Shown: one piece after another, positions 1-59,473 of the stretch
Position numbering within the stretch: position 1 is the first letter of the stretch
Layout of the letters: the number at the start of each line of letters is the position of its first letter
From: Melioribacteraceae bacterium
GTDB taxonomy: Bacteria > Bacteroidota > Ignavibacteria > Ignavibacteriales > Melioribacteraceae
Assembly: GCA_021647785.1 (NCBI GenBank)
Contig: JAKIUC010000026.1
Coordinates: 1-59,473, forward strand
Reading direction: 5' to 3'
Length of the DNA stretch: 59,473 nt
Program-made: the position numbers and the translations under genes
Notes under the pieces: generated by a model
What the model saw: only the letters and a program-made list of their open reading frames with translations
The model's database searches: none
What the model was told of the DNA's origin: nothing

Positions 1-2
1 TT

Positions 3-317
3 TTAGAGGAATTTGAGTTTGCTTCACTTGTAAAACTACAGCTAAAAACTGGAAGAACACATCAAATAAGAGTTCACATGAATCATATTAAACATCCAAT
101 ATTTGGGGATTATACATACAATGGAAGGTTAATACATTATGGAACTAATCTTCCGAAGATGAAACAAAGAGTTGATAATTTGCTTAAAATAATGGATAGA
201 CAAGCGCTCCACGCAAAAACACTTGGGTTTACACATCCAAAAACCCAAGAGAGATTAGTTTTTAATTCTGACTTACCAGATGATATTAAAATGCTGATTG
301 AGAAATTAGAAGTTTAA
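3..317 (+). CDS. RluA-family 23S rRNA pseudouridine synthase, C-terminal part (5' cut by window edge)
   Basis: The open frame enters from the left edge and ends at TAA 315-317. The translation contains LKTGRTHQIRVHM, followed by HPIFGDYTYNG and later RQALHAKTLGFTHP. These are the conserved C-terminal motifs of the RluA/RluD family, which isomerise uridines in 23S rRNA. The catalytic aspartate region lies outside the window, so the paralogue (RluA, RluC or RluD) cannot be fixed, although the RQALHA block is most like RluD. The stop codon touches the inverse-strand remnant at 318-425, so the natural 3' neighbour has been rearranged. Confidence 0.9.
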   Translation, partial: LEEFEFASLVKLQLKTGRTHQIRVHMNHIKHPIFGDYTYNGRLIHYGTNLPKMKQRVDNLLKIMDRQALHAKTLGFTHPKTQERLVFNSDLPDDIKMLIEKLEV

Positions 318-425
318 TTATGGCTTCTTATTTTTTGAGTCATTTAAATTCACATTTTCTTTTGGTGAAATATGATATTTTGAGATGTGAACTGCCGCCA
401 ACCCTACTACTCTCCTACAAGTTTG
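318..425 (-). pseudogene. Degenerate second copy of the 3' end of the gene at 3016-3471
   Basis: Read on the minus strand, this stretch encodes VVGLAAVHISKYHISPKE, then a diverged lysine-rich tail ending KNKKP and a stop. The intact gene at 3016-3471 ends with VGLAAVHISKYHISPKE and a tail ending KVKKP. A 37-bp block (359-395) is identical to 3057-3093. An indel near position 408 breaks the frame further upstream, and no N-terminal part is present. It is therefore a gene remnant rather than a working gene. Together with the intact copy it brackets the accessory stretch 430-3010. Confidence 0.75.
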
Positions 426-514
426 AACTACTTTTTAATATAACAAACCAACACCCCATCATTACCAGAAATCTTCAAAAAGCAAAGTGTGTAGGCAGTC
501 AGATTTGAGTTTTT

Positions 515-552
515 TGTTAGTTAATAAATTAGCTCTTTTAATTTGTTAACTC
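515..552 (-). terminator. AT-rich hairpin after the BRO-type gene
   Basis: GTTAATAAATTA and TAATTTGTTAAC form a near-perfect 12-bp stem with a 7-nt loop, overlapping the stop of the gene at 546-1397. It has little GC, so it would be a weak intrinsic terminator at best. Confidence 0.3.
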
Positions 553-1397
553 TTTTTATTGAGTTTTTTATCTGTTTTCTTTTCGCTTAAAATAGTTTTA
601 GTATTTATTGGACTCACTACTTTTTTGCCGGTTTTTGCTTCAAGTTCTTTTCTTGCTACTTTTGCTACATTACCCCCTTGTTTTGCTATTTTCTTGCTCT
701 CGTTAAAATTTTTAGGATTTACCGCTTGCGATATGTCTTTGGTAGAGGCTTCAGCAAGCATATTCAAAATTAGTTCGGTATTAGTCATATTATCTCTTAG
801 GTTTTCTTTTTTCAAACCTTTAAGAATTTTGTATTCCTTTGTAGTTTTATCAGCCCAGGCTTTGGTAATAATGTTGGTTAATGCAGCAAATTGCATGCCT
901 TCTTTTAATCCTCGTTTTTTCCATTCGTCTGTTAACTCTTTACGTACTTCAATACTTTTAAGACGTTGATTAATCCAATTCTCTGAATATCCCAAATCTA
1001 AATATTCTTTTAAAGCTCTGTCAATAGTTAATTCAGGGTTTTGCATTTCATCCAATCTTTCTGATGCAATTTTAGACAACCACAGTTTAAAAGGCTCTGC
1101 TTTTGGCGATGGTATTGATTGTATTAACCTAAAAAGTTGTTCTGTATCAGCTACATCTGTCATCCGCATTTTGCCATCGGAAGCAATCATTTTCAAACCG
1201 TGACAATTTGTCACGGTTTGGTTGCCTTCTGCTTTAAGTCTTTGTTTTAATTTTCTCCAATAAGTAGTTGGATTAATGCTTTCTGTTAAAACAGAAATTA
1301 CATCAACAATAGAGATATACCATTTCTCATTATCACTATCCCAAACTGTGCGAATAGTGCTATCTTCAAATATTTTAATGCTATCTTTTTTAATCAT
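546..1397 (-). CDS. BRO-N (phage antirepressor-like) domain protein
   Basis: The N-terminal ~110 residues (IKIFEDSTIRTVWDSDNEKWYISIVDVISVLTES, then TYWRKLKQRLK and a LIQSIPSPKAEPFKLWLS block) match the BRO-N domain found in phage antirepressors and many accessory bacterial proteins that bind DNA. The C-terminal half (about 170-283) is lysine-rich with no domain I recognise. I start it at the ATG at 1397 because this ATG overlaps the stop of the upstream small ORF as ATGATTAA, a classic coupling arrangement; an upstream start at 1436 is possible. The target and role are unknown. It is probably a mobile-element-derived regulator. Confidence 0.7.
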   Translation of the reverse strand: MIKKDSIKIFEDSTIRTVWDSDNEKWYISIVDVISVLTESINPTTYWRKLKQRLKAEGNQTVTNCHGLKMIASDGKMRMTDVADTEQLFRLIQSIPSPKAEPFKLWLSKIASERLDEMQNPELTIDRALKEYLDLGYSENWINQRLKSIEVRKELTDEWKKRGLKEGMQFAALTNIITKAWADKTTKEYKILKGLKKENLRDNMTNTELILNMLAEASTKDISQAVNPKNFNESKKIAKQGGNVAKVARKELEAKTGKKVVSPINTKTILSEKKTDKKLNKKS

Positions 1398-1557
1398 TAT
1401 TGTTTTTGTTGTATTCGCAAATATTAGCATATTCATCAGTTAGATAATTGCTGTTATATTCAATAACACTATTTTTAAACTCTATTAGGGTTTGTTTTAT
1501 GTTGTTAGAGCTTACGTAGTTTATGAGTTTTCCAATATGTTTTAGTTTCAACAACAT
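1390..1557 (-). CDS. Small hypothetical protein, 55 aa, coupled to the BRO gene
   Basis: The ORF starts at ATG 1557 (a GTG at 1611 is an alternative) and ends inside the start of the BRO-type gene with an 8-nt ATGATTAA overlap, which supports it being translated. The product is hydrophilic and probably helical (MLLKLKHIGKLINYV...). No family is recognised. The start codon lies inside the sequence GCCGTTATGTTG, which resembles the right-hand end of an integron attC site, so this may be the first gene of a cassette. Confidence 0.4.
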   Translation of the reverse strand: MLLKLKHIGKLINYVSSNNIKQTLIEFKNSVIEYNSNYLTDEYANICEYNKNNND

Positions 1558-1606
1558 AACGGCTTGGTGGCTAAAACGTTCGCCTTGCAAAGATTTAAGT
1601 GACGCA

Positions 1607-1713
1607 ACCACAAAACGTATTTATTAAACTTGAACAACTTTTACAAAACTACAGCTTTAAATTTCCACTTCAAAAACAAAATGACCAAGTGTAAAAGCTG
1701 TCAATTAGTTAGG
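1607..1713 (-). repeat. Possible attC-like site after the unknown gene at 1737-2636
   Basis: On the minus strand GCCTAAC (1713-1707) follows the gene by 23 bp. It leads into ACAGCTTT ... AAAGCTGT, an 8-bp stem with an additional CACTT/AAGTG pair inside. GCCTAAC is the exact reverse complement of the GTTAGGC (2649-2643) that lies 6 bp before the start codon of the same gene. That matches integron cassette ends. The right-hand end of this site is not clear. Confidence 0.4.
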
Positions 1714-1736
1714 CTTGTTAATGTTTAACTTTATAT

Positions 1737-2636
1737 CTACTTATTTTTTAAATAGACATCATACACTCTCTCCATTCCTTTCTTAATATTTCTTGATTCT
1801 TCCTGGTCAATAAAAAAACCACTATCATTTATTAATACATTTCTATTACATAAAGATTTAAAATAGTCTTTAGTTTGAAAATATTGAATTGAACTTATAT
1901 CGTATGACTTATTTACTACTTCATTAGTTGCTATTATGATAAGTTCATAGTTTTCACTTTGTAATGCCATAGCCTGAGGGTAACAAGAGGCTCTTCTTCT
2001 ATACTTTCCCTCAGTAATTATGCTCATATTGTCATATACAAATATATTTGAAAAAATATTACGATAATTTTTCTCTGCCGAAGCTACTCCTCGCAAATAG
2101 CCCTTTCTAGCAATATATACCTTAATAGTATTGAAATATACATCATTAGCTTTCAATTCAAAATAATTACTTATAAAACTATTTTCATTTAGTTTTTCTA
2201 CTTCATTAGCCAGTTCTATACGACATATAGGTAACGGAAACAAAACAATATCTGTTGTTGATGACCTCGGTGCTTCTGTTTTATCTGACTGTGCTATCAA
2301 AGGATTATTGGTTCCATTCTTTATATGTATTTGTCCGCTCATCTTTTTTCTCTTCGGATTACCATGATATGTAAGGTGAGAACCATTCGAATAAAAATCA
2401 GTAGTTACAATACCTCTTTTTGTATGTTGACACTTAAACCCATTAGGAATAAAAATACATGATTCAACATTACCATCTATTTCTTTTATAGTGAAAATAA
2501 TATTGTCAATACCATTAGCTACAGCTTTTACTTTATTTTCTTTTGCTCCATTATTATCAAAAAAATAAGTACAGCCCGATAACTCAGTTACATATTCATT
2601 GTATTTATGATGAATATACTTTATTCCATTATTCAT
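1737..2636 (-). CDS. Hypothetical protein, 299 aa, in a cassette-like context
   Basis: I do not recognise a family. The protein is soluble in appearance, without signal peptide or membrane segments, and has mixed alpha/beta composition. It contains GSHLTYHGNPKRKKMSGQIHIKNG near residues 84-107. The ATG lies 6 bp after the GTTAGGC motif and no strong ribosome-binding site is visible, as is common for cassette genes. Its neighbours (BRO-type gene, repeats, duplicated gene end) indicate a mobile region, so a defence or phage-related role is possible but is only inferred. Confidence 0.6.
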   Translation of the reverse strand: MNNGIKYIHHKYNEYVTELSGCTYFFDNNGAKENKVKAVANGIDNIIFTIKEIDGNVESCIFIPNGFKCQHTKRGIVTTDFYSNGSHLTYHGNPKRKKMSGQIHIKNGTNNPLIAQSDKTEAPRSSTTDIVLFPLPICRIELANEVEKLNENSFISNYFELKANDVYFNTIKVYIARKGYLRGVASAEKNYRNIFSNIFVYDNMSIITEGKYRRRASCYPQAMALQSENYELIIIATNEVVNKSYDISSIQYFQTKDYFKSLCNRNVLINDSGFFIDQEESRNIKKGMERVYDVYLKNK

Positions 2637-2685
2637 ATATGAGCCTAACTATTAAATAATCCACATAACATACTTGGGCTTGTTG

Positions 2686-2849
2686 TATACACAACACAAA
2701 TTGGTTTTCGGAAGGGAAGCCAATTTTGTTGTTATATACCGATGGTTGCTGAACTTGTTGAAGTACAACTTTCAACTTTAAAAATCCGACATGTTCCGTT
2801 TTCGAAAAAACCTCTGTAAGAGTCTCACAGACATTTCATTGTCGGTATA
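2686..2849 (-). repeat. Palindromic repeat, family P (longest copy)
   Basis: The ends are TATACACAACACAAATTG and CATTTCATTGTCGGTATA, with internal arms that fold back (ATACCGA...TCGGTAT and CCAATTT...AAATTGG). Related copies are at 32167-32285, 39640-39712 and, as a half copy, 9822-9855. It fills most of the 380-bp gap upstream of the unknown gene. Confidence 0.65.
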
Positions 2850-3015
2850 ATTTTTTGAGAAATACACCCTCATAAATTAAAATAGATATTGACATATTTA
2901 ATTTGGTTTAAACTAAACAGTTTTAATCTAATAGGCAAATAATATTTCAAAAAATAGATTTTACATTTTAGAAAAGAGTACTTTGCGGCGATTTGAAAAG
3001 AATGAATTTCTTAAT

Positions 3016-3471
3016 TTATGGTTTCTTAACTTTTGAGCCTTTTAGTTTTGCTTTCTCTTTTGGTGAAATATGATATTTTGAGATGTGAACTGCTGCCAAC
3101 CCTACGGCTCCTACAAATTGAGCTATTCCTAAATATTTTGCAAATACTCCATATTCCTTTTTTGCTTCCCAATTATTAACTAGTTGAAATCGTTTAAGCA
3201 TAACATCTGGTTGAAGTTCAAAATTAATTGCAGTATTAATTTGGGAATTTGTATAAAGCGAATAGAGTGATAGATTATTAGAATGGGAAGAACTAAATGT
3301 ATTCATTGGATAGAATAGAAGCGGAGAATTAATAATTATCCAATCAGTTTTAAGTGTATTCAATTTTAATATATCAATATTATTATAATTATTATTAAGA
3401 GAATCATTTCCCGCTTGGGAAAAAATCTGAGAGGATAGAAGCAAAAGCGGTATAATTATAAGTTTGTACAT
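3016..3471 (-). CDS. Hypothetical exported or membrane protein, 151 aa
   Basis: A Sec signal peptide (about residues 1-18, YKLIIIPLLLLSSQIFSQA) is followed by an Asn/Ser-rich region. A hydrophobic segment (about 112-132, LGIAQFVGAVGLAAVHI) and a basic tail rich in Lys come last. It lies 11 bp downstream of the lytic transglycosylase gene on the same strand and is probably co-transcribed with it, which suggests an envelope role. Its 3' end has a decayed duplicate at 318-425. No family is recognised. Confidence 0.7.
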   Translation of the reverse strand: MYKLIIIPLLLLSSQIFSQAGNDSLNNNYNNIDILKLNTLKTDWIIINSPLLFYPMNTFSSSHSNNLSLYSLYTNSQINTAINFELQPDVMLKRFQLVNNWEAKKEYGVFAKYLGIAQFVGAVGLAAVHISKYHISPKEKAKLKGSKVKKP

Positions 3472-3482
3472 TATTCTAATTC

Positions 3483-4430
3483 TTAGTCTGGTATTACATA
3501 AAAGCTGCCTTCCTTAGGTAGAGTAACAAAATACCTTTTCCCCTTTTTGTTTGTAAGAAAATTATCTCGCAGCCATGGATTAAAGATTTTTAGTGTTTTA
3601 TAATTTATGCCATGCAGTTTTGCATAGTCAGCAAAGTGTGCAACTGTAGTATCAAGTTTAACTTTGTAGGTTTCGTATGGCGGGTATAATTGATTCTCCT
3701 TAATATCAAATCCATATTTCTTAGGATTTTCCATAACATATTTTATAGCAATAATTCGTGGCAAATATCTACTTGTCTCTTCATTAAGAACTAAGTTATA
3801 ATAATTAGTTGCTTTTTGTCTTCCGAGTTGGTTAGTAATTCCATTTTTACCCTTATTATATGATGCTGCTGCTAAGGTCCAAGTTCCAAATTTATCGTAA
3901 GCAGCCAATAAGTAGTCACATGCAGCATATGTTGCTTTTTCCATATTGTATCTTTCATCAACTTCTTTATTTATTAATAGCCCATATTTTTTACCAGCAG
4001 GTTCCATGAATTGCCAAAATCCCTTTGCACCAGCGGGTGATGTAGCATTTGCTAATCCGCTTTCGGCAAGAGCAAGATATTTAAAATCATCAGGAACACC
4101 TTTCTCTTTAAGTATTTTTTCAATGATAGGGAACCAGCGGTTTAATCTTTTTAAATACAAAACTGAAGCAGAGTGATAGTACGTCTGAACTATAAATTCA
4201 CGTTCCACTCTTTCACGAACATCAATGTTCTCAAGGGGAACATCCTCACCGCAAAAATCTAATTGTTCCGGAACGTATGGGGAAACAACTTTATAACCGT
4301 GTGGAAAATCTGTGCTGCTGTTTTTTGAAACGGAGCTATTAGGAGAATCAAAGTTGAAAATAAAAAGGAGTAATACTGCTAAAGCAAAACCACTAACTGC
4401 GTAATGTAATCTATTTTTTAATTTATGCAT
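3483..4430 (-). CDS. Membrane-anchored lytic murein transglycosylase, SLT domain (MltD-like)
   Basis: The N-terminal hydrophobic anchor (about residues 11-27) is followed by an SLT lysozyme-like domain at about 95-235. The signature is present: LALAESGLANATSPAGAKGFWQF in two adjacent blocks, with Glu123 as the catalytic acid, and later AAASYNKG. The C-terminal ~60 residues (TVAHFADYAKLHGINYKTLKIFNPWL) look like a single degenerate LysM-type wall-binding motif. The family cleaves the MurNAc-GlcNAc bond with formation of 1,6-anhydroMurNAc. It lies 4 bp from the EamA gene and 11 bp from the small membrane protein, forming a three-gene minus-strand run. Confidence 0.88.
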   Translation of the reverse strand: MHKLKNRLHYAVSGFALAVLLLFIFNFDSPNSSVSKNSSTDFPHGYKVVSPYVPEQLDFCGEDVPLENIDVRERVEREFIVQTYYHSASVLYLKRLNRWFPIIEKILKEKGVPDDFKYLALAESGLANATSPAGAKGFWQFMEPAGKKYGLLINKEVDERYNMEKATYAACDYLLAAYDKFGTWTLAAASYNKGKNGITNQLGRQKATNYYNLVLNEETSRYLPRIIAIKYVMENPKKYGFDIKENQLYPPYETYKVKLDTTVAHFADYAKLHGINYKTLKIFNPWLRDNFLTNKKGKRYFVTLPKEGSFYVIPD

Positions 4431-4434
4431 ATCT

Positions 4435-5301
4435 CTATTCTATGAGTGATGAATTCTTATTAATCTGGTATTCATTAATAATCAAAGCTAATGAAACAAT
4501 CAAGCCGCCAATAGTTATATTCCAAATATTTACCTCTTCAGAAAAAAATATTACTGATACGATAATCCCTAATGGAATCTTTAAATTGTTAAAAATTGCA
4601 AGTGAGCCTGCATTGGTTTTTCGTGCACCAAAATTCCAAAGAAAAAAGCCGGCTCCAGAAGCAACAACTCCAAGATAGATTAGTGTTAACAATTCATTAT
4701 TAGTCAATGAGAGACTGGAATAATTGGTTGTGAAAAAAGTAAAAATAAATGCTGTGATAAATCCGCCCAAATATAAAAGTGCGAAAATATTTTTATCTTT
4801 TGCGTCAGGAATATTCTTCATTACTTTTTTATAAAAGACTTGTCCGAAAGCAAAAGAGATATTGGAAATTTGCATTAGTACAAATCCAATTATTAATTTA
4901 TCCGATGTAATATTTTGCCAAACAGCAATAGCTGCACCAAACAGCGACAGCAAAGATGTTAAGTAAAATAATAGATGTAATTTCTTTTGAATTAAATCAT
5001 TAACCACCACTACATAAATTGGAGTAAGTATTGTAAAAAGTACAACCTCGTATGCTTGTAGAAATTGGAATGCATAAATGTAACTGACGTACATTATTCC
5101 ATATTGAATTGCTCCAATAAGTAATAGCCATAACAAATTTCTTTTTTTAATATTGCTAACTTTAATGAAAGGCAAAAAGAGAAAAAACGAAATAAGCAGT
5201 CTGGCAAAGGCAACAAAGTTTGAATCAACATTTGTTAAATTGCCTTTTATTAAACTAAAAGAGAAAGCCCAGATAAGCGATACAGTTAAGAGATAAATCA
5301 T
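4435..5301 (-). CDS. EamA/DMT-superfamily transporter, ten predicted membrane segments
   Basis: The 288-residue protein is almost wholly hydrophobic, with two repeated five-helix halves. It starts with IYLLTVSLIWAFSFSLIKGN, the usual EamA N terminus, and the second half includes LGVVASGAGFFLWNFGARK, also typical. DMT-family members export small metabolites or take up nucleotide-sugar-like solutes, and the substrate cannot be told from sequence. It is first in the minus-strand run with the lytic transglycosylase. The promoter must lie in the 245-bp gap shared divergently with cysS. Confidence 0.85.
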   Translation of the reverse strand: MIYLLTVSLIWAFSFSLIKGNLTNVDSNFVAFARLLISFFLFLPFIKVSNIKKRNLLWLLLIGAIQYGIMYVSYIYAFQFLQAYEVVLFTILTPIYVVVVNDLIQKKLHLLFYLTSLLSLFGAAIAVWQNITSDKLIIGFVLMQISNISFAFGQVFYKKVMKNIPDAKDKNIFALLYLGGFITAFIFTFFTTNYSSLSLTNNELLTLIYLGVVASGAGFFLWNFGARKTNAGSLAIFNNLKIPLGIIVSVIFFSEEVNIWNITIGGLIVSLALIINEYQINKNSSLIE

Positions 5302-5546
5302 AAAAAGGATTTAGTAAAAGTTATTGGATTTTTAATAACAGCAAAGATAGTTTAGAATAAATAAAAAAACTGAAAATGATTTTACTTAAAGAATAAAATG
5401 GGGAGAGTGTAAGCTCTGAAAATAGATAGTTTAATTTTCATTACTTAAGTAATGAAAAAATCGTTATTTATTTTGCGTTAGAACCTTTGCAAAATTGATA
5501 ATAGAATCCCATATCGTTAAATTTGATATTCAATTTTGGAGAAATA

Positions 5547-6947
5547 ATGTTAGTTTATAATACACTCACAAAGAAGAAAGAAGAATTTACGCCAATTAAT
5601 TCGCCGAATGTTTCAATGTATGTTTGCGGACCTACGATATATGATTACTTCCATATTGGAAATGGACGCACTTTTGTAATGAGTGATATTATCCGTAGAT
5701 ATCTTGAATACAAAAATTACAAAGTAACATTTGTAATGAACTTAACTGATGTGGATGATAAAATAATTAAAAAAGCGAATGAAGAAAATTTATCAACCGC
5801 AGAGCTTACTGAGAGATATGAAGCTGCTTTCAAAAAAGACATTGCACGATTTAAAATGAAACCTGCTGATGTTTATCCGAAAGCTACTGAGCATATGAAA
5901 GAGATTGAAGAAGTAATTGAAAAACTTGAGCAGAATGGCTTTGCATATAATGTTGATGGAAATGTATTTTACAACATTGGTAAGTTTAAGGGCTATGGTA
6001 AACTGAGCGGAAAAAATATAGATGATTTAGAGGCAGGTGCAAGAATTGAAATAAATAATGAAAAGCAGAATCCTTTAGATTTTTCGGTGTGGAAAAAATC
6101 GAAAGAAGGGGAGCCAAGCTGGAAAAGCCAATGGGGGCAAGGTCGTCCGGGCTGGCATATAGAATGCTCTGCAATGAGTATGAAACATCTTGGTGAAACA
6201 ATTGATATTCATGCTGGTGGAAACGATTTAATATTTCCGCATCATGAAAATGAAATTGCACAGAGTGAAGCTGCTACTGGAAAAGAGTTTGTTCGCTATT
6301 GGATGCACTTTGGATTTTTGAATATTGATAAACAAAAAATGTCTAAATCTCTTGGTAACTTTTTTACTGCACGCGATATTTTGGACCAATACCCTGCAGA
6401 GGCATTGCGACTTTTGTTTGTTCAATCCCACTATAGAAGTCCAATTAATTTTAGTAGAGAGTTAATTGAATCGGCACAGAAGGGAACTGAAAAATTAGAT
6501 AATCTTGGAAGAGTGTTAAATGATGGAATCAAAAAAGTTGGTGGCATTAAGGTAGAATTTGATTTCAATAAATTTTACAGTCTATTTTCCGCAGCAATGG
6601 ATGACGACTTTAACACTTCGCAAGCAGCAGCAGTAATATTTGATTTTGTTCGCGAAGTAAATAAAACAATTGCAGAAAATGAAGATATCAATTCGGATTT
6701 TTTTAGAAAAGCTAAAGAATTTTTCCAATCAACTGCAGAGACAGTTTTAGGAATAATTCATTTCACTGATTTGGAAGTGAAAGAATCTTCCAATGATTCC
6801 GAATGGATTTTAGAGCAAATTGAGTTACGTTCAAAAGCTAAAGCAGAAAAAAATTGGCAACTTGCCGATGAAATTCGTAATTCGCTTGCAGAGAAAGGAG
6901 TTATACTTGAAGATAGTAAATTGGGAACAACCTATAAAAAGAAGTGA
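5547..6947 (+). CDS. cysS: Cysteinyl-tRNA synthetase
   Basis: This class I synthetase charges tRNA-Cys. The HIGH motif is HIGN at residues 36-39 and the KMSKS motif is exact at 264-268. Zinc ligands are visible as Cys27, Cys207 and the PHHENE block around 231-236. The length of 466 residues is normal. I chose ATG 5547 because GGAG lies 9 bp upstream and the upstream TTG at 5523 would add eight residues before the conserved LVYNTLT start. The stop overlaps the next gene as GTGA. Confidence 0.97.
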   Translation: MLVYNTLTKKKEEFTPINSPNVSMYVCGPTIYDYFHIGNGRTFVMSDIIRRYLEYKNYKVTFVMNLTDVDDKIIKKANEENLSTAELTERYEAAFKKDIARFKMKPADVYPKATEHMKEIEEVIEKLEQNGFAYNVDGNVFYNIGKFKGYGKLSGKNIDDLEAGARIEINNEKQNPLDFSVWKKSKEGEPSWKSQWGQGRPGWHIECSAMSMKHLGETIDIHAGGNDLIFPHHENEIAQSEAATGKEFVRYWMHFGFLNIDKQKMSKSLGNFFTARDILDQYPAEALRLLFVQSHYRSPINFSRELIESAQKGTEKLDNLGRVLNDGIKKVGGIKVEFDFNKFYSLFSAAMDDDFNTSQAAAVIFDFVREVNKTIAENEDINSDFFRKAKEFFQSTAETVLGIIHFTDLEVKESSNDSEWILEQIELRSKAKAEKNWQLADEIRNSLAEKGVILEDSKLGTTYKKK

Positions 6948-7324
6948 AATTAAATAAAATGTTTTTTTATGCAATAGTTCTATTTGTTCTTGTCTCGCTT
7001 GGAATATTTACGTGGTTTTATTTATTTAATATTTATGAAACTAGAGTTACTGTACATCCAAAATATTTAACCGCAGATTTAGATTCAAAAATTGAAATAA
7101 ATGTTATACCGTTAAATTCATTTGGAAGTAGGGCATTGTTGCGTAACATCTCTGCAAAATTTGAAATAATTAGTGGAGATAGTTTGGTGAAAATATCGGA
7201 GAGTACATCAGATAAAATCACACTTCAGTCTTTGGGTCAGTTAGGGAAAGTTGAAATTCTTGTTACACCAGAAATTGGTTTGTTCCCATCCAAAATAGAA
7301 ATTGAAATTATTGGGAAGAAGTAG
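6944..7324 (+). CDS. Hypothetical single-pass membrane protein, 126 aa
   Basis: The gene starts with GTG overlapping the cysS stop (GTGA), so it is translationally coupled. One membrane segment (about residues 6-28) is followed by a ~95-residue beta-rich extracytoplasmic domain (TRVTVHPKYLTADLDSKIEI... ending KIEIEIIGKK), with an Ig-like alternation of hydrophobic residues. No enzyme motif is seen. The function is unknown. Confidence 0.7.
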   Translation: MKLNKMFFYAIVLFVLVSLGIFTWFYLFNIYETRVTVHPKYLTADLDSKIEINVIPLNSFGSRALLRNISAKFEIISGDSLVKISESTSDKITLQSLGQLGKVEILVTPEIGLFPSKIEIEIIGKK

Positions 7325-7484
7325 AATTATCCATCTTTATTCATTGAAATAAATTGAATAATAAATATCGAATTACAATTTCCAAAGTAAAGAGAACTTC
7401 AACATTCAAAATTCCTTGTTCGATATTCGGTATTTAAAAACAGAAAAAAATTAAATTCCCAAGTAGGGAGAAAATATAGACACC

Positions 7485-7508
7485 TTGGGTTCACTTTGTA
7501 AAACCCAA
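7485..7508 (+). terminator. Weak hairpin between converging genes
   Basis: TTGGGTT and AACCCAA form a 7-bp stem with a 10-nt loop, followed by a short T-containing tail (AGTGATTTTG). It lies between the end of 6944-7324 and the end of the converging gene at 7554. Confidence 0.3.
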
Positions 7509-7553
7509 AGTGATTTTGTCGAATAGCAATGCAACAATCCCGCTGATAATATT

Positions 7554-8477
7554 CTAATATCTTTCAACAGTTAAAGTAGAAACACCACTATCAATATTGA
7601 TGTATATTTTATTTTCCGATTCATCAAAGTTATAAGTTTGATATCGTTTTTTATCAATTTTATTGAAGCCATCCAAATTTTGCACTACTAAAACCATATC
7701 TCCTTTAATCATACAGCCGGTTTTCTCTGGAATTTGAATCTTTAATGTTGCAGCACCCATTTCAATTTTAGCCTTAACTATCTTCTCTCTATCTCCAAAT
7801 TTTAACTTAGTAGTTGTTGCACCAGTTTCAAGAGTAAATTTTGATACTTTATATTTACTTAAATCCAATTCAACTTTTGCTGCACCAACTTTAATGTCAA
7901 CTTCCCATTTTGGAATTGGGTTAAGCTTTAGCTGCAATTTCCTATATTGGCTATCGCCCAGGAGTTCAAAACCATCATGAGTGTGTCGCAAAACAACTCT
8001 TGCACTATTATCTCTATATCGTGTTTTGAAATTAAAATTGTTATAAAATCCGGAAGAAGTTCCATCAATTAGTTTATCAGTTGTTCCACCAATTGATATT
8101 TTACCAATTCCTGTACGGAGGGATAGAGTTGCAGATTCAGTATTCTCGCGGAAATCTTCATAAAAGGTTGATGTGCTAAATTCATTTTTATCCCCACTTT
8201 CGGAATCGAAATTTTGTTGTAAACCAAAGATGGAGCCGTAAATAAATAACCCGACAAACGCACCGGCAAGAATAGAGATTATAGGTTTAAGAATTGTACC
8301 TTTAGTTAAAATTGCAACTCCCCAAAAAACTATAAGAACAGGCCAATATTTCCAAATCTCATTTGGGAGTAGCAAAGAAAAATTATTTTTATCCAATAGA
8401 AATAGTACACCAATTGTTAGAAAGAGGAAACCCCAAAACAATTGTCCATTTTTATATTTCATTTTAACCTCATTCAT
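7554..8477 (-). CDS. LiaF-like membrane protein (cell-envelope stress)
   Basis: Three or four closely spaced membrane helices (about residues 6-85, including GFLFLTIGVLFLLDKNN and WPVLIVFWGVAIL) resemble the LiaI/LiaF transmembrane region. A beta-rich C-terminal domain (about 110-307) has repeated VGAAKVELDLS, TGATTTKLKFG and MGAATLKIQIP segments, typical of the LiaF/toast-rack C-terminal domain. I start at ATG 8477 because it overlaps the PspC stop as ATGA; an ATG at 8492 is the alternative. Coupling to a PspC gene fits a membrane-stress sensing pair. Confidence 0.75.
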   Translation of the reverse strand: MNEVKMKYKNGQLFWGFLFLTIGVLFLLDKNNFSLLLPNEIWKYWPVLIVFWGVAILTKGTILKPIISILAGAFVGLFIYGSIFGLQQNFDSESGDKNEFSTSTFYEDFRENTESATLSLRTGIGKISIGGTTDKLIDGTSSGFYNNFNFKTRYRDNSARVVLRHTHDGFELLGDSQYRKLQLKLNPIPKWEVDIKVGAAKVELDLSKYKVSKFTLETGATTTKLKFGDREKIVKAKIEMGAATLKIQIPEKTGCMIKGDMVLVVQNLDGFNKIDKKRYQTYNFDESENKIYINIDSGVSTLTVERY

Positions 8478-8914
8478 TTTTTCGATTTCCATAATAAAAA
8501 TACTCCTAATCCAATTAGAATTACTGGAAATAAATCATCAAAATTTAAGAATGAAAATATTTCGATACCAAGAAAAAACATTCCAATTATAATTAAGATT
8601 ATTCCAAAAATTACTTTTCCATTTCTCTTTTTTGCTTGATGAAAAGTGAAATTGATATTTTCACTATTAGCATCTGTTGTATTGCTTTCAGTTTTTTGTG
8701 AAGTGTTGCTTGAAACATTATCAAAAATAAATTTTTCCTCCGGTAAAACAATCCACATAATCAAGTAAAGCAAAATCCCAATTCCACTAAAAAGAACTGA
8801 TACAACAAAGAAAACTCTAACAACAATTGGTTCAATTGTTAAATATTCACCTAAACCGGCAGCAACACCACCAAGTATTCTATTCTGTCTTGAACGACTT
8901 ATTCCTTCACGCAT
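8474..8914 (-). CDS. PspC-domain membrane protein with extra C-terminal helices
   Basis: Residues 1-60 are a clear PspC domain (RQNRILGGVAAGLGEYLTIEPIVVRV, then VLFSGIGILLYLIMWIVLPEE). A polar Ser/Thr/Asn linker (about 65-95) leads to two further hydrophobic segments (GKVIFGIILIIIGMFFLGIEIF and LFPVILIGLGVFLLW) like the LiaF transmembrane module. PspC proteins sense inner-membrane stress in other bacteria. The stop overlaps the next gene by 4 nt, so the two products are probably made together. Confidence 0.85.
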   Translation of the reverse strand: MREGISRSRQNRILGGVAAGLGEYLTIEPIVVRVFFVVSVLFSGIGILLYLIMWIVLPEEKFIFDNVSSNTSQKTESNTTDANSENINFTFHQAKKRNGKVIFGIILIIIGMFFLGIEIFSFLNFDDLFPVILIGLGVFLLWKSKK

Positions 8915-9062
8915 AATTTTACCATTTTTGTTTTTTTTAGACGTGGAATTAAGTAAAATGTTTTATTTACCACTTAATGTTATTATTAATTATTTTTGAT
9001 GTGTTAGTTTATTACTTATAGAATAATACAAAATTTTCAAAATCAAATAAAACTAGAAAAAT

Positions 9063-9755
9063 ATGTTGAAAAATATTTTTAAAACCATTTCATATATTAT
9101 TATTTCATTTATTCTTTTCACCTCACTAATTACTTTATTTTTGCGATGGGTAAATCCGCCAACTACTGCTTTTATACAACAAGTAGAGAACAGTTCGTTT
9201 AAATCGATGTTCGTTAAACAAGATGGAATAAAAAAATGGACCCCGATTAAATCAATTTCTAAAAATATAATATTTGCAGTGGTTGCTTCTGAAGACCAAA
9301 GATTTTTTGAGCATCATGGATTTGATTTTGTTGAAATTGAAAAAGCTGTTGAAGAAAAACTTGATGGAGGCAGAAGTAGGGGAGCAAGTACAATTACTCA
9401 GCAAGTTGCTAAAAATCTTTTCCTTTTTCCGACAAAGTCATTTCTTCGGAAAGGGATTGAACTTTACTATTCGATATTGGTTGAGTTAATTTGGGATAAA
9501 AGGAGAATACTTGAGGTCTATCTAAATATTGCACAATTCGGGAATAAAATATATGGTGTTGAAGCAGCATCCAATTACTACTTTAATAAGCCATCACAAT
9601 TTCTTAATATTGATGAATCAGTGCAATTAATTTCCATTTTGCCAAATCCGATAAAGTTTGATCTGAAAAATAAATCAAGTTATTTAAATAAAAGAATTGA
9701 TAGGATTAAATTGGAAATCGAAAATATGGAAAAAGCAAGAATCCTTGAATTGTAA
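9063..9755 (+). CDS. mtgA: Monofunctional peptidoglycan glycosyltransferase (GT51)
   Basis: One N-terminal membrane anchor (about residues 8-28) precedes a GT51 domain. The signature ASEDQRFFEHHGFD places the catalytic Glu at residue 77, followed by RGASTITQQVAKNLFL and KRRILEVYLNIAQFG. There is no transpeptidase domain, and 230 residues is the normal size for MtgA, which polymerises lipid II into glycan strands. The TAA stop falls inside the 8-bp target duplication of the inverted-repeat element at 9761-9872, so that element landed exactly at the gene end. Confidence 0.92.
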   Translation: MLKNIFKTISYIIISFILFTSLITLFLRWVNPPTTAFIQQVENSSFKSMFVKQDGIKKWTPIKSISKNIIFAVVASEDQRFFEHHGFDFVEIEKAVEEKLDGGRSRGASTITQQVAKNLFLFPTKSFLRKGIELYYSILVELIWDKRRILEVYLNIAQFGNKIYGVEAASNYYFNKPSQFLNIDESVQLISILPNPIKFDLKNKSSYLNKRIDRIKLEIENMEKARILEL

Positions 9756-9760
9756 AGGAG

Positions 9761-9872
9761 GGCTAAGTTCTAAATAATACAACAGAATATACTCTTCTCC
9801 TTTTTAGATTTCTAACAGAGGGTCCCCTTCCGAAAACCAATTTGTGTTGTGTATATTATTTAGAACTTAGCC
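9761..9872. mobile_element. MITE-1 copy a (112 bp, 8-bp target duplication)
   Basis: The ends are GGCTAAGTTCTAAATAATA and its exact reverse complement (19 bp). TAAAGGAG flanks both sides (9753-9760 and 9873-9880), a perfect 8-bp target-site duplication. There is no ORF. The interior contains the right-hand half of repeat family P (about 9822-9855), so this copy is a chimera of two repeat families. Confidence 0.85.
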
Positions 9873-9886
9873 TAAAGGAGCAATTT

Positions 9887-10330
9887 CTATTTCCCCCTTT
9901 TGCTTGCTATAATTTCTTTACATTTATTAAGAACTTTATCTTCTATTGAGCCTTCCCATATTGGATAATTATATTGATAAATTTCAACTTTGGTGTTTCT
10001 ATTGTAATCGTAACTTGCCAGCACATTCCCTGAAAAATCATAATAAATTAGATAAAGAAGGCTATACTTGTTTAGTCTGGTATTAAAGAGATAGTAGGTA
10101 TTTGTTTTATAAATCTTGTTGCTAATTGATTCCATAACAATTGGGATTGAGTGTTCGGTTAAAGTCCAAACATAAATATCTTCGCCCGCAAAATTTTCGA
10201 TACCGGAAATATCAACGTAAACCTTATCTTGTCCAGCAGTATCCACAGGAACCCACTCACCTTTTGAGTCTTGTGCAATAATAAAAGATGAGACAAAAAG
10301 TAAAAGTATTATTAAAGTTTTTGATTTCAT
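9887..10330 (-). CDS. Hypothetical secreted protein (possibly surface-adhesin E-like)
   Basis: A signal peptide (SKTLIILLLFVSSFIIAQ, cleavage near residue 19) precedes a ~125-residue domain with WVPVDTAGQDKVYVDISGI and later YYDFSGNVLASYDYN. Small secreted proteins with a W-x-P start and a K/R-rich strand pattern like this are often placed in the surface-adhesin protein E group, but the match is only by general look. I start at ATG 10330; a TTG at 10348 would add six residues. It is monocistronic. Confidence 0.65.
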   Translation of the reverse strand: MKSKTLIILLLFVSSFIIAQDSKGEWVPVDTAGQDKVYVDISGIENFAGEDIYVWTLTEHSIPIVMESISNKIYKTNTYYLFNTRLNKYSLLYLIYYDFSGNVLASYDYNRNTKVEIYQYNYPIWEGSIEDKVLNKCKEIIASKRGK

Positions 10331-10476
10331 TTCAGTACCATTATTCAAAAAAAATTATTGTGTGAACTTAATCAAAAATAGGGGGCTTCGCAAAGTGATA
10401 CTTAATTTAATATTTAAGTATATCATATCATTTTTTAATAAATTTAAAGTCTTATTTTTTAGTAAAAATGTGATTT

Positions 10477-11940
10477 ATGAATATAGCTTTTGTAGCAAGC
10501 GAAGTAGTCCCTTTTGCCAAAACTGGCGGTTTAGCTGATGTTTCTGGCTCTCTTCCAATTGAGTTAACAAAACTTGGACATAGCGTAAAAGTATTTATGC
10601 CCAAGTATTACTCGGTTGATGAAAAGAGATTTAATTTAAAACATGAATCTTGGATTGGAAAAATAGAAGTAAGTGTTGATAAAAAGATACATCGTGTGGA
10701 AATATTCAAAGGTCTTTTGCCAGATTCCAAAACTGAAATTTACTTTATAGACTCTCCAACTTTTTTCCATAGACACTCACTTTACACTAACGATGAAGAT
10801 GAAGATGAGAGATTTATTCTCTTTTCAAAAGCCGTAATTGAATTGTTGCAAAAATTACATTGGCAGCCAAATATTATTCATCATAATGATTGGCAGACTG
10901 GCTTAATCCCTATACTAATAAAGGCTAATATTAGACTGGAAGAATATTTTAAGAATACGGCTACAGTTTATACTATCCACAATATTGCCTATCAAGGTAA
11001 CTTCCCAAATGAAACTTTTGGGAAGGCTGAACTCGATTTAAAATACTTTGAAACAGCAAGTGTGACGAAAGAGAACGAGAGAATGAATTTTATGCATGCT
11101 GGAATTTCTTTTGCTGATGTGGTTACAACAGTTAGTGAAAAATATTCTGAGGAACTTCAAACTCCAGAATTTAGCTTTGGTATGGATGCCATATTAAATA
11201 TTCGTAAAGATGATTTTTATGGAATTCTAAATGGGATTGATGAAACTGTGTGGAACCCTGAGGTTGATTCATTTATCCCTTATAAATACTCACTAAAAAC
11301 AATTGCAGATAAAGAAAAAAACAAGGTAGAATTATTAAAGAAGTTTAATCTCCCTTTTGATACTGCAATTCCTGTTGTGGGAATTGTATCGCGACTTGCT
11401 TCACAAAAAGGTATTGATATGATTATCAGTTCTATGGAATACCTGCTATCATTAGATATACAGTGGGTGGTACTTGGAAGCGGCGAGCAGCAGTATGAAA
11501 AAGAGTTGAGTGAAATTGCACAAAACAATCCTGATAAATTTAGTCTATATCTTGGATACAGCAACGAACTTTCACATTTAATTGAGGCTGGTTCTGATAT
11601 GTTTTTGATGCCCTCACAGTTTGAGCCTTGCGGATTAACACAAATGTATTCGTTAAAATATGGTACAGTTCCAATAGTAAGAAATACTGGAGGACTTGCT
11701 GATACCGTGTTTGATTGGGATGAAAACATTTATAACGGCAAAGAGATTGGGAATGGTTTCTCGTTTAATGACTATAATGGATATGCGTTAACAGATGCTA
11801 TTGAAAGGGCAGTAAAATCTTTCAAGAATAAAAAGCTATGGAAGAAAATTCAGAAAAATGGAATGATGCAAGATTTTTCTTGGAGAAAATCGGCAGAAAA
11901 ATATATTGAAATTTATAAAAAGGCTATTGCAAAGAAATAA
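10477..11940 (+). CDS. glgA: Glycogen synthase, ADP-glucose type (GT5)
   Basis: The N-terminal catalytic block IAFVASEVVPFAKTGGLADV is exact, with the ADP-glucose-binding KTGGLADV at residues 15-22. It is followed by HHNDWQTGLIP and TIHNIAYQG, and in the C-terminal GT-B domain by GIVSRLASQKG and MPSQFEPCGLTQMYSLKYGT. At 487 residues it is normal length. It extends the alpha-1,4-glucan chain of glycogen. The M16 protease gene begins one base after its stop. Confidence 0.96.
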   Translation: MNIAFVASEVVPFAKTGGLADVSGSLPIELTKLGHSVKVFMPKYYSVDEKRFNLKHESWIGKIEVSVDKKIHRVEIFKGLLPDSKTEIYFIDSPTFFHRHSLYTNDEDEDERFILFSKAVIELLQKLHWQPNIIHHNDWQTGLIPILIKANIRLEEYFKNTATVYTIHNIAYQGNFPNETFGKAELDLKYFETASVTKENERMNFMHAGISFADVVTTVSEKYSEELQTPEFSFGMDAILNIRKDDFYGILNGIDETVWNPEVDSFIPYKYSLKTIADKEKNKVELLKKFNLPFDTAIPVVGIVSRLASQKGIDMIISSMEYLLSLDIQWVVLGSGEQQYEKELSEIAQNNPDKFSLYLGYSNELSHLIEAGSDMFLMPSQFEPCGLTQMYSLKYGTVPIVRNTGGLADTVFDWDENIYNGKEIGNGFSFNDYNGYALTDAIERAVKSFKNKKLWKKIQKNGMMQDFSWRKSAEKYIEIYKKAIAKK

Positions 11941-11941
11941 A

Positions 11942-13177
11942 ATGATAAAAGAAAATTATAGATTTACTACACTACCAAATGGTATCAGAATTATTACAGA
12001 AAACTTACCTCACGTAAGTTCATTTTCATTGGGCTTTTGGTTCAATACCGGTTCAAAGAATGAAAACCAAAATAGTAATGGAATATCACACTTTACGGAG
12101 CATATGTTATTTAAAGGTACCGCCAAACGAAGCACAAAAAAAATCTCGGACGATGTTGAAAAACTTGGTGGTTACTTAAATGCTTTTACATCAAAAGAGC
12201 ATACATGTTATTATGGAAGGGGAGTGGGTGAACATCTTCCAAAAGTATTTGATGTTTTATCCGATATGATTCAAAATCCTCTTTTTAAAAAGAGCGATAT
12301 AAAAAAAGAATCTGGTGTTATAATTGACGAATATTATGATATTGAAGATTCACCGGAAGAACTAATTTTTGACCGATTTGAAACTAATGTTTTCGATTCC
12401 CATCCTCTTCACTATCCGATAATTGGTACTGAGAAAAATATAAAATTATTCCAACAAAAAGATTTTATTGATTATCTGCATAAACATTACACCACTAACA
12501 ATTTAGTGGTTTCTGCCACCGGAAATGTAAATCATGAAAAGATTGTTGAATTAGTTGAAAAGAAAATAATTGGTTTAAAAAAAGGAAGAGTACGGAGTGA
12601 AAAATCTGTAGAGATTAAAAAACCTAAAAGCCTATTTATTCAAAAAGATATTCAGCAAACCCATGTGATTATTGGTAAAAAGACATTTGGTTTTAAAAAT
12701 AAAGATAGGTTAAAAGTTAATTTACTCTCCAACATTATTGGCGAAGGGAGTAGTTCACGTCTCTTTAATCTTCTTCGAGAAAAAAATGGATTAACATACC
12801 AGATAAATACTTTCTTAAATTCTTTCAAAAATTATTCATCTTTCGGAGTTTACTTTTCGACAGGGGGAGATGATAAGCGAGCAGTTGATTTAGTTTATAA
12901 GGAATTTGATAAGATTCTTAAAAAGGGGATTACCAAGAGAGAGTTTAACCGTGCTAAAGAATATATGAAAGGTAATTTGATTATGCATTTAGAGAATACT
13001 ACAAACCGTATGATTCGAATGTCACAATCAATGTTCTATTTTGACAAAATAAGAAAAATTAAAGATTCTGTAAATAATATTAATGCAATCTCTTACGATG
13101 AGATAGTTGAAATATCGAAAAACCTTTTGGAGTTAGATTCGTTCAGCAAAGTTGTAATTAGTGCAAAAGAGAATTGA
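11942..13177 (+). CDS. M16-family zinc metalloprotease (processing-peptidase-like)
   Basis: The inverted zinc-binding motif HxxEH is present as HFTEH at residues 50-54, with the distal acidic ligand in the ESGVIIDEYYDIEDSPEEL block near residue 130. The C-terminal half contains GEGSSSRLFNLLREKNGLTYQI, the R/Y signature of the second M16 domain. At 411 residues it matches bacterial single-chain two-domain M16 proteases that degrade peptides or process proteins. I chose ATG 11942, which directly follows the conserved spacing after glgA, rather than an upstream in-frame start at 11906 inside glgA. Confidence 0.92.
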   Translation: MIKENYRFTTLPNGIRIITENLPHVSSFSLGFWFNTGSKNENQNSNGISHFTEHMLFKGTAKRSTKKISDDVEKLGGYLNAFTSKEHTCYYGRGVGEHLPKVFDVLSDMIQNPLFKKSDIKKESGVIIDEYYDIEDSPEELIFDRFETNVFDSHPLHYPIIGTEKNIKLFQQKDFIDYLHKHYTTNNLVVSATGNVNHEKIVELVEKKIIGLKKGRVRSEKSVEIKKPKSLFIQKDIQQTHVIIGKKTFGFKNKDRLKVNLLSNIIGEGSSSRLFNLLREKNGLTYQINTFLNSFKNYSSFGVYFSTGGDDKRAVDLVYKEFDKILKKGITKREFNRAKEYMKGNLIMHLENTTNRMIRMSQSMFYFDKIRKIKDSVNNINAISYDEIVEISKNLLELDSFSKVVISAKEN

Positions 13178-13182
13178 TATGC

Positions 13183-14400
13183 TTATACATTCTTTTTTAA
13201 AACTATTTGAAAAGTAGTTCCTTCATTAAGTACTGAGTTTTTTACGAATATTTTCCCTTTGTGATAGTCTTCAACAATTCTTTTAGTTAACGAGAGACCT
13301 AAACCCCAACCACGCTTTTTCGTACTATATCCGGGACGAAAAACATCTTTTCTGTTTTTTAAATCAATCCCTTTTCCATTATCTGAAACATCAACATAAA
13401 TATTTGCTTGGTCTGTGGAGAACTTAAATTCTATTAAACCTTTTTTTGTTCCAATTGCATCGAGTGCATTTTTAATAAGATTTTCAATTACCCATTCAAA
13501 GAGTGAAGCATTAAGTGGAACAATGATTTCTTCTTTTGTTAAAAGCCTAATCTCAGTTCTTTTACTCAAGGTTGGAAGTCGTCTATTAAAATATTCTATT
13601 ACAGAATTAATAACTTCTGTAATATCAGTATCCACTAATTTGGGTTTTGAACCAATTTTTGAAAATCGGTCAGCAATTTTATTTAAGTGGTCTAAATCGT
13701 TACCAATCTCATCCGAAATATCCTCTACTTTATCGGGATTTGCTTTATTCAATTTTAAGATTTCATTCCAACCCAACAAACTTGAAATTGGAGTACCCAA
13801 TTGGTGAGCAGTCTCTTTCGACATTCCCACCCAAATATTACTTTGCTCGTTTTTCTTTAAATAGCTAAAACTGAAATATGCAATTATAATAAACATTATT
13901 GCAAAAATAATTTGTAGGTATGGGTAGTATCTAAGCTGAGTAATTAAATCTGAATCGCCAAAGTAGATTTTGTTTAGAACAACACTATCCTGACTATAGA
14001 CAAAAATAGGATTATTAATTTTGCTGAATTCATTAATTTTATTTTCAACAAAACTAATTATTTCTTTATCTGTGAATGTCGAATCGATCTCTAAATTTCT
14101 AATACCTCCGCCCATTCTATCTATTGATATTTTATTATTCGAATCAGCTAAGATTAATGGGAAATCTATTCGCTTAATAACATCTAATAAAAATGTGAAA
14201 TCTTTATCGGAAGCAGTGAGTTCTGCAACTTGCTGTAAACTTGTAGCATAGAGTTCTGCAACCTCTCTCTCTCTCTCTTCAAGTTGTGAAATTAATGTTT
14301 GTGTATAGATAAAAGTAGCTAAAGCAATAGTAGTGGCAAGTACAAGAAGAATAACTTTAATTTGAATGGAACCAGGTCCACTCGCTAAATTTTTTTTCAT
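13183..14400 (-). CDS. Membrane sensor histidine kinase
   Basis: Two membrane helices (about residues 12-35 and 160-182) enclose a ~120-residue periplasmic sensor. The cytoplasmic part has an H-box KETAHQLGTPISSLLGW with phospho-acceptor His199. The ATPase domain shows an N-box WVIENLIKNALDAI, G1 DNGKGID and G2 GWGLGLSLTKRIV. The H-box form TAHQLGTP is the Bacteroidota/Ignavibacteria variant that lacks the usual ELRTP. No response regulator is adjacent, so the partner is unknown. ATG 14400 is preferred over 14457, which would put a polar extension before the first helix. Confidence 0.88.
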   Translation of the reverse strand: MKKNLASGPGSIQIKVILLVLATTIALATFIYTQTLISQLEEREREVAELYATSLQQVAELTASDKDFTFLLDVIKRIDFPLILADSNNKISIDRMGGGIRNLEIDSTFTDKEIISFVENKINEFSKINNPIFVYSQDSVVLNKIYFGDSDLITQLRYYPYLQIIFAIMFIIIAYFSFSYLKKNEQSNIWVGMSKETAHQLGTPISSLLGWNEILKLNKANPDKVEDISDEIGNDLDHLNKIADRFSKIGSKPKLVDTDITEVINSVIEYFNRRLPTLSKRTEIRLLTKEEIIVPLNASLFEWVIENLIKNALDAIGTKKGLIEFKFSTDQANIYVDVSDNGKGIDLKNRKDVFRPGYSTKKRGWGLGLSLTKRIVEDYHKGKIFVKNSVLNEGTTFQIVLKKNV

Positions 14401-14512
14401 CAGACAATAATTAAGTATTAATAAGAAAACTTTATCCGTGTGACTTTCACAGCGCATAACCTATTTTAGCAGTCAATCTCGAGTAAGATTTCTTTAATAT
14501 TTGTTACACTTG

Positions 14513-14600
14513 GGGGGCGTAGCATAAAAACAAAACAAAATGAGAGAAAAATATTTTTCTGAGACAAAAGTACTATGTTTTTTAAGATATGCGAAGCCTC

Positions 14601-14601
<1 letters not shown>
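14513..14601. repeat. Short inverted-repeat pair near the purA 3' end
   Basis: GGGGGCGTAGCATA (14513-14526) and TATGCGAAGCCTCC (14588-14601) are imperfect inverted repeats, 11 of 14 matching, around a 61-bp AT-rich core. A similar GGGGGCTTCGCA occurs at 10381-10392. This may be a decayed miniature element, and no clear target duplication is visible. Confidence 0.3.
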
Positions 14602-15878
<1,277 letters not shown>

Positions 15879-15914
15879 CTATAAATTTTGAATTGAAGAA
15901 TTGTTTGAATGAAA

Positions 15915-16256
15915 CTACTTTGCGAAACTTTCGGCAGCAGCATCAACTGATTCAAAGTTCTCAAAAATTGTAATAAGTTTAGTTATAACTAAAAGGCTGT
16001 TAATTTTATCTGTAGCATTTGCTAACTTCAAAACACCACCTTTATTTTTAACAGATGTATAACCGCTAATTAGCATCCCAAGCCCAGTACTGTTCATAAA
16101 TTTCACACTTCCAAGATCAATTATAATATTAGTTTTGCTTTCATCTAAGAAATTACCTAAAATATTGTGAAATTCCTGTGCATCAGGTCCGCCCATAATG
16201 TTACCTTTTAATGTGATTACCACCGCACCATATTTTTCGCTTGTTTTAATACGCAT
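15915..16256 (-). CDS. STAS-domain anti-sigma factor antagonist
   Basis: A single 113-residue STAS domain with the phospho-acceptor motif MNSTGLGMLISG (Ser near residue 56). RsbV/SpoIIAA-type proteins bind and sequester an anti-sigma kinase when unphosphorylated. The window has one HATPase kinase (20701-21141) and three phosphatases that could act on it, but the connection is inferred. It lies just upstream of purA on the same strand. Confidence 0.88.
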   Translation of the reverse strand: MRIKTSEKYGAVVITLKGNIMGGPDAQEFHNILGNFLDESKTNIIIDLGSVKFMNSTGLGMLISGYTSVKNKGGVLKLANATDKINSLLVITKLITIFENFESVDAAAESFAK

Positions 16257-16426
16257 TCTAATACCTATTTTAATTTAACTTATCAAATTTAATGAAAAGG
16301 AAATAAATATAATTATAAATAATTATATTGCTTAGCAAGTTATAGAAAGAGTTAATAAAAATAAAGATTAAAGAGAGTTTTTCTTTAATTTTATGAAGAA
16401 TTAAATATTGGAACATAGTTTATTAT

Positions 16427-17029
16427 ATGTCGTCTAAGTTACCCGAAGTAAATAGTGATATATCAATTAAGAAGATTGAAAGTGAAGAGAGAGATGTTTT
16501 CTTAATCAATGAATTTATTGATGGTAAAGAGAAAGCCTTTGAGAAATTGATGATGCTGCATAAAGATAAGGTTCGTAATTTAATTTTCCTCACTTTAAGC
16601 GATTCTGAATTTGTTGATGATATTTCGCAGGATGTTTTTATTAGTGTTTATAAAAAATTGAAAGAGTTTAGGTTTGAATCGAAATTTACAACTTGGCTCT
16701 ATAGAATTACTGTTAACAAGTGTCGCGATTATCTTAGAAAAAAAAGAGTGAGAAGCATTTTTGTTCCAATAAAAGATTCTCACGAAAATATTCGTTCAAC
16801 TGGTATTCATCAAGATATAGATATACCTGGCTTAGTTAGAAAAGCAATTGAGCGTTTACCCGAAAAACTGAAAACCCCACTTGTGTATAGAGATATTGAT
16901 GGATTTAGTTATAGTGAGATTGCTGAAAAACTTGATTGTGAAGTTGGTACTGTTAAATCGAGAATTTTTAGAGCACGTGAAAGCCTGAAAGCACTTTTAG
17001 AGCCATATCAAAAAGAGATGAGTAGATAA
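16427..17029 (+). CDS. ECF-family RNA polymerase sigma factor
   Basis: Region 2 (about residues 30-100) reads AFEKLMMLHKDKVRNLIFLT...DDISQDVFISVYKKL...FTTWLYRITVNKCRDYLRKKR. Region 4 (about 140-192) reads IERLPEKLKTPLVYRDIDGFSYSEIAEKLDCEVGTVKSRIFRARESL, a clear -35-binding helix-turn-helix. At 200 residues with no region 3 it is ECF type. There is no zinc-binding anti-sigma gene next to it. The next gene is an unknown membrane protein, followed by a partner-switching cluster, which may control it. Confidence 0.93.
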   Translation: MSSKLPEVNSDISIKKIESEERDVFLINEFIDGKEKAFEKLMMLHKDKVRNLIFLTLSDSEFVDDISQDVFISVYKKLKEFRFESKFTTWLYRITVNKCRDYLRKKRVRSIFVPIKDSHENIRSTGIHQDIDIPGLVRKAIERLPEKLKTPLVYRDIDGFSYSEIAEKLDCEVGTVKSRIFRARESLKALLEPYQKEMSR

Positions 17030-17093
17030 AAGCTTATTTTATTATTTACTTTTTATTTTGTGTATCTCCCTTTATTTAAAAATTTGAAGAAAA

Positions 17094-18236
17094 ATGAAAA
17101 AGCCAATTAAATTGGAAAATACTTTTTTGAACAGAAAGAACTTTCCGTTTCTTTTAATTGGAGGGTTAACATTATTTCTCTTGTTCCTATTTGGTTCTGA
17201 ACAATATGAAGAAGATAATCTTAAAAACAGAAACTTTGCTAACGAGTTATACTCTGCAACTTTGAAACCACTTTTTTCTTCCGAAAACATTGACAAAAAG
17301 GACTTACTTACATTTGCAGTTATGGGCAATTTACCTCTAATTGAAAGTGATAGAGTTTTGCAAGTTACAACAGAGCCAGATGGGAAAGAAACACTTGAAA
17401 TTTTAAATGATACGGAAATTGTTAAAAATGATGATTATTCTCTTATTGTTGATAAACTTAACTTAACTGTTGAGCGAAAAGAAAAGTTTGATTCGATTTT
17501 AAATGCATACCAAGGGGAGTTGTCTAATTTAATTTATTTTGGAGATGATTCCTTAATTGCAGTTGACCCCAAAATTGGATTACTTCGGAATTCATTAAAT
17601 TATGATCTTTCAACTTTTATTAGAGAAATAAAATATAATTTACAAGATGAAAATCACTTAAATGTGAAATTGTATGATTTACTAAATAATATATCAGAAA
17701 ATAAACCTCGCAACTACATTGTTTTTACTCCAGATTCTGTGTTGAAACGTGAATTCCAGTTTGTTGAATCTTCTACTGTAGAGAATGAATTTAATAAAAA
17801 AAATAAATTTTTGAAAACCGTTAAAGGGGATGAACCAATTGAAGAGAGCGGATTTAGTATTGAAATAGATTCAAATTTTGCAAGAGTTACATTGGATAAC
17901 TTATACAACGAAAATGTTAATTTGCAAAACTTAAATATTTATAATATGGTGGCTGATACTTCTTGGAGTGATATGAAATTATCATTTAAAATTGCAGAAG
18001 ATTCCCTTGAAAATATCTCTTTGAAATTCAGTTATGCTGATAGTCTAGATAACACTATTAGATTTGAAATGAAAAGTGATGAGATTGGAGCTACTATTAT
18101 AAATTCAATAAAAATTTTTAGTGGTAAAAATATAGATGAATGGATTGAGTATGGTATTAAAATGGACTCCATATCAAGAGCAAATAGTGGTGCGGGTAAT
18201 GGAATTAAAGGTACGGCAAAGCAGAGGGATAATTGA
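17094..18236 (+). CDS. Hypothetical membrane-anchored protein, 380 aa
   Basis: One N-terminal membrane helix (about residues 19-37, FPFLLIGGLTLFLLFLFGS) is followed by a ~340-residue acidic, Asn/Asp/Lys-rich region with no motif I recognise. The stop overlaps the next gene, a SpoIIE-type phosphatase, as TTGA, and the sigma factor gene ends 64 bp upstream. This position between an ECF sigma factor and a phosphatase suggests a sensing or scaffold role, but nothing in the sequence proves it. Confidence 0.65.
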   Translation: MKKPIKLENTFLNRKNFPFLLIGGLTLFLLFLFGSEQYEEDNLKNRNFANELYSATLKPLFSSENIDKKDLLTFAVMGNLPLIESDRVLQVTTEPDGKETLEILNDTEIVKNDDYSLIVDKLNLTVERKEKFDSILNAYQGELSNLIYFGDDSLIAVDPKIGLLRNSLNYDLSTFIREIKYNLQDENHLNVKLYDLLNNISENKPRNYIVFTPDSVLKREFQFVESSTVENEFNKKNKFLKTVKGDEPIEESGFSIEIDSNFARVTLDNLYNENVNLQNLNIYNMVADTSWSDMKLSFKIAEDSLENISLKFSYADSLDNTIRFEMKSDEIGATIINSIKIFSGKNIDEWIEYGIKMDSISRANSGAGNGIKGTAKQRDN

Positions 18237-20290
18237 ATCAGTTTTTTACAAAAATAGTTAATGGCAGCAGAAAGGAAAAACTTGAGAAATCTCTTTTCTT
18301 CCTCCTTCTATTAGTACTGTTCAAATTTTTATTCCCATTAGTTGATAACTCTATTCTAATAATTATAAATGATTTTCTCATTTATAGTACTATGGGTTTA
18401 GCTTTCATCTTCTTTAATGAAACCACTATTTCTAAATCGGAAAACCCAATTTCACTCGTTCTTAATGTTGGAATTTTAAGTACAATTCTTTTTTTTATTA
18501 CATCACTTTCATCAGTAATTTTTGATAAAATAGAAAATATTGAAGATGTTAATGGATTTTTTTATACAGTTATTTCACTTTTTATATCTGTTACATTTAT
18601 TGCTTTTGTTGTCTATATTCTCTCGGCTCTTAAAACTCTTTATTTTCTGCGAGAGAAACTTGTTACGGAAAACTACTTTCTCCTAATGCTTATTTCACTT
18701 CTGTTAGCTTCTTTTGCTGGAACACTTAGCAAGCTAAATACAGACCTAACTTTTATTGAAAAAACATTTTTCGTAGTTTCAATTGTTTTAATTGCGTTAA
18801 ATTCATTTCGGGTTTCTTGGATTGCGTTTTTATCAAAGCGTCAAAAAATATTTTTGTTATTTATTTCAATAATAATGTCAGGGTTATTTGGGTTTAACTT
18901 TGCAATGTTTTCTGAAACAAATATTATTGAACAGATTGTTTCCAATTTTTCTCCTGGTGCTAGAGTCTTTTATATTCTAATAATGCTACACGGAACTATC
19001 TATTTTGGAATTGTTTTCTTTACAACACTCTTTCATCTTCCTACCGCAGGGGCTTTTGACCAAAAGAGAGAAGAGATAACTTCGTTGATTGATCTTAGTA
19101 AGCTAATGACCCAAGTACTAGATTTCAAAGAATTAGCCGATAGCCTTACAGAAGCAACAAATAATGTATGTAGTTCCGATTCTGCATGGATTGTTATTAA
19201 AGATAGTGATGATTACGAACTGATTTCTGTTAGTAACATCGGGTATCTTGAAGCAGATGGAATTAGTAAGAGTTTATTAAATGAATTTGAGCTACCTCAA
19301 ACAGATGTACTGACCCTTAATAGAAAATTAATAAAAATAAAAGTTCAAAATGATGAGAAGGTCTATGTTTTTCAATCAATAATAATTGCCCCGTTAAAAG
19401 TGCATAATACTATTAGTGGATATCTATTTGCTGCAAAGAGGCAGAAATATAAATTTGATAGAGATGAAATAAAAGCAATTGGTGCATTTGCAGATTACGC
19501 AGCATTGGCAATAGAAAATGCAAAGCTTATAAAAAAATCTCTTGAAAAAGAACGGATGGAAAATGAATTAGAAGTTGCACGAAATATTCAATCAAAATTA
19601 TTGCCAGATGAAAATCCCAGCTCGGAGCATTTAGAAGTTGATGCACTCTTTGTTCCTGCATTTGAAGTTGGGGGCGACTATTACGATTACTTCAAACTAA
19701 GCGAAGATAAACTTGCCTTTGTAATTGCGGATGTTTCTGGCAAAGGTGTTTCCGCATCATATATTATGGCTGAGGTTAAAGGAATTTTTGAAGCATTAGC
19801 TCAGGTAATTACAAACCCTAAGGAACTTTTAATAAAAACAAACGACATATTAGGAGGTAGTTTAGATAAAAAAAGTTTTGTAACTGCTATCTATGGCGTT
19901 ATTGATATTAAAAATGGAATTCTGAATTTTGCTCGTGCAGGTCATATGCCGTTGCTGATATGTTCCGAAGGAGAGCTAAAAGAGTATTTGCCAAAAGGAA
20001 TTGGATTAGGACTCAATTTTAATAAAAAATTTAATTCTAATATCGATAATATGGAAATTAAACTAAATAATAACGATATTATAATTCTATATACTGATGG
20101 AGTTACAGAATCGCAAAATGTTGATAATGTAGATTTTGGTTTAGAGAAATTGAAAAGTGTTATTGAAGAAAATTGTAATGGGGAATTAAGTAACATTACA
20201 AAAAATATCTTCAAAGAAGTAGCACTTTTTTCTAAAGAGAAACAACAGCATGACGATTTAACCCTTGTTCTATTTAAGTGGAAAAATTAA
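18233..20290 (+). CDS. Membrane SpoIIE/RsbU-type serine phosphatase with GAF domain
   Basis: About eight hydrophobic segments occupy residues 20-275. A GAF domain follows (about 285-440), then a coiled linker ELEVARNIQSKLLP, the typical lead-in to PP2C domains of this class. The phosphatase domain (about 455-685) shows VGGDYYDYF, IADVSGKGVSAS, ILYTDGVTES and DDLTLVL, including the metal-binding aspartates. Such enzymes dephosphorylate STAS-domain antagonists. It starts at TTG, overlapping the previous stop by 4 nt. A STAS protein and an RsbW-like kinase follow. Confidence 0.88.
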   Translation: MNQFFTKIVNGSRKEKLEKSLFFLLLLVLFKFLFPLVDNSILIIINDFLIYSTMGLAFIFFNETTISKSENPISLVLNVGILSTILFFITSLSSVIFDKIENIEDVNGFFYTVISLFISVTFIAFVVYILSALKTLYFLREKLVTENYFLLMLISLLLASFAGTLSKLNTDLTFIEKTFFVVSIVLIALNSFRVSWIAFLSKRQKIFLLFISIIMSGLFGFNFAMFSETNIIEQIVSNFSPGARVFYILIMLHGTIYFGIVFFTTLFHLPTAGAFDQKREEITSLIDLSKLMTQVLDFKELADSLTEATNNVCSSDSAWIVIKDSDDYELISVSNIGYLEADGISKSLLNEFELPQTDVLTLNRKLIKIKVQNDEKVYVFQSIIIAPLKVHNTISGYLFAAKRQKYKFDRDEIKAIGAFADYAALAIENAKLIKKSLEKERMENELEVARNIQSKLLPDENPSSEHLEVDALFVPAFEVGGDYYDYFKLSEDKLAFVIADVSGKGVSASYIMAEVKGIFEALAQVITNPKELLIKTNDILGGSLDKKSFVTAIYGVIDIKNGILNFARAGHMPLLICSEGELKEYLPKGIGLGLNFNKKFNSNIDNMEIKLNNNDIIILYTDGVTESQNVDNVDFGLEKLKSVIEENCNGELSNITKNIFKEVALFSKEKQQHDDLTLVLFKWKN

Positions 20291-20356
20291 AAACATTCCC
20301 GATAAACAACACCGTAAAAATTACGGGATTGGTCGGGATAAGTTGGGAGAGGCTTA
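20291..20356 (+). promoter_or_regulatory. Hairpin-containing gap within the partner-switching operon
   Basis: The 66-bp gap holds CCGTAA/TTACGG and a wider TCCCGA ... TCGGGA pair. No long T-run follows, so it looks more like an RNA-processing or attenuation hairpin than a terminator. It could set the ratio of phosphatase to STAS/kinase output, which is inference. Confidence 0.3.
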
Positions 20357-20701
20357 ATGGCTGATTTTAATGTGTCATCAAGAGAAGATGGCGAAGTAAG
20401 TGTAGTGAAAGTGGAAGGTTATTTAGATGCTCATACAGCACCAGACCTTGAAAACGAGTTCAATAAAATGATTGAACGAAAGAGACATAAAATTGTTGTA
20501 AACTTTAGCGAGCTCAATTATATAAGCAGTGCAGGGCTTGGTGTTTTTATGGCTTATGTAGAGACCATGAGAGAAGAAGATGGAGACATTAAGTTCTCGA
20601 ACCTAAAGGATGATGTATATAGCATTTTCGATTTATTGGGGTTCCCAGTTCTGTATGAATTTTATAAAGATGAAGAAGAAGCAATTAAAAAATTTAGATA
20701 G
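20357..20701 (+). CDS. STAS-domain anti-sigma factor antagonist
   Basis: This 114-residue single STAS domain has the motif LNYISSAGLGVFMAY, with phospho-acceptor Ser near residue 58. A GGAGAGG sequence about 6 bp upstream of the ATG is a good ribosome-binding site. The stop TAG overlaps the GTG start of the kinase gene by one base, so antagonist and kinase are made as a pair, as in rsbV-rsbW. It is the likely direct substrate of the neighbouring SpoIIE-type phosphatases. Confidence 0.9.
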   Translation: MADFNVSSREDGEVSVVKVEGYLDAHTAPDLENEFNKMIERKRHKIVVNFSELNYISSAGLGVFMAYVETMREEDGDIKFSNLKDDVYSIFDLLGFPVLYEFYKDEEEAIKKFR

Positions 20702-21141
20702 TGTTTAATGTGAAAAGTGAAATAGACATAACAAAAACAGAAATAGTAATTTCTAGTTCAACTGATAATCTCTCTCTATTAAGAAGTTTTATCGAGTTTC
20801 ACGGTAGAGAATTTAAATTGAACAAAAGGGAAATTGCTCACATCTCTCTATCTGTTGACGAGGCTTGCACAAATATAATTGAGCATGCTTATAAAAACTC
20901 TAAAAATGGAAAGATTAAAATTAAAATAGATAAAAATAATAATAAAATTTTTGTTAAACTTACAGATAACGGCTCTAAATTTGACCCAAGTATAATCCCA
21001 GAGCCGAATATTGCGGAGAACCAAAAATTGAAAAAGGGTGGAGGGTTAGGAATGTTTCTCATGAAAAAAATAATGGATGAAGTTAAGTATAATGCAAAAG
21101 GAAAAAGCAATGAACTAATTTTAATTAAATACCTTACTTAA
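20701..21141 (+). CDS. RsbW-like anti-sigma serine kinase (HATPase_c_2)
   Basis: The 146-residue protein has the three ATPase boxes of the anti-sigma kinase family: LSVDEACTNIIEHAYKN (N-box), KLTDNGSKFDP (G1) and GGGLGMFLMKKIMDEV (G2). It lacks a dimerisation/phospho-acceptor domain, so it is not a sensor kinase. Members phosphorylate STAS antagonists and bind a sigma factor or other target. The partner sigma factor may be the ECF protein at 16427-17029, but RsbW targets are not usually ECF, so the real output is open. Confidence 0.88.
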   Translation: MFNVKSEIDITKTEIVISSSTDNLSLLRSFIEFHGREFKLNKREIAHISLSVDEACTNIIEHAYKNSKNGKIKIKIDKNNNKIFVKLTDNGSKFDPSIIPEPNIAENQKLKKGGGLGMFLMKKIMDEVKYNAKGKSNELILIKYLT

Positions 21142-21145
21142 TTAG

Positions 21146-22831
21146 ATGGAAAACGAAATACATAAAAGCACTCTCAGAAATCTTTCGGCACTTGTAGATT
21201 TTGGCAACCTTATAAATTCATCCCTTAAAACAGATTTTATATTAAACAATTTACTGCTTACAAGTTTTGGCAAGTTCCATACAACAAAGGGTCTAATTGC
21301 AGTTGTGCGTAATGGTAAATTAAATTATGCAGTTGCAAAGGGTTTACCAAAAAGTATTGTTAATGATTTCCCCAAACTGTTAGAGAAAGATTATAAAACA
21401 TCTGATGAATTGAATAAGTATTTATTGAAATATAAATTAGTTCATTCGCAGGAGATACATTCGGCTAATAAACTTATTGGTGTTATTTTTCTTGGTGAGA
21501 GATTGAGCGGAAAAGAATATTCTATAGAGGACTCAAAGTTTTTACAGACTTTCCTAAATATATCTGCCACTGCTCTCGAAAATTCCTTAAGCATAAATAA
21601 ATTAAAAGCTGTAAATAATAATCTTGATACAAAAGTTCATCAGCTAAGTGCGTTGTTCGATTTAAGTAAGGAGTTTAGTGGCATTTTAGAAATTCCACTA
21701 ATTAGTAAACTGTTGGGCTTCTCAATAATTGGGCAATTGCTTGTCTCTAAATATGCTGTGTTAATATTCAAAGAAAATGATTTTGAAATTTTGGAATCGA
21801 AATTTAATTCTGATTTATTGAAAGATAATATTGCCTTGCTGGATGTAGATGAAATTAAAAAACCGATACTTTGTGATGAGAAAATTGATAAACCAGTCTC
21901 TCCACTTTTTGAAATGGGAATTGAACTTATAGTACCAATGCAAATAAAGCAGAAGACGAAAGGCTTGATATTATTGGGGAAAAGGAATACTGGGCAAAAT
22001 TATTCTAAATCGGATATTGAATTTGTTTCATCAATTGGGAGTCTTGCAATTATCTCAATAGAAAATAGTTTACTATTTAAAGAAACAATTGAAAAACAGA
22101 GATTAGAAAAAGATTTAGAGATTGCGAAGAAAATTCAAAGAAATTTATTGCCAAGCAAATTACCAAGAATGAAAAATTTTGAAATAGCTGCTTTTAATAG
22201 TGCTGCTAAACAAGTGGGCGGCGATTATTACGATGCTATTAAATTAGATAACGGAAAAGTATTACTCGCAATTGCTGATGTTTCAGGGAAAGGAGTACAA
22301 GCAGCTTTGTTGATGGCAAATTTGCAGGCATTTCTTCAAGCGATAAGTAAACAGAACAAAGAACTTGTTGATGCGTCAAACTTGCTCAACGATTTAGTTT
22401 CCGATAATACATCCGACGGAAGATTTATAACATTCTTCTGGGGTATTTTAAATGATGAAAATATGATTTTTGAAAGTGTAAATATGGGACACAATCCACC
22501 GCTGCTTTTGCGAAACGGAGTTATTTCAAAACTTAAAAATGGTGGGATGTTGATGGGTGTAATGCCAACTATAACTCCGTATAAAAATGAAATTACTAAA
22601 TTAGAAAAAAATGATTTGATAATTATGTTTACTGATGGTATAACTGAAGCAATGGATAAAGATAATATTGAATTTTCTGATGAACGTTTAGAAAACCTAA
22701 CACTTACACTTAATAATTTATCTGCAAACCAAGCACTCGAAAAAATTCTTTCTGAAGTTAACATTTTTGCAAATGGTGTAGAGCAATCGGATGATATAAC
22801 CTGCATAGTAGTAAAAGTAAATGAAGTTTAA
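21146..22831 (+). CDS. Cytoplasmic GAF-GAF SpoIIE-type serine phosphatase
   Basis: There are no membrane segments. Two GAF-like sensor domains span about residues 10-145 and 160-310. The linker LEKDLEIAKKIQRNLLP leads into a PP2C/SpoIIE domain (about 330-560) with VGGDYYDAI, IADVSGKGVQAA, MFTDGITEA and DDITCIVV. It follows the RsbW-like kinase by 4 bp, and the next phosphatase begins 2 bp after its stop. It is the second of three phosphatases in the operon and probably reports a cytoplasmic signal. Confidence 0.87.
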   Translation: MENEIHKSTLRNLSALVDFGNLINSSLKTDFILNNLLLTSFGKFHTTKGLIAVVRNGKLNYAVAKGLPKSIVNDFPKLLEKDYKTSDELNKYLLKYKLVHSQEIHSANKLIGVIFLGERLSGKEYSIEDSKFLQTFLNISATALENSLSINKLKAVNNNLDTKVHQLSALFDLSKEFSGILEIPLISKLLGFSIIGQLLVSKYAVLIFKENDFEILESKFNSDLLKDNIALLDVDEIKKPILCDEKIDKPVSPLFEMGIELIVPMQIKQKTKGLILLGKRNTGQNYSKSDIEFVSSIGSLAIISIENSLLFKETIEKQRLEKDLEIAKKIQRNLLPSKLPRMKNFEIAAFNSAAKQVGGDYYDAIKLDNGKVLLAIADVSGKGVQAALLMANLQAFLQAISKQNKELVDASNLLNDLVSDNTSDGRFITFFWGILNDENMIFESVNMGHNPPLLLRNGVISKLKNGGMLMGVMPTITPYKNEITKLEKNDLIIMFTDGITEAMDKDNIEFSDERLENLTLTLNNLSANQALEKILSEVNIFANGVEQSDDITCIVVKVNEV

Positions 22832-22833
22832 TC

Positions 22834-25404
22834 TTGGATAAATTTGAACACATACTAGCGAAGTACAGAAGCAAGTTAATTGCACCAGTTGTATTATTTA
22901 TGGCTGTGCTGCTGTTATCCGTTTTCTATTTTATTTTTGAAGTTACACCACAACCCAATGATGAATGTATATGGGACCCGCAGATGGTAACTAAGGATAG
23001 TGTTGGGTATTTTTTCCAGGATGTTAAATTGGAAGGTGTCACCTGGAAGGCTGGTATTCGTGATGGTGACCAACTTCTTGAAATAAATGGAAAACCCATT
23101 TTAAAACTATATGAGGCAAGCCATATCTTAAATAGTATGTCGGAAGGAGATTCGGCACTCTACAAAGTTTCACGAGATGAAGAGATTTTTGAGACAAAAG
23201 TTGAGGTTAAAAAACTTATCCAATTTGGAGGGCTTTCATTTGCAATACTTGCTTTAATTTGGCTGATAGTTGGTTTTGTTGTAATAAAATCGAAGGATGA
23301 TGGAATAATACAAATCACATTTTTCAGAATTGGATTAGCATTTGTTCTTTTTGCTTCGTTTAATCTTCTTATTGTTGATAACATTAAAAATCCATTGTAC
23401 GAATATCCAATTCTTGTTCAAATTGTAGATCATTTATGGACGTTTGGAACACTATTTCTCCCATTTTTAATACTTAAGTTTTTCTGGATTTTCCCAAAAC
23501 CTATTAAATACTTTAATCGTAAATGGATTGATAATTTATTATTTATAATTCCAACATTTCTATTTCTTCTATTAGTTTTGGTTAAATATATCTTTGTTTA
23601 TCAAGGAGCAGTAAACGTATATAAATTTTATGGGGTTATGGCTGTTGGGTCAATTCTATCAATTTTTATATCCGGATTTATTGGATTGATATCACTCTTT
23701 GTTAACTATCTAAAAATAAAAAATGAAAAGGATAGGAAACCTATCTTTGTAATTTTGGTTGCATATACTATTGGTATTTTGGCAGCAATTTATACTTTTG
23801 TTTTAGTTACAGCAGGTAATCCTGCAATGCGTTTTAATCAGCCCGAAGTATTTCTTCCATTAATTTTAATTGCATTACTTCCTGTTGCTTTCGGATATTC
23901 TATTTTTAAATATTCACTAATGGATGTTTCTGATGTTGTGAAAACAACATTACTATATGGCTTTGCTACTATTAGCATTGCAGCCACCTACTTTTTTGTT
24001 ATTTATATTCTTGGGCAAACCTTAAGTTCTGCTATAGGTACTGAATATCAAGGGCTTATTGCAGGAGTAATATTTGTAGCGTTTGCAATTATTTTTCAAT
24101 CTACAAAAGATAAATTTCAAAATTTAATTATTAGAAAATTTTACCCTGAACAATTTGCTTATCAGAAAGTACTTTGCAAATTTAGTAATGATGTTGTAAC
24201 AATTGTTGGATTAGAAAATATTTTAAAATCTACTACTAATACATTCATCGAGGCATTAAAGTTAGCTGTTTTTGGAATTGTACTAAAAAATAATTCAAAT
24301 GGTAAATTTGAATTACGAGAAGGTGTTGGCTTAAATAATTCTTCACTAATTCTTAATACAAACGAAGAAAGTTTAATTAGCTTTCTTAAAAACAAGAGAG
24401 ATACTAAGCAAGCATTGGTTATTGATGATAGTGATTTCAATTTGGCTTGTCCGGAATCTGCTGAAACCCTTATTGCACAAGGCATTTATACAGTTATTCC
24501 GTTAATCATAAAAAATAAAATTGTTGGTCTTCTACTTTTTGGGCTTAAATATTCAGGCTCTCGTTTTGCTGGTAAAGATATAGAATTACTAACTGCTGCG
24601 GCTAACCAAACTGCTGTATCTATCGAAAATGCTCGTTTATATGAATCGGAAAAAGAGAAATTAATTCTTGATAGAGACTTGGAGAATGCTCGAAAAATTC
24701 AAAACAGTTTATTACCTTCAGTAATTCCAAAAATAAAAGGGCTTGATATAAGCGGCACTATGCTTCCGGCAATGCAAGTGGGTGGCGATTATTTTGATGT
24801 AATTAAAGTCTCTGAATCGAAAGTATTTGCTGTTGTTGGAGATGTTTCAGGCAAAGGACTTGCTGCATCATTCTATATGTCTAAACTACAAACTATGGTT
24901 AAATTGTATTGTAATGAAGAAAGCACTCCGTTTGATGTCTTAACAAAAATCAATTCCAGAATATTTAAGGAGATGGAGAAAAATTGGTTTATCACCTGCA
25001 CAATTGCATTGTTCAATTCGGAAAATAAAAGTGTTAAAATTTGTAGAGCAGGGCATACACCAATATCTGTAGTTACAGATGGAGTTGTTCAAGATTTTAT
25101 TCCGAGCGGGATTGGAATGGGTTTGGAAGCAGGGAGATTATTTGAAAAAAATCTTGAGCAAATGGAACTTCCGTTAACCGAGAAATCTCTTTTTTGCCTC
25201 TACTCCGATGGAGTAAATGAAGCTATGAATAGTGAGGATGAAATGTTTGGAATAAATAATTTCAACAAAATATTAATTTCCGAATCAAATTTAGATACTT
25301 CAATAATTCAAGAAAAAATTATTAGTTCATTGAAAGACCACAGAGGCACTGCACCTCAGAATGATGATATTACTTTTGTGTTGGTTAAGATAAATAATGT
25401 GTAG
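22834..25404 (+). CDS. PDZ-like, polytopic membrane, GAF and SpoIIE-type phosphatase, 856 aa
   Basis: A membrane helix (about residues 13-35) is followed by a PDZ-like domain (WKAGIRDGDQLLEINGKPILK, about 45-120) that would lie outside the membrane. About eight more helices (130-425), a GAF domain (about 435-590), the linker LDRDLENARKIQNSLLP and a PP2C domain (about 610-855) with VGGDYFDVI, VGDVSGKGLAAS, YSDGVNEA and DDITFVLV complete it. This layout suggests an extracytoplasmic peptide or envelope signal converted into STAS dephosphorylation. It starts at TTG. It is the last gene before the defence block. Confidence 0.87.
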   Translation: MDKFEHILAKYRSKLIAPVVLFMAVLLLSVFYFIFEVTPQPNDECIWDPQMVTKDSVGYFFQDVKLEGVTWKAGIRDGDQLLEINGKPILKLYEASHILNSMSEGDSALYKVSRDEEIFETKVEVKKLIQFGGLSFAILALIWLIVGFVVIKSKDDGIIQITFFRIGLAFVLFASFNLLIVDNIKNPLYEYPILVQIVDHLWTFGTLFLPFLILKFFWIFPKPIKYFNRKWIDNLLFIIPTFLFLLLVLVKYIFVYQGAVNVYKFYGVMAVGSILSIFISGFIGLISLFVNYLKIKNEKDRKPIFVILVAYTIGILAAIYTFVLVTAGNPAMRFNQPEVFLPLILIALLPVAFGYSIFKYSLMDVSDVVKTTLLYGFATISIAATYFFVIYILGQTLSSAIGTEYQGLIAGVIFVAFAIIFQSTKDKFQNLIIRKFYPEQFAYQKVLCKFSNDVVTIVGLENILKSTTNTFIEALKLAVFGIVLKNNSNGKFELREGVGLNNSSLILNTNEESLISFLKNKRDTKQALVIDDSDFNLACPESAETLIAQGIYTVIPLIIKNKIVGLLLFGLKYSGSRFAGKDIELLTAAANQTAVSIENARLYESEKEKLILDRDLENARKIQNSLLPSVIPKIKGLDISGTMLPAMQVGGDYFDVIKVSESKVFAVVGDVSGKGLAASFYMSKLQTMVKLYCNEESTPFDVLTKINSRIFKEMEKNWFITCTIALFNSENKSVKICRAGHTPISVVTDGVVQDFIPSGIGMGLEAGRLFEKNLEQMELPLTEKSLFCLYSDGVNEAMNSEDEMFGINNFNKILISESNLDTSIIQEKIISSLKDHRGTAPQNDDITFVLVKINNV

Positions 25405-25517
25405 CATTGGTTAGTGCCTCGTGTAAATAAAATCACTTGAAATATGATCCAAAAAAAATAGAAGCATATGATAAAAAAAACTCAACATCTTATAAGCGAA
25501 AAATTTCGTAATACAGA

Positions 25518-25578
25518 TGACAATTTACAATATATAAGTCCCGATATACACAATGGGTGTATTGGGATGTTGTAGGGC
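25518..25578 (+). other. Left boundary of the defence cassette block
   Basis: GTTGTAGGGC (25569-25578) is the exact reverse complement of GCCCTACAAC at 30455-30464, just after the last ABC-3C gene. A GGGTGTAT arm with its partner ATATACAC and CCC lies directly before it, making a hairpin. The motif TTACAATATATAA upstream (about 25524-25536) recurs before the toxin-antitoxin cassette. The rest of the 253-bp gap shows nothing else. Confidence 0.5.
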
Positions 25579-25657
25579 ATTTAAAGAAATCGTATAATAA
25601 CAGTGAGAATAAGATAGGAATGGATTATCTTTGTACTATAAATTAAAAGGAAAATAT

Positions 25658-26512
25658 ATGACATTTTGGAATAAAGAGATTGAGAAAAGGTTTTTTATTG
25701 AAGCGATGAAAAATTTTGCTTCACCTGAACAATTATTTTATAAACTAGTAGATGGATATTTTGCATATGTGCCAAAAGGGGAAAGTGCAGAAGGACAAAC
25801 ATTACAAAGCAGAAATTCGTTAATTGGAAAATATACAGAAAAATGGAGTAAAGACTTTTTAAAGCCAATTGCTGAAAGCTTAGGACTGTTTGCAGTAAAT
25901 AGTGTAGTTTGCCCAGAACTTGGATTATCCACTCAAAGTGATGCAGATTTAGCATTTTGCAGTACTAATGAAATTCACCAGAAAGCAGAAAACATAAAAT
26001 TGCTCTTTGAAATTAAAATGAGCATTGTGAATAATTATAAATTTGAGAACAAACAAGTAAATATTGTTGGAGATTACAAAAAACATAAAGGAAATCCTTC
26101 AATTCTTCGTTCAGATTCAATGTTAAAAGCAATTGGAAAATCAATCAATATTAGGGTTTCTGGGACAGAATCAACTAAAATTCCAATTATCATTTTAGGA
26201 AATAGTCCTATCACAAAAAACTATGCAAAAAAAGTTGATTTTTTAAAACAGGCTGGAATTATTCAAAGTTTTATTTCCTTGTATCCAAATCCAACAGATG
26301 ATTTTATTAAAAACACTGTTGGCAAAGGTTTTCAAACATTCAATGAATATCAAGATTTGACCAATTACCTTACAGAAGTAGTTAATTCCGATATGAATTT
26401 CTTTTCTTCAATGTTACCTAAAAGAAAATTGGGACAAATAATAGCTGTATCTGCAAATGAAAAAGATGATATTTCAAAAGCAGAGAAATTTTTAAGTCTA
26501 ATAAATGAATAA
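25658..26512 (+). CDS. Type II restriction endonuclease (PD-(D/E)xK type)
   Basis: The start ATG 25658 has AAAAGGA upstream; an upstream TTG at 25631 would add nine residues with no support. The nuclease signature is probably Asp97 (QSDADLAF) and, after a short helix, LLFEIKMS with Glu118-Ile-Lys120, giving a D-(x20)-ExK arrangement. The downstream methyltransferase gene starts 10 bp after its stop, which is the standard gene order for a type II system. The family and target sequence cannot be told by eye. Confidence 0.75.
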   Translation: MTFWNKEIEKRFFIEAMKNFASPEQLFYKLVDGYFAYVPKGESAEGQTLQSRNSLIGKYTEKWSKDFLKPIAESLGLFAVNSVVCPELGLSTQSDADLAFCSTNEIHQKAENIKLLFEIKMSIVNNYKFENKQVNIVGDYKKHKGNPSILRSDSMLKAIGKSINIRVSGTESTKIPIIILGNSPITKNYAKKVDFLKQAGIIQSFISLYPNPTDDFIKNTVGKGFQTFNEYQDLTNYLTEVVNSDMNFFSSMLPKRKLGQIIAVSANEKDDISKAEKFLSLINE

Positions 26513-26522
26513 ATTGGAGAAA

Positions 26523-27443
26523 ATGAAAACTACATATCAAAGAAAAAAAGGGACAGAGTCAAGTTCATTTGGAACGAATGGTAGAATAAATCACGATTCT
26601 TCTAAATTCTATGATTCTAAATTATACAAAGAATTATCAAGCGAAAAACAAGTTAGCAAAGAGACTAATTCGTTTCCTGAAAAATTACTGAACACAACAA
26701 TATTGGGTTCGGCAGAAAATATGTCAATGATTGCAGATAACTCTTTGCACCTAATGATTACTTCACCACCTTATAATGTATCGAAAGAATATGATGAAGA
26801 CCTGTCGTTGAAAGAATATTTGGAAGTGCTTAAAAAGGTTTTCTCAGAAACATATCGAGTATTAGTAAATGGTGGGCGTGCTTGTATAAATGTTGCAAAT
26901 CTTGGTAGAAAACCTTACATCCCACTTTCTGATTATATTTCTCAAATGATGATTGAAATCGGATTTAATATGCGTGGCGAAATCATTTGGAATAAGGCCG
27001 CAAGTGCAAGTCCTTCAACTGCTTGGGGAAGTTGGATGTCTGCTTCAAACCCAATTTTAAGGGACATTCACGAATATATTTTAGTTTTTTCAAAAGGAGA
27101 TTATAAAAGAGACCGAAAAAAAGATGAAAAAGAGATAAAACAGAACTCTATTTCCAAAGAAAATTTTATGGAATGGACAAAATCAATCTGGACTTTCAAT
27201 GCAGAATCGGCAAGAAGAGTTGGACACCCAGCACCATTTCCGATTGACTTACCACATAGATTGATACAACTTTATTCTTTTAAAACAGATATAATTTTAG
27301 ACCCATTTATGGGTAGTGGAACAACTGGGATTGCGGCATTAAAAAGTGACAGAAAATATGTGGGATTTGAAATTAGTCAAGAATATATTGACTTAACAAA
27401 AAAGAGGACTGCACCATTTGAAAATATGTTGGAGCTTGATTGA
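26523..27443 (+). CDS. Beta-class DNA methyltransferase (N6-adenine or N4-cytosine) of a type II system
   Basis: Catalytic motif IV is TSPPYN at residues 80-85 and the SAM-binding motif I is DPFMGSGTT at 260-268. Motif IV before motif I defines the beta class. The SPPY form is shared by N4-cytosine and some N6-adenine enzymes, so the modified base is uncertain. ATG 26523 is chosen because TTGGAG lies just upstream; an ATG at 26505 overlaps the endonuclease. The enzyme would protect host DNA from the adjacent nuclease. An N-terminal ~50-residue polar extension has no clear role. Confidence 0.88.
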   Translation: MKTTYQRKKGTESSSFGTNGRINHDSSKFYDSKLYKELSSEKQVSKETNSFPEKLLNTTILGSAENMSMIADNSLHLMITSPPYNVSKEYDEDLSLKEYLEVLKKVFSETYRVLVNGGRACINVANLGRKPYIPLSDYISQMMIEIGFNMRGEIIWNKAASASPSTAWGSWMSASNPILRDIHEYILVFSKGDYKRDRKKDEKEIKQNSISKENFMEWTKSIWTFNAESARRVGHPAPFPIDLPHRLIQLYSFKTDIILDPFMGSGTTGIAALKSDRKYVGFEISQEYIDLTKKRTAPFENMLELD

Positions 27444-27495
27444 CGAAGAAAAAGAATACAGTGTTTTTGCTATTTAATGTTAGAATATCGTAATT

Positions 27496-28377
27496 ATGAA
27501 TAGTCCTTTGCAAAATAGCTTTCGCATACAAATAAAGTCCCTATATAAGTTTGACTTTCAGGACTTCATTACTAAACTCTTTATGTTTAAATATGGGGCT
27601 GAAAATTATACACCACCTCGTGACATAAAAGATAAAGGAGCAGATGGCATAATAACTAAAACGGAAACAGTTGTTGCCTGTTATGGACCTGAAAAGATTG
27701 ACGAAAAGAGATATACCAAAAAAATAGAAGATGACTTTAAATCATATTCTGATAATTGGCAATCGAAGTATGAAAACTGGATGTTTGTTACAAATAACGA
27801 TATTCCAGAGTGGGCTATTAAGAAAATCAATTTATTAAAAAAAGACAGTTCCCCTGTTGGATTAAAAAATCTATTGCAAATAGTTGATGAATTATCAAGT
27901 TTTCAGAAAAGAGAAATAGGAAATTATCTAAATGTTGAAAAAGAGTTATTTGCACAAGATTATCTAAAAGAAATAATTGAAGATTTGATTAAAGAAATTT
28001 CATTTACTGATAAAAATATTGAATATAAAAAACAGATATATTTCCCTGATAAAGTAAGTCTGAATTATAAACAAGAAGACATAGAAAGTATTTTTCACGA
28101 GTATGATATTTATTTTGAGAATGGAGTTTTTAATGAAATAAAAAGTCTGTTATTTGGATACGAAGATGAAGATACAAACAAATTAAAAGTTCGTATCATT
28201 AGTGATTTTAACAACAAATCTGGAGACTTTAAAAGTCGTTTACAACAATTAACAGAAAAGTATTTGGATAAATATTCAAGCGAAAATGATGATGAATATT
28301 TATTTTATATCAGAGCAGTATTAATCTACCTTTTTGAACAATGTTTAATAGGAAGTAAAACTAAGGGTGAATTATGA
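27496..28377 (+). CDS. ABC-3C system effector with nuclease-like N-terminal domain
   Basis: The N-terminal ~130 residues include YKFDFQDFITKLF, DIKDKGADGII and a Gly-rich strand VVACYGPE, resembling a restriction-endonuclease fold in which the usual ExK is not obvious. The C-terminal half (about 150-293) is a helical domain of the type found in ABC-three-component (ABC-3C) effectors. The gene overlaps the small middle component by 4 bp and is followed by the DUF2326-type ATPase, which is the diagnostic three-gene order. Function in conflict with phages or plasmids is inferred from the family. Confidence 0.65.
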   Translation: MNSPLQNSFRIQIKSLYKFDFQDFITKLFMFKYGAENYTPPRDIKDKGADGIITKTETVVACYGPEKIDEKRYTKKIEDDFKSYSDNWQSKYENWMFVTNNDIPEWAIKKINLLKKDSSPVGLKNLLQIVDELSSFQKREIGNYLNVEKELFAQDYLKEIIEDLIKEISFTDKNIEYKKQIYFPDKVSLNYKQEDIESIFHEYDIYFENGVFNEIKSLLFGYEDEDTNKLKVRIISDFNNKSGDFKSRLQQLTEKYLDKYSSENDDEYLFYIRAVLIYLFEQCLIGSKTKGEL

Positions 28378-28640
28378 TATTACCACATCCTGAAACCGAT
28401 TTTTCCACAAATATATTAGTTGTAGCAACTGATATAATAAAGGAACTTAAACATCATAAAAAGACGGTACTTTTAGAAAAGGTTATGCAATCTTTTCTAA
28501 ATAAAGATATAAAACGCACACCTGATTTATTTATAAAAAGCTTAGTTTTTCTTTACAGTTTTGGGTTAATAGAATATGACAATTATAAAGTTAAATTAAC
28601 ACCAAGAACAAGAAAACAACAAATAAATTTATTTGAATAA
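28374..28640 (+). CDS. ABC-3C system middle component (small winged-helix protein)
   Basis: The 88-residue protein begins MILPHPETDFSTNILVVATD and continues with a helix-turn-helix-like stretch and a final strand GLIEYDNYKVKLTP, typical of the small winged-helix middle components. It overlaps the effector gene by 4 nt (ATGA) and ends 5 bp before the ATPase gene, so the three are one translation unit. The subgroup is probably close to middle component 6, judged by the start MILP. Confidence 0.65.
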   Translation: MILPHPETDFSTNILVVATDIIKELKHHKKTVLLEKVMQSFLNKDIKRTPDLFIKSLVFLYSFGLIEYDNYKVKLTPRTRKQQINLFE

Positions 28641-28645
28641 TTACT

Positions 28646-30439
28646 ATGATAAAACGATTATTTTCAAATACAGGACTACTATTAAAGGATTATAAATTTC
28701 ATTCTGGAATTAATATCATTTTGGGTAAATATTCAGGTAAAAAAGAAGCCACAGGAGTAAATGGAATTGGTAAATCAACTTTAATTAGATTAATTGACTA
28801 TACTTTTCTTTCAGATAGTGCTCAGAAAATATTTTCTAATAAAAAGTATGATTTTCTAAGAAAAGATGAACACGATATTATTTTAGAATTTGAAATTGAC
28901 AACAGAACATATTTCATAAAAAGAGACTTTCATAAAAAATCGGATATATATTTTGGAACATCACTAAACAAACTTGATGGATTTGAAAAAACTGATTTTA
29001 AGACTGTTTTGACAAACTTATTTCTACCAGTAGAAAAAGACGATGTTTTTTTTGATGGGAACAAATTCAGAACAATTTTTGACTTTTTCATAAAAGATGA
29101 TTTGGATAATCAAAAAAGATTTGACCCTTTAAATTTTTTGAAATACAATGCAAGCGTAAAAGAAAAAGCTATATATAATTTCTTCTTGCTTAATTTACCT
29201 ACTAAACATCTAATTAATTACAACGAGCAATCAAAAGAATATGAAAAATTCAATACTGCAATAAATACCGCTGAAGAAAAAATTAAAATTGAAACTGGTA
29301 AATCAATTCAAGAATACAAAAGCGAACGTATAAATATAGACCAAAGAATAATTTTACTCGAAAATAGTTTAGACAATTATCATTTTATTGAAAAATATAA
29401 AGATATTGAGAAACAGTTGGTTGAAGTAACTAAACAAATTAACACCAAACTTACTGAATACAACTCGTTAGATAATAAATTGAATAAAATAAGAGAGAGT
29501 TATAATGTAAATCAAAATATCGAGACTAAAGAAATTCGAAAAATATATAACGAAGTAGTTGAAAATTTCGGAAATCAGGTTGCCAAAACATTAGACGAAG
29601 TAATTGATTTTAAAAACAACATATTAGCAAACAGAAAAAAGTATTTGATACAGAAAGAAGATAGACTGCAAAAAGCAATAAATGAAGTTTTAAATGACAT
29701 TTCCAATTTAGAAACTAAACGCAGTAATTTTTATAAATCATTAGACGAAAAAGGGGCATTAGATAGTGTAAAAAACACTTATGAAGAATTGATAATTGAA
29801 AAAACCGACTTAGAAAGAAACGTACAAGTAATTAAGCAGATTGATGAATATCAGGAAATGCTTACTAAATTGAATGTAACAATTAGTGAAGTAAAACTAT
29901 TAATCTCACAAGAATTAAAAAAGTTTGAAGGTAAAGTAGATGAATTAAGGAAATTGTTTATTGACATACTAAAGAATGCCATTTTTGTTGATGAAAGTTA
30001 TGATAACGCTTATTTTGATATAGTTCCTAAGCCTACAGCAAATCGTAAAAAACTGCCTTTTGACATTGAAATAGAAATACCCAAAGCCGATGCACTTGGG
30101 CAATCACGGTTAAAAATTGTAGCCTATGACTTAATGGTGTTTTTATATAATATTGTCAATGATAGAAAACTGCCTGATTTTTTAATTCACGATGGAGTTT
30201 TTCACGGTATTTCGTTAAAAACAAGAATTAATACAATAAACTATGTTTATCATAAATACCTTGAAAATGCTAAACATAAACAGTTTCAATACATTATGAC
30301 TTTTAATGAAGATGAAATTACGATTCCCGATGATAAAATAAAAGAATACGGAAATTTTGATTTTAACTTTCAGGATAGTATTGTAGCAGAATTTCAAGAT
30401 GTAGCAGAAAAAACTATTTTCAAACGAATTTTTGGATAA
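28646..30439 (+). CDS. ABC-3C system SMC-like ATPase (DUF2326 type)
   Basis: The Walker A motif is GVNGIGKST at residues 37-45, within the N-terminal IILGKYSGKKEATGVNGIGKSTLIRLIDY block. Residues about 200-440 form long coiled coils, as in SMC/RecN-like ATPases. The C-terminal ATPase half holds LPDFLIHDGVFHGISLKTRINTI, the DUF2326-type Walker B/D-loop region. In ABC-3C systems the ATPase is thought to sense a DNA or replication state and license the effector. It ends the block, 15 bp before the attC-like site at 30455. Confidence 0.8.
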   Translation: MIKRLFSNTGLLLKDYKFHSGINIILGKYSGKKEATGVNGIGKSTLIRLIDYTFLSDSAQKIFSNKKYDFLRKDEHDIILEFEIDNRTYFIKRDFHKKSDIYFGTSLNKLDGFEKTDFKTVLTNLFLPVEKDDVFFDGNKFRTIFDFFIKDDLDNQKRFDPLNFLKYNASVKEKAIYNFFLLNLPTKHLINYNEQSKEYEKFNTAINTAEEKIKIETGKSIQEYKSERINIDQRIILLENSLDNYHFIEKYKDIEKQLVEVTKQINTKLTEYNSLDNKLNKIRESYNVNQNIETKEIRKIYNEVVENFGNQVAKTLDEVIDFKNNILANRKKYLIQKEDRLQKAINEVLNDISNLETKRSNFYKSLDEKGALDSVKNTYEELIIEKTDLERNVQVIKQIDEYQEMLTKLNVTISEVKLLISQELKKFEGKVDELRKLFIDILKNAIFVDESYDNAYFDIVPKPTANRKKLPFDIEIEIPKADALGQSRLKIVAYDLMVFLYNIVNDRKLPDFLIHDGVFHGISLKTRINTINYVYHKYLENAKHKQFQYIMTFNEDEITIPDDKIKEYGNFDFNFQDSIVAEFQDVAEKTIFKRIFG

Positions 30440-30454
30440 ACCAGATGAAAAAAC

Positions 30455-30584
30455 GCCCTACAACAAAAGCTATAAGCAATTGCGGTTAAAGTGTTAAACT
30501 TGGCATAATCTAATCAATAAACTTACCAACAATTATAAGTGTAGCAATAGTATACGCAACTGCTCATAGCAAGATCGTTATGTG
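30455..30584 (+). repeat. attC-like recombination site after the ABC-3C genes
   Basis: The left arm is GCCCTACAAC then GCTATAAGCAATTGCGG. The right arm, read in reverse complement, is CACATAAC then GCTATGAGCAGTTGCG. The inner boxes agree at 14 of 16 bases, and the AAC bases occupy matching positions with spacers of 4 and 6. The right end carries GTTATGTG (30577-30584), like an integron R' box with G|TT. The outer box GCCCTACAAC pairs with GTTGTAGGGC at the other end of the block. Confidence 0.65.
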
Positions 30585-30606
30585 TAATTAAGGAAAAAGT
30601 TGAGAT

Positions 30607-31236
30607 ATGAGTAAACCAGAGATAGAAGCGAAAATTGAATATCAAAAAATCATTGGAGAGGTGCATTCAGGCGGATATCAACCTATTCGGTTCTCAAGAG
30701 TCAAATACAAAGCAAGTTCGGAGATACACATTGACATTAGACAGTTTCAAAGAGGATATGATGATGAAGGTGAAGATGTGTTCTTTCCAACAAAAAAAGG
30801 ATTTCAGTTTTTAGAACGAGATTTTAATCGAGTAATTAAGGAATACACTCTACTTCCAAAAACCTATGTTCATCCTGAAATTGTTGAAAAGAGTTTTTCT
30901 TTGCTGGAAAATGCCGAGTATGAAAGTGCAGTATTTCAAGCATTTAAAGCACTTGAGACTAACATTAGAAAGAAGATTGGAGCGAAACCTGAAGAAATAG
31001 GCGTAAGATTAATAAGGAAAGCCTTTCACCCAGAAAATGGAAAATTGACTGATTATAAATTACCAAAATCAGAAAGAGAAGCATTTACTAATTACATCGC
31101 GGGTGCATTTGGGTTTTACAAAAATCCCTGTTCTTCTAGAGATATTGAAATAGATTTTATATCAGCCTTTGACCGAATTGTAGTTGCAAGTGACTTACTA
31201 AAAGTAATAGAAAAATCGGAGTTAAAAGAAAAATAA
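30607..31236 (+). CDS. PC4-like ssDNA-binding domain fused to TIGR02391 (HEPN-like) domain
   Basis: Residues about 15-75 (YQPIRFSRVKYKASSEIHIDIRQF ... EDVFFPTKKGFQFLERDF) match the PC4/YdbC fold that binds single-stranded DNA. Residues about 85-205 match TIGR02391 (YVHPEIVEKSFSLLENAEYESAVFQAFKALE ... FTNYIAGAFGFYKNP). Many family members end this block with RNPxxHR, an HEPN-like RNase motif. Here it reads KNPCSSR, so the His is missing and RNase activity is doubtful. It lies alone between two attC-like sites, and a defence role is likely but unproven. Confidence 0.78.
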   Translation: MSKPEIEAKIEYQKIIGEVHSGGYQPIRFSRVKYKASSEIHIDIRQFQRGYDDEGEDVFFPTKKGFQFLERDFNRVIKEYTLLPKTYVHPEIVEKSFSLLENAEYESAVFQAFKALETNIRKKIGAKPEEIGVRLIRKAFHPENGKLTDYKLPKSEREAFTNYIAGAFGFYKNPCSSRDIEIDFISAFDRIVVASDLLKVIEKSELKEK

Positions 31237-31239
31237 AAG

Positions 31240-31371
31240 GGCATAACAATGTATAAAAATAATAGCCGAGATAGCAGTAAATTAAAGGGTTGTAGCTCGT
31301 TTGAACTTTCTTGTAAATTGAAAGTTTTGTGCTTCAAAATCGCTTACTTTTCATATACTAAACGTTGCTCC
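31240..31371 (+). repeat. Second attC-like site, after the TIGR02391 gene
   Basis: The left arm is GGCATAAC followed by TATAA and GCCG. The right arm in reverse complement begins GGAGCAAC followed by GTATATG and AAGCG. AAC sits at matching positions and the right end is CGTTGCTCC. CATAAC is the reverse complement of the GTTATG that opens this cassette at 30577. The inner pairing is weaker than in the first site. The remaining ~267 bp up to the next gene show nothing convincing. Confidence 0.45.
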
Positions 31372-31638
31372 AGAATTTTTGCGAGAAAAATTAAATTGAG
31401 AGCAATTGGGTGTAAAAATTTCTGTTCCACTCTGTATGGAGTGATAAAATTCTCATTCAAAAGGAATACCGTTGTAAAAAAAATGTACTTTGTCATTGAT
31501 GTCAAAATATTGATATGCAATAATATTTTGCAGTCCCATAAGTATCTTCCATTAATATGAGAATAATTTTGAAGTAAAGTTGTACTTGAATCTGTGCTAT
31601 ACTTAAACTAATAACCAATAATTTTGTATATTAAAGTT

Positions 31639-32124
31639 ATGATTAAACAACTAGTATTCATATTGTTAATTGTTTCATCAATATCTTTTTCGCAATTTAA
31701 GGATAAAGATATTACCCCAACTATTTTTGATGGTATATCAAACTACTCACCATCTGGTTTTTTATCAAACTTCTTAAATCCAAATAACTTTAAAATGAAC
31801 CATTCGGTTGGTATGTCTTATTCAGCATTTGGCAGTAGTGGAGTTGCACTCAGTACATACACCAATTCAATGGCTTTCCGATTAACAGAAAATTTAAATT
31901 TTCAAGTTGATGCAAGTCTTGTTGCCTCCCCTTATAGTTCTTTTGGAAAAGCTCATCAAAACGAAATTAATGGAATTTACATAACTCGGGCACAACTTAA
32001 TTACAAAATTTCTGAAAATTCAAATCTGATGATTCAATATATCAACCCCGCTCCTGGTATGTATTACAACAGTTATTACAACTCCTCTCCATTTTCAAGA
32101 GATAGATTTATAAGAGGGTTTTAA
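31639..32124 (+). CDS. Hypothetical secreted beta-rich protein, 161 aa
   Basis: A signal peptide (about residues 1-18, MIKQLVFILLIVSSISFS) is followed by FSNYSPSGFLSNF-like and NHSVGMSYSAFGSSGVALSTYTNSMAFRLTENLNFQVD strands. The alternating pattern and terminal aromatic residues suggest a small outer-membrane or beta-barrel-associated protein. A TTG at 31624 is an alternative start, but ATG 31639 gives a normal signal peptide. The family was not identified. Confidence 0.7.
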   Translation: MIKQLVFILLIVSSISFSQFKDKDITPTIFDGISNYSPSGFLSNFLNPNNFKMNHSVGMSYSAFGSSGVALSTYTNSMAFRLTENLNFQVDASLVASPYSSFGKAHQNEINGIYITRAQLNYKISENSNLMIQYINPAPGMYYNSYYNSSPFSRDRFIRGF

Positions 32125-32166
32125 ATCTCAAATTTTCTTATTTTTACCATTCTAATTTTAAAATAC

Positions 32167-32285
32167 TATACCGACAATGAAATGGTTTTTCCAAAAACGG
32201 AACAGGTCGGAAATTCAAAAATAGATATTGTCGGTATATAACATCAAAATTGTCCCGCAGAGCGGGACAATTTGTGTTGTGTATA
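32167..32285. repeat. Palindromic repeat, family P (two-hairpin copy)
   Basis: The first hairpin uses ATACCGACAAT and ATTGTCGGTAT. The second uses AAATTGTCCCGC and GCGGGACAATTT. The right end TTTGTGTTGTGTATA is shared with copies at 2686-2849 and 9822-9855. It lies between a gene end and the LytR_C gene, with no protein-coding potential. Confidence 0.7.
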
Positions 32286-32343
32286 TTTTGATAGAATTAA
32301 TTAACTTTGGTATTAAGTAAAGATACTTTGGACAGTAAAAAAT

Positions 32344-32802
32344 ATGAATAATGTTAAGACATCAATGAATAATTTTGTGCTTAATATTTTAATATTTCTT
32401 CTATTAACTGTAATTATTTATCTCGCATATTCAGTTTTTATTAAATTAAATATGAACGAAATTACTGAAACAGAATTAAGAGATTACGGAACACGTGCTG
32501 AAATTATTCAAGTAGAAGTGTTAAATGGATGTGGAGTTAGTGGAATTGCAGATAGGTTTACCGACTTTCTACGCGAGAATGATGTTGATGTTGTAAAGAC
32601 TGGAAACTACATTCAATTTGATATTGATGAAACAATTGTTATTGATAGAATTGGCAATAAAGCAAATTCAGATTATGTTGCTGAACTTTTAAATGTTCGG
32701 GAAGGGAATTCGATTACACAAATAAATAACGATTATTTTGTTGATGTTACTGTTATTATTGGACGTGACTATTTTAAACAATCACCAATTAAAAAGGAAT
32801 AG
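32344..32802 (+). CDS. Membrane-anchored LytR_C domain protein
   Basis: One membrane helix (about residues 12-33) is followed by a ~90-residue LytR C-terminal-type domain beginning IIQVEVLNGCGVSGIADRFTDFLRENDVDVV and including ETIVIDRIGNKANSDYVAELL. This domain is found in cell-wall-associated proteins and in proteins beside rsfS, as here, where rsfS starts 4 bp after its stop. The exact function is unknown. Confidence 0.82.
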   Translation: MNNVKTSMNNFVLNILIFLLLTVIIYLAYSVFIKLNMNEITETELRDYGTRAEIIQVEVLNGCGVSGIADRFTDFLRENDVDVVKTGNYIQFDIDETIVIDRIGNKANSDYVAELLNVREGNSITQINNDYFVDVTVIIGRDYFKQSPIKKE

Positions 32803-32805
32803 ATT

Positions 32806-33153
32806 TTGGATGCTAAAGATTTTGCCGGAAGAATAGGAGAACTAATTCTTTCAAAAAAAGGATACGATATAAAAGTACTTGATTTAAGAGAGATATCATC
32901 TGTTGCAGATTATTTTATAATATGCTCTGCCGATTCACATATTCAAGTAAGAGCAATTGCCGATGAAGTAGATGATAAACTAAGAGATATTGGAATTAAA
33001 TGCCATTTCAAAGAAGGATACAATACTCTTAACTGGGTGCTGTTAGATTACTTTGATGTTGTTGTCCATATTTTTAAAACGGAAGCACGCGAATTTTATA
33101 ATTTAGAAAAACTTTGGGGCGATGCACCCACAGAAACAATTGTGGATGAGTAA
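32806..33153 (+). CDS. rsfS: Ribosomal silencing factor RsfS
   Basis: This 115-residue protein has the RsfS/Iojap core: KKGYDIKVLDLREISSVADYFIICSADSHIQVRAIADEVDD and later WVLLDYFDVVVHIFKTEAREFYNLEKLWGDA. RsfS binds L14 of the 50S subunit and blocks subunit joining during starvation. The start is TTG, 4 bp after the previous gene. The conserved downstream end is intact; the toxin-antitoxin insertion follows 200 bp later. Confidence 0.95.
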   Translation: MDAKDFAGRIGELILSKKGYDIKVLDLREISSVADYFIICSADSHIQVRAIADEVDDKLRDIGIKCHFKEGYNTLNWVLLDYFDVVVHIFKTEAREFYNLEKLWGDAPTETIVDE

Positions 33154-33280
33154 AGAGTGTACGAAATAGGAACTATCTGGTAATTATTATTGTTCGTTAC
33201 TTTTTGAAATTTGGAGCAAATGACTATACTTGGTTTATTGTAGAATGAATTAAACGATAATTCTTACAATATATAATCCC

Positions 33281-33290
33281 GTTACCACAC
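33281..33290 (+). other. Left boundary motif of the toxin-antitoxin cassette
   Basis: GTTACCACACATAG begins here. Its reverse complement CTATGTGTGGTAAC agrees at 12 of 14 bases with CTACGTGTGGCAAC (33837-33850) after the toxin gene. The motif TTACAATATATAA occurs just upstream (33264-33276), as in the boundary at 25569. The 204-bp gap shows no other feature. Confidence 0.5.
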
Positions 33291-33357
33291 ATAGTTTGGA
33301 AAGAAAAATAAAATAAAGAATCTCTATTATTTGTATCTTTGCTAAAAAGGAAGGATT

Positions 33358-33540
33358 ATGTTAACAAAAGAAAAAATTAAAACAACCATTGATTCTCTCC
33401 CTGACAACTTCACTATTGAGGATATAATCGAAGAACTGATTGTTCTTAACAAAATCGAACAAGGACTTAATGATGTAAAGAGAGGAAAGGTTTATACACC
33501 AGAGGAAGCAAAAAAGAGACTTAATAAATGGTTAAAATAG
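33358..33540 (+). CDS. Antitoxin of a RelE/ParE-type pair
   Basis: The 60-residue protein (LTKEKIKTTIDSLPDNFTIEDIIEELIVLNKIEQGLNDVKRGKVYTPEEAKKRLNKWLK) has the short helical core and the G-x-V/T-PEEA tail of antitoxins that precede RelE/ParE toxins. AAGGAAGG lies directly upstream as a ribosome-binding site. Its end overlaps the toxin start by 13 bp. The pair sits between rsfS and argS as a recent insertion. Confidence 0.82.
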   Translation: MLTKEKIKTTIDSLPDNFTIEDIIEELIVLNKIEQGLNDVKRGKVYTPEEAKKRLNKWLK

Positions 33541-33836
33541 TCTGGACTGATAGATCCGTAGCAGACTTGGATGATATTGCAGAATATATTGCAAAGGATT
33601 CTATTAAATATGCAAGTTTAACAATAAAGAAAATCTTTGATCAAACCCTGATTCTGGAAAATCAACCACTTATTGGCAGAATTGTTCCCGAACTAAATGA
33701 TAAAAAATTCAGAGAATTGATTATCGGGAATTACAGAGTCATTTATGAATACGACAGATTATCTGTTAACATTCTTACAGTCCACCACTCAAAAAGAGAC
33801 TTAAGAAAAAGAAACATAGTTTCGAACAAAGACTGA
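33528..33836 (+). CDS. RelE/ParE-superfamily toxin
   Basis: The 102-residue protein shows the family pattern VWTDRSVADLDDIAEYIAKDS, then PLIGRIVPEL and FRELIIGNYRVIYEY, ending with TVHHSKRDLRKR. The final HHxxR block and the Arg in GNYRVIYEY are the usual active-site positions. RelE-type members cut mRNA and ParE-type members poison gyrase; sequence alone does not decide. It overlaps the antitoxin gene by 13 bp. Confidence 0.86.
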   Translation: MVKIVWTDRSVADLDDIAEYIAKDSIKYASLTIKKIFDQTLILENQPLIGRIVPELNDKKFRELIIGNYRVIYEYDRLSVNILTVHHSKRDLRKRNIVSNKD

Positions 33837-33873
33837 CTACGTGTGGCAACATTGGCTATAAGCAATGGCGGGT
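33837..33873 (+). repeat. attC-like half site after the toxin gene
   Basis: CTACGTGTGGCAAC is followed by GGCTATAAGCAATGGCGGG. The inner box GCTATAAGCAATKGCGG matches the site at 30455 at 16 of 17 positions. No right-hand arm is visible before the argS ribosome-binding site, so it may be truncated. Confidence 0.5.
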
Positions 33874-33900
33874 ATTAAAATTTTAATAATGGAGATTTAA

Positions 33901-35529
33901 TTGAAAGAATACTTAAAAAATATTTTTGAAGAAGCAGCAAAAGTTTCACCATATTTAAATGAAAAACAAATTGCTTTTTCAGTCCCAAATCAGAAAGGGC
34001 ATGGCGATTTATCAACAAATATTGCAATGCTTTTAACTAAGGTGTTGAAAAAAAAACCGCGAGAAATTGCAAATGAAATAATTGAAAATTTAAATTATGA
34101 TAAAGAAGTAATTGAAAAAGTTGAGATTGCTGGACCTGGATTTATAAATTTCGTTTTCACTCCAAAATTTCTTTCAAAAATAATTATCCAAATTGATAAA
34201 GAAAAAAGTGAGTTTGGAAAATCGGAAAAATATATTGGTAAAAGTGCAAATGTAGAGTTTGTTTCGGCGAACCCAACAGGACCGCTAACTGTAGGGCATG
34301 GTAGGAATGCAATTATTGGAGATACAGTTTCTAATTTATTGGAATGGGTTGGGTATAGTGTTGATAGAGAGTACTACTTCAATAATGCTGGCAGACAGAT
34401 GCGAGTACTTGGGGAGTCTGTGCAGCTTAGGTATCGCGAATTACTTGGTGAAGAAATTGATTTCACGGATGAGCATTACCAAGGTGAGTATATTAAAGAA
34501 GTAGCTCAACTTTTGGTTGATGAATATGGAGATAAACTCCTTAATGAAAAAGATGAATCGGTGTTTAAAGCTAAAGCAGAGAGTGAAATATTTAAGGAAA
34601 TTAAAGAGACACTTAAAAATCTTGATATTGAAATGAAAACATTTTTCAATGAAGATTCTCTTTATAAGGATAAGAAAATAGAATCGGTACTTGCAGAATT
34701 TAAGGATAAGGGATTATCGTACGAAAGTGATAATGCAGTGTGGCTTAAACTAACCGAGCTTGGTAATGAACAAGATAAAGTAATGGTTAAAGCTACTGGA
34801 GAGCCTACATACCGCTTGCCCGATATTGCATACCACACAACAAAATTTGATAGAGGTTATGATAAAATTATTGATGTATTTGGTTCTGACCATAACGCTA
34901 CTTTCCCGGATGTGAAGGCTGGAGTAGGGGCATTGGGTTTTGATGCTGATAAAATTGATGTTTTAATATATCAATTTGTTACTATTATTGAAAAAGGTAA
35001 AGTAGTAAAAATGTCAACCCGTAAAGCAAATTATATAACATTGGATGAACTAACCGAGTCTGTTGGAAAAGATGTTGTTCGGTATTTCTTTAATATGAGA
35101 AGTCTTTCAAGTCATCTAAATTTTGATATTGATTTAGCCAAAAAACAATCTGAAGAGAATCCGGTGTTTTATTTACAATATGCCCATGCAAGAATATCCT
35201 CAATTCTTAGAATGACAAAAGAGCAAAATTTATTAGCCTCAATGGAAAATCTCGAATTATTAAATACCACAGCAGAAGTTAACTTGATGAAAATACTTCA
35301 CCAATTTTGTGATGAAGTTTTGTACAGTGCAGAGAGTTATGAACCACACAGAATTGCAAACTATCTTGAGGAGCTGGCAGCAAGTTTCCACCGGTTTTAT
35401 ACTGATTGCAGAATTTTAGGAACTGAACAAAAATTGGCAGAAGCACGTATAGCCCTTGCTATGGCTACTCAGTTTGTTATCCGAAATGGGTTATCAATTC
35501 TTGGTGTTACTGCTCCCGATAGAATGTAG
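33901..35529 (+). CDS. argS: Arginyl-tRNA synthetase
   Basis: Class I motifs are present: ANPTGPLTVGHGRNA carries the HIGH-type VGHG sequence, and KVVKMSTRKANYITLDEL is the KMSK-like loop. The N-terminal Add-1 domain and the C-terminal DALR anticodon domain (SFHRFYTDCRIL ... RIALAMATQFVIRNGLSILGVTAPDRM) are complete, giving 542 residues. The start is TTG 33901 with GGAG 7 bp upstream. Its last 36 bp overlap the converging comF-like gene. Confidence 0.97.
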   Translation: MKEYLKNIFEEAAKVSPYLNEKQIAFSVPNQKGHGDLSTNIAMLLTKVLKKKPREIANEIIENLNYDKEVIEKVEIAGPGFINFVFTPKFLSKIIIQIDKEKSEFGKSEKYIGKSANVEFVSANPTGPLTVGHGRNAIIGDTVSNLLEWVGYSVDREYYFNNAGRQMRVLGESVQLRYRELLGEEIDFTDEHYQGEYIKEVAQLLVDEYGDKLLNEKDESVFKAKAESEIFKEIKETLKNLDIEMKTFFNEDSLYKDKKIESVLAEFKDKGLSYESDNAVWLKLTELGNEQDKVMVKATGEPTYRLPDIAYHTTKFDRGYDKIIDVFGSDHNATFPDVKAGVGALGFDADKIDVLIYQFVTIIEKGKVVKMSTRKANYITLDELTESVGKDVVRYFFNMRSLSSHLNFDIDLAKKQSEENPVFYLQYAHARISSILRMTKEQNLLASMENLELLNTTAEVNLMKILHQFCDEVLYSAESYEPHRIANYLEELAASFHRFYTDCRILGTEQKLAEARIALAMATQFVIRNGLSILGVTAPDRM

Positions 35530-36219
35530 AAATGGCGGCGTTGCTATTGATAAGCAGAATATTTTATTAGCTCCATTCTCTTTCAATATTTTTGCTAATT
35601 CTAAAACTGTTGTTCCAGTTGTGATAACATCATCAATAACAATAATATTTTTCCCCTTAATGCTCTTGGAATTCTTTACCCTAAAGGCTCTAAGCATATT
35701 TCCCTTTCTTTCATCATTAGAGAGTTTTGTTTGAGAGAGAGTGTTTTTTACTCTTTTAACAATATTTGTTTTAACATTAATTTGTGATGCTTTACTTAGA
35801 CCTTTTGCGATATACATTGCCTGATTGTAACCACGCTCAATTTTCTTCAAATGAAAAAGAGGAATTGGAATAATAAAATCGACATTCCAATTAGTGATAA
35901 TATTTTTTTTGCCTTCTCCTAACTTTTCCCCAAGTAATATCCCAATTTTAAATTTTTGCTTATACTTCAAGTTATGAATTAAATCTTGCAGCGGACCTTT
36001 CTCTTCAAATAGGAATAGTGAACTGTAATCATCAACCAAATTATCTTTTTTGAATTTTCTATTAAATTCACTTTTAATTTCGTGGTCTTGGAGTATCGAT
36101 ATTTTTGAATAACATTCATTACAAATAAAATATTTATGTGTAATAAGTGTTGCGTTACAGGAAACGCAAAATCGCGGTGAAATAAAATCGAAGATTGAAA
36201 GGATGATTTTCATTATCAT
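35494..36219 (-). CDS. ComF-family phosphoribosyltransferase-like protein
   Basis: The N-terminal zinc-finger-like cysteines CVSCNATL...FICNECYSKI (about residues 18-40) and the C-terminal phosphoribosyltransferase motif VIDDVITTGTTVLELAKIL (about 195-213) define the ComF family, linked to DNA uptake in competent bacteria. Other competence genes are not in the window. The 3' end overlaps the argS 3' end by 36 bp in convergent orientation. Confidence 0.88.
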   Translation of the reverse strand: MIMKIILSIFDFISPRFCVSCNATLITHKYFICNECYSKISILQDHEIKSEFNRKFKKDNLVDDYSSLFLFEEKGPLQDLIHNLKYKQKFKIGILLGEKLGEGKKNIITNWNVDFIIPIPLFHLKKIERGYNQAMYIAKGLSKASQINVKTNIVKRVKNTLSQTKLSNDERKGNMLRAFRVKNSKSIKGKNIIVIDDVITTGTTVLELAKILKENGANKIFCLSIATPPFLHSIGSSNTKN

Positions 36220-36227
36220 CCCAAAAA

Positions 36228-36632
36228 TTATTGAATATTGTGCTTTATTAAAAACTCGGCAAGTGCTCTATCTTTAAACTTCATATGATTATAAAACCAA
36301 GTTTTAACAAGTTTAAGATGTTCTACACTAAGTATTTCTTTCCCAGCATCTATCGATTTTTGGAGACTGCTAATTTTACTTAAGAAACGTTCGTGCTCAA
36401 GTTTGTGCGAGATATAAAGCGGAATCTTGCTCTCTTTCATTAATCTATCTTCCGTTTCAAAATGTAGTTGTAAATTTTCAATAATTTCAAAAAATAGTTC
36501 GTTAGCTTTTTTGTTCTTTTTTGATACTACATACGAATAAAGTTTGTTTGTATCATCAACCATCTTTTTGTGTTCTTTATCCAATGTGGGGTGGTTAAGT
36601 ATGGCTTCGTCATTCCAATCTAAAAAACTCAT
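36228..36632 (-). CDS. Bacteriohemerythrin (O2-binding di-iron protein)
   Basis: The 134-residue protein has the di-iron ligands in order: HPTLDKEHKKMVD, LQLHFETEDRLM, ISHKLEHERFL and FYNHMKFKDRAL. The start FLDWNDEAIL is the usual hemerythrin N terminus. Such proteins bind O2 reversibly and are used for O2 sensing or delivery in microaerophiles and anaerobes. It is 8 bp from the comF-like gene and 22 bp from the VWA-like gene, forming one minus-strand run. Confidence 0.93.
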   Translation of the reverse strand: MSFLDWNDEAILNHPTLDKEHKKMVDDTNKLYSYVVSKKNKKANELFFEIIENLQLHFETEDRLMKESKIPLYISHKLEHERFLSKISSLQKSIDAGKEILSVEHLKLVKTWFYNHMKFKDRALAEFLIKHNIQ

Positions 36633-36654
36633 TTTAAACTCCCAATTATTTAGT

Positions 36655-38775
36655 TTATAACATCCCTTTCTTTTTTCGGATTAACCATTCAAACGCTAAC
36701 AACAAAATTATTAAAGCTAATATCCATTCATTTGTCCAGATACTATATTTAGTTTCAACTATTTTATTTTTTGTTTTACGTTCTGAAAGTTTGTTAACCT
36801 CATCAAACAAATTTGAGTAGCTTTTAATATCAAAAGACTTTCCACTCGTAATATTGCTTATAAACTTAAGATAATTACTATTTAAAACAAAGTTAATATT
36901 TTCAAGATTTGTTTTAGCTATAGTAAACTTTCCATTTACAATTTTAGTTGCTTCTCCAGGGAGTGAGATGTTTGCTGAATAGTTAAAATTACCAGGTTGA
37001 GAAATATTTGTTGTTCCCTCATATTTTCCATTTTGTGTTGAAGTTAGTTTAATCATTTTTTCAAAATTATTTGATGTAATTTTAACATCAAAAGTTGCAT
37101 CATCCCTTGGGGATAAAGACTCATCGTAAGCATTCCCAATAAAATCAATACTTTCGTTTGAATTATATATATCCTTCGAAGTATTTATAAATATTCTCTT
37201 TTGATTATTATTTGCATACAACCACTTGATAGCATCTGCAATAAACTGATTAAATAAATTATCGATCGAATTGTCAGATTGTAAATTCCACTTCCAGAAG
37301 TTAAATCCATTTAACACAATTGAACGACTTGATGCAATATTACTTGAAAAGAGCAAAGGAATTTGTGAAGGTCTATTTCTACTCTTTCCAACTGCAAGAA
37401 TAGTTGTTCCCGATTTTAATACTAACTCAGAAGTATTCATATATATTGGCGGAAGTTTGCTCCAACCCAAAGTGTTTTTTATTAGAGTGTTATTGTATAA
37501 TTTAATTTCCGGCTGCACAAGTATTTTATATTTAGAAAATTTTGTTGCAGTGAAAGGAAGCTGCTCACTAAGGTAGTTCAATTTTACATAATTGACTGAT
37601 TGGGACAGAAAGAGAAAAAATGGTTTATGACTTGAAGCTAAAGCACTCCTTACTGTACTTAGTAGAGTAGCTGGCGTATTAACGGTAGGGAAGTCTAACA
37701 TAATAAATATATCAGCAGAATCGAGTTTTAATCTATTATCTTTTTTATCTAAAAATTTATTTGGTGTAATCTGTATAATTTTACTTAATTTAATATTTTT
37801 ATTCTTCAACAAACTTTGTGTAAGAATAGAAAGGTCTGAAGATGGAGCACCAGCTATGATAAGCACTTTAATTTTATCGTTTAGTACATCTAAAATAAAT
37901 GGATAACTATTATTCTCATACGTTTCCTCTTCACTCAGTTGCGAAATTTTCACCATCAGCCTTTGTTTACCAAGCTCCATAGGTTCATAGTTGAATGTTA
38001 CACTATTTATTCCATTTCCATTCAATTTAATTTGCTCTTTTCCCACCACTCCAGAAGCATCATAAAGAGTTACAAATACTTTACGTCCCGCTAAGTTTGT
38101 ATTCCGGATTATGCTTTTAATTTCTGTAATTTTATTAATATAGATTAATTTATTATAGCTCACTTTTTTTATTGATATATCAGAGGGATGTAAAGTATCA
38201 CCAATTGCAATTGTGAAGATAGGGATGTTTAGTTTTTCAAAATTAGAGTATGAGTTTGTTCCCTCATTTATTATTCCATCAGATATAAGAGTGATTGAAG
38301 AAATATTATCTTCGCTCTTAAAGTAGTTTGTTATATTATCAAAATTTGTAATGGTTTCATCAAACAATAATTTAAAATCATCATTTATTTGAATTGGTGT
38401 TACTTCTTTTCCAAATGTGAAATAATCAATATTACCAGTAACATTATTCTTAAAATCAGAAATAAAAGCATGGGTTTGGTTATCTCTATTTACGCTATCT
38501 TTATTTACAATTGAAGATGAGTTGTCAATTAATAGTAAACTTTTTGGCTGTACCTTACTGCTATAGTTAAAGGTAATTGTGGGTTCAAATAATATTGTAA
38601 TAATTAAAATTAAAGTAATACTTCGGAGAATAATTAAAATTATTTTAATAAATATTGAAGTAACAGGAATTGTAAATCTGTAAACAAAGTAAGTATATCC
38701 AATTCCTAAAATGAGTAGTGGAATTAGTAGTGTGAAATTAGTATTAAAAGCAAAGTCTATGTTTTCAAAATTCAT
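36655..38775 (-). CDS. Membrane protein with VWA-like domain, 706 aa
   Basis: Two N-terminal helices (about residues 14-32 and 41-63) precede a von Willebrand A-like domain whose MIDAS motif is LLIDNSSSIV (D84-x-S-x-S88), followed by ITLISDGIINEG near residue 165. A long periplasmic part (about 200-660) contains LIIAGAPSSDLSILTQSLL, similar to glutamine-amidotransferase-like segments seen in such proteins. A C-terminal helix (WILALIILLLAFEWLI) ends it. Homologues are usually linked to Bat/aerotolerance-type or uncharacterised membrane systems. The function is unknown. Confidence 0.75.
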   Translation of the reverse strand: MNFENIDFAFNTNFTLLIPLLILGIGYTYFVYRFTIPVTSIFIKIILIILRSITLILIITILFEPTITFNYSSKVQPKSLLLIDNSSSIVNKDSVNRDNQTHAFISDFKNNVTGNIDYFTFGKEVTPIQINDDFKLLFDETITNFDNITNYFKSEDNISSITLISDGIINEGTNSYSNFEKLNIPIFTIAIGDTLHPSDISIKKVSYNKLIYINKITEIKSIIRNTNLAGRKVFVTLYDASGVVGKEQIKLNGNGINSVTFNYEPMELGKQRLMVKISQLSEEETYENNSYPFILDVLNDKIKVLIIAGAPSSDLSILTQSLLKNKNIKLSKIIQITPNKFLDKKDNRLKLDSADIFIMLDFPTVNTPATLLSTVRSALASSHKPFFLFLSQSVNYVKLNYLSEQLPFTATKFSKYKILVQPEIKLYNNTLIKNTLGWSKLPPIYMNTSELVLKSGTTILAVGKSRNRPSQIPLLFSSNIASSRSIVLNGFNFWKWNLQSDNSIDNLFNQFIADAIKWLYANNNQKRIFINTSKDIYNSNESIDFIGNAYDESLSPRDDATFDVKITSNNFEKMIKLTSTQNGKYEGTTNISQPGNFNYSANISLPGEATKIVNGKFTIAKTNLENINFVLNSNYLKFISNITSGKSFDIKSYSNLFDEVNKLSERKTKNKIVETKYSIWTNEWILALIILLLAFEWLIRKKKGML

Positions 38776-38799
38776 AATTGTGAAGAGGTAATAACTATT

Positions 38800-39561
38800 T
38801 TAAAAAGAATTAAAATCCCAGTTTTTCATTTCATCAAACATTTTAAAATCGGTTAAATCAAAATGGACTGGAGTAATTGATACATAGCCATTGTTAAGTG
38901 CAACTACATCTCTTTCCAACTCTGTATCAATAATTTCCATATTACCTTTTAGCCAGAAATATTTACCACCATAGGGGTCAGTTCTCTCTTCATAATAATC
39001 GTTCCAAGTAGATTCTCCTTGCCGTGTTAATAGAATCCCTTTTATTTCATCTTCGGGTAGGTCAGGTACATTTACATTTAATAATGTGCCGCGTCTTAGT
39101 TTTTTTTCACAAACATATTGAGAAAGTTGAACCGCTAACTTTGCTGCATATTCGTAATGTTTCGGGTGATGAGAGGTAACCGACATTGCAATTGCAGGTA
39201 CATCCATTATTGCTGCCTCGCGTGCAGCCGAAACAGTTCCGGAATAAATAACACTAATTGCTGCATTTGAACCATTGTTTATTCCTGAGATTACAATATC
39301 AGGCTTCTCTTTTAGAATGTTTTTTATTCCCATTTTTATACAATCTGCCGGAGTGCCGTCAACAGCATAACCAAAAAATTTGTTATTAACTATATACTCT
39401 TTAACTCTTAGTGGAATTTTCATTGTAATTGAATGACCAGCGGCACTCTGCTCGGTTAATGGTGCAACCACAGTTACATCAGCTATTTTACTAAGTTCTG
39501 TAACTAATTTATTTATTCCTACCGAACTAATTCCATCATCGTTACTAACTAAAATCTTCAA
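38800..39561 (-). CDS. surE: 5'/3'-nucleotidase SurE
   Basis: The start MKILVSNDDGISSVGI carries the metal-binding Asp8-Asp9, followed by VVAPLTEQSAAGHSIT and VISGINNGSNAAISVIYSGTVSAAREA, all family signatures. SurE hydrolyses nucleoside monophosphates. It is 253 residues, the normal length. Its stop is 24 bp before the start of the VWA-like gene, and the two are probably co-transcribed. Confidence 0.96.
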   Translation of the reverse strand: MKILVSNDDGISSVGINKLVTELSKIADVTVVAPLTEQSAAGHSITMKIPLRVKEYIVNNKFFGYAVDGTPADCIKMGIKNILKEKPDIVISGINNGSNAAISVIYSGTVSAAREAAIMDVPAIAMSVTSHHPKHYEYAAKLAVQLSQYVCEKKLRRGTLLNVNVPDLPEDEIKGILLTRQGESTWNDYYEERTDPYGGKYFWLKGNMEIIDTELERDVVALNNGYVSITPVHFDLTDFKMFDEMKNWDFNSF

Positions 39562-39639
39562 GAATCCTCTCTTAAAATTTGAATTGTTTTTGCAAATATA
39601 ATTAAAAAAGAGAGCAATGAGTTTAATAAAATTTATTAT

Positions 39640-39712
39640 TATACCGACAATGAAATATCGAAAAAAGTCTCATACCGTAGGCATCCCCGTGGGACAGACA
39701 ATTTGTATTATA
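39640..39712. repeat. Palindromic repeat, family P (partial copy)
   Basis: TATACCGACAATGAAAT at the left end and ACAATTTGTATTATA at the right end match the ends of the copies at 32167-32285 and 2686-2849, with a shortened middle. Confidence 0.5.
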
Positions 39713-39888
39713 ACAGAACCTACTTTGAAGACAAAGGTATTTGGTTTGCAATTGCTCCCATTAAAGATGAGAGATTGGAGGTAAACACAAAATCAATGAT
39801 TATAAAATTTAATAATGAAAATGATAAATTGAAGTTTTTAGAGTTATTTGAATTAAGAAAAATCCCCTCTGAAGAAAGGGGATTTTGA
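39703..39888 (+). pseudogene. Possible C-terminal fragment of an unknown gene
   Basis: The frame has coding-like composition (FAIAPIKDERLEVNTKSMIIKFNNENDKLKFLELFELRKIP) but starts only with TTG inside the end of a family P repeat and has no ribosome-binding site. It looks like the 3' part of a gene cut by the repeat. No family is recognised. Confidence 0.3.
39861..39884 (-). terminator. Intrinsic terminator of the Cys-rich secreted protein gene
   Basis: AATCCCCT and AGGGGATT form an 8-bp stem with an 8-nt loop. On the minus strand it is followed by TTTCTT and lies 25 bp after the stop of the gene at 39910. Confidence 0.7.
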
Positions 39889-39909
39889 AGTGTAACTATT
39901 TTTTTACAA

Positions 39910-40329
39910 CTATTCTTTCTCTACCTTTTTTAATTCCATACCACATTTTGAACATTCACCAGATTTGTGACTTGCTGGTTCGCATTTCATTGGGCATTCG
40001 TACATAGCTCCATCTTTTCCATCTTTGCATTCTTTAGTTTTTGCTTCACCATCTTTATCTTTGCATTCTTTTGCTTTTGCCGATTTACATTCTTTAGCTT
40101 TTACAGCATCGCAACCAGCAGTTTTGCATTCTTCGGTGCAAACGTGTTTTTTCATTTTTTCAGCACTGCAGCCATCAGTTTTACATGCTTCTGTACACTC
40201 ATGTTTTTCAGAAGCTGCTGCTGGTTTTTCTTGAGGGGTTGCTGGCTTATCTTGAGCAAACATAGATGTTGATAGAAGTAGTGATAATGCTACTATTGCC
40301 GTAATTTTGAAAATGTTTGTTACTTTCAT
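39910..40329 (-). CDS. Secreted Cys-rich protein with C-terminal heavy-metal-binding domain
   Basis: After a signal peptide (about residues 1-25, ending STSMFAQ) come two copies of an HxCTExCKTxGC motif (about 42-73), then three KEC repeats within a Lys-rich stretch. The end is ECPMKCEPASHKSGECSKCGMELKK, which matches the heavy-metal-binding domain found in Cu/Zn-related proteins. Thirteen Cys are present in the mature part, so it probably chelates Cu, Zn or similar ions outside the cytoplasm. GGAG lies just upstream of the ATG. Confidence 0.8.
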   Translation of the reverse strand: MKVTNIFKITAIVALSLLLSTSMFAQDKPATPQEKPAAASEKHECTEACKTDGCSAEKMKKHVCTEECKTAGCDAVKAKECKSAKAKECKDKDGEAKTKECKDGKDGAMYECPMKCEPASHKSGECSKCGMELKKVEKE

Positions 40330-40463
40330 TGTATCTCCTTTTGTTTTGAGTTTTTTTTTAGAAAGTTTACTTTAAAAAAGTGAAATTTGAAAGAACTTTT
40401 TGTCGTGCATTTGACATATCCACAAAAAAGATTAGATTTAATTTTGGGTAATTAAGTGTGGGA

Positions 40464-41423
40464 TTATTCTTTTTGTGCAACTATTCTTACTCCCCCTAAT
40501 TTTCTACCGTTAAAAAGTCCCACTATTTTTTGATAGAAATCTTCTAACCCCTCTACAATTTCAATTCCATTCACTTTAATGTGCCTTTCACGGTTTTCAA
40601 TAAATTTATTGAAACGTTCTTTTACAAAAACACTCCATCTTTCAGTCATATCAACCAACTCAATTTTTGAAAACCCATTTGCCGTAAGTTGTACCCTGTA
40701 TTCTTCCAGAGTAGGGAGATAGTTACAATAAACATCCTCAGATAAAATCCGAAGTTCTTCTTTATCAAACTCACCTCTTTTATAGAAATCTTCTATAAAC
40801 ATTTTTCCATTTGCTTTCAAAATATTATTACATTTTTTTAGAAGAGATGAACGATCTGGAATATGCAAGAATACTAGCCAACTAACCAAAGCATCATATT
40901 TATAATCTTCTTCTGTGAATTCAAGAATATTTCCGCAAAGATGTGTAACTAAATCAGTAAGTCCACATTGTTGAGTTAATGATTGTGCTGTAGCATTTAA
41001 GTCAGGCTGAAGCTCGAGTGCTGTAACATAAGCACCCGTTTTTTCTGCTATATATCTTGCAGGTCCACCAACGCCTGAACCTACATCGAAGACTTTAGTA
41101 GTTGCATCAATAGTAAGACCTCTAATGGCTTCATCCACTGATTCAGTTCCTAAATAATGATATTGATCATATTGGGAAATATCCTCAATTTTTAGTGTAA
41201 CATCTTTTTTCAACCCAGCTATTCCAAGTTCGTTGTAAATCCGCTCAGGGTGGTGATATAGTTTCATCCTCTTTATATTTTTTCTCATACTCAATTTAGC
41301 CTTTCTATTGTTGTTATTAATTTGATGAAAGTCTTTTAGCAACCTTACATATAAACGTATTACCTCAATATTTTCACGTGCTTTTTCTAAATTTTTCTTT
41401 TTTATCCCTTTTACTATTTTCAC
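40464..41423 (-). CDS. Class I SAM-dependent methyltransferase with a four-helix-bundle remnant at its N terminus
   Basis: The SAM-binding motif is VFDVGSGVGGPARYIAEKTG near residues 111-130, followed by VTALELQP and LVSWLVFLHIPDRSSLL, as in small-molecule methyltransferases close to the sterol/phosphoethanolamine group. Residues 1-40 (NLEKARENIEVIRLYVRLLKDF) are not part of that fold. They are the C-terminal helix of a four-helix-bundle (S23/Avd-like) protein read on from the ORF upstream. A likely methyltransferase start is the ATG at 41288 (MRKNIKRM) or 41267. The substrate is unknown. Confidence 0.78.
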   Translation of the reverse strand: MKIVKGIKKKNLEKARENIEVIRLYVRLLKDFHQINNNNRKAKLSMRKNIKRMKLYHHPERIYNELGIAGLKKDVTLKIEDISQYDQYHYLGTESVDEAIRGLTIDATTKVFDVGSGVGGPARYIAEKTGAYVTALELQPDLNATAQSLTQQCGLTDLVTHLCGNILEFTEEDYKYDALVSWLVFLHIPDRSSLLKKCNNILKANGKMFIEDFYKRGEFDKEELRILSEDVYCNYLPTLEEYRVQLTANGFSKIELVDMTERWSVFVKERFNKFIENRERHIKVNGIEIVEGLEDFYQKIVGLFNGRKLGGVRIVAQKE

Positions 41424-41556
41424 GGTAAATATTTGTTATTGCTTCTATTGTCTCCTTTTTAATACTTTCGCCTATGGTATATTTATACTCTCGGTTAAAG
41501 TTTTTAACAAACCTAATTATTATTAATACCAAATCATACGTTGCTTTATAAATTGG

Positions 41557-42123
41557 GGCTAAGTTCTCCTCTAAGGATGCCTTTGGCGTAATTAACACAG
41601 CAAATAATATCGTCGCTATGCGACTTCTAATTCAGCTTTGCGGGATTATCCTGGAGTTACCATAGTATCGTCCCGCTGGGACTAATAGAAAATAATAGCT
41701 CCACAGAAATAAATATAAAAAAGAAGCCTCGTAGAGGCGAAACTATGGTAAAGTTAAAACATAACCAGAAAGAAAGTCCCATCGGGCATGCGCGTTAAGT
41801 TAATTGCCCCGACTTTTAAGAGATCTTGTAAGCCCATGTAAATTAAGGCTTTAGCCACAATTTCATTTTCAATTTTGGCTAAAGCCATGTTTGGGTTGTT
41901 AATTTAATCCACGACTTAAAAGTCGTGGCAATTTAATAAAAATTAACTTTTTAATATCAGCTTTTTATGGAAATAACCCTTAACTTAACGCGCATGCCCA
42001 TCGGGACGACATTACTGTAAACAAAAGCAATATTAGTGCTATACTTTAGCTTACTAAACATTTTTATATATAAAAAATGCTGTTATAATTACGCCAAAGG
42101 CATCCTTAGAGGAGAACCTAGCC
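41557..42123. mobile_element. MITE-1 copy b (567 bp, with a nested element)
   Basis: The ends are GGCTAAGTTCTCC and GGAGAACCTAGCC; the inner part of the arms is a perfect 31-bp inverted repeat running to GGCGTAATT. TAAATTGG flanks both sides (41549-41556 and 42124-42131), an exact 8-bp duplication. The core has short palindromes (CGTCGCTATGCGAC, CATAGTATCG) also seen in copy d. There is no transposase gene. Confidence 0.88.
41787..41996. mobile_element. MITE-2 (210 bp) nested inside MITE-1 copy b
   Basis: A perfect 17-bp terminal inverted repeat, CATGCGCGTTAAGTTAA and its reverse complement, is flanked by CCCATCGGG on both sides (41778-41786 and 41997-42005), a 9-bp target duplication. The interior has two hairpins: GGCTTTAGCC with GGCTAAAGCC, and CCACGACTT with AAGTCGTGG. 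It is non-autonomous. Confidence 0.82.
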
Positions 42124-42231
42124 TAAATTGGTAACTCTTCTGTTAATGCCATAGTTTTAAACAAACCTCCAAGGTTTCTAAAACCTTGTAGGTTTTTCCT
42201 ATTTTTAAAATATATTCCGCAAGGCGGGACT

Positions 42232-45200
42232 TTATTTTAGTAGCAACATCTTTTCCACTTGAACGAAGCTTCCACTCTCTCCGTAGGAGTCTGCGACTAA
42301 TCTGTAGAAATATACCCCACTCATTAGGTTGGTTGCATTAAACGAAATTTTGTGAGAGCCAGCTTTTTTAACTCCATTAAAAAGTGTTGCAACTTTCTGA
42401 CCAATTGTATTATAGATAGTTAACTTAACATTGCCAGTTTTAGCAATAGAAAAATTAATATTAGTTGTCGGGTTAAATGGATTCGGATAATTCTGCTCTA
42501 ATAGATATTTCCCAAGAACCCTAGCTTCAACTTCAATTACTTCCGAATATTCAAAAGCTCCATCTGTATCAATTTGCTTTAATCTATATTGAATTTTACC
42601 ACTATATGAATTTGCATCTACAAAAGAATAATCTTTGGGAGAGTTACTATTTCCATGCCCTGGTACAAATCCTAACGTACTCCAATCTCCTTGGACGGGC
42701 GTAGCTCCATCTCCCAAGCCAGTCCTGACGGGCGTAGTTCCATCTTTTCGGAACGAAGCCCGTTCAATTTCAAACCCATAGTTGTTTACTTCTGTAGCTG
42801 TTTCCCAATTTAAAAGAACGGCTGCTGAGCTTGTCGAAGTAGCTGTAAAATAAGTTAACTCTACAGGTAAGGCTTGCTCGCTTGTACCGGCTGTAAATAC
42901 TGAACCAGTAAAAGTATTATCAATAGTTTGTACTTTCCAGTAATAGGATTGTCCGTTAGTTAAATTATTAAGTGTCCATGAGTTTGTATGTCCAGTATTA
43001 CCTTGAGTGGGAATCCTTCTGTATCCACTAGTAGCATTAACCATACCTGAAAAAACATCTGAACCGCCATCAGTAGTTCCTACTACTAAATTGTACGTCA
43101 ATGCGTTTTGGCTTGTTTGAGCATCAGTTGCTTTATCCCAGCTAAATGTTATTGTATTATCATTTACACTTGTTGCTAAATTTGATGGAGCGTTTGGTGC
43201 TGTATTAGATGTATTTCTAAAATTCTCATAAATAATTGTTTTATCCACTGATCCAGTATATCCTATAACTGCTAAATCTAGGTCATTATCTCCATCATAA
43301 TCACCCCAAGATGCTGCCCCTTGTTGTAATCCGGTTAACCCGGCTGATATATCTACAAATGTATTGCTTCCGTCATTACGATAGACCCGTGTGATTTTCT
43401 CTGAAGGTACTTGTATCCAACCAGCCAGCAACAAATCAAGGTCACCATCATTATCATAATCACCCCAATCAGCAAAACCATATGTTAATGATGGACCACT
43501 CCATACTTTTGAAAAACCTCCGCTTCCATTATTAGAATATACACCAGTTGAACTAAGGTATGGCATAGCAATATCAATATCACCGTCACTATCATAATCA
43601 CCAAAGGCAATATTACAGTCGCCTACATTGGGTAAGTTGGTAATAATAGAAGTGAATGAACCTCCACCATCATTTCGATAAATTTTAGTTAATTTACCTG
43701 AACCGGTATGACCCAATACAAACAAATCCAGATCCTTGTCATTATCAATATCAACCCATTTAAGGAAGCTGTTAAAGGCTCCCGTTAATGAAATGGATGC
43801 ATCTGTGAAAACCCCATTATTATTTGTATATATTTTAGTTGAGCCAACTGATGAACCAATATTACCGGTGATAGCCAAGTCGAGATCACCATCATTATCA
43901 TAATCGCCCCAATCACACGAGCCATAATTAACTCCCGTTAACGCAGCAGAAATATCAGTAAAAGTATCGCCTCCGTCATTACGATATATTTTAGAAGTTG
44001 GAACACTAGAACCATTTGTACCAATCAATGCAATATCCAAACCACCATCATTGTCGTAATCACCCCAGGCAGCATAACCATTTGATGTAACAGTAAGGCT
44101 TGTAGAAACAGATGAAAACGATCCATTTGTGTTTTTATATAAAACTGTGTTTGAACTTCCTGTTATTAGAACATCCAAATCACCGTCATTATCATAATCG
44201 CCCCATTCTGAAGCACCCCTACTAGAGTTATAAAAGCCAGCTGAAACAGATGTAAATCCTTCAGTAAAAAATGAGCCTTCCGATGCGAATGCAGACCCTT
44301 TATAATTGTTATCAATTGTCTGCACACTCCAATAGTAATTTGCAGCCGATAGGTCGCCAATAACTCTTGAATTATTATGCCCCATATTTCCAATATCAAC
44401 AATTCTTCTGTACCCCGTAGCGGCATTTACCATACCTGAGAAAATATCAGAGCCGCCCGAAGATGTACCAATTCTTAAATTATATGTTAATCCGTTTTGA
44501 GTAGTTTCACTGTCGGTAGCTTTATCCCAGCTAAATGTAACTGATGTGCCACTAGTACTCGCGGACAAATTAGAAGGTGCATTAGGAGATGTATTTAAAA
44601 CAGGAGACATATTTTCGAATAACTTTGTCGTTCCATTAGTCACGTTCCCTCCCGGCGGAATACCTGATGCAATTATATCAAGGTCGCCATCGTTATCATA
44701 ATCGGCCCAATTAGCTATTGAAATTTCAGCGTAATCAACAAGCCCAACAGCTACCGGTACAAAAGTATCGGAACCGAAATTTTTATATAATTCAGTGTCA
44801 CCTGTGTATCCATAGGATGTTGAGCCGTGGATGAGTAAATCAAGATCCCCGTCATTATCATAATCTCCCCAACCTATAGTGGATTTATGTACTCCTGTTA
44901 ATCCGGCAGATATATCAGTAAAGACCCCAGCGTTGTTATTGTAAATATTCGAGTGCATATCATCGGAGGCATCCATGCCGCATAACACTAAATCAAGATC
45001 CCCATCACTATCATAGTCACCCCAGGCGATACCAGAATTAGCTACTAAGACAAGTGATGCTGAAATGTCAACAAAAGAGCCGTCAACGTTACGGTAAATT
45101 TTTGCTAAAGGAGAATTATCCTTATCCGCAGCCGAGGTTGCTCCTGATAACGCTATATCTAAATCACCATCGCCATCATAATCGCCCCATTTAGCAGTTC

Positions 45201-46920
45201 CATAAAAGATACCTGTGAGACCAGCAGATATATCCGAGAATGTACCACCGGTGTTTTTATATACTTTAGAGATTAAATTATTTGAGTCATCTTCACCAAC
45301 AACTAATAAATCAAGATCGCCATCATTATCGTAATCTCCCCATTCAATCGATCCATTCTTGACTGCAGTTAGCCCGGCATTTATATCAGAAAATATGCCG
45401 GCGTTATTTTGGTAAACAACAGCTATATTTCCCGAATTTGTAATGCCAATTTGGGCTATATCAAGGTCACCGTCATTATCATAATCTCCCCACCTGATTG
45501 CACCCCAGGCAGCACCTGTCAACGAGTTCGAATTGGCATCAAAAGTAAAAGTACCATCACCATTATTTTCGAATATTTCAGTTATACTGCTAAATGTAGC
45601 AGAAGACGTTCCAGCAATTATTACATCTAAATCACCATCATTATCATAATCTCCCCAGTCGGCTGTTCCATTATACAAATTGGTGAATACTGCACTTGCA
45701 TCTATAGTAAATCTATGATTATTATATATTTTTGAGACAGAGGATCCGGCATCATCTCCTGTTAACAAGAGATCAATGTATCCATCATTATCATAGTCAC
45801 CCCAGTCACAGGAGGGTCCGCTTAAAGCAGGTAAACCAGCAGAAATATCTGTAAAAGTACCGGAATCATTACGGTAAACCGTTGAAGAATAATCATCCGG
45901 ACCTATTGCACCAGATATGAGAAGATCGAGATCGTTGTCATTATCAATATCACCCCACTTAACTCCACCAACAGTAGCTCCTGTAAGCCCAGCCGAAATA
46001 TCAGAAAAGGTACCAGAACTATTACCATAAATAATGGAAATTTTTGTACCACTGCTGTTTTGGCCGCTTACAATTAGATCTAAATCATTATCATTATCAT
46101 AATCACCCCAATCAACACTTGAATACAAAACTCCAGTCATTACCGCGGAAATATCATTATATGTTCCACTGTCATTGCGATAAATTTTGGATGTTACGTT
46201 AGAACTAGCATCGGTACCTGTAACTACAATATCTAAATCGTTGTCATTGTCATAATCGCCCCATGATGTTTGCCCATAAGAAGTACCAGTTAGGCCTGCG
46301 GATATATCAGAAAAAACTCCGGAATTATTTTGATAAACAATTGTATAAGTCCCCGGAGAAGCAGCATAACCATTGTTTTCGCCATTTATCAAAATATCCA
46401 AGTCGTTATCGTTATCATAATCTCCCCACTCACAGTTTCCATACCATAGCGGAAGTAACCCTGCTGAGATATCTGCAAAACTTCCATTTGTATTTTGGTA
46501 AACATTAGTAATTAACGAACCAGTGGCTTGGCTATATCCCATAACAAGTAAATCCAGATCATTATCCCCATCATAATCACCCCAACTAAAAGAACCGTGC
46601 CTGATTCCCGGAATATTTGCCGAAATATCAGTAAAAGTATTATTTCCATCATTCCGATAAACATTAAACTGACCATTTCCCATAACTGCAAAATCAAGAT
46701 CTCCGTCATTATCATAATCACCCCATTTTGCATTTCCCTCATTAACGCCCTGAAGTGCTACTGATATTTCAGTAAATGCCTGGGCACTAATATTAGTTGA
46801 CAGAAATAATAACGAAATAACAAAAAATAGATTTAAAAAATTTTCATGGAAATTATTACGAAAAGCCATCTTTATTTTATTAGTGATTTTTGTTGATAAA
46901 TTAGAGTTTAATGTTTTCAT
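42232..46920 (-). CDS. Giant secreted FG-GAP/VCBS-repeat protein with T9SS sorting domain, 1562 aa
   Basis: After a signal peptide (about residues 30-47, ending NISAQA) there are 14 repeats, each with a WGDYDNDGDLD-type Ca-binding loop (about 58-770), an FN3-like domain (about 777-870), 7 more repeats (885-1225) and a second FN3-like domain (about 1240-1340). A PVELTYFTA linker domain and a T9SS type A sorting domain (YPNPFNPTTNINFSI ... MLLLK) finish it. The 21 repeats probably form beta-propeller blades. The product should be exported by the T9SS to the surface, probably for adhesion or glycan binding. It may start at the second Met (46869). Confidence 0.88.
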   Translation of the reverse strand: MKTLNSNLSTKITNKIKMAFRNNFHENFLNLFFVISLLFLSTNISAQAFTEISVALQGVNEGNAKWGDYDNDGDLDFAVMGNGQFNVYRNDGNNTFTDISANIPGIRHGSFSWGDYDGDNDLDLLVMGYSQATGSLITNVYQNTNGSFADISAGLLPLWYGNCEWGDYDNDNDLDILINGENNGYAASPGTYTIVYQNNSGVFSDISAGLTGTSYGQTSWGDYDNDNDLDIVVTGTDASSNVTSKIYRNDSGTYNDISAVMTGVLYSSVDWGDYDNDNDLDLIVSGQNSSGTKISIIYGNSSGTFSDISAGLTGATVGGVKWGDIDNDNDLDLLISGAIGPDDYSSTVYRNDSGTFTDISAGLPALSGPSCDWGDYDNDGYIDLLLTGDDAGSSVSKIYNNHRFTIDASAVFTNLYNGTADWGDYDNDGDLDVIIAGTSSATFSSITEIFENNGDGTFTFDANSNSLTGAAWGAIRWGDYDNDGDLDIAQIGITNSGNIAVVYQNNAGIFSDINAGLTAVKNGSIEWGDYDNDGDLDLLVVGEDDSNNLISKVYKNTGGTFSDISAGLTGIFYGTAKWGDYDGDGDLDIALSGATSAADKDNSPLAKIYRNVDGSFVDISASLVLVANSGIAWGDYDSDGDLDLVLCGMDASDDMHSNIYNNNAGVFTDISAGLTGVHKSTIGWGDYDNDGDLDLLIHGSTSYGYTGDTELYKNFGSDTFVPVAVGLVDYAEISIANWADYDNDGDLDIIASGIPPGGNVTNGTTKLFENMSPVLNTSPNAPSNLSASTSGTSVTFSWDKATDSETTQNGLTYNLRIGTSSGGSDIFSGMVNAATGYRRIVDIGNMGHNNSRVIGDLSAANYYWSVQTIDNNYKGSAFASEGSFFTEGFTSVSAGFYNSSRGASEWGDYDNDGDLDVLITGSSNTVLYKNTNGSFSSVSTSLTVTSNGYAAWGDYDNDGGLDIALIGTNGSSVPTSKIYRNDGGDTFTDISAALTGVNYGSCDWGDYDNDGDLDLAITGNIGSSVGSTKIYTNNNGVFTDASISLTGAFNSFLKWVDIDNDKDLDLFVLGHTGSGKLTKIYRNDGGGSFTSIITNLPNVGDCNIAFGDYDSDGDIDIAMPYLSSTGVYSNNGSGGFSKVWSGPSLTYGFADWGDYDNDGDLDLLLAGWIQVPSEKITRVYRNDGSNTFVDISAGLTGLQQGAASWGDYDGDNDLDLAVIGYTGSVDKTIIYENFRNTSNTAPNAPSNLATSVNDNTITFSWDKATDAQTSQNALTYNLVVGTTDGGSDVFSGMVNATSGYRRIPTQGNTGHTNSWTLNNLTNGQSYYWKVQTIDNTFTGSVFTAGTSEQALPVELTYFTATSTSSAAVLLNWETATEVNNYGFEIERASFRKDGTTPVRTGLGDGATPVQGDWSTLGFVPGHGNSNSPKDYSFVDANSYSGKIQYRLKQIDTDGAFEYSEVIEVEARVLGKYLLEQNYPNPFNPTTNINFSIAKTGNVKLTIYNTIGQKVATLFNGVKKAGSHKISFNATNLMSGVYFYRLVADSYGESGSFVQVEKMLLLK

Positions 46921-46981
46921 TTTACCACCTACGTTTAATGTTGATTAAAATTTCTGATTGCAAGATATTTTAATTTCCGTG

Positions 46982-47014
46982 CATGAACCCGCCAATAAAT
47001 TCACAAACCCGCCA
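46982..47014 (-). promoter_or_regulatory. Predicted AraC-type operator upstream of the giant secreted protein gene
   Basis: On the minus strand TGGCGGGTTTGTGAAT and TGGCGGGTTCATGCA are direct repeats spaced 20 bp apart (46982-46994 and 47001-47014 on the plus strand). The site lies 62-94 bp before the start codon at 46920. An almost identical pair is upstream of the AraC gene itself. Confidence 0.6.
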
Positions 47015-47075
47015 TATATTTATATCCTCTAATTTAAGGTTAAAAAGGCAATAAAAAATCTTATTTTTGTTAATA

Positions 47076-47444
47076 TTAAAGCTCAGTTTTCTCAACTAAG
47101 TTCTTTTTATTCTTTGATATCCCACCGAATCTTGCCCGGTAAAGTTTTAAGAAATAATCTTTTCTTATAAAACCCACCTTATTAGCAACTTCAAGAATGG
47201 AATTATAGTTTCCTGATTTCAAAATATCTCGTGCAACTTGGAGTTTTATTTCTCGTATATACTTATTTGGAGATAGCCCAGTCAGTTTTTGTGTTACACG
47301 GTATAACTGTCTTTCACTAATTTGTAATTCAGAGGCAAGGAAGAGTACATTAAATCCCAAATTACCAATGTTTTCATAGCAAATTATTTTCATTTTTTGC
47401 AGATATTTCAGGTTTTGCTGTTTTATGATAAGATCATATTCCAC
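47076..47444 (-). CDS. Small AraC-family transcription regulator
   Basis: The 122-residue protein consists of a two-helix-turn-helix AraC domain: LASELQISERQLYRVTQKLTGLSPNKYIREIKLQVARDIL and later ILEVANKVGFIRKDYFLKLYRARFG. It lacks a receiver or ligand domain. It resembles the last ~110 residues of the hybrid sensor at 52087-56298 (TGLSPxKYxREIKL is shared), so it could be a detached effector domain. The start is GTG at 47444. Predicted operators upstream of it and of the next gene suggest autoregulation. Confidence 0.75.
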   Translation of the reverse strand: MEYDLIIKQQNLKYLQKMKIICYENIGNLGFNVLFLASELQISERQLYRVTQKLTGLSPNKYIREIKLQVARDILKSGNYNSILEVANKVGFIRKDYFLKLYRARFGGISKNKKNLVEKTEL

Positions 47445-47515
47445 ATTTTTCTCGTATCTATTTCAATTATTTTAGTTTGCTTAAAATTTTGATGCAAAAA
47501 TAGAATGGTAATCTT

Positions 47516-47549
47516 ACACGAACCCGCCAATGTATTCACAATTCTGCCA
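47516..47549 (-). promoter_or_regulatory. Predicted AraC-type operator upstream of the AraC gene (autoregulation)
   Basis: On the minus strand TGGCAGAATTGTGAAT and TGGCGGGTTCGTGTA are direct repeats spaced 20 bp apart (47536-47549 and 47516-47529 on the plus strand), 72-105 bp before the AraC start. They match the pair at 46982-47014. Confidence 0.6.
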
Positions 47550-47690
47550 ATATTAGTAGATTTTTGCAATTTCGTTTTTTAGGTAATTTCGTTTAGTTTT
47601 GCAGCGGTTCAGCGTCAAATATAAAATCATAAAAAACAATGATTTATGGAAGAGTAAAAAAATATTTTTCCTGTTATTTGAAGACAAATA

Positions 47691-47795
47691 AACCAGTAAA
47701 CTGGTTAAATATTAGCTTGTATTTCATTTACCAATCCCGCCACTGCGGGATTGGTTAACAATAAGTTAGAGCTATTGTAACCGGTTTATTGGTTG
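47691..47795. repeat. Palindromic repeat with an inner hairpin
   Basis: The ends are AACCAGTAAACTGGTT and AACCGGTTTATTGGTT. The middle has CCAATCCCGC with GCGGGATTGG, a 10-bp perfect stem with a 4-nt loop (47731-47754). It lies in the 740-bp gap between the AraC gene and the T9SS protein gene, with no protein-coding potential. Confidence 0.6.
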
Positions 47796-47841
47796 AAATT
47801 ATTTTGACCCCGAATCGCTATAGTTTTGAGGTTTAGTAAAT

Positions 47842-47917
47842 GTTAGGAATTGTAAGTTTATTAATGAACTGAATAAAAATTTTTGTGAAATAGATTTAGC
47901 TAACTGTTTAATAAATA
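47842..47917. repeat. 76-bp duplicated segment next to MITE-1 copy c (uninterrupted copy)
   Basis: The segment starts GTTAGGAATTGTAAG and ends TAACTGTTTAATAAATA. A similar copy is at 51581-51637 plus 51842-51863, interrupted by MITE-3. Both copies abut a MITE-1 element. Confidence 0.7.
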
Positions 47918-47918
47918 G

Positions 47919-48086
47919 GGCTAAGTTCTATTTATGACAGCAGTTTCTTGTTTTTTTCACAGATTGAACGTCCAAAAAACGGACTAATCAATCTGTGTTA
48001 CGAATTGTAACGTAGATTGATTAGCAAAGCGGTCAATCTGCGTAATTATTACATAATAATAATGCTGTCATTATTAGAACTTAGCC
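47919..48086. mobile_element. MITE-1 copy c (168 bp)
   Basis: GGCTAAGTTCTATTTATGAC and, at the other end, a match in reverse complement (GGCTAAGTTCTAATAATGAC) mark the ends. The flanks AAATAG and CTATTT are inverted rather than direct, so no target duplication is seen here; recombination between copies may explain that. The centre has a long imperfect palindrome around CAATCTGTGTTACG. Confidence 0.7.
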
Positions 48087-48184
48087 CTATTTCCATACCC
48101 CTCAACAAATCCAATTACATTCCAATCGTTGGTTGAGCTTCTCTCCGAATGGATACCTTTATCAAATCATATTCCACAGTAACT

Positions 48185-49606
48185 TTAGCGAAGGAGTATC
48201 ATTTTTTTAATGGAACGAAAATCTCCGGCTTGCAGCGAGTAAAAATAAACTCCTGTTGAAATATTTACTGCATTCCAAATGTATTCGTGTTTCCCAGATT
48301 CTAATTCCTCATTTATTAGTTCAGCTATTTCTTTCCCAAGCATATCATATATCACTAATCTTGCTTTTTCGTTTTTGGGTAATGAAAAACTTATTTTAGT
48401 TGCCGGGTTAAATGGATTAGGATAATTTGGATGAAGCATATATTCTTCAGGCAAAAGCAAAGGAATTTCAACCCCCTCTATTTGCGAAAATTCGTATGCA
48501 CCATCTGTATCTATTTGTTTTAGCCTATAGCTTCTTATTCTCTCAGCTACTGTTAAATCAGCACCTAATGGATTTGTATCAACAAAAGAATATTCTTTTG
48601 GTGAGTTGCTGTTTCCGTGTCCTTCCACAAATCCTAACGTACTCCAATCTCCTTGGACGGGCGTAGTTCCATCTTCTCGGGACGAAGCCCGTTGAATTTC
48701 AAATCCATAATTATCAACTTCAGTGGCTGTAGTCCAAATAAGTGATACACCACTCTCACTAATTGATGCTGTAAAAGCTGTTAACTCTACTGGCAAGGCG
48801 GCTGCACCTCCGAGTGTAAATCTCGAAAATCCATCAATACTACCAACTGTAACAGTATTGTTTGCTGTGTTTACCACTCCGCCCATTAACACCCAACTTG
48901 CACTGCCATCTGTTGAGTTATATAATTCAAGCTCCAATTCGGTTATACTATTCAATTCGCTATCATCATAATTAAAAACAAAAGTTGCGTTAAGTCCAAC
49001 ATTTGTAGTAGGTACAATATCATACATTCTTAATATGCCGCTATTACCATTGCCAGTTTGTGCAGCATGCGTACGTGTAAATGATGTGCTTCCAAGGTTT
49101 GCAGTTGAAGTAATTACTGCACCTAAACCAGCTGCATTTAGAGACGAGGGTACATTTAATGTACGCGTTGCTGTTATTGATCCATCAGTACCCTTCACCG
49201 TGTTGCCGGCTGTTTCGCTTAGTGTGCCGGTGGCTCCAAGTGCTAACTCGTTTGTGTTCAAATCAATATCTCCGCTGGTTACAGTTACTGTATTGCTAAC
49301 TGTTACCATACTTAGCATCTGCACATCACCCGAAGCTTTATTAACTGTAAGGTTATAAAAACTCTCGCCACCAACTTTATTTATTGTTTGGTTTCCGCTT
49401 GCACCATTAAAAACAACAGTACTTGTACCTGGTGTAAACGTACCTTCGTTTACCCAGTTACCCGATAGACTAAAAGTAAGGTTGCTAAGCGAAAATGTGT
49501 TACCACTTCCGTTTGTAAAACCCGCTCCGTAAATATTTGTATTTAGCAGCAAAACCATAGAAAACATAGTTAAAACTGAACCAAATAATTTCATTTTCAT
49601 TTTCAT
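48185..49606 (-). CDS. Secreted T9SS-sorted protein, 473 aa
   Basis: A signal peptide (about residues 1-28) precedes repeats of a Thr/Ser/Asn-rich beta-strand type (GNWVNEGTFTPGTSTVVFNGASGNQTINKVGGESFYNLTVNKA). A central domain around 170-265 follows. Then comes the PVELTAFTAS domain, and a T9SS sorting domain ends it (YPNPFNPATKISFSLP ... MILLR). It starts at ATG 49606 with AAGGAG 8 bp upstream. It is 10 bp downstream of the S74 protein gene and is probably co-transcribed with it. A short palindromic sequence is inserted in frame near residue 310, as in the giant protein. Confidence 0.85.
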   Translation of the reverse strand: MKMKMKLFGSVLTMFSMVLLLNTNIYGAGFTNGSGNTFSLSNLTFSLSGNWVNEGTFTPGTSTVVFNGASGNQTINKVGGESFYNLTVNKASGDVQMLSMVTVSNTVTVTSGDIDLNTNELALGATGTLSETAGNTVKGTDGSITATRTLNVPSSLNAAGLGAVITSTANLGSTSFTRTHAAQTGNGNSGILRMYDIVPTTNVGLNATFVFNYDDSELNSITELELELYNSTDGSASWVLMGGVVNTANNTVTVGSIDGFSRFTLGGAAALPVELTAFTASISESGVSLIWTTATEVDNYGFEIQRASSREDGTTPVQGDWSTLGFVEGHGNSNSPKEYSFVDTNPLGADLTVAERIRSYRLKQIDTDGAYEFSQIEGVEIPLLLPEEYMLHPNYPNPFNPATKISFSLPKNEKARLVIYDMLGKEIAELINEELESGKHEYIWNAVNISTGVYFYSLQAGDFRSIKKMILLR

Positions 49607-49616
49607 TTTAAACTCC

Positions 49617-50921
49617 TTAATTTATTACCGAAGCCATTTTGGATGAAGCATTATTATTCTCTTTTCTTATCTCCAAAACTACATTTTTCACATTTGTTAA
49701 CTCGGTTAAAAGTTGCTGTACTAATTTATTTTGTGAAACAAACTCTTCCTTTTGCGAAGCCAACTCACCAATAAGCATTTCATTTTTTGCACTTAATTTC
49801 TCATTTTTAATTTTCAATTCATCTGTTCTTTTGCCAAGTGCTTTAATTGCAACCATCATTATTCCATCCATATCCGCCGTAGCCAATAAAGTATCGCATC
49901 CTATTGTACCAATGCCGTCATTCCCAAAGTGAGAAAATATCTCTTGAGCCATTGGTCCGTAATGTCTAAATTCTTTTGGGTTTTGCCCTTTATAATTCCA
50001 AGAACCAAGACGGAGTGCAGAAATACTATTTAGGAAATATTCACCATCAGCATTCAAAAAATTCTCTTTCTTTGTTGAATCGGAAGTTGTTGACCAAGAG
50101 TTTGCACCTCCGGTAAGTTGAGTACCAACAGAGGCACCGGAATTAGTAAAAAGCCTATACCCACCGGCAAAACGCATTGTCATTTGGTTGTTTGTTGTAG
50201 AATTAAGCACAATACTCGTTGAATAATCCCCAATAATAAATGAACCACTTCGAAAATTTGTAGAGACATAACCACCCATCGCTGTTGATACAGACCCACT
50301 TGCGGTTGTGTAATATCCCATCGCTGTTGAAAAATGCCCATGTGCGTTTGTAAATCCCCCCATCGTTGTTGAGTGATCCCCACTTGCGGTTGTTTCACGT
50401 CCCATAGCTGTTGAATAGTGCCCACTTGCGATTGTACCCCATCCCATCGCTATTGAATGGAGTCCACTTGCGGTTGTATTATATCCTGTAGCAAAAGAAT
50501 AATCCCCAACATTTGCATCATCCCAGTGTGTTCCAGTTACAACACCTACTCTAAAAGCAGCTTTTCCAGAAATCCAATGCATTCTTGTCCCGGCTCCAAG
50601 GCTCCACGAATTGCCGTTATTATATGTGCCTTGCACCAACAAACCATCATTACTTACCATATGCAAACCAGCAGTAGGTGTATCTTGGTTAATTCCAAGT
50701 TTTCCATCAGCTTGCATTCTTAGTTTGCTTTGGTCTCCACTATCTGTAATATCAAAATAGCTTGTGTTATCTGCTGTGTTAAGTTTTAATGTTGATACTT
50801 GTGCTAAAAGATGCCCTGTAAAAAAGAAGAGTATAAATAAGAAAATTGTAAGCCTTGCAATATTTACAGACTTATTAGACTTAGAAAATTTGTTTTCTAT
50901 TTGCTGCATTGTTTGCTCCAT
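49617..50921 (-). CDS. YadA/Hep_Hag-type head repeats with S74 self-cleaving chaperone domain, 434 aa
   Basis: After an N-terminal hydrophobic signal segment (about residues 22-40) come five or more GxxSxAMGxxTTASG-type repeats (about 140-215) that form left-handed parallel beta-roll trimers in adhesin heads. A C-terminal S74 intramolecular chaperone domain follows, with SDSTKKENFLNADGEYFLNSISALRLGSWNYK and HYGPMAQEIFSHFG (about 278-335), and a long coiled coil ends the chain. S74 domains trimerise the protein and then cut themselves off. It is the first gene of a two-gene minus-strand run with 48185-49606. Confidence 0.85.
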   Translation of the reverse strand: MEQTMQQIENKFSKSNKSVNIARLTIFLFILFFFTGHLLAQVSTLKLNTADNTSYFDITDSGDQSKLRMQADGKLGINQDTPTAGLHMVSNDGLLVQGTYNNGNSWSLGAGTRMHWISGKAAFRVGVVTGTHWDDANVGDYSFATGYNTTASGLHSIAMGWGTIASGHYSTAMGRETTASGDHSTTMGGFTNAHGHFSTAMGYYTTASGSVSTAMGGYVSTNFRSGSFIIGDYSTSIVLNSTTNNQMTMRFAGGYRLFTNSGASVGTQLTGGANSWSTTSDSTKKENFLNADGEYFLNSISALRLGSWNYKGQNPKEFRHYGPMAQEIFSHFGNDGIGTIGCDTLLATADMDGIMMVAIKALGKRTDELKIKNEKLSAKNEMLIGELASQKEEFVSQNKLVQQLLTELTNVKNVVLEIRKENNNASSKMASVIN

Positions 50922-51155
50922 TTTGTATTATAAAAAATTTGTTACACAATATAATAAATCTTTTTCTTAAATAAGAGAAGATGTCCGTATATAGTATTAA
51001 CACTTAAATCCTTCCCGAAAAAAACTCGGGACAGGTGTTTTTTATGTTAAGAAATTTCAAATGATAAAAAACAAAAAACAATGACCAAACAACAAATAAA
51101 TCTCAATACTCAAATACAAAATAACAAACAATAAGTTTTGAATTTAGGTATTATA

Positions 51156-51490
51156 ATTTGTCCGTAGGACTCTGTGAGAAATTTGTTTGTTTTTTAGGAA
51201 TTGTGTTTTGTCCGTAGGACTCTGTGAGGAATTTGCACCGTAGGAGCGATATGATTTAAACCAAATTAGTATCTTATCAGTAATATTCCTAGCAGTGCGG
51301 GACAAACAGCGTGTTTTATTTGGCAGAAAATTACAAATGACAACATTCTCACAGAGTCCCACGGACAAATAACAAAACTTGTCCCGATTTTTTCGGGATA
51401 AATCCCAAATCTCAATATCAAAATTCCAAAAAATGAGACACCCTAGCACAAAATTCTTGTTTGGGATTTGTCCGTGGGACTCTGTGAGAA
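51156..51490. repeat. Four copies of a 20-25 bp dispersed repeat
   Basis: TTGTCCGTAGGACTCTGTGA occurs near 51158 and 51209, as TTGTCCGTGGGACTCTGTGA near 51468, and in reverse orientation near 51349. Short CCCGA/TCGGG hairpins lie between and around them. The 1.1-kb gap 50922-52086 shows no convincing gene. Confidence 0.6.
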
Positions 51491-51637
51491 TTTTATAAAT
51501 TGAAATTTATCCCGACAAAAGGAGTCGGGACAAGTTGTGTAATTTATCTTTTTGAGATTTGTCTTTTCCAGTTCATCTGGGTTAGGAATTGTAAGTCTAT
51601 TAACAAATTGAATAAAATTTTTTGTGAAATAGGTTTA

Positions 51638-51841
51638 GGGGGTGGAATAAAACCTGTACCGTGCAACGTGTACCTGTACCGTGCAACGTGTACCTGTACC
51701 GTGCAACGTGTATAAGTCCTTTGTTTTTAGTTGTTAACTTGTTACCGCGGAGTGGTACAGATGTTTTTGTTGAATATAACGATAGCAAATAACCGAGTTA
51801 TTATCCCGCATAGGAGCGGGATACAGGTCTATTCCACCCCC
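51638..51841. mobile_element. MITE-3 (204 bp, 3-bp TTA target duplication)
   Basis: GGGGGTGGAATA and TATTCCACCCCC are terminal inverted repeats. TTA flanks both sides (51635-51637 and 51842-51844), and the related empty site has a single TTA. There is no ORF of its own. It contains the tandem repeat 51652-51711. Confidence 0.7.
51652..51711 (+). repeat. Three exact tandem 20-bp repeats inside MITE-3
   Basis: The unit ACCTGTACCGTGCAACGTGT occurs three times without a mismatch. Each unit contains an imperfect GTAC...GTAC palindrome. Confidence 0.9.
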
Positions 51842-51871
51842 TTAGCTAACTGTTTAATAAATATTTGAGAT

Positions 51872-52079
51872 GGCTGAGTTCTATTTATTACAGCAAATAA
51901 TGTCGTGCCTATGGCACTTAAAGTATAGTTTTAGTGTAGATGCTTACCATAGTATCGCTCCTATGGAGCTTTTAGTACCGTAGGTACGATATTATGGTAA
52001 AAGTAAATGATAATAAAAACCAAGTGCCATAGGTACGACATTACTATCTATTAAAAGCTGTAATCATTAGAACTCAGCC
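51872..52079. mobile_element. MITE-1 copy d (208 bp, 8-bp target duplication)
   Basis: GGCTGAGTTCT and AGAACTCAGCC are the ends. Flanks TTTGAGAT (51864-51871) and GTTGAGAT (52080-52087) are a 7 of 8 match. The core shares AATGTCGTGCC and CATAGTATCGCTCC palindromes with copy b. The right flank overlaps the stop codon of the hybrid sensor gene by one base. Confidence 0.8.
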
Positions 52080-52086
52080 GTTGAGA

Positions 52087-55000
52087 TTAATTATATGGAT
52101 TTTTAATTTTAGGAGGGATTCCAAAACGCTGTGTGTATAGCTTGATGAAATAATCTGTTCTTTCAAAACCAATTTCATAACTAATTTCTGCGAGTGAATT
52201 GAACGAATCATTATCAATTAATTCCATCGCAATTTTTAGTTTTATTTCTCGCATATATTTAGCTGGTGAAAGACCGGTTATTTTTTTTATAGTACGATGT
52301 ATTTGTCTTTCGCTTGTCAGCATCTGATTAGCAAATTCATTTACATTAAATATTGAAGATTTAACATTATCTCGGCATACTTTTTCTGCTTTTTCAAGCC
52401 ATAATAAATCATGCTCAATAAATTCTTGTTTATCCAAATTATCTGGCTCAACTGAACCCAAATTAGTAACAGCAACATTTCGTTGTTCATAATAAAACAA
52501 GAGGTTTTTTACTCTTGCAAGTAATTCTTCAGGTAAAAACGGTTTGTAGATATAGTCATCAACACCAATGCGTAATGCTTTTATTTTGCTTTCAGGGGTT
52601 GCTTTAGCTGTAAGCAGAACCATCGGGAGTTTCTTAAATTCATCATCAGCCTTTACTTTTTCAAGAAGTGTAAATCCATCCATTCGGGGCATCATAATAT
52701 CTGAAAGAATAAAATCAATATTGTTAGATTTATCATTCAATAATTCCAATGCTTCAACGCCATCACCAGCTGTTATTATAGAATAACTTTTTGAAAGAAC
52801 TTCGGTTATAAATTCACGAAGATCCAAGTTATCTTCAACAATTAAAACAGTATGTAATTGTGTTAATGAGATATCTTCTTCTGTTTCAGTAGTGGGTGGC
52901 TCATCTATAGTTGAAGATAGTGACTCCACCCTATTTGCAATCTCGTTCTCTATTATTGCATCTTTCAATTCTAAACTTGGTTTTTTTAGAGGAAGCTCTA
53001 ATATGAATTTTATTCCCTTTCCTAATTTACTTTCAACCGAAAGATTACCCCCTAAAGCAGTAGAAAGTTCTTTAGCAAAAGCAAGTCCAATTCCAGAACC
53101 TCCAATATTAGATTCGTTCATTGTAGATGATTGGAAAAATCTATCAAATATTTTTGGTAAATCTTCTGTAGGAATTCCTTTACCATTATCTTCAATAACA
53201 AAAATAATTTCATCTTTCTTTTTCAAAGATACTGTAAGAGAAATTTCACCACCGGTTTGTGTAAACTTAAAAGCATTTGAAAGAAGATTAAAAACAATTT
53301 TATCAAACTTATCATCATCTAACATAAAATTTATTTCGCCATCAAATTTTCTAACAACTCTCCAAATTATATCTTTTGATTCAGCTAATGATTTAAATGT
53401 AGATTCAGTTCTATCTATTAACTTAGTAAGCTCAATTGGTTTTTCATTAATAATAAGTTTTCCTGCTTCAAGACTCGATAAATCTAATATTTGTTCAATT
53501 AATTCTAAAAGTCGATTCCCGTTTCTCGCTGCACGAGTAATTATTTTTTTTGTTTTTTGATGAAGATTACCATAATGACCTTTTAACAATGCGTCTAACG
53601 GGCCAAGTATTAAAGTAAGTGGGGTTCTAAGTTCATGTGAAATATTTGCGAATAATCTTGTTTTTGCAACATCCAATTCTTTTAATTCAATAGTTTGTTG
53701 CATTATTATTTTTTTATCACTTTCAATTTTTTTTGTTCGTTTTTTTACTTCTGTTTCCAACCTTTCCATTTCTTTTTTGCTCTGTCTAATTCTGTATTGA
53801 TAAAAGGAAATAATCAAAATGCCAATACTAAAAACTAACAATACGATAAACCAAAGTTTAACATAAAATGGAGTGAGAACTTCGATATTAATATTTAACT
53901 GATTTGTTGACCATTTACCAGCATGGTTTTGACCTTTAATCCTTAATTTATAATCCCCAGAATTTAGATTACTTATTCGAATCGAATTTTCATTTATGTA
54001 ATGCCATTTATTATCAAACCCCTCCAATAAATATGCATACTTATTTTTACCATCTTCATAGTTTAATAGTGAAAATTGGAGAGTAAAAAATTTATCGTCC
54101 GAATGTAATATAATTTTATTAGTTAAAACTAATTCTTTTGTTTTATCAACCAATTTATCTTCTTCATCTTCAAACTGGTTAAATGAAATAATTCTAAGTG
54201 GAATATTATATTCCTTTTCTTCCTCCAAAAAATCTTTAGGATCAAACGAGTTTACTCCATCAACCGTACCAAAATAAAGCCTTCCATTAGTATTCTTGTA
54301 ATATGAAATGCTGCTAAATTCGTTGCTAGATAAACCATCTTTTATCGAATATGTATCAATTTCTCCAGAGGTTTTATTAAGCGAATTTAAACCATAAGAA
54401 CTACTAATCCAGAGTTTGTTATAATCATCTTCTAAAACCGAGAATAATGTATTTGCTGATAATCCATCAGCAGTTCTATATACTTTATAAGATTTATTAT
54501 TCCTATTCCATTCTATTAAACCATCTCCATTTGTAGCTATCCAGAAAACCCCATCTGAATCTTCATGAATATTATACATATAATCAGATGGAATATATTG
54601 TGAGTTATTGCCACCTTTCCAATATCTAATTGATTTTCCAGATTTATCAATTTGAAATAATCCTATGCTTGTAACTGCCCAAAGTTTTCCATCATGAGAA
54701 TTGAAAATTTGGTACACTATAATATTCTTTAGTTTTTCATTTAAAGGAAATTTTATAAACTTATTTTTGGTAAAATCATAATAAAACAACCCCTTATTAA
54801 TACCTACCCACATTTTACCAGATTTACTTTTGTAAACAGACCAGATATTTTGATTTGGATCACTACCTTTTGAGTAATAACCTTTGTACGATTCCGTTTG
54901 TTTTTCATTAAAATCAAATTTATATAGGTCAATAACCTTATCATTTTCATTAAAAACAAATAAACCATTACTACCTGCATATAGTTTATTTTCAATCTTG

Positions 55001-56298
55001 GTTAATGCTAATCCGCTCCAATCATTTAAAATTTTAATAGGTTTATTTTTGTCAATCATTGAAATTTTATAGAGTGAGGTAGAACTGTTTGAATAAAGGT
55101 TTTCATTTTTATCAACATAAATCCCCTTTGGTTTGCTATCGAATTCGTTTAGTGTGCGCGGTAAATCTTTTAATCTTAAGTAAGAAGAAAATCTATTCTC
55201 TTTTATAATTATTTTGTAAATACCCTGAGTTCTTGTTGAGACCCAAATATTATCAAGATTATCAAATAAGGCATATGACCTGGAAATACCTGGATAATTC
55301 TCAATATTATTTGGAGGAATTATAACTTCCCAATTAAGATTAGGCTTTATCAATACAACACCGATAGTTTTGCTTATTCCAAGAATAATTCCTGTTCTTT
55401 TGTCTTGAAAAAATCTAGTTTCAGGTCGTGTAAGAGGTGTAGTTGTTTTTAACAGCTTTTGGTCAATTTTCGTAATTGTACCAGAAGTTGTTGCTTTATA
55501 AATTATTTGATTAATACGTTTTTTATTACTTGGAATACTTTTATAAGATTTTCCATCACCAAAATCAATTTCAGGAATTACGGTAAACAATAAATTATCA
55601 TTACTATCCACTCCAATTAATTCAGGTTTATTGAGATTGTTACCCTTATAAATATCTTTTACCACTCCATCATAATTTACATAGCGGATTGTGATTTCGT
55701 CATAATTAAACCAGAACCCATTCCTGCCAAACCGAAGGTATCTGCTTGTAACAAATTTTCCAACGTTTTCTGTGATGTATATAGATTTAAATTCATTGTT
55801 TTCATCTTTTTTATATAAAGTACCATTTTGAGTAAGCAGATAAAAGTGGTTGTTAGCTGAAAAAAAATGAATTTTGGAATCCTTAACATTTTTTATTGTA
55901 GGATAAACTTCTTCTATATTTTTTACTTCTAATGTTTTTACATCGAGAATATCAATTTTTTGTGTAGAATAAGGGGACTTCAACCAGATTTTACTATTGT
56001 TATCTTCAGCTATATGAAAAACACGTTTAATTTCTAGTCCATTTTTTTCACTATTAATAGCTTTAAATTCCTTTCCATCAAAATGTGTTAATCCATATTT
56101 TGTAGGGAACCATAAAAATCCGCGGCTATCTTGAATTCCTTCTTCCACATTAAGCGAGGGGAGACCATCTTCCATTCTGTAATTTTTAATTTCAACAATT
56201 AAGGAAGATTCCTTAAAATGAAGGGAATCAGATTCTTTTGTGAGAATAGAATTGAAAGGAATGAGAATTAAAATAATACCATATTTTAGAAATTTCAT
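52087..56298 (-). CDS. Hybrid two-component sensor/regulator (HTCS), 1403 aa
   Basis: A signal peptide and Reg_prop beta-propeller repeats (for example VEEGIQDSRGFLWFPTKYGLTHFDG) fill about residues 20-700. A Y_Y_Y domain follows (KYAYLLEGFDNKWHYINENSIRISNL ... YKLRIKG). A membrane helix is at about 815-835. The histidine kinase core has NISHELRTP with phospho-His888, G1 DNGKGIP and G2 GGSGIGLAFAKE. The receiver (VLIVEDNLDLREF ... DIMMPRMDG) has phospho-Asp1200. A C-terminal AraC double HTH (about 1315-1400) ends the chain. Such one-protein systems usually sense glycans or peptides in the periplasm; ligand and targets are unknown here. Confidence 0.93.
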   Translation of the reverse strand: MKFLKYGIILILIPFNSILTKESDSLHFKESSLIVEIKNYRMEDGLPSLNVEEGIQDSRGFLWFPTKYGLTHFDGKEFKAINSEKNGLEIKRVFHIAEDNNSKIWLKSPYSTQKIDILDVKTLEVKNIEEVYPTIKNVKDSKIHFFSANNHFYLLTQNGTLYKKDENNEFKSIYITENVGKFVTSRYLRFGRNGFWFNYDEITIRYVNYDGVVKDIYKGNNLNKPELIGVDSNDNLLFTVIPEIDFGDGKSYKSIPSNKKRINQIIYKATTSGTITKIDQKLLKTTTPLTRPETRFFQDKRTGIILGISKTIGVVLIKPNLNWEVIIPPNNIENYPGISRSYALFDNLDNIWVSTRTQGIYKIIIKENRFSSYLRLKDLPRTLNEFDSKPKGIYVDKNENLYSNSSTSLYKISMIDKNKPIKILNDWSGLALTKIENKLYAGSNGLFVFNENDKVIDLYKFDFNEKQTESYKGYYSKGSDPNQNIWSVYKSKSGKMWVGINKGLFYYDFTKNKFIKFPLNEKLKNIIVYQIFNSHDGKLWAVTSIGLFQIDKSGKSIRYWKGGNNSQYIPSDYMYNIHEDSDGVFWIATNGDGLIEWNRNNKSYKVYRTADGLSANTLFSVLEDDYNKLWISSSYGLNSLNKTSGEIDTYSIKDGLSSNEFSSISYYKNTNGRLYFGTVDGVNSFDPKDFLEEEKEYNIPLRIISFNQFEDEEDKLVDKTKELVLTNKIILHSDDKFFTLQFSLLNYEDGKNKYAYLLEGFDNKWHYINENSIRISNLNSGDYKLRIKGQNHAGKWSTNQLNINIEVLTPFYVKLWFIVLLVFSIGILIISFYQYRIRQSKKEMERLETEVKKRTKKIESDKKIIMQQTIELKELDVAKTRLFANISHELRTPLTLILGPLDALLKGHYGNLHQKTKKIITRAARNGNRLLELIEQILDLSSLEAGKLIINEKPIELTKLIDRTESTFKSLAESKDIIWRVVRKFDGEINFMLDDDKFDKIVFNLLSNAFKFTQTGGEISLTVSLKKKDEIIFVIEDNGKGIPTEDLPKIFDRFFQSSTMNESNIGGSGIGLAFAKELSTALGGNLSVESKLGKGIKFILELPLKKPSLELKDAIIENEIANRVESLSSTIDEPPTTETEEDISLTQLHTVLIVEDNLDLREFITEVLSKSYSIITAGDGVEALELLNDKSNNIDFILSDIMMPRMDGFTLLEKVKADDEFKKLPMVLLTAKATPESKIKALRIGVDDYIYKPFLPEELLARVKNLLFYYEQRNVAVTNLGSVEPDNLDKQEFIEHDLLWLEKAEKVCRDNVKSSIFNVNEFANQMLTSERQIHRTIKKITGLSPAKYMREIKLKIAMELIDNDSFNSLAEISYEIGFERTDYFIKLYTQRFGIPPKIKNPYN

Positions 56299-56340
56299 TT
56301 AGCTGCAAACTTGATTTTCGGTAAAACTAAATATACAGAT

Positions 56341-56693
56341 TTAATTCTGGATTTGCGAAAATGGCAGCGATTCAACCCAAGTGAATGCAGAGGCTAATCC
56401 ACTTACTCCGGCAGGCAATGTTGTCAACTTAAGAAAGCACACACCCCTAAATCCCCTCTCTAGAGGGGACTTTTTACTGCTCCTTCGGAGCAGTCATGTG
56501 TTTTTCCCCTCTTGAGAGGGGAAGATGCTTTAGCATCAGGGGTGTGTTGCTACCCCGAAATATGTTCATTCCTTAAGTTGACAGCATTGACTCCAGCAGC
56601 AAGGGCTAATAGTGGTGCAATGCAGCAGAGAGAAGCTGTAATTGCTGCTAATATACTTGTTCCTAAAAGAGTTTTGTCCGATTTATTAGTCAT
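56341..56693 (-). pseudogene. merT: merT-type mercuric ion transporter fragment, split by MITE-4
   Basis: On the minus strand ATG 56693 gives MTNKSDKTLLGTSILAAITASLCCIAPLLALAAG in short blocks, the N-terminal membrane part of MerT with its vicinal cysteines. After the element at 56416-56589 the frame resumes with AGVSGLASAFTWVESLPF and stops at 56341. The second half is missing, so the gene cannot make a working transporter. It lies directly downstream of the merR/thioredoxin fusion. Confidence 0.7.
56416..56589. mobile_element. MITE-4 (174 bp) inserted in the merT fragment
   Basis: CAATGTTGTCAACTTAAG and, in reverse complement, CAATGCTGTCAACTTAAG are the ends. ACTCCGGCAGG (56405-56415) and ACTCCAGCAGC (56590-56600) flank it, 9 of 11 bases matching, consistent with an old 10-12-bp duplication as in the IS4 group. 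The interior carries hairpins of CCCCTCTC/GAGAGGGG type and CTGCTCC/GGAGCAG. Confidence 0.7.
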
Positions 56694-56728
56694 TTCTAAT
56701 TTTACTTTTCTTAATTTGGATTAGTTGG

Positions 56729-57238
56729 TTAGTTTGAAGTATTGGTAGTAATCATCTTAAGTATATCTTCTTCAGTTGGCAATCCATCTTTGTAATATCT
56801 GCACGCTAAGGATGGAGTTTTATTCTCTTCAACTCCTTCAACATCTTTTCCATTTATCAAAATTGTTGGCGAACCTCTAAATTTATATTTCTCTGCATCC
56901 GCTTGTGTCTCAACCAATATCTCATCAAAGTCAATCTGTAATTCTGATTCAGCAACAAACTTCCTCACCATATTTAGTACTTCCTCCGAATTTGGACAGC
57001 CTGTAAAATATTGGACTTCTATTTTTGTGTTATTCATTTTAATCTCCTTTAATGTAAATCTAAATTGCTGAGACTTCTTCACAAACTTTAATCTATCCAA
57101 GTCCATTTCAGAATAAACTCTGTAACCAGATTCCATTCTTTTCGGTATTGGCATCAATTTAATATTCTCATAATAGCGAATAGTTTCTATGTTAATACCA
57201 ACTTCTTTTGCGAGTTTCCCGACTGTTAAATTCTCCAT
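56729..57238 (-). CDS. Truncated MerR HTH domain fused in frame to a thioredoxin-like protein
   Basis: Residues 1-67 are a MerR-type winged helix (LTVGKLAKEVGINIETIRYYENIKLMPIPKR...GYRVYSEMDLDRLKFVKKSQQFRFTLKEI). From residue 68 the protein becomes NNTKIEVQYFTGCPNSEEVLNMV ... KYKFRGSPTILINGKDVEG ... SLACRYYKDGLPTEED, a thioredoxin-like domain linked to mercury or arsenic genes. The MerR dimerisation helix and metal-binding Cys are missing. ATG 57037 has GGAG 6 bp upstream, so the thioredoxin part may also be made alone. The reading frame is open throughout. Confidence 0.75.
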   Translation of the reverse strand: MENLTVGKLAKEVGINIETIRYYENIKLMPIPKRMESGYRVYSEMDLDRLKFVKKSQQFRFTLKEIKMNNTKIEVQYFTGCPNSEEVLNMVRKFVAESELQIDFDEILVETQADAEKYKFRGSPTILINGKDVEGVEENKTPSLACRYYKDGLPTEEDILKMITTNTSN

Positions 57239-57263
57239 TTTTAATTGTTCCTGTTTTACTATT

Positions 57264-59028
57264 ACCTAAATTGAGCGATACTCAAAATCAAAACACTAAT
57301 TTATGTATTTCTCAATTTCCCGATATGGATTTTCGATTATTATTTGATAGATGTAACAATATTCATCAAATTTCAAAATATAATTTAATTTTAGATAAGA
57401 ATCAGTTTCAAAGCAGAGATAATATTTAATTTTGGATATATCTATCCGCCGATGGATAAATTATTATTTTTGCTATATGTCAGTCTTTTTTTTGTTTAGT
57501 TGTTATCTAAAGATTGGTGGAGGAGTTTGGCATAGCCTCCACAACTCAATTATTTTTAATCTCTCGTTAATTTCTGATGTAACTTTAAGAATTATCTCTC
57601 CACTGTGATAGACTATTTTCACTGCAAAATCTATTAGTTTTCTACGGAATGTGTTAGGATAACTTTCAGTGGATAAAACATTATATGTAACATCTCTCTT
57701 ATATGACTCAAATAAAAAATGAGATATTGCCAGCAAAAAATAATATGCTCTGTTCATTTCCATATTCTTAAATGGTAATTGTTCTTTAGTAGCAAGTTCT
57801 TTTATTGAACGATGTATCAATTCATCTTTACCACGTTTATGTGCAAGAGTAATAATTGAGTCTGCTGTTAATAAATCTTCTTTACCGGCATTTATTAGTT
57901 GTTCTGTAATTGCAGAGTCTTGACCAATATTTGTGTAGAGTATTGTGTTAGGTCTTGCAAAATCTAAAACCAATTGTCCGTTTTTCTCTGTGGTTAACCT
58001 TGTAAATATTGTGCGTCTTATCTTTTTCCAACTTTTTAGTTTATTGCCAAACTCTAAGTATTGCCATATACCATTGCCTTTGAACTCTTTATAATTATTT
58101 GCAGATGTTTTTTCTATATAATCTCTAATATCTTTATACATCTTTCCAGTAATGATATATCCTATTTTTAAGTTCTCTTCAAAATATCTGAATGCTTTAT
58201 CGTCTAAGAATCCGCTATCACAAACTACTATTATGGGAACTTCTCGATTGTAGTTTTTTCTTATGAGTTTTGTAATATCGTTTACTGTCTCTGTAAAATC
58301 ATCTTCGTGGTTGGAATGTTTGCTGCCACTACGAAATAATATATCTACAAGATATGCTCCCCAACTAATGTGTAGCGGCTGATACCCTTTTTTCTTTTTG
58401 TAAGTTGGCTCTACTCCTTCTCGCTTTTTTGCATCGTCATTATTCATTACCATTGTATCTACACCCAATATTATTACTTTTGGCTTTTCTATACGAAGTC
58501 TCCAAATAAATAATTTATGTAGAAATTTACGATATATTTTATCTCCAATTTTATTAACCATCAGTTTCCTAAAAAACCTTTTTACTTGGTGGGAGGATGC
58601 CATTTCGTTTCCTTTGTTTTCCAATAATGAGGTGTAGGCTCTGTCCTTTTTTTTATCGTTAAAACTTTCCATTCTCATATAAGTACCATCTATAAAGTAA
58701 GCAAGTATTTGTTTTATGAATTGATAGAGACCTAAGCCTTTGGCTCCGATAGTTATCTGTTTTCCTAAGATGTTTTCTGATAGAAAATAGAAACCTATCT
58801 GTTCTACATAACGAAGATAGAAAGCAAGCCCTCCTCGTCCTGATATCTTATCTTCGGTAGTGCCTATTTTATTAATTTTAAATTCGGATTTTTTAACTTT
58901 TTTTAGCATCTTTTGTTCACCTTTTGGGTTGTTTGTTTTTGTGTTAGTAACACCACAAAGGTACTGTTTTTACAGTACTTTAAACAGCCCTAAAAGGTTT
59001 TTTAAACGTGTAATCGCTCAAGTTAGGT
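57264..59028 (-). mobile_element. IS1380-like insertion sequence, 1765 bp
   Basis: ACCTAAATTGAGCGAT (57264-57279) and its near-exact reverse complement ATCGCTCAAGTTAGGT (59013-59028) are the ends, 15 of 16 bases matching. They enclose one intact transposase gene, with 119 bp before and 223 bp after the gene. No direct duplication is clear: the 4-bp flanks TATT and GATA differ, so the flanks may have been rearranged. Confidence 0.75.
57503..58909 (-). CDS. IS1380-like transposase
   Basis: The 468-residue protein reads GVDTMVMNNDDAKK..., YKKKKGYQPLHISWG, VVCDSGFLDDKAFRYFEENLKIGYIITGKMY and later LAHKRGKDELIHRSIKELA, ending with long basic helices. This D...DSGF...E layout is the DDE catalytic core of IS1380-family enzymes. 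The frame is intact and the gene fills the element, so the copy could be active. The family call rests on motif order, not on a search. Confidence 0.82.
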   Translation of the reverse strand: MLKKVKKSEFKINKIGTTEDKISGRGGLAFYLRYVEQIGFYFLSENILGKQITIGAKGLGLYQFIKQILAYFIDGTYMRMESFNDKKKDRAYTSLLENKGNEMASSHQVKRFFRKLMVNKIGDKIYRKFLHKLFIWRLRIEKPKVIILGVDTMVMNNDDAKKREGVEPTYKKKKGYQPLHISWGAYLVDILFRSGSKHSNHEDDFTETVNDITKLIRKNYNREVPIIVVCDSGFLDDKAFRYFEENLKIGYIITGKMYKDIRDYIEKTSANNYKEFKGNGIWQYLEFGNKLKSWKKIRRTIFTRLTTEKNGQLVLDFARPNTILYTNIGQDSAITEQLINAGKEDLLTADSIITLAHKRGKDELIHRSIKELATKEQLPFKNMEMNRAYYFLLAISHFLFESYKRDVTYNVLSTESYPNTFRRKLIDFAVKIVYHSGEIILKVTSEINERLKIIELWRLCQTPPPIFR

Positions 59029-59340
59029 GATACTAATGGAAATGGAGTTTACGATGATGGAATTGATACTCCACTTGATTCTGCAATTAATAGAAAGGGT
59101 GAATTATTAGGACTGGATGAATATCCTGGTGCAAAAAACAATAAACTTACTTCAAGCACTAACTATATCAGTGGTCATCCAACACATGGTGATCCAGATA
59201 ACGAAGAGCAGTTAAGAAGTTATATGTTGGGCTTTAATCAACAAGGAAAATTGATAGACCCCTGTAATTGGGGATTAGGAGATGTATTTAACCCAACTTG
59301 CCACTTTGGGATGTTAAGACAAGCAAAAACAACATGTTAA
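59029..59340 (+). pseudogene. 3' fragment of a secreted-protein gene cut by the IS element
   Basis: The frame is open from the IS end to the TAA at 59338-59340. It encodes DTNGNGVYDDGIDTPLDSA, then LLGLDEYPGAKNNKL and STNYISGHPTHGDPDNEEQLRSYMLGFNQ. The DxNGNGxYDDG loop is typical of Ca-binding regions in secreted Ignavibacteria proteins. The 5' part is not present on the other side of the IS, which instead has merR sequence, so a deletion or rearrangement took place. Confidence 0.6.
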
Positions 59341-59344
59341 AAAA

Positions 59345-59473
59345 TCAGTGGTACACTACATATTTTTTAACTGCTCTTTGTGTGTTATTGCATTTAGCCG
59401 CATCATAAATGTTCTTAACCTCGTCCATTGGTTTAGCTGGTTTTCTAAGATGGATATTTTTTTTATCAGTAGG
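59345..59473 (-). CDS. Partial unknown ORF running off the right edge
   Basis: On the minus strand an open frame enters from the edge and ends at TGA 59345-59347 after KNIHLRKPAKPMDEVKNIYDAA and AVKKYVVYH. The basic, short C terminus could be that of a transposase or phage protein, but this is a guess. It converges with the fragment at 59029-59340. Confidence 0.35.
   Translation of the reverse strand, partial: PTDKKNIHLRKPAKPMDEVKNIYDAAKCNNTQRAVKKYVVYH

Follow-up and report, generated by a model that had tools for sequence, protein, structure and literature searches.

A MerR winged helix joined in frame to a DF-family thioredoxin-like protein, a probable deletion relic of a decayed mercury operon in a Melioribacteraceae genome

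The stretch of DNA analysed here (59,473 nucleotides of contig JAKIUC010000026.1 from a Melioribacteraceae bacterium, hereafter the window) carries on its minus strand an open frame that runs for 169 codons from its ATG (178 when counted from stop to stop) and encodes a MerR-type winged helix continued without a break by a thioredoxin-like domain. This is the fusion described in the first-pass annotation, which placed it at exactly these coordinates, although without giving the strand (Table 1). The Pfam model MerR_1 matches residues 5-68 of the translation and Thioredoxin_3 residues 72-131 (3.2e-7), both passing their cut-offs, and the NCBIfam model NF049942, named 'DF family (seleno)protein', matches residues 73-157 with 81.7 bits (cut-off 70); the match scores of both halves are far above chance level. 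The DF part possesses the whole domain and the sites conserved in its family, and differs from other members in that its N-terminus is joined to a merR frame. It is the cysteine form of the protein, since the 169 codons contain no in-frame TGA and the conserved position is occupied by Cys, which disposes of a selenoprotein reading for this copy; the two cysteines of the fusion (81 and 146) both lie within the DF part. Among solved structures the best match to the DF part reached only E 0.086, and no paper on such a MerR-DF fusion was found in the portions of the literature that our search returned.

Table 1. Features of the fusion locus and its surroundings, in window positions
Feature	Position	Strand	Basis or remark
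Fusion open frame	56729..57238	-	169 codons from ATG
merR remnant, codons 1-67, winged helix to FTLKEIK	57038..57238	-	Pfam MerR_1 6e-16; alignment of relatives
DF-family thioredoxin-like gene, 102 codons	56729..57037	-	102-residue product from internal ATG: NF049942 83.0 bits, curated cut-off 70
AAGGAGATTAAAATG, junction, coinciding with Shine-Dalgarno sequence and start codon of DF	57035..57049	-	identity with C20 copy begins here
Leader remainder, 15 bases with AGGAA, between insertion sequence end and merR start	57239..57253	-	
Insertion sequence, transposase 57503-58909 (-)	57254..59036	.	Pfam DDE_Tnp_1_4; homologue ends
merT remnant, 5' piece	56580..56681	-	tblastn with G032 merTP, 8.6e-12, 601-base stretch
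Palindromic dispersed repeat splitting merT	56415..56548	.	matched by 32 stretches across the genome, counting itself
merT remnant, second piece, AGVSGLASAFTWVESL	56365..56412	-	merTP likeness stops here

The two halves meet on the start signals of the second gene. The internal ATG lies at 57037-57035, the sequence AAAGGAGATT at 57050-57041 (minus strand) and AAGGAG 6 bases upstream of the ATG, with the junction residues K-E-I-K falling on the Shine-Dalgarno sequence of the DF gene. Among the 21 relatives whose merR has an FTLKEI-like motif, none uses AAG GAG at the two K-E codons (AAGGAG one codon later and in another register in L033 is left out of this count, and L011, which has no such motif, stands outside the 21). 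Moreover, a second DF gene of the same genome, on contig C20, has the same 15 bases, AAGGAGATTAAAATG, with no open merR frame running through them. For these two reasons AAGGAG is most likely of DF origin, and K-E-I-K probably represents the Shine-Dalgarno sequence of DF itself, translated in the merR frame. The earlier proposal that the nucleotides encoding FTLKEI serve the ATG at 57037 can be retained as far as the placement of the Shine-Dalgarno sequence is concerned, but is less likely to hold in attributing it to merR codons. Initiation at 57238 gives the chimera and initiation at 57037 an ordinary DF protein, and we infer that the DF protein is probably made from its own ATG. Over 12 bases, the merR codons of the relatives share 5 to 11 with AAGGAGATTAAA (10 in the case of G032, a genome of the same family), which would make a deletion between short repeats feasible in most of them.

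The first half shares its winged helix with MerR regulators of the mercury type (TIGR02051; structures 4ua1 and 5crl), but the fusion contains nothing past MerR residue 67. The Pfam model MerR-DNA-bind is covered in the fusion over positions 1-21 of 65, below cut-off, versus 1-65 in the G032 relative, whose MerR aligns with 4ua1 over residues 5-130 and has three cysteines opposite cysteines of that structure. Cysteines at 80, 115 and 123-125 are found in 21 of 22 relatives (L011, entered as a miss in this and in the operator count, has them at 80, 123 and 135), and none of these is present in the fusion, which confirms the loss of the dimerisation helix and metal-binding cysteines that had been read from the translation. 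With TIGR02051 the winged helix aligns to profile positions 1-64 at 75.9 bits (3e-21), far short of the cut-off of 150.85; the three intact relatives scanned also stay slightly below the cut-off, at 139.9-144.5 bits, so that this threshold alone tells little and the relatives are here labelled mercury-type and not certified as MerR.

Although recognized as a winged helix by MerR_1, the merR part carries the changes L59F and G60R at two sites that are invariant in the other 21 aligned merR sequences (L011 left out, identical proteins from several loci counted once). No other sequence shows more than one change at such sites, and four others show one each. At the level of 90% conservation the fusion has 5 deviations, L017 having 4 and L037 3, and the signal is therefore modest. 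On the other side, its dN to G032 merR (0.110) lies below the 0.157-0.222 found in the six pairs of four intact relatives, and also below the dN of the DF part to G032 (0.159), which indicates that the merR part was maintained until recently; against most relatives dS of the merR part is either saturated (26.7) or undefined (-1), and dN/dS is therefore not given.

In 19 of the 22 relatives the merR leader contains the operator TTGACTCCGTAnnATACTAC (2 mismatches or fewer), 55-61 bases upstream of the start codon (it is missing from the leaders of L017, L019 and L011). In the window there is no match with up to 3 mismatches, the best site in the leader having 8, and at the same limit none was found in the locus of the second DF gene (L002). 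A promoter scan of 56300-57520 returned 4 sites, versus 4.3 expected by chance. The end of an insertion sequence lies 15 bases upstream of the merR start codon. Its homologues in three other genomes (G034, G004 and G043) end at window positions 57254, 59036 and 59035, and imperfect inverted ends at 57256-57279 and 59013-59036 are consistent with these limits. Since no target duplication is visible by eye, the sequences flanking the element may not have been former neighbours. At its right end there is a gene fragment (NGNGVYDDGIDTPLDSAINRKGELLGLDEYPG..., 59037-59341), and a repeat at 59288-59473, which forms the end of the window, also terminates contigs C28, C89 and C50 and occurs inside C23 (98-99% identical).

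Downstream of the fusion, merT is split by a palindromic repeat and lacks its 3' part. The 5' piece is 70.6% identical to G032 merTP over 34 residues and scores 18.8 bits with Pfam MerT, under the cut-off of 32.9; this place is the sole match to the model in the genome, and weak matches were obtained at the same threshold in 4 of 14 control genomes as well, so the assignment rests on the likeness to G032 merTP. The three longest other stretches of the splitting repeat are 76-77% identical to it, and its inverted ends, with 35-base arms, give it a MITE-type appearance. Immediately downstream of the merT remnant, a protein of 1403 residues (52087-56298, minus strand) has the appearance of a hybrid one-component sensor, whose kinase, receiver domain and AraC-type end were assigned by eye.

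In relatives the two genes are separate. G032 has merR (132 aa), DF and merTP consecutively on one strand, with the DF start 11 bases past the merR stop; in G008 merR adjoins DF, and a merTP-like gene separates the two in G007 and G044 (Pfam was run on merTP of G032 only, and the genes of G007 and G044 are called merTP-like). The window keeps the G032 order of truncated merR, DF and merT, but is devoid of the operator, the 3' part of merR and most of merTP. DF-family genes lie within merR/merTP clusters at L013, L012, L014 and L016, in four genomes of the family.

The DF gene itself is intact. Sites that 90% of the other DF sequences conserve are all unchanged in the window copy, as they are in 14 others of 36. 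The second copy (L002 on contig C20, ATG at 1794, minus strand) is 85% identical to it (301 of 354 aligned columns), the blastn alignment starting with AAGGAGATTAAAATG; with dN 0.046 and dS 0.515 between the two over 90 codons, DF has been maintained. The C20 copy is flanked by a divergent methyltransferase-like gene (Pfam match below cut-off) and a gene with a heavy-metal-binding domain, as in the G032 cluster.

With the fusion as query, both halves were found in one open frame at a single place, the window. The sets searched, which overlap, comprised the genus (5 genomes, E<=1e-3), the family (79, E<=1e-12) and, at E<=1e-25, the order (164), a class sample (391) and a phylum sample (395); fusions that are weaker or very remote would fall below these thresholds, and no second species with the same architecture was found in the order or the two samples. 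NF049942 (E<=1e-8) matches 39 places in the order; in the phylum sample it matches 18. Frames other than that of the window (178 codons) measure 82-118 aa in the former and 84-128 aa in the latter, and at none of these other places does a merR frame lead into the N-terminus of DF. A scan of viral contigs yielded no relative and a scan of genome contigs one distant merR (L011). Among the matches listed in a search of plasmid proteins, at least one place reached at least 80% query coverage (query 4-142, 27.6% identity); it is annotated as a helix-turn-helix protein. A conserved redox regulator was rejected on the ground that the fusion was found in one genome only among those searched. The first-pass annotation had entertained a new redox-linked regulator and had named a fusion confined to one assembly, or separate genes in all relatives, as findings that would refute it. 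The fusion is confined to this genome in the sets searched, relatives have a full-length mercury-type merR and a separate DF gene, and the operator, the C-terminal part of MerR and merT are lost or broken, all of which tells against such a regulator.

We consider it very probable that the fusion is a recent in-frame deletion relic within a decayed mercury operon in which the DF gene has stayed intact. According to the sequence of events that we infer, an ancestral cluster of the mercury type, merR-DF-merTP as in G032, would have decayed in this genome. An insertion sequence would have come to lie directly upstream of merR, with loss of the mer operator, and a deletion would have taken the merR codons past about residue 67 together with a short spacer, placing the FTLKEIK stretch of merR directly against the Shine-Dalgarno region of DF. 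The deletion was probably aided by the likeness of the K-E-I-K codons to AAGGAGATTAAA, and the frame would have remained open by chance. The palindromic repeat would have split merT and the remaining merTP would have been lost. The surviving function is probably that of the thioredoxin-like DF protein, translated from the ATG at 57037, and the MerR part, deprived of dimerisation helix, metal-binding cysteines and neighbouring operator, would be unable to act as MerR. The other suggestion of the first-pass annotation, that a deletion product preserves expression of the second protein, is the one borne out by the evidence, the expression itself being presumed. Several observations weigh against a relic, namely that the merR part is still open, that its dN is low, that its deviations at the 90% level barely outnumber those of L017, and that AGGAA has been kept ahead of the merR start.

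A doubtful variant of the relic explanation is that the fusion predates the C20/C60 duplication and was later lost from C20, AAGGAG having then come from merR codons. On C20 a TAG stop stands immediately upstream of AAGGAGATTAAAATG, and farther upstream there is a stretch resembling residues 22-54 of G032 MerR with a score of 60 (53 against the merR of the window), versus a maximum of 41 in 1000 random sequences of like composition; by these scores, C20 also carries a merR remnant, and the segment 1468-1930 of L002 (minus strand) can be described as a further DF gene preceded by a decayed piece of merR. As a merR remnant thus precedes the same 15 bases in both copies, the deletion could predate the duplication. 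However, the merR stretch on C20 breaks off 8-9 codons before the junction and is followed by the TAG, and AAG GAG at those codons was seen in none of the 21 relatives. Of 603 possible single changes in the merR part 38 create a stop, and, by rough arithmetic, about 3 stops would be expected if the deletion were older than the duplication, so that in that case the open frame would be somewhat unexpected under neutrality.

It is very unlikely that the chimera is a working, redox-linked regulator, in which the winged helix, possibly dimerised through DF, would bind MerR-type operators, the redox or metal state of DF would control binding, and the internal start would additionally yield free DF protein. 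The frame that is open through two domains above their family cut-offs, the low dN of the merR part and a possible age greater than the C20/C60 split would fit such a protein, but it is restricted to one genome in the sets searched, the window has no operator with up to 3 mismatches, L59F and G60R affect the merR part, and an insertion sequence and a broken merT lie alongside. We give very little credence to the related idea of nested products, with free DF made beside a chimera that would repress, or act as a decoy at, MerR-type operators at other loci and whose DNA binding would follow the redox or metal state of DF. An assembly or binning error that linked a merR fragment to the DF gene is just as improbable, for although the genome is in 99 contigs, the junction lies 2.4 kb from a contig end and the two DF loci might have been mixed by the assembler, the order merR, DF, merT matches G032, 85% identity is low for such a mix-up, and C20 has no intact merR that could have supplied the 5' part.

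The deletion relic that we favour carries a caution for annotation, in that a relic can underlie an open frame that links two convincing domains. Where a Shine-Dalgarno sequence resembles codons of the preceding gene, as with K-E-I-K, a deletion may end there and fuse the frames while the start signal of the second gene survives. As for the family, DF genes are possibly an unrecognised part of the mer operons of these relatives, and their company, which consists of merR, merTP and heavy-metal-binding genes in several genomes, suggests a testable role in mercury or thiol/metal handling.
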